Below, one piece after another: positions 1 through 22,680 of a stretch of 22,680 bases of DNA (the first letter of the stretch is position 1; every line of letters begins with the position of its first letter). The DNA lies in IMG/VR virus record IMGVR_UViG_3300009071_002372, positions 1-22,680 of that record. One strand, given 5' to 3'. The stretch comes from a virus. The position numbers and the translations under genes are program-made. The notes under the pieces were generated by a model. The model saw only the letters and a program-made list of their open reading frames with translations. It searched no databases and was not told the DNA's origin.

Positions 1-281
1 ACACAGTTAAGTTAGTGAGAGCAGCTGATAAATGTTTGTGGTTTGGTAGAGGCATAACAGGATATGGAGATTGGCATTTAGGTATCTATGGATACAAGCG
101 AAATGCCCTAGAAATGTATCCAGATTTGACAGGCACTCGCGAAGAACGAATAGAAGGATTAGAACAATTACGTTGGCTAAAAAATGGCTGGGATATAGGT
201 GTATTTCCTTGCGAATTTAATGGAATTGAGATTAATGCACCAGAAGATGCTGAAAAATGGAATATGAAAAAGGAGATATAA
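1..281 (+). CDS. CMP-KDO synthetase (KdsB)-like cytidylyltransferase, 5' end outside window
   Basis: The reading frame is open to the first base of the window, so this is the C-terminal part of a longer gene; the GTG at 15 is probably internal. The visible ~92 residues contain HLGIYGYKR, then a spaced [17 protein letters not shown] segment. This matches the C-terminal pattern of 3-deoxy-manno-octulosonate cytidylyltransferases (His-x-Gly-Ile-Tyr-x-Tyr, then LEQLR-x-L-x-x-G). Family members activate a sugar acid with CTP, giving a CMP-sugar for lipopolysaccharide or capsule. The N-terminal nucleotide-binding part cannot be inspected, so the substrate is unknown. A cupin and a HxGH nucleotidyltransferase follow within 1 kb, suggesting a small sugar-nucleotide group at the start of a packed operon that continues into DNA-modification genes. 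It ends 1 bp before the next start codon. Confidence 0.72.
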
Positions 282-282
282 G

Positions 283-507
283 ATGGCTAAACTGTATGAT
301 TTAGAGCAAATGATAATGGACTGCTGGCATGTCTGTGATGACCTAAAGGTAGTGTTCAAACAGATAGGTGATGGTGAGCGTGACCCTACACAAGATGAAC
401 TGATGAACGCCCTGATGGGTATGCAACAGGTATATCAGTGGAAATTTGAGCAACTGTTTTTTATGTATGAGCAGGTAATAAAATCACAGCGAGGAGAATT
501 GGAATGA
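283..507 (+). CDS. Small conserved phage protein, unknown function
   Basis: This encodes 74 residues, acidic and helical in appearance, with no signal peptide or membrane segment. The pattern [15 protein letters not shown] near the N-terminus, then a Met/Leu-rich middle ([13 protein letters not shown]) and [13 protein letters not shown], resembles small proteins I associate with marine T4-like phages; I know of no assigned function. The start is well supported by GGAG 10 bases upstream of ATG 283. Its end overlaps the next start by 4 bases (ATGA), so the two are probably translationally coupled. It could assist nucleotide metabolism or gene control, but nothing in the sequence shows it. Confidence 0.8.
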
Positions 508-893
508 AAGCAGGTAAGGTATGGGGCACAACGGAACTTATTGAAGCCAATGGTGCTTTAGAGTTTCATCGTATTGAAATGGAAGAAGGTGGTGTCTGTT
601 CTAAACACTTACATAGATATAAGTGGAATGGATTTTATGTAGAGTCAGGCAAAATGCTTATTCGCACATGGCAACGTGACTATGATTTATGTGATGTTAC
701 AATTCTTAATGAAGGTGATTATCATAAAGTTAAACCCGGCCTTTATCATCAATTTGAGTGCCTAGAAATGGGAGTGGCTTATGAATTATATTGGGCAGAG
801 TTTAATCATAATGACATTGAACGTGAGTCTGTTGGTTATCATATGGATGATATAGATGACGATCCACACAGTGTAGATAAAATCGGTTGTTAA
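504..893 (+). CDS. Cupin-domain protein
   Basis: The 129-residue protein has a single cupin fold signature. Motif 1 spans about residues 30-50, with His35 and His37 (HLH) followed by FYVESGK. Motif 2 is PGLYHQFE at about 78-85, contributing His82. The glutamate usual in motif 1 is replaced, with Asn42 nearby, so metal binding may differ from the classical set. Cupins next to nucleotidyltransferases are often sugar isomerases or epimerases of the mannose-6-phosphate isomerase type, but this is only a possible role. The start has GAGGA upstream and overlaps the preceding stop. The tail after residue 105 is very acidic (DDIDDDP). The HxGH nucleotidyltransferase begins one base after its stop codon. 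Confidence 0.75.
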
Positions 894-894
894 T

Positions 895-1332
895 ATGAAA
901 GTAGGATTTACATGTAGTACGTTTGATTTGCTTCACGCCGGCCATATCGCAATGTTAAGAGAAGCAAAAGAACAATGTGATTGGCTTATATGTGCATTAC
1001 AAGTTGATCCATCTTGGGACCGCGCAGAAAAAAACTCACCTATTCAAAGTGTGGTAGAAAGATATAAGCAGCTTTCTGCAGTAAAATATGTAGATGAGAT
1101 CATTGTTTATTGTACAGAATCAGATTTAGTTGATATAATAAACATGTATCCAATTGATGTACGTATACTTGGTGATGAATATAAAGACAAAGATTTTACT
1201 GGTAAAGATGAATGTCGCCGTAGAAACATTTCTTTATATTTTAATAAACGAGACCACAGATTTTCGTCATCTGATTTGCGTAAACGAGTATTTGAAAAAG
1301 AGCTAGAAAAAAATGATTCTCCAAACGGTTAA
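895..1332 (+). CDS. HxGH nucleotidyltransferase, glycerol-3-phosphate cytidylyltransferase/RfaE2-like
   Basis: The 145-residue protein begins MKVGFTCSTFDLLHAGH, the classical first motif of the cytidylyltransferase-like superfamily, with HAGH at residues 14-17 binding the nucleotide phosphates. The second signature appears near the end: RILGDEYKDKDFTG (90-103), then RFSSSDLRKR (122-131), equivalent to the RTxGISST-type motif. Length matches stand-alone TagD or RfaE C-terminal enzymes. These join CTP or ATP to a small phosphorylated alcohol or sugar; the real substrate cannot be read from sequence. With the upstream KdsB-like gene and cupin it suggests manufacture of an activated sugar or alcohol. 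The last 20 bases overlap the dCMP hydroxymethylase start. The Shine-Dalgarno site is weak, suggesting coupling to the cupin gene. Confidence 0.85.
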   Translation: MKVGFTCSTFDLLHAGHIAMLREAKEQCDWLICALQVDPSWDRAEKNSPIQSVVERYKQLSAVKYVDEIIVYCTESDLVDIINMYPIDVRILGDEYKDKDFTGKDECRRRNISLYFNKRDHRFSSSDLRKRVFEKELEKNDSPNG

Positions 1333-2014
1333 TGACATACGTCAATTTTTTATTGACGAATTAAATGATGAAGCGTTTACAATTGATAAGACAGGCCAAA
1401 GAACTGTTGAATTAATCGGCGCAAACTTTCTTGCAACTGAGCCAGCAATCTTTGGTACACCAAACGAAGATTATATTAAAAAAGAAATTGCATGGTATGA
1501 ATCACAAAGTACTAACATATATGATATTAACGGTGTAGACTCAGATGCTCCTCCACAAGCATGGCAGTATTCCAGTAATAAACACGGTGAAATTAATTCT
1601 AATTATGGCCACTTAGTATTCTCTAAAAAATACCATAACCAATTTCAAAATGCATTTGATGAATTATGGAATAACCCTGATAGCCGTCGTGCTCAGATGA
1701 TTTATAATCGTCCATCAATTTGGCTTGAATTCAATGAGCAAGGTAAGTCTGATTTCATCTGTACTAATGCACAAACATTCTATATTCGTGACGGTATCCT
1801 TTCAATGGTATCTCAAATGCGTTCTAATGATGTTGTGTTTGGCTACAAGAATGATTATGCATGGGCTCAATACCTAATGGATAAGATGGTAGCTCAATGG
1901 AACGATAGGTGCAAACTTCCAGCCAATAAGCATTTTTCTATTGATAAAGGTATGCTTACGTGGCAAGTAATGAATTTGCATGTTTACGAGCGCCACTTCC
2001 ATTTAGTTAAATAA
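1313..2014 (+). CDS. 42: Deoxycytidylate 5-hydroxymethylase (T4 gp42 homologue)
   Basis: The 233-residue protein is a thymidylate synthase-fold enzyme predicted to make 5-hydroxymethyl-dCMP from dCMP with methylene-tetrahydrofolate. It follows T4 gp42 closely over its length: KTGQRTVELIGANF (26-39), GEINSNYG (92-99), NPDSRR (121-126), SDFICTN around the nucleophile Cys150, and MRSNDVVFGYKNDYAW (169-184), ending in LHVYERHFHLV. Asp181 stands where thymidylate synthases have Asn177; in T4 the equivalent Asp179 selects dCMP over dUMP. Thus this is not a dTMP-making enzyme, a job left to ThyX at 11746. It is slightly shorter than the T4 protein (246 residues), lacking part of the C-terminal tail. 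It overlaps the upstream gene and sits in the same run as dCMP deaminase. Confidence 0.93.
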   Translation: MILQTVNDIRQFFIDELNDEAFTIDKTGQRTVELIGANFLATEPAIFGTPNEDYIKKEIAWYESQSTNIYDINGVDSDAPPQAWQYSSNKHGEINSNYGHLVFSKKYHNQFQNAFDELWNNPDSRRAQMIYNRPSIWLEFNEQGKSDFICTNAQTFYIRDGILSMVSQMRSNDVVFGYKNDYAWAQYLMDKMVAQWNDRCKLPANKHFSIDKGMLTWQVMNLHVYERHFHLVK

Positions 2015-2023
2015 GGATATGAA

Positions 2024-2707
2024 ATGAAAGAATTTAGATGTGGTCCTGTATGGGATGAAAGAATTGTAAAACTAAATCCAGCTAAAAAGATTGGTGTGTT
2101 AATGTCATCAGGAGCTGATAGCACTACACTTTTTAAACTTTTATGGGACAACTTTCCAGAAACAGAAATTAGAATTTTTAATGTACAAACTTCGTGGGAT
2201 CCTAAGAAACCTTTAATTGAAGAAATCCTTGAAAAATTAGGTGTTGATTTAGAATTAGAAATCATTGGAGAAAAGTATCATAATTGGGAAATGAAAAATC
2301 ATTTTGCTAGACTTATGCTTGCGTTTCAAGATGTAAGAAATGATGAAGATATTGAAGAACTTTATTGTGGTAATATTTTGCCTCCACATCCTCAATGGTT
2401 TCCTCGTTGGAATGTAGACCAAAAGGGAATGGCTAAGCGCCCATGGCTAACTAATGACAAATTTTGGAAGAATCCATTTGAACATGTTGAAAAATATCAT
2501 GTTATTGATTTAGGAAGACGAAATGGATTTGACGACATTTATAACACAACTATTTCATGTAACACCCACGCTACTGAACCTTGTGGTTATTGTATGGGGT
2601 GTAGAGAATTAGAATACGCATATGATCAATTAGATAATGAAGAAGGTTTGTCTCTTGATAAGTGCGCTAAAATTGCAGTAAATATGTATGGAGATATAGG
2701 ATGGTAG
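2024..2707 (+). CDS. QueC-like PP-loop ATPase (7-cyano-7-deazaguanine synthase family)
   Basis: This 227-residue protein carries a PP-loop ATP-pyrophosphatase signature, SSGADS at residues 28-33, in GVLMSSGADSTTLFKLL. Near the C-terminus is a zinc-site pattern Cys179-x7-Cys187-x2-Cys190-x2-Cys193, the spacing expected of QueC enzymes. QueC adenylates the carboxylate of 7-carboxy-7-deazaguanine and makes the nitrile preQ0, a precursor of queuosine and of 7-deazaguanine DNA bases in some phages. No QueD, FolE or Dpd-type transglycosylase is visible nearby, and the radical SAM gene at 3685 does not look like QueE. The protein could therefore use another acid as substrate. It follows gp42 after a 9-base gap, and its stop overlaps the next start by 7 bases. 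Confidence 0.75.
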   Translation: MKEFRCGPVWDERIVKLNPAKKIGVLMSSGADSTTLFKLLWDNFPETEIRIFNVQTSWDPKKPLIEEILEKLGVDLELEIIGEKYHNWEMKNHFARLMLAFQDVRNDEDIEELYCGNILPPHPQWFPRWNVDQKGMAKRPWLTNDKFWKNPFEHVEKYHVIDLGRRNGFDDIYNTTISCNTHATEPCGYCMGCRELEYAYDQLDNEEGLSLDKCAKIAVNMYGDIGW

Positions 2708-3258
2708 ACTTAGCTGAAAAATATAATCGCGCCGCTAAATCATATTATGAAGAAAAATATGTAGATGGCGGATGGGAAAACAACATTTATATGCAAGATG
2801 AGAAAGATGCTCATAAGTTTTGGATGGAAAATAGAGAAGATGGAAAATACATTTCATTAGGTGTTGGATCTGGACAAGATATTCCTATTTTAGGCTGGCC
2901 TGGAAAAGAAAATTTTACAGGATATGATTTATCTCAAGGTATGTTAGATAATGCTAAAGAAAAGTTTTCAGATCATAATTTTATTTTAGCTGATTGTAAT
3001 GAAAATATAGATGATAGCTGTGATGTTCTTGTTAGTTTATTTGGTGTACCTAATTACATAGGTCTTCCTAAGTTGATGGAGCACTATAACAATTTTAATG
3101 CTCAGCATGCTTTTTTTGTATTTTATGCAGAATGGTATGATGATGGCATTGCAGATGACTATAATAGGTACACCAAAGAAGAATTAGAAACACTGTTGTC
3201 TTCTCATAATCCTATTATTAAACAACTAAATGAGAATTATTATATCGTTAAATGGTAG
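2701..3258 (+). CDS. Class I SAM-dependent methyltransferase
   Basis: This encodes 185 residues with a Rossmann-type SAM site. Motif I is YISLGVGSGQD (50-60), the acidic post-I residue lies in FTGYDLSQGMLDNAKEKF (72-89), and FILADCNE (94-101) then DVLVSLFGVPNYI (108-120) fit motifs II-IV. No DNA-methylase catalytic motif such as DPPY or PC is visible. Small-molecule, sugar or protein methylation is more likely than base methylation. Its start overlaps the QueC-like gene by 7 bases and its end overlaps dCMP deaminase by 7, so it belongs to the same translational chain. The target is unknown; a pathway intermediate of the neighbouring nucleotide genes is a guess. Confidence 0.75.
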   Translation: MVDLAEKYNRAAKSYYEEKYVDGGWENNIYMQDEKDAHKFWMENREDGKYISLGVGSGQDIPILGWPGKENFTGYDLSQGMLDNAKEKFSDHNFILADCNENIDDSCDVLVSLFGVPNYIGLPKLMEHYNNFNAQHAFFVFYAEWYDDGIADDYNRYTKEELETLLSSHNPIIKQLNENYYIVKW

Positions 3259-3701
3259 AACGTAAAATGAAATGGGATATAAGATATTTAAAATTAGCAG
3301 AAGAAGTATCTAAGTGGTCTAAGGACCCTTCTTCTCAAATTGGAGCAGTTGCAGTAGGATCCAAAGGTCAAGTTTTATCTCAAGGATATAATGGTTTTCC
3401 TCGAGGCATAGGAGATTCTTTATCAAGATATTCAATAAGAGAAACTAAATATAAGTACATAGTACATGCTGAACAAAACGTAATTTACAACGCAACTTAC
3501 AACGGAGTATCTTTATATGGAGCTACCTTATATGTTTATGGCTTGCCTGTTTGTAACCATTGTGCTCTTGGTGTTATTCAGGTAGGAATCACAAGAGTTG
3601 TTATGTCAAAACAAAAAATAAAAGAACAATGGATTGACTCGTGGAATATGACTAAACAATTATTTGATGAAGCGGGTGTGGAATATGAATTCATTCTCTG
3701 A
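3252..3701 (+). CDS. cd: Deoxycytidylate (dCMP) deaminase
   Basis: The 149-residue zinc enzyme converts dCMP to dUMP, supplying the precursor for dTMP. The zinc site is visible: HAEQN with His72 and the proton-shuttling Glu74, and VCNHC with Cys101 and Cys104. The N-terminal LAEEVSKWSKDPSSQIGAV and GYNGFPRG (45-52) segments are standard for ComEB/phage dCMP deaminases. The usual Pro before the first zinc Cys is shifted (PVC rather than PC). A start at the ATG at 3267 (Met6, MKWDIRYLKLAEE) would match the family N-terminus better than ATG 3252; neither has a strong Shine-Dalgarno site. In T4-like phages this enzyme balances dCMP between hydroxymethylation by gp42 and dTMP synthesis, here by ThyX. 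Confidence 0.92.
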   Translation: MVERKMKWDIRYLKLAEEVSKWSKDPSSQIGAVAVGSKGQVLSQGYNGFPRGIGDSLSRYSIRETKYKYIVHAEQNVIYNATYNGVSLYGATLYVYGLPVCNHCALGVIQVGITRVVMSKQKIKEQWIDSWNMTKQLFDEAGVEYEFIL

Positions 3702-4410
3702 AATGTATTCCAAAATTATAGAAGGATATAGGTGGACAGTAATAAATATAGACACTACGCATAGATGTTTACTTCAGTGTCAATTTTGTTCACGCCAATC
3801 TGAAATTCAAGGGAAACCTATGATTTCTGATTACCGGAAATCTTATGGCGATTTAAAAACAAAAGAATTAATAAAGTTAACCGACTTCGTAAGAAGCGGC
3901 ATTTCTTTTTGTGGCCAGATTTCTGATCCGATATATCACAAAGATTTTATTTCATTGTTGTCATCAATAGATGATGTAACATATTTAGAAAAAATAGAGA
4001 TCCATACAAATGGATCTGGAAAAAAACAAGAGTATTGGGATGAACTTGTAGATGTAGCTTGGCAACTTGAAACTAGAATAGAATGGCATTTTGGTATAGA
4101 TGGTATAGATGAAAAGGCTGCTATTCATAGAGTTGGCCAAGATTTTCATTCAGCCTTTGAAGCAATGAAATATGTAGCATCAAGACAAAAAAAAGAACCT
4201 GAACATGAAAGATGGCGAGTCATTTGGCAATACATTCCATTTGCATATAATGAGCATGAAATAGTGAAAGCAAAAGAAATGGCAGATGAAATAGATGTAG
4301 AATTAATATTACTTACTTCAGGTAGGTTTACTCCTGATAGTCCAGTTGCTCCTCCTACAGATATAAACTTAATTTCTGAAAAATTGTTTGGTGAGAAAAA
4401 GAGAGTATGA
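3685..4410 (+). CDS. Radical SAM enzyme
   Basis: The ~241-residue protein has the CX3CX2C cluster motif of radical SAM enzymes, CLLQCQFC at about residues 28-35, in the context NIDTTHRCLLQCQFCSRQ. Later segments IHTNGS and WHFGIDGID fit the beta-strand pattern of the partial barrel, including a GxxSD-like binding strand. I chose ATG 3685, which overlaps dCMP deaminase by 17 bases; the frame is also open from TTG 3664 and ATG 3667, which would add seven residues. It would bind a [4Fe-4S] cluster and cleave S-adenosylmethionine to a radical. It lacks its own auxiliary-cluster domain, which appears to be encoded by the next gene. The substrate is unknown. It is unlike QueE in length and motif context. 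Confidence 0.85.
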   Translation: MNSFSEMYSKIIEGYRWTVINIDTTHRCLLQCQFCSRQSEIQGKPMISDYRKSYGDLKTKELIKLTDFVRSGISFCGQISDPIYHKDFISLLSSIDDVTYLEKIEIHTNGSGKKQEYWDELVDVAWQLETRIEWHFGIDGIDEKAAIHRVGQDFHSAFEAMKYVASRQKKEPEHERWRVIWQYIPFAYNEHEIVKAKEMADEIDVELILLTSGRFTPDSPVAPPTDINLISEKLFGEKKRV

Positions 4411-4721
4411 AACTTTATCCTCAATGCTGGTGCGTAACAATTGAAGGTGATTATAAACCTAATGATGGATTTCCTGGTGCAGGAAATGGTTTAGCCTTTA
4501 CTGCTTCAGGACATCTTCTCCCTTGTTGTTATTTAGATAAGTATCACAACTATAAAAATAATACTAAAAATTTGTGGGATGATGAATTAAGAGTTGATCG
4601 AAATGACGATCTTCTTGATATTATAGAATCAGAACAGTGGTATAATTTTCATAAAGAATTATATGAACATCCTGAAAATGCGTGTAAAGAATGTCATACG
4701 CATTGCTCTAAACCAAAATAA
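4407..4721 (+). CDS. SPASM-like iron-sulfur protein, partner of the radical SAM enzyme
   Basis: The 104-residue protein is rich in cysteines arranged like a SPASM or twitch auxiliary-cluster domain: Cys7 and Cys9, a FTASGHLLPCC segment with Cys40 and Cys41, then CKECHTHC with Cys93, Cys96 and Cys100. SPASM domains are normally fused to the C-terminus of radical SAM enzymes, as in peptide-modifying maturases, with a 'dGxxxPC' strand exactly like the one here. Here the domain is a separate reading frame starting in an ATGA overlap with the upstream stop, in the -1 frame relative to it. I infer a split two-subunit enzyme; a sequencing error or a programmed frameshift that fuses them is the alternative. 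It is the last gene before promoter 4735. Confidence 0.75.
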   Translation: MKLYPQCWCVTIEGDYKPNDGFPGAGNGLAFTASGHLLPCCYLDKYHNYKNNTKNLWDDELRVDRNDDLLDIIESEQWYNFHKELYEHPENACKECHTHCSKPK

Positions 4722-4734
4722 TAAAAAAAAATAG

Positions 4735-4763
4735 TTTACATTTGTGTAAAAATATGTTAGAAT
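4735..4763 (+). promoter_or_regulatory. Sigma70-type promoter, member of a five-copy family
   Basis: The -35 box TTTACA (4735-4740) and -10 box TAGAAT (4758-4763) are 17 bases apart, with TATGT just before the -10. It shares the layout of the four other promoters listed here, though it has TATGT rather than TATGG. It lies in the only sizeable gap between 283 and 12640 and would give a ~50-base leader before the glycosyltransferase start at 4821. An AAAAAAATAGT tract directly upstream recurs before the tmRNA promoter. Confidence 0.7.
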
Positions 4764-4820
4764 TATATTTAATAATCATAAATACGTATATCACACACTT
4801 GTAAATTTAAGGAATCATAA

Positions 4821-6068
4821 ATGACTAGAATTGCTATTATCCTTGGCCGTGGTACTGAAGGCTGCGGTGTAACACAATGTGCTATTCAAATGCAAAAAGT
4901 TACAGATGCTGATATTTTCTCAGCCGTTGATAAAAAATGGGGACGAGCAAAGGGATTAGAAATAGATCAAAAAGAATTTGTAATGGGTACGCAGTGGGAA
5001 TTAACTGCAGACACTATTAATTCAATGTATGATTTAGCAATCATTTATTCAGTACCTTCTAAGTCTCACCCACAAGATTGTCAAGATAATTTTGTGCCAT
5101 TCTTAAAAAGATTAAAGATACGTAAAGCATTTATTAATGTAGACCATAAAGCTGCTTCAATAGCACGTAATGCTAATCTAAAAGAAGTTTGCGAAAACGT
5201 TGATGTCATTATGACTCACAGTCTTGAAAATGATTTCTCAAAATTTATGAAGAAACATAAAATTCAAACTCCATTAACTAAGATGGGTTTAGGTTTTGAC
5301 TATGATAACCATCGTCAAAAATATTGGAGGCCAATTGAAGAACAGCAACATAATATGGTTCGTTGGATTGGACGTACTGCAATGTGGAAAGGCCCTAGCT
5401 TGATGATTGATTTTCATCAGGATGCATTAATGGATCAAGGATTCATAACTGTTCTTGAAGGTCTAGAAGCTTCGATACAATATCCGCTTGTTTTATATCG
5501 TGATAATAAAGAAGAAAATCCAGTTGATCGTCGTATAGTTGAAAATCATTTTAGACCAGAAAAGAAATTTAATGAAGTTAAGTTTACTTCTGATTTATAT
5601 GGTAAAGAACAAACTAACAAAGGCGCTTATCTATATCCTCAATACATAAATAATGAAGCAATGATGAGGATGGCACGTTCAGCTTTTGGTTCTGATTTAT
5701 ATTTTTTAAAAGCAGAACACTATGGTAATAATATTGAAAATTGTCACGCTGAATGCATCGCATCTGGCACTGTACCATTATTCCATAAACACTTTTGTGA
5801 TAACGTAATACATCCTGTACAGGGTGATCCTATTAGTCAATGCAATAATTCCGGCACTCTTGGTGTTGACTATACTAACTTTAAAGAGTGTCAAGAAATA
5901 ATGACAAAACTCAAAAACGATCCGTCTATGAGAGATGATTGGAGAGAAATGGCATTTGAATTTTGGAGACAGCATTCTAATGGTAAAGATGTTGTAAATG
6001 AAATTATTGATCTTGCTATTAACACAACTGAAAACCAACCACAAGGACTAGAGGAATTTTTCGTATGA
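4821..6068 (+). CDS. DNA alpha-glycosyltransferase, T4 alpha-glucosyltransferase-like
   Basis: This is a 415-residue GT-B glycosyltransferase; T4 Agt is about 400. It matches T4 alpha-glucosyltransferase in order: an N-terminal GRGTEGCGVT (9-18; T4 ARGLEGCGVT), a SVPS strand (77-80), a VDHKAASIARNANL region (107-120), VDVIMTHS (127-134), RWIGRTAMWKG (181-191; T4 RWIGRTTTWKG), VLEGLE (211-216), and a C-terminal ECIASGTVPLF (311-321; T4 GACGTIPVF). The family transfers glucose from UDP-glucose to 5-hydroxymethylcytosine in DNA. Residues around 220-275 differ more from T4, so donor sugar may differ. The adjacent UDP-glucuronate epimerase and UDP-glucose dehydrogenase genes point to a non-glucose donor. 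RBS GGAA is present; the next gene overlaps by an ATGA. Confidence 0.88.
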   Translation: MTRIAIILGRGTEGCGVTQCAIQMQKVTDADIFSAVDKKWGRAKGLEIDQKEFVMGTQWELTADTINSMYDLAIIYSVPSKSHPQDCQDNFVPFLKRLKIRKAFINVDHKAASIARNANLKEVCENVDVIMTHSLENDFSKFMKKHKIQTPLTKMGLGFDYDNHRQKYWRPIEEQQHNMVRWIGRTAMWKGPSLMIDFHQDALMDQGFITVLEGLEASIQYPLVLYRDNKEENPVDRRIVENHFRPEKKFNEVKFTSDLYGKEQTNKGAYLYPQYINNEAMMRMARSAFGSDLYFLKAEHYGNNIENCHAECIASGTVPLFHKHFCDNVIHPVQGDPISQCNNSGTLGVDYTNFKECQEIMTKLKNDPSMRDDWREMAFEFWRQHSNGKDVVNEIIDLAINTTENQPQGLEEFFV

Positions 6069-7024
6069 AAATTTTAGTAACAGGAATTGCCGGTATGATC
6101 GGCTTCCACGCAGCCAAGCACTTCGCAGAAAACAAATGGGAAGTATGTGGCTTAGACAATTTTAATGATTATTACGATCCACAATTAAAAGAAGATCGTG
6201 CTAACATTTTACAAGAAGAATATAATGTTCCTATTATGCGAGGGGACATTGAAGCATTTAAAGAAATTAATAACAACACGTCATTCATGAAAGATGTAGA
6301 TATTGTATTGCACTTAGCTGCATATGCAAATCCAAGACACGCGCTAGAAGAACCACAACCATACATTGATACTAACATAACTGGAACTCAGCGTATTATA
6401 GAAGTATGTGAAGAACTAAACATACCAGTTGTGTATGCATCAAGCTCATGTGTTATGCATGGTCAGCCTTTACCTTGGAATGAACATGATCGACCAGATT
6501 TACAAAACAATCCATACGGCTGGTCTAAACGAGTAAATGAATGTCAATTTGCTCATTCTAATATTCCACGTTCAGCTGGTCTTCGTTTCTTTACAGTGTA
6601 TGGTCCATATGGTCGACCAGACATGGCTCTATTTAAATTTACAGATGGAATTGTAAAAGGCGAACCAATTACACTTTATAACTATGGTGACATGAAACGT
6701 GATTTTACCTATGTACAAGACATCGTAAATGGTATAGAATTAGTAGTAGATAAAGCTGTAAACGAACATAACCAAGATTGGCATGAGATTTACAATATTG
6801 GCTATGGCGAACAAGTTAATCTATTAGATTTTGTAGATGAGATTGAACAAAATCTTGCTAGGAAAGCAATTAGAGAATTTGCCCCTAAGCATCCTGCAGA
6901 TGTCCCTGAGACGTGGTCTGACACTACTAAGTTACAAGCGTTAGGTTATAATCCTAAAACTTCTATAAACGATGGTGTTAAAGAATTTGTTACTTGGTAT
7001 AAGAGTTATTATGGAGTGAATTAA
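6065..7024 (+). CDS. UDP-glucuronate 4-epimerase-like NAD-dependent sugar epimerase
   Basis: The 319-residue extended short-chain dehydrogenase begins with an NAD-binding TGIAGMIG (6-13) and Asp31, and has Ser126-128 with Tyr151-x3-Lys155 as the catalytic set. LDNFNDYYDPQLKEDR (30-45), RFFTVYGPYGRPDMALFKFT (174-193), NYGDMKRDFTYVQDIV (206-221) and a C-terminal DVPETWSD are hallmarks of UDP-glucuronate 4-epimerases (CapI type), which make UDP-galacturonate. Decarboxylases and dehydratases of the same superfamily usually lack the DNFNDYYD segment. The gene begins inside the end of the DNA glycosyltransferase gene and is followed immediately by a UDP-glucose dehydrogenase, the enzyme that makes its expected substrate. 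Substrate specificity is inferred from family motifs only. Confidence 0.87.
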   Translation: MKILVTGIAGMIGFHAAKHFAENKWEVCGLDNFNDYYDPQLKEDRANILQEEYNVPIMRGDIEAFKEINNNTSFMKDVDIVLHLAAYANPRHALEEPQPYIDTNITGTQRIIEVCEELNIPVVYASSSCVMHGQPLPWNEHDRPDLQNNPYGWSKRVNECQFAHSNIPRSAGLRFFTVYGPYGRPDMALFKFTDGIVKGEPITLYNYGDMKRDFTYVQDIVNGIELVVDKAVNEHNQDWHEIYNIGYGEQVNLLDFVDEIEQNLARKAIREFAPKHPADVPETWSDTTKLQALGYNPKTSINDGVKEFVTWYKSYYGVN

Positions 7025-7842
7025 TGAAAATGACAATTGTAGGCCACGGATTCGTTGGCAAAGCAGTAGACTTTGGATTTTCAAATCCAAGTGTTACTAA
7101 AACCATTATTGACCCTCTTTATAATATTACTTTAGAGGATGCAAGTTTAAATGAAGATGTAACATTTGTCTGTGTCCCTACACCTATGGGTGAAGATGGT
7201 GCCATTGATTGTTCTATTGTAGTTGATACTGTAAGACAACTTTTGCTACGTAGATCAGGAATCATTGTTATTAAATCAACTGTGACACCTGACGTAATTG
7301 AAAAATTTACAACACCTCATGGCTCACTTAGAGTAGTTTATAATCCTGAATTCTTAACTGAAAAAAATGCATGTGAAGATTTTGTAAATCCATCTATGCA
7401 TATTTTTGGTGGAAATAAAGATGCTACAGAACGGTTAGAAGGAATCTATAAAGACTATAGTTTATGTAAGCCATGCCCTGTATATCACATGTCAGCTACT
7501 GATGCAAGCTTTGTAAAATATGGAATCAATTGTTTTCTTGCATCAAAGGTCACGTGGATGAATCAATTTTATGATGTTATAAAAAACTTTGGAGGCAATT
7601 ATGGTATTATCAGTAATGCAATTGGAACGGATCCAAGAATTGGCGGGTCACACATTACTGTTCCTGGTTTCGATGGCAAGCGTGGTTATGGTGGTGCTTG
7701 TTTTCCGAAAGATACATCAGCATTTGCAAAGTTTGCTAAATCTTTTTCCGTTTTAGAAAAGGTTATCGAAGAGAATAATAACTATCGTAGTTGTTACGAT
7801 AAAGACGAAAGAGAAAAGGCTCAGAATGTGAACTATGGTTAA
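7024..7842 (+). CDS. Short UDP-glucose 6-dehydrogenase-like protein lacking the C-terminal domain
   Basis: The 272-residue protein has a dinucleotide site GHGFVG (7-12), VPTP (51-54), KSTVTPD (84-90), YNPEFLTEKNA (106-116), KYGIN (165-169) and the catalytic loop GYGGACFPKD with Cys226. These place it in the UDP-glucose/GDP-mannose dehydrogenase family, which oxidises the sugar C6 to an acid with two NAD+. Full-length enzymes are about 390-440 residues; here only about 45 residues follow the catalytic Cys, so the C-terminal UDP-binding domain is missing. It may work as a reduced enzyme, need a partner, or be partly degraded; no frameshift is evident because the stop overlaps the next start neatly. 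A second, longer paralogue lies at 20765. Confidence 0.88.
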   Translation: MKMTIVGHGFVGKAVDFGFSNPSVTKTIIDPLYNITLEDASLNEDVTFVCVPTPMGEDGAIDCSIVVDTVRQLLLRRSGIIVIKSTVTPDVIEKFTTPHGSLRVVYNPEFLTEKNACEDFVNPSMHIFGGNKDATERLEGIYKDYSLCKPCPVYHMSATDASFVKYGINCFLASKVTWMNQFYDVIKNFGGNYGIISNAIGTDPRIGGSHITVPGFDGKRGYGGACFPKDTSAFAKFAKSFSVLEKVIEENNNYRSCYDKDEREKAQNVNYG

Positions 7843-9025
7843 TTATGCAAGTATAGTTCCACTAATAGGTGGAGAAACAATCGCGATGCAAAATGTATTT
7901 GGGACAAAGCCTGAATATATATTATCGTATACGGACTTTGAAGCAAATGATAGCCAACTTCTTAATTACTACAACAATAGTGTTCCTTATTATAAGCTTG
8001 ACGTGGGTGGTCTTGCACCTCACAGTGTCGATATTGTCAACACTGTTTGCCCTTGTGCTGGCCTGTCTTCCCTTTCTCCTAGCAGCAATGCTAATAGCAG
8101 CACTAATGACTGGATGGTCAAGTCAGCCGAATATGTTTTGGAATCAATCCAGCCAACAGTTTTTTGGGGAGAAAACGCTCCAAGATTAGCAAGTAAAATG
8201 GGTGAAAACGTTGTAGCTCAGCTTCGTCAACTAGCGAGGAAGAATGGTTATACCTTTAGCATTTATAAAACTAAATCTATTTTACATGGACTGAGTCAAA
8301 TTAGAGATAGAGCTTTCTATTTCTTTTGGAAAGGTAATTCAGTTCCAAAATTTAATTTTTATAAAAGACCATATGAAAGAATTGAAGACGCTATTCGTTC
8401 TGCTGCAACAAATGAAGCAGATCCAATGTTTGAAACTTTAGCTAATAATAAAACTCCATCTGAAGAACCGTTTTACCAATACGTATTACAAGAAATGCAT
8501 AGTGGTATCAGCCATATGGAATTTTTTAATTTAATTGAAAAAACAACTAATCCATTACATTATATTGAACAGAAAAAAGTTGATTACGAAGATGTAGCAA
8601 AGTGGATGGATGCTAATGATCATGAAAATCATGCACGAAAATGTCGTAGGATGGGTGAGAAACTAAAAGCTGGCGGCAACATTATGAGAAAAACCACAGA
8701 AATTGGTAAAGATTATATTGGAGCTTTTGTTGGTCACTTTCCAATGGAACTTACTCATCCAGATCAAGATAGATATTTGAATATTAGAGAAGCTTTGTCT
8801 ATTATGAAAATGCCTAAGGATTTTCAATTAGTAGGTGGTCGAAAAAACATTAATATGATTTGTCAAAATGTTCCAGTGACTACTGCGCAAGACATGGCAG
8901 AGAATGTAAAAAGATTTATAAGTGGTGAAGCTGATTTAGTTGAGTCAGACTTTGTAATTCAAGATAATAAATCAGAAACTTTCTGGTCTGAAAAACAACC
9001 AGCAACATTAGAAGAATTTATGTAA
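7835..9025 (+). CDS. Cytosine-C5 DNA methyltransferase homologue
   Basis: The 396-residue protein has the ordered motifs of C5-cytosine methylases in divergent form: a motif I-like IGGETIAM (11-18) with an acidic residue in YTDFEAND (32-39), motif IV NTVCPCAGLSS with nucleophile Cys74 (the usual PCQ is PCA), motif VI ENAPRL (113-118), motif VIII HGLSQIRDR (151-159), then REALSIMKMPKDF (about 317-329) and a motif X-like CQNVPVTTAQDMAENV (343-358). Family members flip out cytosine and methylate carbon 5 using SAM. If cytosine enters DNA as the 5-hydroxymethyl form, C5 would already be occupied, so the real substrate or reaction is an open question. The gene overlaps the dehydrogenase by 8 bases and precedes uvsX. 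Confidence 0.85.
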   Translation: MVNYASIVPLIGGETIAMQNVFGTKPEYILSYTDFEANDSQLLNYYNNSVPYYKLDVGGLAPHSVDIVNTVCPCAGLSSLSPSSNANSSTNDWMVKSAEYVLESIQPTVFWGENAPRLASKMGENVVAQLRQLARKNGYTFSIYKTKSILHGLSQIRDRAFYFFWKGNSVPKFNFYKRPYERIEDAIRSAATNEADPMFETLANNKTPSEEPFYQYVLQEMHSGISHMEFFNLIEKTTNPLHYIEQKKVDYEDVAKWMDANDHENHARKCRRMGEKLKAGGNIMRKTTEIGKDYIGAFVGHFPMELTHPDQDRYLNIREALSIMKMPKDFQLVGGRKNINMICQNVPVTTAQDMAENVKRFISGEADLVESDFVIQDNKSETFWSEKQPATLEEFM

Positions 9026-9035
9026 GGAGAATCAT

Positions 9036-10088
9036 ATGTCTATTATGGATAAACTAAAAAAGAACTCAAAGTTAAGTCATACTGAAGTTCTTTCAGAATC
9101 AAAATTTTTTACTGAAAAGGATATGGTTCCAACTGACGTTCCGATGGTAAATGTTGCACTATCAGGATCAGTTGACGGTGGCCTAGCGCCTGGACTTACT
9201 GTTTTAGCTGGTCCTTCAAAACATTTTAAAACTTCATTTGCTCTTTTAATGGCTGGAGCATATATGAAAAAATATCCAGATTCTGTTATGCTATTCTATG
9301 ATTCAGAGTTTGGCTCACCTCAGAGTTATTTTGAACAATTCGGTGTTGATACAAGTAGAGTATTGCATACACCTATTACAAACGTAGAAGAATTAAAGTT
9401 TGATTTAATTGGACAACTAGAAAATTTAGATAGAAATGATAAAGTCATTGTGGTTATAGATTCCATTGGTAATCTTGCTTCAAAGAAAGAAATGGAAGAT
9501 ACTCTTAATGAAAAATCTGTAGCAGATATGTCTCGCGCTAAAGCACTCAAAGGACTTTTCCGTATGGCAACACCTTATCTTGCTATGAAGAACATTCCTT
9601 TGCTTGCAGTAAATCATACATATAAAGAAATCGGATTATTTCCTCGAGATATTGTGGGCGGTGGCACAGGCATTTATTATTCTGCTGACAATATCTGGAT
9701 TCTCGGCAGACAACAAGACAAAAAAGGTACCGAGATTCAAGGTTATCATTTTGTTATTAATGTGGAGAAGAGCAGATATGTTAAAGAAAAGTCTAAGATT
9801 CCTATTACTGTTTCCTGGGACGGCGGTGTTCGCAGCTATTCTGGGTTGCTTGACGTGGCTATTGTTGGTGGGTACGTTGTTAAACCTTCAAATGGCTGGT
9901 ATGCAGCGGTTAATATGGAAACAGGTGAAATTGGCCAAAAGGTTAGGCATGATCAAACTTTAGAAAAAGAATTTTGGGATAGTATCTTTGCTGATACAGA
10001 TTTTAAAGAGTTTCTGAAAAAGCAATATTCAATTGGATACCAAGACCAAGTATCAATGGATGCTATTGTAGAAGAAGTAATTGAATGA
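9036..10088 (+). CDS. uvsX: UvsX RecA-like recombinase
   Basis: The 350-residue strand-exchange protein carries Walker A GPSKHFKTS at 59-67, of the UvsX style (T4 has a similar GPSKxFK), and Walker B VIVVIDS at 137-143. A long N-terminus, then SGSVDGGLAPGLTVLAG, leads into the ATPase core; the VNHTYKE (197-203) and VGGGTGIYYSAD segments fit the L1/L2 DNA-binding loop area. UvsX forms filaments on single-stranded DNA to drive recombination-dependent replication and repair. It has a strong AGGAG 10 bases before ATG 9036. It is followed by a small gene and gp41, an order familiar from marine T4-like phages. Confidence 0.95.
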   Translation: MSIMDKLKKNSKLSHTEVLSESKFFTEKDMVPTDVPMVNVALSGSVDGGLAPGLTVLAGPSKHFKTSFALLMAGAYMKKYPDSVMLFYDSEFGSPQSYFEQFGVDTSRVLHTPITNVEELKFDLIGQLENLDRNDKVIVVIDSIGNLASKKEMEDTLNEKSVADMSRAKALKGLFRMATPYLAMKNIPLLAVNHTYKEIGLFPRDIVGGGTGIYYSADNIWILGRQQDKKGTEIQGYHFVINVEKSRYVKEKSKIPITVSWDGGVRSYSGLLDVAIVGGYVVKPSNGWYAAVNMETGEIGQKVRHDQTLEKEFWDSIFADTDFKEFLKKQYSIGYQDQVSMDAIVEEVIE

Positions 10089-10372
10089 AATACAAAGAAA
10101 ATATTGACTATGAATTAATACCATCATCAACAGATGATGATCATTGGAACGTAAGATTTTTAACAGGAGATTATGTTGAAACTGTAATTGCTTATGGTAA
10201 AATTTCATTGGAAGGTAATGGAGTTGGTGATACAGATACAAGGATGTCATTTAACTTAGAAATTGTTAACACGCCAGATCCAGATTTAACAGACAAAAAT
10301 GAAGACTTTCAAAGTTATGCGGGTGACATATTGTTATCAATTATTTCAGAATCACTTGAAAGGCCAAAATGA
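10085..10372 (+). CDS. Small acidic phage protein between uvsX and gp41
   Basis: This encodes 95 residues, acidic (IVNTPDPDLTDKNEDF), beta-rich in the middle (WNVRFLTGDYVETVIAYGKISLEG) with a short C-terminal helix. There are no catalytic motifs, signal peptide or membrane segment. It overlaps uvsX and gene 41 by 4 bases each (ATGA junctions), so the three are almost certainly translated as a coupled set. Position suggests a part in replication or recombination, but I do not recognise a domain. Confidence 0.82.
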   Translation: MKYKENIDYELIPSSTDDDHWNVRFLTGDYVETVIAYGKISLEGNGVGDTDTRMSFNLEIVNTPDPDLTDKNEDFQSYAGDILLSIISESLERPK

Positions 10373-11736
10373 ATTCCATTGAACAAACTATAATTAAAAA
10401 CATTATTACTAATGAAACGTTTATGAGAAAAGTCTTACCTTTTATTAAGCCAGACTATTTTGAAGGTACGTATCAAAAAATATTTAAAGAGGTTGCAAAG
10501 TTTGTTTCTAAATATAATAAGCTTCCGAATGAAGAATCATTTAAAATTGAGATTGAACAGAGTGAATCATTTACTGAAGAGCAATATCGCCATGCTGTAG
10601 AAATTATTCCACAGTTATTTGATAAAGAAGAAAGCGATCAACAATGGCTTTACGATACTGCAGAAAAATGGTGTCAAGATCGAGCTTTATATAATGCTGT
10701 CATGGAATCAATAACTATTATTGATGGTAAACACCAAAGTTTGTCTAAGAATGCTTTGCCAGAAATTTTAACTAAAGCCTTAGGTGTTTCCTTTGATACA
10801 AACATTGGACACGATTATATAGAAAATTCTGAAGAACGATATGAGTTCTATCACCGTGATGAAGAAAGACTTCCATTTGACCTTGACTTCTTTAATAAAA
10901 TCACTAAAGGTGGTTTACCGAACAAAACGCTTAATATTTGTCTTGCAGGCACTGGGGTTGGTAAGTCTTTATTTATGTGTCACTGCGCTGCTTCAAATTT
11001 AACAGACAATAAAAATGTTTTGTATCTTACTATGGAAATGGCAGAAGAAAGAATTGCTGAACGTATTGATGCTAATCTTCTTGACATACCAATTGATCAA
11101 ATTCCAAATTTAAGTAAGTCTATGTACGCTGAGAGAGTGACAACACTATCTAAAAAAACCAATGGTAAACTAATTATAAAAGAGTATCCGACTGGTCAAG
11201 CTAATGCAGCACACTTCCGTGCCTTGCTCAATGAGCTTAAGTTGAAACGATCATTTGAACCTGATATTATATACATCGATTATTTAAATATTTGTGCTTC
11301 AAGTAGAATGAAAGGAATGGGCGGTGCAATTAACTCGTATAACTACATTAAAGCGATTGCTGAAGAACTACGTGGCCTTGCGGTCGAGTTTGACGTACCG
11401 ATCGTCTCTGCAACGCAAACGACTCGTTCTGGTTATTCTAACACAGATGTTGGGCTTGAAGATACGTCCGAGTCTTTTGGATTACCCGCTACCGCAGACC
11501 TCATGTTTGCACTTATCTCAACAGAAGAATTAGAAGGTATGGGTCAACTTGCAGTCAAACAATTAAAGAATAGATATAATGATCCAACATATAAAAAGCG
11601 TTTTGTAATTGGCGTAGATCGATCTAGAATGAAATTATATGATGTGGATGATAAAGAACAAACTTTGATAGATGATACTCCTACATTTGATAAAACAGAT
11701 GTTGGAAACAAATTCGCAGATTTTAAATTAAACTAG
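10369..11736 (+). CDS. 41: Replicative DNA helicase, T4 gp41/DnaB-like
   Basis: This 455-residue DnaB-family helicase would unwind DNA 5' to 3' at the replication fork as a hexameric ring with the phage primase. A helical N-terminal domain (about 1-150) is followed by the RecA-type core with Walker A AGTGVGKS (193-200), LYLTMEMAEERIAERID, and Walker B-like PDIIYIDYLNI. Motif H3 with SATQTTRSG and the later SFGLPATADLMFAL match gp41 and DnaB. Length is close to T4 gp41 (475). The segment around 11340-11500 is visibly richer in G+C than the flanks. It overlaps the small gene upstream and is followed 9 bases later by thyX. Confidence 0.95.
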   Translation: MNSIEQTIIKNIITNETFMRKVLPFIKPDYFEGTYQKIFKEVAKFVSKYNKLPNEESFKIEIEQSESFTEEQYRHAVEIIPQLFDKEESDQQWLYDTAEKWCQDRALYNAVMESITIIDGKHQSLSKNALPEILTKALGVSFDTNIGHDYIENSEERYEFYHRDEERLPFDLDFFNKITKGGLPNKTLNICLAGTGVGKSLFMCHCAASNLTDNKNVLYLTMEMAEERIAERIDANLLDIPIDQIPNLSKSMYAERVTTLSKKTNGKLIIKEYPTGQANAAHFRALLNELKLKRSFEPDIIYIDYLNICASSRMKGMGGAINSYNYIKAIAEELRGLAVEFDVPIVSATQTTRSGYSNTDVGLEDTSESFGLPATADLMFALISTEELEGMGQLAVKQLKNRYNDPTYKKRFVIGVDRSRMKLYDVDDKEQTLIDDTPTFDKTDVGNKFADFKLN

Positions 11737-11745
11737 GAGAACTAA

Positions 11746-12432
11746 ATGCATGCACGTCTCATATCCTATAGCCAACCCTCAGGTCGTATCTACGCAGGAG
11801 AACCTGCAATCAAGGGGCTTGATAACATCCAAGACCTCATCGCTTATTGCGCCCGTGTCTCCAACCCGCAAAACCAAGCTAACACCAGAACAACGGCAAA
11901 ATTACTTGAGTATCTCATCAAGCACAAGCACTGGTCACCATTCGAAATGTCATCAGCCTGTATTGAAGTCGAAACAACAAGAGATATTGCCCGACAACTC
12001 CTCCGACATAGGAGCTTTAGTTTTCAAGAGTTTTCTCAGCGGTATGCTGACATCCGTGATCTTAATGACAATTTTATTATAAGAGAAGCTCGTTTACAAG
12101 ACACTAAAAATCGTCAAAATAGTATAAGTACTGATGATACAGAATTGCAAATGCAATGGGAAGGATACCAACAAAGTGTTATCAATCAAGCAAAAGCTGC
12201 ATACGAATGGGCAATCGAAAACGGGATCGCTAAAGAACAAGCCAGGGTTGTTTTGCCAGAAGGAAACACCGTCTCTCGTCTTTATGTTAATGGTACCATT
12301 CGTTCTTGGATACATTACATTGATCTCCGCTCGTCAAATGGAACACAAATGGAACATATCGAATTGGCAAAAGAAATAGCAAAAGCTATATCTGCAATTT
12401 ATCCTAGCATTATGGAGGTGGTAGATGGGTAA
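11746..12432 (+). CDS. thyX: Flavin-dependent thymidylate synthase ThyX
   Basis: The 228-residue protein has the ThyX signature RHRSFSFQEFSQRY at 87-100 (RHRX7S), with supporting HWSPFE (62-67) and a C-terminal NGTIRSWIHYIDLR segment. It makes dTMP from dUMP with FAD, NADPH and methylene-tetrahydrofolate, completing the route started by dCMP deaminase and freeing gp42 to serve dCMP only. It begins after AGGAG. The first ~310 bases are unusually rich in G+C for this window (50% in 11761-11820 against 27% in 12061-12120, counted by eye), so the gene looks mosaic and may have been acquired recently, with an AT-rich variable loop in the middle. It overlaps the next gene by 8 bases. Confidence 0.95.
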   Translation: MHARLISYSQPSGRIYAGEPAIKGLDNIQDLIAYCARVSNPQNQANTRTTAKLLEYLIKHKHWSPFEMSSACIEVETTRDIARQLLRHRSFSFQEFSQRYADIRDLNDNFIIREARLQDTKNRQNSISTDDTELQMQWEGYQQSVINQAKAAYEWAIENGIAKEQARVVLPEGNTVSRLYVNGTIRSWIHYIDLRSSNGTQMEHIELAKEIAKAISAIYPSIMEVVDG

Positions 12433-12640
12433 AAAATTATTAACCTATTATTCAGAACTCAATGATGATTATTGTGAAGTTCATTTTGATTACAAAGAAG
12501 AATACGGTTATATTAAGTATTTCAATTCAGCTGGTAAAATTATTTTTACAGAAGATTTTAAAGGTAAATCGATTCATTATGTAAAAGATGCTGCTGAAAA
12601 CTGGACAACCGGTATAAAAAAACTTAATAAAAAAACGTAA
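12425..12640 (+). CDS. Small conserved hypothetical protein
   Basis: The 71-residue protein is beta-rich with many aromatic residues (YYSELNDDYCEVHFDYKEEY), then a basic tail KKLNKKT. No recognised domain. GGAGG lies seven bases before ATG 12425 and inside the end of thyX, so expression is coupled to thyX. Its last codons form part of a 26-base element that recurs at 22448. Similar small proteins seem familiar from T4-like marine phages, but I cannot name a function. Confidence 0.75.
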   Translation: MGKKLLTYYSELNDDYCEVHFDYKEEYGYIKYFNSAGKIIFTEDFKGKSIHYVKDAAENWTTGIKKLNKKT

Positions 12641-12654
12641 GGGATTGTTTTTAA
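12629..12654 (+). repeat. A/T hairpin element at a gene end, copy 1
   Basis: An A-run followed by CGTAAG, one variable base, GATTG and a T-run spans the stop codon of the preceding gene. The A-run plus C can pair with G plus the T-run around a 10-base loop. A nearly identical element lies at 22448-22474, also at a stop codon and also just upstream of a family promoter. It may act as a weak terminator or an mRNA 3' end signal. Confidence 0.55.
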
Positions 12655-12678
12655 TAGTAAACTAATTGCACTTTTTCC

Positions 12679-12707
12679 TTTACATTCGGTAAGAACTATG
12701 GTAGTAT
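12679..12707 (+). promoter_or_regulatory. Sigma70-type promoter with extended -10, family member 2
   Basis: TTTACA at 12679-12684, a 17-base spacer ending TATGG, and TAGTAT at 12702-12707. The spacer begins TTCGG, as in the copy at 22508. A TGCA-T-rich stretch ending TTCC sits directly upstream, again as at 22508. The start of transcription would fall near 12714, giving a leader of ~25 bases with AGAGG before ATG 12740. Confidence 0.8.
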
Positions 12708-12739
12708 AGTATTATAAAATGGAAAAGAGGAAAACTTAA

Positions 12740-13036
12740 ATGTCACAATCTGTAGCATACTGGATCGAAACTAAACTTTCAAACGTAGAAAAATTGTGTG
12801 ATCAAACATTTAGTTATTCAATTGAATCAGAAACAAACAGCATGAAAGAATGCTATGCTGATGATTTAAAAGATTTCAAATTAGCTATCGCATTATTTCG
12901 TCGGTCTGACGCTGAAGGACTTGCACAACATATCCAGTTTATGGATACAGCTCCGCGTGAAGAATTAGTTATAGCATTCAATAAAGATTGTGGTTCAGAA
13001 TTTGTAGAACATGTTTTAGGCTATGAGTTGGCATAA
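12740..13036 (+). CDS. Hypothetical protein, first gene of a promoter unit
   Basis: The 98-residue protein appears mostly helical, with no membrane segment or recognised motif; its N-terminal part is rich in Ser/Glu and its C-terminus (FVEHVLGYELA) is amphipathic. It is the first gene after promoter 12679, with AGAGG upstream, so it may be expressed early. It is followed two bases later by the SleB hydrolase gene. I do not recognise it. Confidence 0.78.
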   Translation: MSQSVAYWIETKLSNVEKLCDQTFSYSIESETNSMKECYADDLKDFKLAIALFRRSDAEGLAQHIQFMDTAPREELVIAFNKDCGSEFVEHVLGYELA

Positions 13037-13038
13037 AA

Positions 13039-13527
13039 ATGAAACTATCGAGCATATTTTCCGGCGCAATAAATTGTGCAATTGTTATTTCAATTGCTAC
13101 ATTAGCTTCTGCAAAATCACATGATGTACAAGAATTTGTTAAATCATTTTCTGATGATGACAAATATTGCTTACAACAGAATGTTTATTTTGAAGCTCGT
13201 AATGAAAGTGTGGTTGGCCAAGCTTCTGTAGCTTGGGTTACACTAAATAGATGGAAGTCTAATAAATTTCCTAATGATGTATGTGAAGTGGTGTGGCAAA
13301 GAAAACAATTTAGCTGGACACATGACGGAAAATCAGATCGTCCTAAAGAAATGGAAGCATGGGAACGTGCTGGTCGTGTTATAAAAATGGTATTAGAAGA
13401 TTATGGATGGGAAAGAGAGGATCCAACACTTGGAGCAACTCACTATCATGCAACATATGTTTCACCATATTGGACTATATCTTTATCAGAGGTTAAGAAA
13501 ATCGGCACACATGTTTTTTATAAATAG
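13039..13527 (+). CDS. SleB-type cell wall hydrolase with signal peptide (candidate endolysin)
   Basis: The 162-residue protein starts with a signal-like segment (basic start, hydrophobic 9-22, ASA cleavage-like site near 25), followed by a Hydrolase_2/SleB domain. YFEARNES carries the catalytic Glu52; GQASVAWVTLNRW (60-72), the FPNDVC turn (77-82), KQFSW (89-93), and the C-terminal LGATHYHATYVSPYW and GTHVFYK are the standard blocks. SleB enzymes are lytic transglycosylases or amidases acting on peptidoglycan. A Sec-type leader means it could be exported by the host rather than need a large holin pore. It stands next to small membrane-protein genes further downstream (15265-16468), which could be other lysis proteins. 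The DUF1289 gene follows. Confidence 0.9.
   Translation: MKLSSIFSGAINCAIVISIATLASAKSHDVQEFVKSFSDDDKYCLQQNVYFEARNESVVGQASVAWVTLNRWKSNKFPNDVCEVVWQRKQFSWTHDGKSDRPKEMEAWERAGRVIKMVLEDYGWEREDPTLGATHYHATYVSPYWTISLSEVKKIGTHVFYK
13519..13526 (+). promoter_or_regulatory. TATAAATA, candidate T4-type late promoter
   Basis: An exact match to the T4 late consensus lies at the end of the SleB gene, about 21 bases before the GTG start of the DUF1289 gene. In AT-rich DNA a few such octamers are expected by chance, so position is the main support. Confidence 0.4.
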
Positions 13528-13547
13528 TGTATATGGAGAACCTATAC

Positions 13548-13742
13548 GTGACACCTTGTATCGGTGTTTGTCAAATCGATAAAGAAACAAAGATATGTTA
13601 CGGTTGTGACAGAAGCATTGAACAAATATCTCAGTGGATTAACTATTCGCATGAGAAAAGAATGAAAATAATGAAGGAACTTGGTTATGGACAACGAAGA
13701 CTCAAGCGTAGGAATAGACCCCTCGCTAACAGTAACGATTGA
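13548..13742 (+). CDS. DUF1289 family protein
   Basis: The protein opens with the family signature PCIGVCxID...CYGCDRSIEQISQW, with Cys pairs at the two ends that look like a small metal-binding site. The frame is open from GTG 13527 and ATG 13533, but GTG 13548 has GGAG nine bases upstream and puts the start immediately before the conserved TPC, as is usual for this family; I favour it (64 residues). The C-terminus is strongly basic (GQRRLKRRNR). DUF1289 proteins are small, widespread in proteobacteria, of unknown function. It overlaps the following gene by more than 50 bases in another frame. Confidence 0.78.
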   Translation: MTPCIGVCQIDKETKICYGCDRSIEQISQWINYSHEKRMKIMKELGYGQRRLKRRNRPLANSND

Positions 13743-14079
13743 TACATCGGATTATGAAGACTTTAAAGATTGGGGACCTACTATTACAGTCCCTATCCCT
13801 AACAGTAACGTTGATTATAAGTTCAATGAAGGTGCTCTTATTAATGAATTTAAAACGTACATTGACTCAACCTATGATGCTCATTATGCTAAAGATAAAT
13901 TTCAAGCGACAGAGTTTATTGTAGATGGTGGGCATGGTACCGGATTTTGCATGGGTAATGTATTAAAGTATGCTCAGCGATATGGTAAAAAAGGAACCCA
14001 TGCTGATGCAAGAAAGGATTTATTGAAGGTATTACATTATGCCCTCATCCAACTCTACATACACGATACGGAAGTATAG
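13687..14079 (+). CDS. DUF3310 family protein
   Basis: The ~130-residue protein has the compact DUF3310 pattern in its C-terminal half: ATEFIVDGGHGTGFCMGNVLKYAQRYGKKG followed by DARKDLLKVLHYAL (parts around residues 75-125). The domain is common in phages and is found in T7 gp1.7, a nucleotide kinase, but function in most phages is unproven. The N-terminal ~70 residues are acidic and low in complexity (TSDYEDFKDWGPTITVP). ATG 13687 has AAGGAA upstream; a TTG two codons earlier is less likely. It overlaps the DUF1289 gene by 56 bases, an unusually long overlap for this window. Confidence 0.8.
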   Translation: MDNEDSSVGIDPSLTVTIDTSDYEDFKDWGPTITVPIPNSNVDYKFNEGALINEFKTYIDSTYDAHYAKDKFQATEFIVDGGHGTGFCMGNVLKYAQRYGKKGTHADARKDLLKVLHYALIQLYIHDTEV

Positions 14080-14090
14080 ATCGAACTATA

Positions 14091-14132
14091 TTGCCTATGA
14101 CGGCAAGACAGGGAACGTGATAATTATATCAC
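14091..14132. repeat. Two small inverted repeats upstream of the tmRNA promoter
   Basis: TTGCC/GGCAA (14091-14095 with 14102-14106) and a perfect GTGATA-ATTA-TATCAC palindrome (14117-14132) sit between the DUF3310 stop and the promoter at 14158. Neither is followed by a T-run, so a terminator role is weak; the palindrome could be an operator. Confidence 0.4.
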
Positions 14133-14157
14133 ACAGTAAAAAAATAGTTTTTAGCCA

Positions 14158-14186
14158 TTTACATTCTTTAGGATATATGGTTAAAT
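14158..14186 (+). promoter_or_regulatory. Promoter of the tmRNA unit, family member 3
   Basis: TTTACA at 14158-14163, a 17-base spacer ending TATGG, and TTAAAT at 14181-14186. Transcription would start near 14192-14193, exactly where the acceptor half of the tmRNA begins to pair with the coding half. An AAAAAAATAGTTT tract upstream resembles the one before promoter 4735. Confidence 0.78.
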
Positions 14187-14191
14187 AGACT

Positions 14192-14456
14192 GGTAGATGT
14201 TAGAGGATAGACAGGACCGCGGGGCAGTACCGCGCAGCTCCACCATAAACATATGAGAGTAGATGCACCTACTTTCCTGTGCATAGGACAAGGGCCGAAA
14301 GCCACAAGTCGTATGTTTATGATGGGGCTGAACTAGGATCGACTGGTATTTGAGTCTACGAAACACAAATGCAAACGATAACTTTGCACCATCTGATTAC
14401 GCTCTAGCAGCATAACACAGGGGGAGGCCACTGCCTAGCAACAGAAGTGTGGCATA
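14192..14456 (+). ncRNA. ssrA: Circularly permuted transfer-messenger RNA (tmRNA)
   Basis: The gene has the permuted order: acceptor half first, then an intervening segment, then the coding half. The acceptor half ends CAGCTCC-ACCA (14235-14245) and has a 5-bp T stem (14218-14222 with 14230-14234) around a GGCAGTA loop, as in alphaproteobacterial two-piece tmRNAs. The coding half starts GGGGCTGAACTAGGATCGAC at 14324; GGGGCTG pairs over 7 bp with CAGCTCC, including the third-pair G-U that marks alanine acceptors. The intervening piece is closed by CATAAACATA (14244-14253) pairing with TATGTTTATG (14312-14321). GTAGAT (14193-14198) pairs with GTCTAC (14354-14359) as the joining helix. A tag reading frame lies at 14371-14415. 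After it AGG/CCT and CCAC/GTGG (14425-14452) can form a pseudoknot. The exact 3' end is uncertain. It would rescue stalled ribosomes and tag incomplete proteins. Confidence 0.94.
14371..14415 (+). other. tmRNA tag reading frame
   Basis: GCA to TAA encodes ANDNFAPSDYALAA. The ANDN start is typical of alphaproteobacterial tags, and the terminal ALAA matches the ClpX/ClpA recognition end. The resume codon is GCA, just after CACAAAT. The middle (PSDY) would be useful for telling this tag from the host's own. Confidence 0.93.
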
Positions 14457-14484
14457 TTAATCTAAAACAATATAAGGAAGTAAA

Positions 14485-14865
14485 ATGAAAATTGCAGTAT
14501 TAGCCGCAGTATCGGCAATCACGTTAGCTGCTTGCGCAGCAGAAGAAGTTCAAGCAGCAGACATTGGAGTCTTAGGGCAAACCTTGTCAATTGGAGCTAC
14601 GGTAGATACAAACTATGAAACCGGAGTTGAAGAATGGTCAATGGAATTTGAACCGCATGCTGGCTGGAAAGCATGGGGAACTGATTTCAAAGTATCTAGT
14701 ACTTTTGATATTTTAGAGCTGAATAGTGGCGATGATATTTTTGAAGGATTGGATTTTGAAGCAGGCTATCAGATTTTCGATGGTGTCCGCGCTTATGGCG
14801 AAGTTAGCACCGACGCTGATCTAGAGTTTGGTAACACTACTGTAGGTGTTGCATTCACATTCTAA
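14485..14865 (+). CDS. Small secreted or outer-membrane beta-strand protein
   Basis: The 126-residue protein has a signal peptide (basic start, hydrophobic 3-17) with a possible lipobox LAAC (14-17) or a VQA cleavage site near 24. The mature part alternates polar and hydrophobic residues in strand-like runs and ends VGVAFTF, with the terminal Phe typical of outer-membrane beta barrels. At about 100 mature residues it could form only a small barrel or be a fragment. It has GGAAG before ATG 14485 and follows the tmRNA without a terminator, so both probably share promoter 14158, and a strong terminator follows. A surface role, such as blocking further infection, is speculation. Confidence 0.75.
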   Translation: MKIAVLAAVSAITLAACAAEEVQAADIGVLGQTLSIGATVDTNYETGVEEWSMEFEPHAGWKAWGTDFKVSSTFDILELNSGDDIFEGLDFEAGYQIFDGVRAYGEVSTDADLEFGNTTVGVAFTF

Positions 14866-14873
14866 TATAAATA
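14866..14873 (+). promoter_or_regulatory. TATAAATA, candidate late promoter
   Basis: An exact T4 late consensus octamer begins immediately after the stop codon at 14865. Transcription from it would start around 14880 and meet the terminator at 14905 almost at once, so either it reads through into the gene at 14951 or it makes a short RNA. Confidence 0.4.
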
Positions 14874-14904
14874 TTAGTATCGGGTCGTTCCGTAATGAAC
14901 GCGC

Positions 14905-14937
14905 AGGGGGCCACGGTTAGCCCCCTATTTTTATTTT
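14905..14937 (+). terminator. Strong Rho-independent terminator
   Basis: AGGGGGC (14905-14911) pairs with GCCCCCT (14920-14926) around an 8-base loop, followed by ATTTTTATTTT. It closes the tmRNA/outer-membrane protein unit. A second hairpin CGTTC/GAACG lies just upstream (14886-14901). Confidence 0.92.
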
Positions 14938-14950
14938 AGGAGACACAATC

Positions 14951-15178
14951 ATGTTATGGACAGCTGCCATTATGCTTTGCATACCAGAAACTGACCCAAG
15001 CTTTAATACATGTAATGTATTGTTTAATTCAAAATTTAAATATACCACAGAAGAACAATGTTATGAAGCCTTGGCTAGCCAAATGAATTTTATGATGGAA
15101 AACGAGCAAATGTTTGGTCATGTATTTGTTGAAGCTAAATGCACTCAATGGGGTGAAATACCAGGCGGTAAAGTATAA
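14951..15178 (+). CDS. Small cysteine-containing protein, unknown function
   Basis: The 75-residue protein starts with a short hydrophobic run (MLWTAAIMLCIP), then a soluble part with Cys at 21, 37 and 63 and the phrase FKYTTEEQCYEALASQMNFMM. A very similar layout (MWLLVWLAL..., FTDKDSCVKAL..., late Cys-x-W) is found in the 57-residue gene at 16113, so the two look like members of one small family, possibly exported with one disulfide. GGAG precedes ATG 14951. No function is recognised. Confidence 0.75.
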   Translation: MLWTAAIMLCIPETDPSFNTCNVLFNSKFKYTTEEQCYEALASQMNFMMENEQMFGHVFVEAKCTQWGEIPGGKV

Positions 15179-15181
15179 ATA
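15174..15181 (+). promoter_or_regulatory. TATAAATA, candidate late promoter
   Basis: A third exact T4 late octamer overlaps the stop codon of the preceding gene, followed by an ~84-base gap before the start at 15265, which holds no other gene. The gap gives room for a leader. Confidence 0.42.
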
Positions 15182-15264
15182 GATACAACTGAACTAACTT
15201 GAATACTTCGTTATTATCGTTTTATTATAATCGGTAAATGGCTAAAAACTATACGAGGTGTTTT

Positions 15265-15735
15265 ATGATAGATCCTGTCAGCGCAGTAGCAATGGCGACA
15301 GCAGCTTTTAATGGAATTAAACAAGCGGTTGCAGTCGGTAAAGATATACAAGACATGTCAGGCCAGCTTGGACAATGGTCAAAGGCAATTTCTGATGTTA
15401 ATTTCGCAGCAGAACTAGATAAAAAACCCCCCTGGTGGAAAAAGCTAGGCGGCGGCCATCAAGCAAATGCGGTTGAATCATGGATGCAAAAGAAAAAAAT
15501 AGATGAAATGCGTGAAGAACTTCGCAGCTACATTTCTTTATACTATGGTCCATCAGCATGGAAAGAAATTGTTCACATTGAAACACAAATGCGGAAAGAA
15601 CAAAAAGAAAGAGAATATGCAGCAATTGAGCGGAAACAAACAATTGTAGAATGGACTGTTGGAATAGCGTTCTTTATTCTTTCGGTTGGTACAATGGTAG
15701 GACTTGTTTGGCTTTACGTTAAAAATGCTGGTTAG
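15265..15735 (+). CDS. Conserved phage protein with coiled coil and C-terminal membrane anchor
   Basis: I chose ATG 15265 (AGG upstream) over ATG 15238; the protein then begins MIDPVSAVAMATAAFNGIK, a start familiar from marine T4-like phages, at 156 residues. The N-terminal third has alternating Ala-rich helices, followed by KKPPWWKKLGGGHQ, a highly charged helix likely to form a coiled coil (KIDEMREELRSY, QMRKEQKEREYAAIERKQ), and a hydrophobic segment near the C-terminus (about 132-152). The arrangement is like a membrane-anchored protein with its long helical part on one side. A spanin-like or injection role is possible; no domain is certain. It overlaps the next gene by 11 bases. Confidence 0.82.
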   Translation: MIDPVSAVAMATAAFNGIKQAVAVGKDIQDMSGQLGQWSKAISDVNFAAELDKKPPWWKKLGGGHQANAVESWMQKKKIDEMREELRSYISLYYGPSAWKEIVHIETQMRKEQKEREYAAIERKQTIVEWTVGIAFFILSVGTMVGLVWLYVKNAG

Positions 15736-16102
15736 TATGTGGAAGAGATTTAAAAACTGGTTAACTATAGATCACTGCGTTGATTTATTTGTAGATTTAC
15801 TTTTAATTATTTGGGATGTTATTTCTAGTCCTATACTTATAGTCATGAGAATATTAAGATGGTTAGTAAGTGATTGGCTAACTGCAACATTAAAGAAGTG
15901 GGCACGAGGGATAGCTCATTGGTTTGAACATAAAGCCGAATTAAGAAAAGAAAAAGGAATAAGTTTTATAAGAGCATATTGGTGGGCATTCTTTCTCGCG
16001 CCGTTTCTTTTTTTAATTCTTCTTTTTGCTGGTGCTATCATATTTGGATTAGCTGAAGGAATAGGATATGTATTAAATGATATAGAAGATATATTAAAGT
16101 AG
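15725..16102 (+). CDS. Membrane protein with at least two transmembrane segments
   Basis: The ~125-residue protein has hydrophobic runs at the N-terminal side (CVDLFVDLLLIIWDVISSPILIV) and near the C-terminus (FFLAPFLFLILLFAGAIIFGLA), separated by a basic amphipathic part (KKWARGIAHWFEHKAELRKEKG). Possible starts are ATG 15725 and ATG 15737; the former is inside the preceding gene's end. It follows a membrane-anchored protein and precedes two tiny hydrophobic genes, so a membrane or lysis cassette is plausible, but no domain is recognised. Confidence 0.75.
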   Translation: MLVSMWKRFKNWLTIDHCVDLFVDLLLIIWDVISSPILIVMRILRWLVSDWLTATLKKWARGIAHWFEHKAELRKEKGISFIRAYWWAFFLAPFLFLILLFAGAIIFGLAEGIGYVLNDIEDILK

Positions 16103-16112
16103 AGGTTATAAT

Positions 16113-16286
16113 ATGTGGCTACTCGTATGGTTAGCTTTGACTAGCTCACAAGAGATGGAGACTTATCATTTAGGAAACTTTACTGATAAAGATTCATGCG
16201 TAAAAGCACTGAGTAAAGCAAAAGTGCTTATTACAAAGAACAATCAAACCCTAGACTGTTTTTGGGTTAAACTATTGGAGGAATAA
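16113..16286 (+). CDS. 57-residue exported small protein
   Basis: AGAGG (16101-16105) lies seven bases before ATG 16113. The product starts MWLLVWLALTSSQ, a signal-like hydrophobic segment, then has Cys29 and Cys49 in FTDKDSCVKAL and DCFWVKLLEE. The layout echoes the 75-residue protein at 14951, suggesting related genes. The reading frame ends two bases before the next start. Its short length makes it easy to miss, but good RBS, position and resemblance support it. Confidence 0.7.
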   Translation: MWLLVWLALTSSQEMETYHLGNFTDKDSCVKALSKAKVLITKNNQTLDCFWVKLLEE

Positions 16287-16288
16287 CC

Positions 16289-16468
16289 ATGGACTGGTTA
16301 AAATCAAAAATTGCTTGGTTAAAATCAAAAGTTACTGAAAGATCTAGCTTAGATGGAGTAATAATGATTGGCGGCGGAGCTGCCATTATTGTCTTTCCAC
16401 CTTTCGCAGAAATGATAGCATATGCTGCTATTGCTGTAGGTGCTTATACAATTTGGCGTAAAGGATAA
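16289..16468 (+). CDS. 59-residue small membrane protein, possible holin-like
   Basis: GGAGG (16277-16281) precedes ATG 16289. The N-terminus holds a repeated WLKSK (residues 3-7 and 10-14), then a charged stretch and two closely spaced hydrophobic segments (VIMIGGGAAIIVFPPF and MIAYAAIAVGAYTIW) ending in RKG. Small two-segment membrane proteins of this sort include phage holins, but the resemblance is only structural. It sits at the end of the 15265-16468 membrane-protein group. Confidence 0.7.
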   Translation: MDWLKSKIAWLKSKVTERSSLDGVIMIGGGAAIIVFPPFAEMIAYAAIAVGAYTIWRKG

Positions 16469-16482
16469 TTTAAAAATAAATT

Positions 16483-17124
16483 ATGTCTTTTTTAATTCAC
16501 CCTTTACCCCCCATCCATGTCTATGTTCGAAAGGAATATCTCTATGACTTAGAACATGGACATGGAGAATTTACTCCAGGAATCTGGATCAGTGTAAAAA
16601 GCGTAAAGTATAAAGCACTTTATTTTGAAACACTATTAACAGATTATGGTGCTCTTTATGACAAACTTCCTATATCGGCTTTCGTTTGGAAAACTGATCA
16701 TGGCGAATTACTTCCGCTTGATGTTCTTCAGTTGTGGGATTGTTTTGATTACGACATCACTGTTGTCCAAAAACCAATATTGTCACGATGCGAATTTTTT
16801 GGTAAAGACAAATCTATGCATGGTGGAGATTACGAATTCACAATTGATAATTGTCACCGAGATACTTCCATCATTGACACCAACTTCAGCGAACATGACC
16901 CTGAGCACAAATCATTTAATGTTATTAGACTCGACAATGGTCAATTCGCTGCTCAGCCTAATAATAGGGTTATCTTCCGTGATAGCTCCTTAACTATAGA
17001 TAACTTATTAAGACCTGACTTTAAAGTATGTACACAAAATTATGCAGTAGAAACTGAACCTAAATGGTCAGTGGGGCATACTGATGAATGGCAATATAAA
17101 ACTAAAGAAGAAGCGGAAGGATGA
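16483..17124 (+). CDS. Conserved phage protein, unknown function
   Basis: The 213-residue soluble protein is rich in aromatic residues and His (LIHPLPPIHVYVRKEYLYD; WDCFDYDITVV; HGGDYEFTIDNCHRD; FSEHDPEHKSFN). Several His and Asp clusters might bind metal, but no named motif fits. Its sequence reads like a well-conserved, structured phage protein and seems familiar from T4-like marine phages, with no assigned function. The RBS is weak. The last codons (QYKTKEEAEG) include one copy of a 21-base direct repeat that recurs after the next gene, and the stop overlaps the IscA-like start. Confidence 0.8.
   Translation: MSFLIHPLPPIHVYVRKEYLYDLEHGHGEFTPGIWISVKSVKYKALYFETLLTDYGALYDKLPISAFVWKTDHGELLPLDVLQLWDCFDYDITVVQKPILSRCEFFGKDKSMHGGDYEFTIDNCHRDTSIIDTNFSEHDPEHKSFNVIRLDNGQFAAQPNNRVIFRDSSLTIDNLLRPDFKVCTQNYAVETEPKWSVGHTDEWQYKTKEEAEG
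17094..17114 (+). repeat. 21-base direct repeat, copy 1
   Basis: Twenty of 21 bases are the same as at 17400-17420. It lies in the last codons of the preceding gene, six bases before ATG 17121, and its GAAGAAGC part could help ribosome binding. Confidence 0.85.
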
Positions 17125-17405
17125 ATATTATAGTTACAGAAAAAGCTAAACAATATTTAGCGAAAGCTGGAAAGCCAAATGTATCTCTTAACGTAAAAGG
17201 TGGTGGATGCTCAGGGTTTCAGTATGAATGGGGAACGACTGATAAAGAACCTACAGTAGAAAACCTTTGGCTTGATCCAATGGCAGAAATGTTTGTGTTT
17301 GGCTGTACCATAGATTATGTAGAAGAATTGGGTGGATCTTATTTAAAGGTTGTAAATCCAAATGCAACGGCTTCGTGTGGTTGTGGTGAAAGTTTTGCGA
17401 TATAA
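17121..17405 (+). CDS. IscA/HesB-type (A-type) iron-sulfur carrier protein
   Basis: The 94-residue protein has the three conserved cysteines of A-type carriers: Cys30 in GGGCSGFQYEW and Cys86 and Cys88 in SCGCGESF at the end. The start (IVTEKAKQYL) and length match IscA, ErpA and HesB. Such proteins hold and deliver Fe-S clusters or iron to target enzymes. The obvious local client is the radical SAM/SPASM pair at 3685-4721, although host proteins are also possible. The gene is framed almost exactly by two copies of a 21-base direct repeat, suggesting a discrete inserted cassette. Confidence 0.93.
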   Translation: MNIIVTEKAKQYLAKAGKPNVSLNVKGGGCSGFQYEWGTTDKEPTVENLWLDPMAEMFVFGCTIDYVEELGGSYLKVVNPNATASCGCGESFAI

Positions 17406-17420
17406 AACTAAGGAAGAAGC
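17400..17420 (+). repeat. 21-base direct repeat, copy 2
   Basis: Matches 17094-17114 with one mismatch. It spans the stop codon of the iron-sulfur gene and ends six bases before ATG 17427, the same distance to a start codon as copy 1. Read in the old frame it would encode YKTKEEANK, nearly the C-terminus of the protein ending at 17124. Confidence 0.85.
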
Positions 17421-17426
17421 TAATAA

Positions 17427-17615
17427 ATGACGTTAACTTTATCTGCAATTATGGCAACACATATCTGGATTGGAAACCACAATGCTCTTGTCAGAGTTTG
17501 CGAATATCGACCTGCAAGAAATATTTCTCGATGGTATAATCATTATCCTCCTAAAAGATATATTTCCTGGTATTCAAATTGTCCTCTTTATATTGTAGTA
17601 AAAAAGATGAAATAA
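17427..17615 (+). CDS. Small hypothetical protein
   Basis: The 62-residue basic protein is rich in Tyr, Trp and Arg (RNISRWYNHYPPKRYISWYSNCP). GGAAG within repeat copy 2 is well placed before ATG 17427; an internal ATG at residue 9 (MATHIWIG) is a second option. No domain is recognised. Its reality rests on RBS and position, as its composition is otherwise unremarkable. Confidence 0.5.
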   Translation: MTLTLSAIMATHIWIGNHNALVRVCEYRPARNISRWYNHYPPKRYISWYSNCPLYIVVKKMK

Positions 17616-17620
17616 TTTAC

Positions 17621-17634
17621 TGTTACCGGTAACA
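17621..17634. promoter_or_regulatory. Perfect 14-base palindrome TGTTACCGGTAACA, possible operator
   Basis: It lies in the short gap before the gene at 17683. A -10-like TATAAT sits at 17653-17658, so the palindrome would overlap the -35 position (about 17630-17635), the place for an operator or activator site. It is not followed by a T-run, so a terminator is unlikely. Confidence 0.5.
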
Positions 17635-17682
17635 AAATTACTCTCACACATATATAATTATAGGCAATGAAAGGAGAGCTAT

Positions 17683-17904
17683 ATGTCACCTTGGATGCAT
17701 AAAGAAGCCAATAGATTGCATTGGCTAGTAAAAGGCCATTTAATTCCTGAAGAATGGCGCAATGATGAAGTGCAAGTTATGAGCACTTATAACTCATATA
17801 TGAAAAGATTATGGGGAAACTGTGAAAGAGCTGAGTACGGAATGCGTGGATTTGAAGCCGCGTGGAAAAGAAGAGAAGCCCAAGATTTTATGCAAAAAAA
17901 ATGA
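17683..17904 (+). CDS. Small hypothetical protein
   Basis: The 73-residue protein is rich in Trp, Arg and Glu and looks helical (EANRLHWLVKGHLIPEEWRND; AAWKRREAQDF), suggesting a small nucleic-acid or protein-binding factor, though no domain is recognised. AGGAG stands seven bases before ATG 17683. A TATAAT and a 14-base palindrome precede it, so it may be separately controlled. Confidence 0.72.
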   Translation: MSPWMHKEANRLHWLVKGHLIPEEWRNDEVQVMSTYNSYMKRLWGNCERAEYGMRGFEAAWKRREAQDFMQKK

Positions 17905-17923
17905 ATAAAATGCATTTTAGGGG

Positions 17924-17952
17924 TTTACAATCGGTTTAAAATATGGTAGTAT
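17924..17952 (+). promoter_or_regulatory. Sigma70-type promoter with extended -10, family member 4
   Basis: TTTACA at 17924-17929, a 17-base spacer (ATCGG at its start, TATGG at its end), and TAGTAT at 17947-17952. AAATGCATTTT lies directly upstream, as at 22508. It drives the DUF932 gene, which ends at a terminator. Confidence 0.82.
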
Positions 17953-17985
17953 ATTCTTATTAAATGAAATGATGGAGATTATATT

Positions 17986-18936
17986 ATGGCACATGAAGTA
18001 GAAACAATGGCATACGCTGGTGAGTTACCTTGGCACGGTCTTGGTGTAGAGGTTAGCAATGATTTGACACCAGTTCAAATGATGCAAAAAGCAGACTTAG
18101 ATTGGTCTGTTGAAAAACAAAAAATCATGACTGAGTCTGGTGTTCCAGTCGGTCAAAAACAAGCTTTAGTTCGTACATCAGATAATAAAGTTCTAGATGT
18201 TGTAGGTACTGATTGGAATCCAGTACAAAACGAAGCGGCTTTCGAATTCTTCGCTGAATATGTTGCAGCAGGCGATATGGAAATGCATACCGCTGGTTCA
18301 CTAAAAGGTGGACAAATGGTTTGGTCTCTTGCTAAGATCAAAGAGTCCTTTGACATCTTTGGTGAAGATACAGTAGAGTCTTACCTACTTTTCTCTAACC
18401 CTCATCAATATGGTAAGTCAATCGACATTCGATTTACACCTATCCGTGTTGTTTGCAATAACACTCTTACTCTTTCACTTAACCAAGATTCCTCACGCGC
18501 TGTCAAAGTCGGTCACCGTACAGAGTTTGATGCTGATCAAGTTAAAGAAACTCTCGGACTAGCTCATGAAAAGTTTGAAAAGTACAAAGAAATGGCTCAG
18601 TTCTTAGGTTCTCGTAAATTTTCTGTTGACTCTCTTATTCAGTATTACAATGACGTGTTCCCTAATACTTCACGTAAAACAACTGAGCGCACAGTGGAAA
18701 CGTTAGATGATCTTAGCCGCGCTGCAAAATCTTGTTACGATTCATTAGAAACTCAGCCCGGCGCGCAATACGGTGCTGGTACATGGTGGCAAGCCTTTAA
18801 CTCTGTAACTTTCCACACTGATCACATTCAAGGACGTAATTCTGAAAATCGTTTACACAGCCAATGGTTCGGTGGAAACCAACTACGTAAAATTAAAGCA
18901 GCAGAAAAGGCCGTTGAATACGCTAACGCTGCATAA
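17986..18936 (+). CDS. DUF932 (phage/plasmid-like) protein
   Basis: The 316-residue protein matches the DUF932 / phage-plasmid-like family: an opening MAYAGELPWHGLGVEV (8-23), KQALVRTSDNKVLDVVGTDWNPVQN (57-81 area), TAGSLKGGQMVW, SIDIRFTPIRVVCNNTLTLSL and TWWQAFNSVTFHTDH near the end. These proteins are common on phages and plasmids and have no firmly established function. The gene stands alone between a strong promoter and a terminator, with GGAG before ATG 17986. C-rich codons in places suggest high expression. This isolation implies a need for strong, separate production. Confidence 0.88.
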   Translation: MAHEVETMAYAGELPWHGLGVEVSNDLTPVQMMQKADLDWSVEKQKIMTESGVPVGQKQALVRTSDNKVLDVVGTDWNPVQNEAAFEFFAEYVAAGDMEMHTAGSLKGGQMVWSLAKIKESFDIFGEDTVESYLLFSNPHQYGKSIDIRFTPIRVVCNNTLTLSLNQDSSRAVKVGHRTEFDADQVKETLGLAHEKFEKYKEMAQFLGSRKFSVDSLIQYYNDVFPNTSRKTTERTVETLDDLSRAAKSCYDSLETQPGAQYGAGTWWQAFNSVTFHTDHIQGRNSENRLHSQWFGGNQLRKIKAAEKAVEYANAA

Positions 18937-18968
18937 TTTTACAAAACTGTTACAGAATTTTAGTAAAG

Positions 18969-18999
18969 AAAAGGGTATATAGTATATGCCCTTTTTATT
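18969..18999 (+). terminator. Rho-independent terminator after the DUF932 gene
   Basis: A long stem (18969-18980 with 18984-18995) with AAAAGGG pairing CCCTTTT at its base and a 3-base loop, followed by T-rich DNA. It closes a single-gene unit. Confidence 0.85.
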
Positions 19000-19014
19000 T
19001 TAAGGAAACAATTT

Positions 19015-19485
19015 ATGAAAACAAAACTCTGGAAAAAGGTAAAGAAAATGGATCTAGGAAATCCCGTCATCACCGCCCTTGTTGGACTGGTGATTTTTTA
19101 TATTGGTCTTAAGACATTCTCAGGTGGTATGAAATCAATGGGAAATATGGACCATCTACAATTCTTTTTAGGTAGTCCAATTTATATGTTTATTGGAGGA
19201 ATCGTTATGACTCTCCTTTGGCAATCATCATCACTATCAACTACAGCAATCATTGCTTTAGTTGCATCTGGAGCTTTACCTCTTCCTGCTGCAGTTGCTG
19301 CAGTGCTTGGAGCTAACATTGGTACTACTGGTACAATATGGTTAGCTGGATTTTTTGTATCCGATGGCATGCCTAAAGGTGATACACTACGAATAGCTAT
19401 AGCACATACAGGAATGAATCTAATGATGGCATTAATGCTATTACCATTTGTAGGACACATAGCAAAATACCTTGGTAGATTTTGA
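19015..19485 (+). CDS. Half-size Na+/phosphate cotransporter (PF02690-like)
   Basis: The 156-residue membrane protein carries one copy of the Na/Pi cotransporter repeat: LLWQSSSLSTTAII with QSSS at 70-73, and VLGANIGTTGTIWLA with GANIGTT at 99-105, then RIAIAHTGMNLMMALMLLPF. Bacterial NptA-type proteins have two such repeats in about 300 or more residues. Here only one repeat is present, so it may pair as a dimer or act on the host transporter. Phosphate uptake is a known theme in marine phages, whose DNA synthesis needs phosphorus. RBS AGGAA precedes ATG 19015. It follows the terminator directly, so its own promoter is unclear. Confidence 0.88.
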   Translation: MKTKLWKKVKKMDLGNPVITALVGLVIFYIGLKTFSGGMKSMGNMDHLQFFLGSPIYMFIGGIVMTLLWQSSSLSTTAIIALVASGALPLPAAVAAVLGANIGTTGTIWLAGFFVSDGMPKGDTLRIAIAHTGMNLMMALMLLPFVGHIAKYLGRF

Positions 19486-19523
19486 TATAGATATTACATA
19501 ATTGATTTAAAAAGAGAAATATT

Positions 19524-20768
19524 ATGCACTTTAATTATTATTGTATTAAGAATCAACCTACAAAATTTTTCTATACTTTTATTGAGCAATATGAACAAAT
19601 GACTGGTAATAGGTATTGTACCAGAAAGCATATCTTTGAAGATAAGCCAAAGAAAAAAGACAAAAACGTGATGTTCTTACAATTGGAACCTGCCACAGCA
19701 TTTCTTCATGAAGAGTTTCCTTATTGGGAACACATACAATGGGGTTTAGATAATAATATAGAAATTTTTATCGACTATTCCTGGGAATTTACTGAAGCTA
19801 AATTAAGACCAGGGATAGAAGACCAGTATTTTTGGTATAAGTATAAAGATTATTTAATAGAAAATAATATCAAAATTATTTCACAGTATCTTGAATCAAC
19901 GGATGCGCAATGGCCAGGGAAAACTCATCAAGATCTTCGTAAAATTGTACATAATGTGAATCTGTTTGAATATAATGTAAGAATTAACCATGAAAGAAAT
20001 AACATTGAGTGGAGAATAAACGCTAGTCCAAAAGAAGTAAGCAAGAAAAAGTATTTTCTTAATTTTATTCCTGGTGAAATTAGAAAATATCCAGCAACAT
20101 TAATGCTGCAAGCATTGTTTAATGAAATTGGAAAAGAGAATATATTTTATTCTACTGTATTAGGTGATTATTTTTCAAAATACATGATGACTTGGGATGA
20201 TTTAGAATTTTTATGGGAACAACAAATTAAATGGTACAGTAAAGAACATCAATCATTATTTCTCCAATGTTTAAAAAATCAAGATAATTTACATCAGCAT
20301 CTTCCATTTGAAGATCAATATAACATTAATAGTTTTGATCTTAATAGTAAATACAATTCGTCTGAACGTAGGATTCCTATGGGAGTATACGATAGTAAAT
20401 TTAGTATTGTGGCTGAAGTGTCTTGGTCTTCTCACTTTTATACAGAAAAAACTTTTAAACATATTATGGCAGAACAGCCTTTTATAATTAGTGCTGGACC
20501 AGGGCATAATCATGGATTAAAAAGTTTAGGTTATGAGACTTATGATGATCTATTTGATTTCACATGGGAGCCTGAAAGATCTCCTAACTCCTTTGTAGGA
20601 CAAGATCACAATTGTATTATAGATAATGTTAAGAGGTTGTGGGCAAATCAAGATTTATTTGATCAACCAAGTGTTCGAGAAAAAACTCAGTTTAATCGTC
20701 ATCAATTATTAAGAAAAACAAACGTAAAAGCTTTTGAGCAGGAATTAAAGAAAGTATTAGAATTATGA
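19524..20768 (+). CDS. Putative glycosyltransferase-like phage protein
   Basis: The 414-residue soluble protein is rich in Trp, Tyr and His. The only family-like block is SSHFYTEKTFKHIMAEQPFI (302-321) followed by ISAGPGHNHGLKSLGYETYDDLFD. That resembles a block in phage and giant-virus proteins and the TEK(L/I) nucleotide-sugar binding region of fucosyltransferase-type (GT10) enzymes. I therefore call it a possible glycosyltransferase, at low certainty. The first ~280 residues match nothing I recognise. It overlaps the following nucleotide-sugar dehydrogenase gene by an ATGA, so the two are likely coupled and may share a sugar pathway. Confidence 0.6.
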   Translation: MHFNYYCIKNQPTKFFYTFIEQYEQMTGNRYCTRKHIFEDKPKKKDKNVMFLQLEPATAFLHEEFPYWEHIQWGLDNNIEIFIDYSWEFTEAKLRPGIEDQYFWYKYKDYLIENNIKIISQYLESTDAQWPGKTHQDLRKIVHNVNLFEYNVRINHERNNIEWRINASPKEVSKKKYFLNFIPGEIRKYPATLMLQALFNEIGKENIFYSTVLGDYFSKYMMTWDDLEFLWEQQIKWYSKEHQSLFLQCLKNQDNLHQHLPFEDQYNINSFDLNSKYNSSERRIPMGVYDSKFSIVAEVSWSSHFYTEKTFKHIMAEQPFIISAGPGHNHGLKSLGYETYDDLFDFTWEPERSPNSFVGQDHNCIIDNVKRLWANQDLFDQPSVREKTQFNRHQLLRKTNVKAFEQELKKVLEL

Positions 20769-21883
20769 GAATAGGATTTATTGGATTAGGAAAATTAGGT
20801 GGACCAGTAGTAGAAGCAATGGCTGAAGCTGGTCATGATGTTGTAGGTTATGATGTAAATGGAAGTGGCGTTGAGACAATTAAAGAAGCAGTTTCACGCC
20901 GTGAAATTGTATTTGTAGCGGTGCCAACACCACATGATCCACTTTATGATGGAAAATATGTATGTAGTGATTTAGAACCTAAGAACTTTGATTACTCCAT
21001 TGTTCAAGAAGTTCTGAAAGAAGCTGATAAACACATGCAGCAAGATCAAATTTTAGTTTTAATATCTACTGTTTTGCCAGGAACAACTACTAAACATTTC
21101 GCCCCGCTAGTTAAGAATGCTAAGTTTGTGTACAATCCTTATCTTATTGCGATGGGTACAGTAAAGGCAGATTTCTTGAGACCTGAAATGATTATGATGG
21201 GCGGTGATTCAGATTCAATGGATAGACTTGAAAGTTTCTATAGAGACATGTGTGATTGTGAAAGATACATTAGAGGAACATGGGAAGAATGTGAATCAGT
21301 TAAAATTTTCTACAATACATTTATTACTACAAAAATTACTCTTGCGAATATGATTCAAGATGTAGCGATGAAGATTGGAAATATGAATGTAGATGTTGTT
21401 ACAGATGCTTTAGCACATTCTACAAATAGAATTATGTCTCCAAAATATATGAAAGCAGGGATGGGTGATGGTGGATCTTGCCATCCAAGAGATAACATTG
21501 CTTTGCGCTGGTTGGCTCAAGAGATTAATCTTGGATATGATTTATTCGATTCTATTATTAAAGCAAGAGAAGAACAAGCTAGAAATATGGCTAACTATTT
21601 AAAAGCATTATCTGTACTACATGGACTTCCAATTGTTATTGTAGGTAAAGGATTTAAACCAGATGTTCCGTATGAAGATGGTTCACCTTCAATTCTAGTC
21701 GCACAATTTTGTGAAGCAGAATTTGATAAATTTGATGAAGCAGCAATCTTTTTAACAGCGCATTCAAGACAAACTACATTTGGAAAACCAAATCAGGATT
21801 ATGAATTTCCTGAAGGTTCAATTGTAGTAGACCCTTGGAGAGAAAGAGAAGGGGCAATTTGGTATGGAGACACATCGCCTTGA
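20765..21883 (+). CDS. Full-length UDP-sugar 6-dehydrogenase-like protein
   Basis: The 372-residue protein has a dinucleotide site GLGKLGG (7-13), VPTP (53-56), ISTVLPGT (100-107), a catalytic-loop GDGGSCHPRDN with Cys239 and, unlike the short paralogue at 7024, a C-terminal domain with GKGFKPDVPYEDGSPS (294-309). Lys or Arg replaces usual residues in places (HPRD rather than FPKD), so activity and substrate may differ from classical UDP-glucose dehydrogenase. The enzyme class oxidises a nucleotide sugar to its uronic acid. It is coupled to the glycosyltransferase-like gene upstream and overlaps the methyltransferase gene by 20 bases. Confidence 0.87.
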   Translation: MRIGFIGLGKLGGPVVEAMAEAGHDVVGYDVNGSGVETIKEAVSRREIVFVAVPTPHDPLYDGKYVCSDLEPKNFDYSIVQEVLKEADKHMQQDQILVLISTVLPGTTTKHFAPLVKNAKFVYNPYLIAMGTVKADFLRPEMIMMGGDSDSMDRLESFYRDMCDCERYIRGTWEECESVKIFYNTFITTKITLANMIQDVAMKIGNMNVDVVTDALAHSTNRIMSPKYMKAGMGDGGSCHPRDNIALRWLAQEINLGYDLFDSIIKAREEQARNMANYLKALSVLHGLPIVIVGKGFKPDVPYEDGSPSILVAQFCEAEFDKFDEAAIFLTAHSRQTTFGKPNQDYEFPEGSIVVDPWREREGAIWYGDTSP

Positions 21884-22463
21884 TGTATTAGAACCTATTC
21901 CTGAAATAGAAAGACTTATTTACTATTTAAACTTAGTTCCACATAATGGGATTGTTTTAGAAGTAGGTACTTATTTGGGCGCAACAACAACTAGGCTAGC
22001 AGCTGCTCGGCCTGATGTCAAAATTTTTACAATTGATCCATGTGTGGATTCAGGTATGTGGGAAGGTTGTGGGGAATACGGTCAATATCCTAAAGAAGTA
22101 ATACTAGGAAAATTTGGAATAATTCCAAATGAAAAAACAGTAAGAGAAAATTGTAATAGATTTCCTAACATTCATTTTATAAAAGGATATAGTCCTCAAG
22201 ATTTTTTGGGTTGGGATACACCAATTGACTTATATTTTGAAGATGGAGATCATGGAAAAGTTTGGTATGGTATGTCTCACTGGGCTTCTCGTGTTAAGCC
22301 AGGTGGGTATTTAATAGCGCATGATTATCATATGCCTCAACCACGAAAATCTGTAACAGAAATATCTAACTGGCCTGATTGGGATTTTGTAGAAGAATAC
22401 CGCCGTCCAGATTTAACTGAAGAGCAACACAGTAGCATAGGAGTTTTAAAAAAACGTAAGTGA
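21864..22463 (+). CDS. Class I SAM methyltransferase (Methyltransf_24-like)
   Basis: The 199-residue protein has a SAM motif VLEVGTYLGATTTRLA (31-46), FTIDPCVD (55-62) for the acidic ribose-binding residue, and FEDGDHGKVWYGMSHWASRV with KPGGYLIAHDYHMP later, the usual order in the Methyltransf_24 group. Members often methylate sugars or small molecules. The context, after a nucleotide-sugar dehydrogenase and a putative glycosyltransferase, suggests sugar methylation. It ends in LKKRK, whose codons start the second copy of the A/T hairpin element. Confidence 0.82.
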   Translation: METHRLDVLEPIPEIERLIYYLNLVPHNGIVLEVGTYLGATTTRLAAARPDVKIFTIDPCVDSGMWEGCGEYGQYPKEVILGKFGIIPNEKTVRENCNRFPNIHFIKGYSPQDFLGWDTPIDLYFEDGDHGKVWYGMSHWASRVKPGGYLIAHDYHMPQPRKSVTEISNWPDWDFVEEYRRPDLTEEQHSSIGVLKKRK

Positions 22464-22474
22464 TTGTTTTTAAA
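22448..22474 (+). repeat. A/T hairpin element at a gene end, copy 2
   Basis: The same A-run, CGTAAG, GATTG and T-run order as at 12629, again over a stop codon and upstream of a family promoter. An ~35-base spacer and TGCATTTTTTCC lead into the promoter. Confidence 0.55.
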
Positions 22475-22507
22475 CGAAACAAAAATCAAATAAAATGCAT
22501 TTTTTCC

Positions 22508-22536
22508 TTTACATTCGGCTCATAATATGGTAGATT
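22508..22536 (+). promoter_or_regulatory. Sigma70-type promoter with extended -10, family member 5
   Basis: TTTACA at 22508-22513, 17-base spacer beginning TTCGG and ending TATGG, and TAGATT at 22531-22536. The upstream AAATGCATTTT block is shared with 17924, and the TTCC/TTTACATTCGG core with 12679. Confidence 0.8.
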
Positions 22537-22558
22537 AATACTATAAGGAGGATTTATC

Positions 22559-22680
22559 ATGCAAATTAATCAAAATCGTACCGATTGTTATATCGGCACC
22601 TTCACCTTTTCAAATGAAGATCAGGCTGAACTTAAGCAAATTCGAAATATGGTTATTAATCTAAACAAAGATTTAAAAAG
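22559..22680 (+). CDS. Hypothetical protein, 3' end outside window
   Basis: A strong AAGGAGG lies nine bases before ATG 22559, downstream of promoter 22508. The visible 40 residues (MQINQNRTDCYIGTFTFSNE...) read as a plausible soluble protein with a helix (EDQAELKQIRNMVINLNKDLK), but no domain is recognised. The gene continues past the window end. Confidence 0.7.
   Translation, partial: MQINQNRTDCYIGTFTFSNEDQAELKQIRNMVINLNKDLK

Follow-up and report, generated by a model that had tools for sequence, protein, structure and literature searches.

Anatomy of the Locus

The window considered here, the whole stretch of DNA that was analyzed, is a virus contig of 22,680 bases in which a circularly permuted (two-piece) tmRNA gene of the alphaproteobacterial type occupies positions 14193-14453 of the + strand, among genes for a UvsX recombinase, a gp41-type helicase, ThyX, and an endolysin. 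These neighbors mark the contig as that of a T4-like phage, as the first-pass annotation of the locus had it in calling the RNA phage-encoded. According to cmscan, two Rfam models match at full length, both on the + strand: RF04321 (tmRNA_permuted) with 80.8 bits at 14193-14415 (cut-off 47), and RF01849 (alpha_tmRNA), which that annotation had named as a check, with 69.7 bits at 14147-14456 (gathering cut-off 50). The acceptor half is encoded 5' of the coding half with an intervening segment between them, and this order, together with two scores above the gathering score, upholds the permuted tmRNA originally proposed. ARAGORN misses it. A second contig (L264), assembled independently, carries an identical tmRNA and nine identical neighboring proteins; therefore, the gene is not an assembly artifact.

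The acceptor piece (14193-14245, 53 nt), defined by the Rfam match and by pairing in 64 compact sequences (see below), contains the 5' strands of helices P2a (14193-14198) and P2b (14212-14214), the T arm (14218-14234), and the 3' strand of the acceptor stem (14235-14241), followed by ACCA (14242-14245). The coding piece (14324-14453), likewise defined by the Rfam match, contains the acceptor 5' strand (14324-14330), the 3' strands of P2b (14343-14345) and P2a (14354-14359), an 11-nt linker (14360-14370), and the tag frame with its stop (14371-14415). The tRNA-like domain thus has the elements described in the first-pass annotation: a 7-bp acceptor stem (14235-14241 x 14324-14330) with a G-U third pair, a T arm, and CCA. 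Between the two pieces lies a segment of 78 nt (14246-14323) that would be excised, delimited by its fold and by 78/78 identity to the segment of another contig. The precursor-closing stem claimed for it agrees with folding, as the acceptor stem plus the closing helix of the segment gives a z of -4.5, with 0/200 shuffles equally stable.

The tag frame opens with resume codon GCA (14371-14373), and the codons GCA AAC GAT AAC TTT GCA CCA TCT GAT TAC GCT CTA GCA GCA TAA encode ANDNFAPSDYALAA, a tag with an ALAA-like ending. Downstream of the tag, the sequence can form a pseudoknot (14422-14453) with stems S1 (GGG 14422-14424 x CCU 14434-14436) and S2 (GCCAC 14427-14431 x GUGGC 14449-14453), both of which covary in relatives, and its loop holds a conserved CAACAGAA; an AACAGAA motif is visible in the tails of relatives. 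Directly 3' of the tmRNA is a gene for a small, secreted-looking protein (14485-14865), which adjoins the tmRNA in several relatives too and has no family match; a terminator-like hairpin found by consensus scan (14905-14926, + strand) follows it.

A Compact Class Without PK1

By the distance from the start of the coding piece to the resume codon, the tmRNAs divide into groups at 46-49, 55-65, and 78-94 nt, the counts of which are biased by a second scan aimed at short forms. At 47 nt, the window belongs to the compact class, of which about 65 distinct members were collected (67 distinct sequences were extracted, and helix pairing was scored in 64). The T stem is paired in 100% of positions across these 64 sequences, with 16 distinct stems (against 73% and at most 77% in shuffles), and the acceptor stem, P2a, and P2b are paired at 98.7, 99.5, and 99.5% (shuffle maxima 90, 92, and 81%, respectively). 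Since shuffling leaves the relatedness of the sequences in place, these figures are to be read as support rather than as probabilities. All four helices show two-sided changes that keep pairing across the 64 relatives; P2b, for instance, occurs as CAG/CUG, CUG/CAG, and AUG/CAU.

In the typical RF01849 architecture, P2 and the resume codon are separated by a pseudoknot, PK1, which the window lacks. In 61/64 compact sequences, the linker between P2a, whose helix covaries, and the resume codon is only 11-12 nt long, which leaves no room for PK1. Pseudoknot-like pairings within the 27-nt compact region were rejected, as they reuse nucleotides of P2. Among long-class relatives, a pseudoknot before the resume codon scores above shuffles in 91%. 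The post-tag pseudoknot is kept in compact relatives with covarying stems, and the position -4 from the resume codon is A in 65/65 compact sequences. It corresponds to A86 of E. coli tmRNA, which is required (PMC2481249). In E. coli, tagging persists when PK1 is exchanged for a hairpin or for single-stranded RNA (PMC3968760; PMC4236655), which makes a natural PK1-less tmRNA plausible. In its predicted structure, the compact form differs from cellular and Melnitz-type two-piece tmRNAs by having no PK1, whose place directly 5' of the resume codon is taken by the end of P2.

Several forms outside the window's own are of separate interest. The middle class (55-65 nt; viral contigs such as L021, L030, L035, and L042) seemingly lacks PK1 too. 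Unusually long tmRNA tags, e.g., ANDNVAQPKFMKKRNTFARKVGFTKGMALAA (31 aa) and ANDNVSNVFSFVDFGSLKNYVNEDYALAA (29 aa), occur in contigs L141, L210, and L227, and in L056. On the minus strand of L008, which carries a compact tmRNA, AGTACCGAGC is tandemly duplicated in the T arm that precedes the coding piece at 3385; its near relative L143 has a normal T arm.

The tag itself is under selection. Across 37 distinct 14-aa tags, the entropy by codon position is 3.3/3.5/12.0, and because the variation falls mostly at third positions, the tag frame appears to be selected at the protein level. This observation bears on a decoy or inhibitor role, in which the RNA would titrate SmpB or block host trans-translation, as proposed for the tmRNA of mycobacteriophage DS6A, which consists of the tRNA-like domain only. 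A phage tmRNA cut down to its tRNA-like domain does inhibit host tmRNA (PMC4131195; PMC11915505), and the window RNA is likewise reduced. However, selection has kept the reading frame of the tag with its stop codon, the context of the resume codon, and the pseudoknot past the tag, and a decoy would need none of them; this role is very unlikely. The best explanation is very probably that the locus is a real permuted ssrA of a T4-like marine phage, which would be processed to two pieces and tag stalled proteins with ANDNFAPSDYALAA, expression and function being what we infer from its features.

Distribution and Detection

A pattern scan of IMG/VR yielded at least 120 contigs with a permuted tmRNA of the alpha type. 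Nearly all compact contigs share the gene order of the window, UvsX-gp41-ThyX-endolysin-DUF3310-tmRNA and then DUF932, with the tmRNA locus at the same position in one T4-like clade; the nearest compact contig (L131) has 75-98% protein identity to the window. A Na/Pi-cotransporter domain gene (PF02690) at 19015-19485 of the window, probably an auxiliary metabolic gene, is 85-95% conserved in relatives. C48C1 is the closest complete phage, and a tmRNA gene was not found in it, so the gene is not essential across the wider phage group. None of the 13 phage records examined has an SmpB gene, and host SmpB would therefore serve. The alpha-type RNA was also considered as a sign of an alphaproteobacterial host, but it is no proof of one, as Melnitz, a phage of OM43, illustrates.

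A search of 84,980 genomes of bacterial and archaeal species with one exact pattern, which would miss cellular tmRNAs that use other resume codons, found the compact form in one tmRNA only. It gave five matches, of which four were rejected as chance; the fifth lies on an 8.2-kb contig labeled Opitutia (L241) that looks viral, as it carries a phage DUF932 gene. By blastn, no compact member was found among the 50,697 phage records of INPHARED. The compact class thus appears restricted to viruses in the collections searched. ARAGORN detects 1/67 compact, 13/29 middle, and 45/68 long forms, which may be the reason that the class went unnoticed, and RF04321 detects 11/11 tested records of permuted phage tmRNAs.

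Host ssrA fragments do get picked up by phages (PMC9004378), and the gene could accordingly be a recent acquisition from a host, or a passenger in decay, without function in the phage. This is extremely unlikely, given that the roughly 65 members, though divergent, retain an intact structure and occupy a conserved locus, that the compact form was not found in the cellular genomes searched, and that tag changes are biased to third positions.

A Plausible Promoter

The first-pass annotation had placed a promoter such that transcription would start at the first paired base, which is plausible: a -35 box TTTACA (14158-14163) and a -10 box TTAAAT (14181-14186), separated by 17 nt on the + strand, would give a start near 14193. 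Matches to the sigma-70-like consensus are no commoner in the window region than in shuffles. In 40/64 compact sequences, a match of at least 7/8 to TATAAATA begins precisely 13 nt 5' of the start of P2a (background rate 0.0016 per position), which we take to be the T4 late-promoter box at its usual distance. At this place the window has the octamer GTTAAATA (14180-14187, + strand), which matches TATAAATA at only 6/8. As both kinds of sequence are present, transcription could be of the host sigma-70 type or of the late type.

The Intervening Segment

Segments of at least 130 nt are present in 40/166 tmRNAs, and in 34 of these 40 a reading frame exceeds in length what shuffled sequences produce (p<=0.05). 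The frames, often with a ribosome-binding site, start about 7-48 nt past the CCA and stop just before or just within the coding piece. Such nested genes are found in L232, L222, L113, L176, L048, L216, L127, L208, L196, L134, L199, L050, L111, L087, L241, L083, and L227, as well as in Melnitz (L002, before 6010), whose annotated tmRNA has a 54-codon frame inside its segment. Differences by codon position in 17 homologous pairs of segment proteins are 170:101:328, which argues for purifying selection on these genes. The same segment protein families recur in tmRNAs of different classes (e.g., 59 vs. 84, 47 vs. 88), and ten segment proteins compared with PHROGs gave zero matches.

Selection on the segment genes, and the exchange of segments between tmRNA classes and phage lineages, would also fit a tmRNA that is a vehicle, its segment (small gene or RNA element) being the selected cargo and tmRNA activity secondary. 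However, many tmRNAs with very short segments (10-30 nt) are still intact, and the tmRNA body is selected independently, which makes this very unlikely.

An RNA Element in the Segment

The segment of the window appears from its sequence to be a distinct, horizontally shared RNA element, with the core AGAGUAGAUGCACCURCUUUCCUGUGCAUAGGACAAG followed by a GNRA-type hairpin. All 78/78 nt are identical in L010, a contig whose only phage-gene similarity to the window is a weak match of 24%. The tmRNA of L010 is of the long class with a different tag, and aligns with that of the window at 44/52 positions in the acceptor and 111/150 in the coding piece and tail. About 64 real viral contigs have the element core, some of them within tmRNA segments, of compact-class as well as long-class genes, and others away from tmRNA. 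In the latter, the element lies directly 3' of manA RNA motifs (RF01745; E-values 4e-10 and 3e-10, neither reaching the gathering score), for instance in L022 (3702-3904), L248 (3587-3759), L246, L256, L287, and L300, and one set of copies adjoins tRNA-Pro. By blastn, it is absent from INPHARED and PLSDB. No Rfam match other than tmRNA was found in 14246-14323 at E<=5, including self-cleaving ribozymes.

Element positions 13-49 are invariant save for two sites, and the invariant ones include six that were left free in the second search pattern. Two of the predicted hairpins have loops, AUGCAC and GUGCAU, that complement each other perfectly and so point to a kissing loop; as both loops are invariant, covariation cannot test it. 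A third hairpin does covary (GGCC..GCC, GACC..GUC). A 27-codon frame in the segment (MRVDAPTFLCIGQGPKATSRMFMMGLN) was dismissed as a gene, since copies of the element next to manA motifs lack its ATG and the frame has no ribosome-binding site 5' of it. The element may help processing, be set free as a small RNA, or be a selfish cassette. In L246, the pair of manA and element seems to have a promoter and a terminator to itself, as an independent RNA gene would, an arrangement that fits poorly with a purely cis-regulatory manA.

Proposed Mode of Action

In the proposed mechanism, the transcript would begin near 14193 and fold so that the closing helix of the segment extends the acceptor stem. 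Cellular tRNA-processing enzymes would then remove the 78-nt segment, presumably by RNase P cleavage at 14324 and 3' processing past the CCA at 14245, and the acceptor and coding pieces would stay joined via the acceptor stem and P2. The product could be charged with alanine and, using the SmpB and EF-Tu of the host, gain access to stalled ribosomes, where it would append ANDNFAPSDYALAA, a putative degradation tag of the ClpXP type.

Relation to Known tmRNAs

The first-pass annotation left novelty undecided. A two-piece, alpha-related tmRNA has been described in the T4-like marine myophage Melnitz of OM43 (Buchholz et al., 2022; PMC9004378), and therefore a permuted tmRNA in a phage is not new as such. 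In the same study, 53 of 133 unique phage tmRNA structures found with ARAGORN were two-piece forms, mostly marine (PMC9004378). The Melnitz ssrA (MZ577095) was recovered here with 113 and 107 bits. Like that of the window, it is phage-encoded in a T4-like genome, permuted, near thyX, and matched by RF01849 and RF04321, with a tag (ANDNYVPVDYALAA) and a promoter-like box just upstream. On the other hand, it has PK1 and 82 nt between the start of the coding piece and the resume codon (47 nt and no PK1 in the window), and it has a reading frame in its segment and a glutamine riboswitch downstream, which an Rfam search did not find downstream of the window tmRNA.

With the alphaproteobacterial tmRNAs of RF01849, the window shares the permutation, the acceptor, the T arm, a GCN resume codon, an ALAA-type tag, and reduced pseudoknots past the tag. 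Alphaproteobacterial tmRNAs have pk1, and in Caulobacter the resume codon stands at nt 82 of chain A (PMC1168896), whereas the window RNA resumes at nt 48 and lacks pk1. As for the manA motif (RF01745), the element of the window lies 3' of it in other marine phage contigs and outside the RF01745 model, and the window itself has no such motif. The first-pass annotation was thus right in reading a complete, permuted, alpha-type, phage-encoded tmRNA, but it missed the precedent of Melnitz, the PK1-less form, and the distinct RNA element. The window RNA is a real phage tmRNA that probably works; its kind is known, whereas the compact variant is new.

Implications

The compact class provides a natural two-piece tmRNA without PK1, an element whose necessity has been debated on the basis of E. 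coli mutants. Marine viruses carry this form widely, and it was overlooked there since the usual finder misses it. The RNA element shared by tmRNA segments and manA neighborhoods is a concrete target for structure probing. On balance, we lean toward the view that the excised tmRNA segment of marine T4-like phages is a slot, whose conserved flanks let recombination swap small protein genes and the kissing-loop RNA element between classes and lineages, the window being the RNA-element version in a virus-restricted, PK1-less class. If so, this would be a gene-within-a-noncoding-gene arrangement, of which no description was found in the literature searched, and the tmRNA precursor would double as an mRNA or as the carrier of another RNA.
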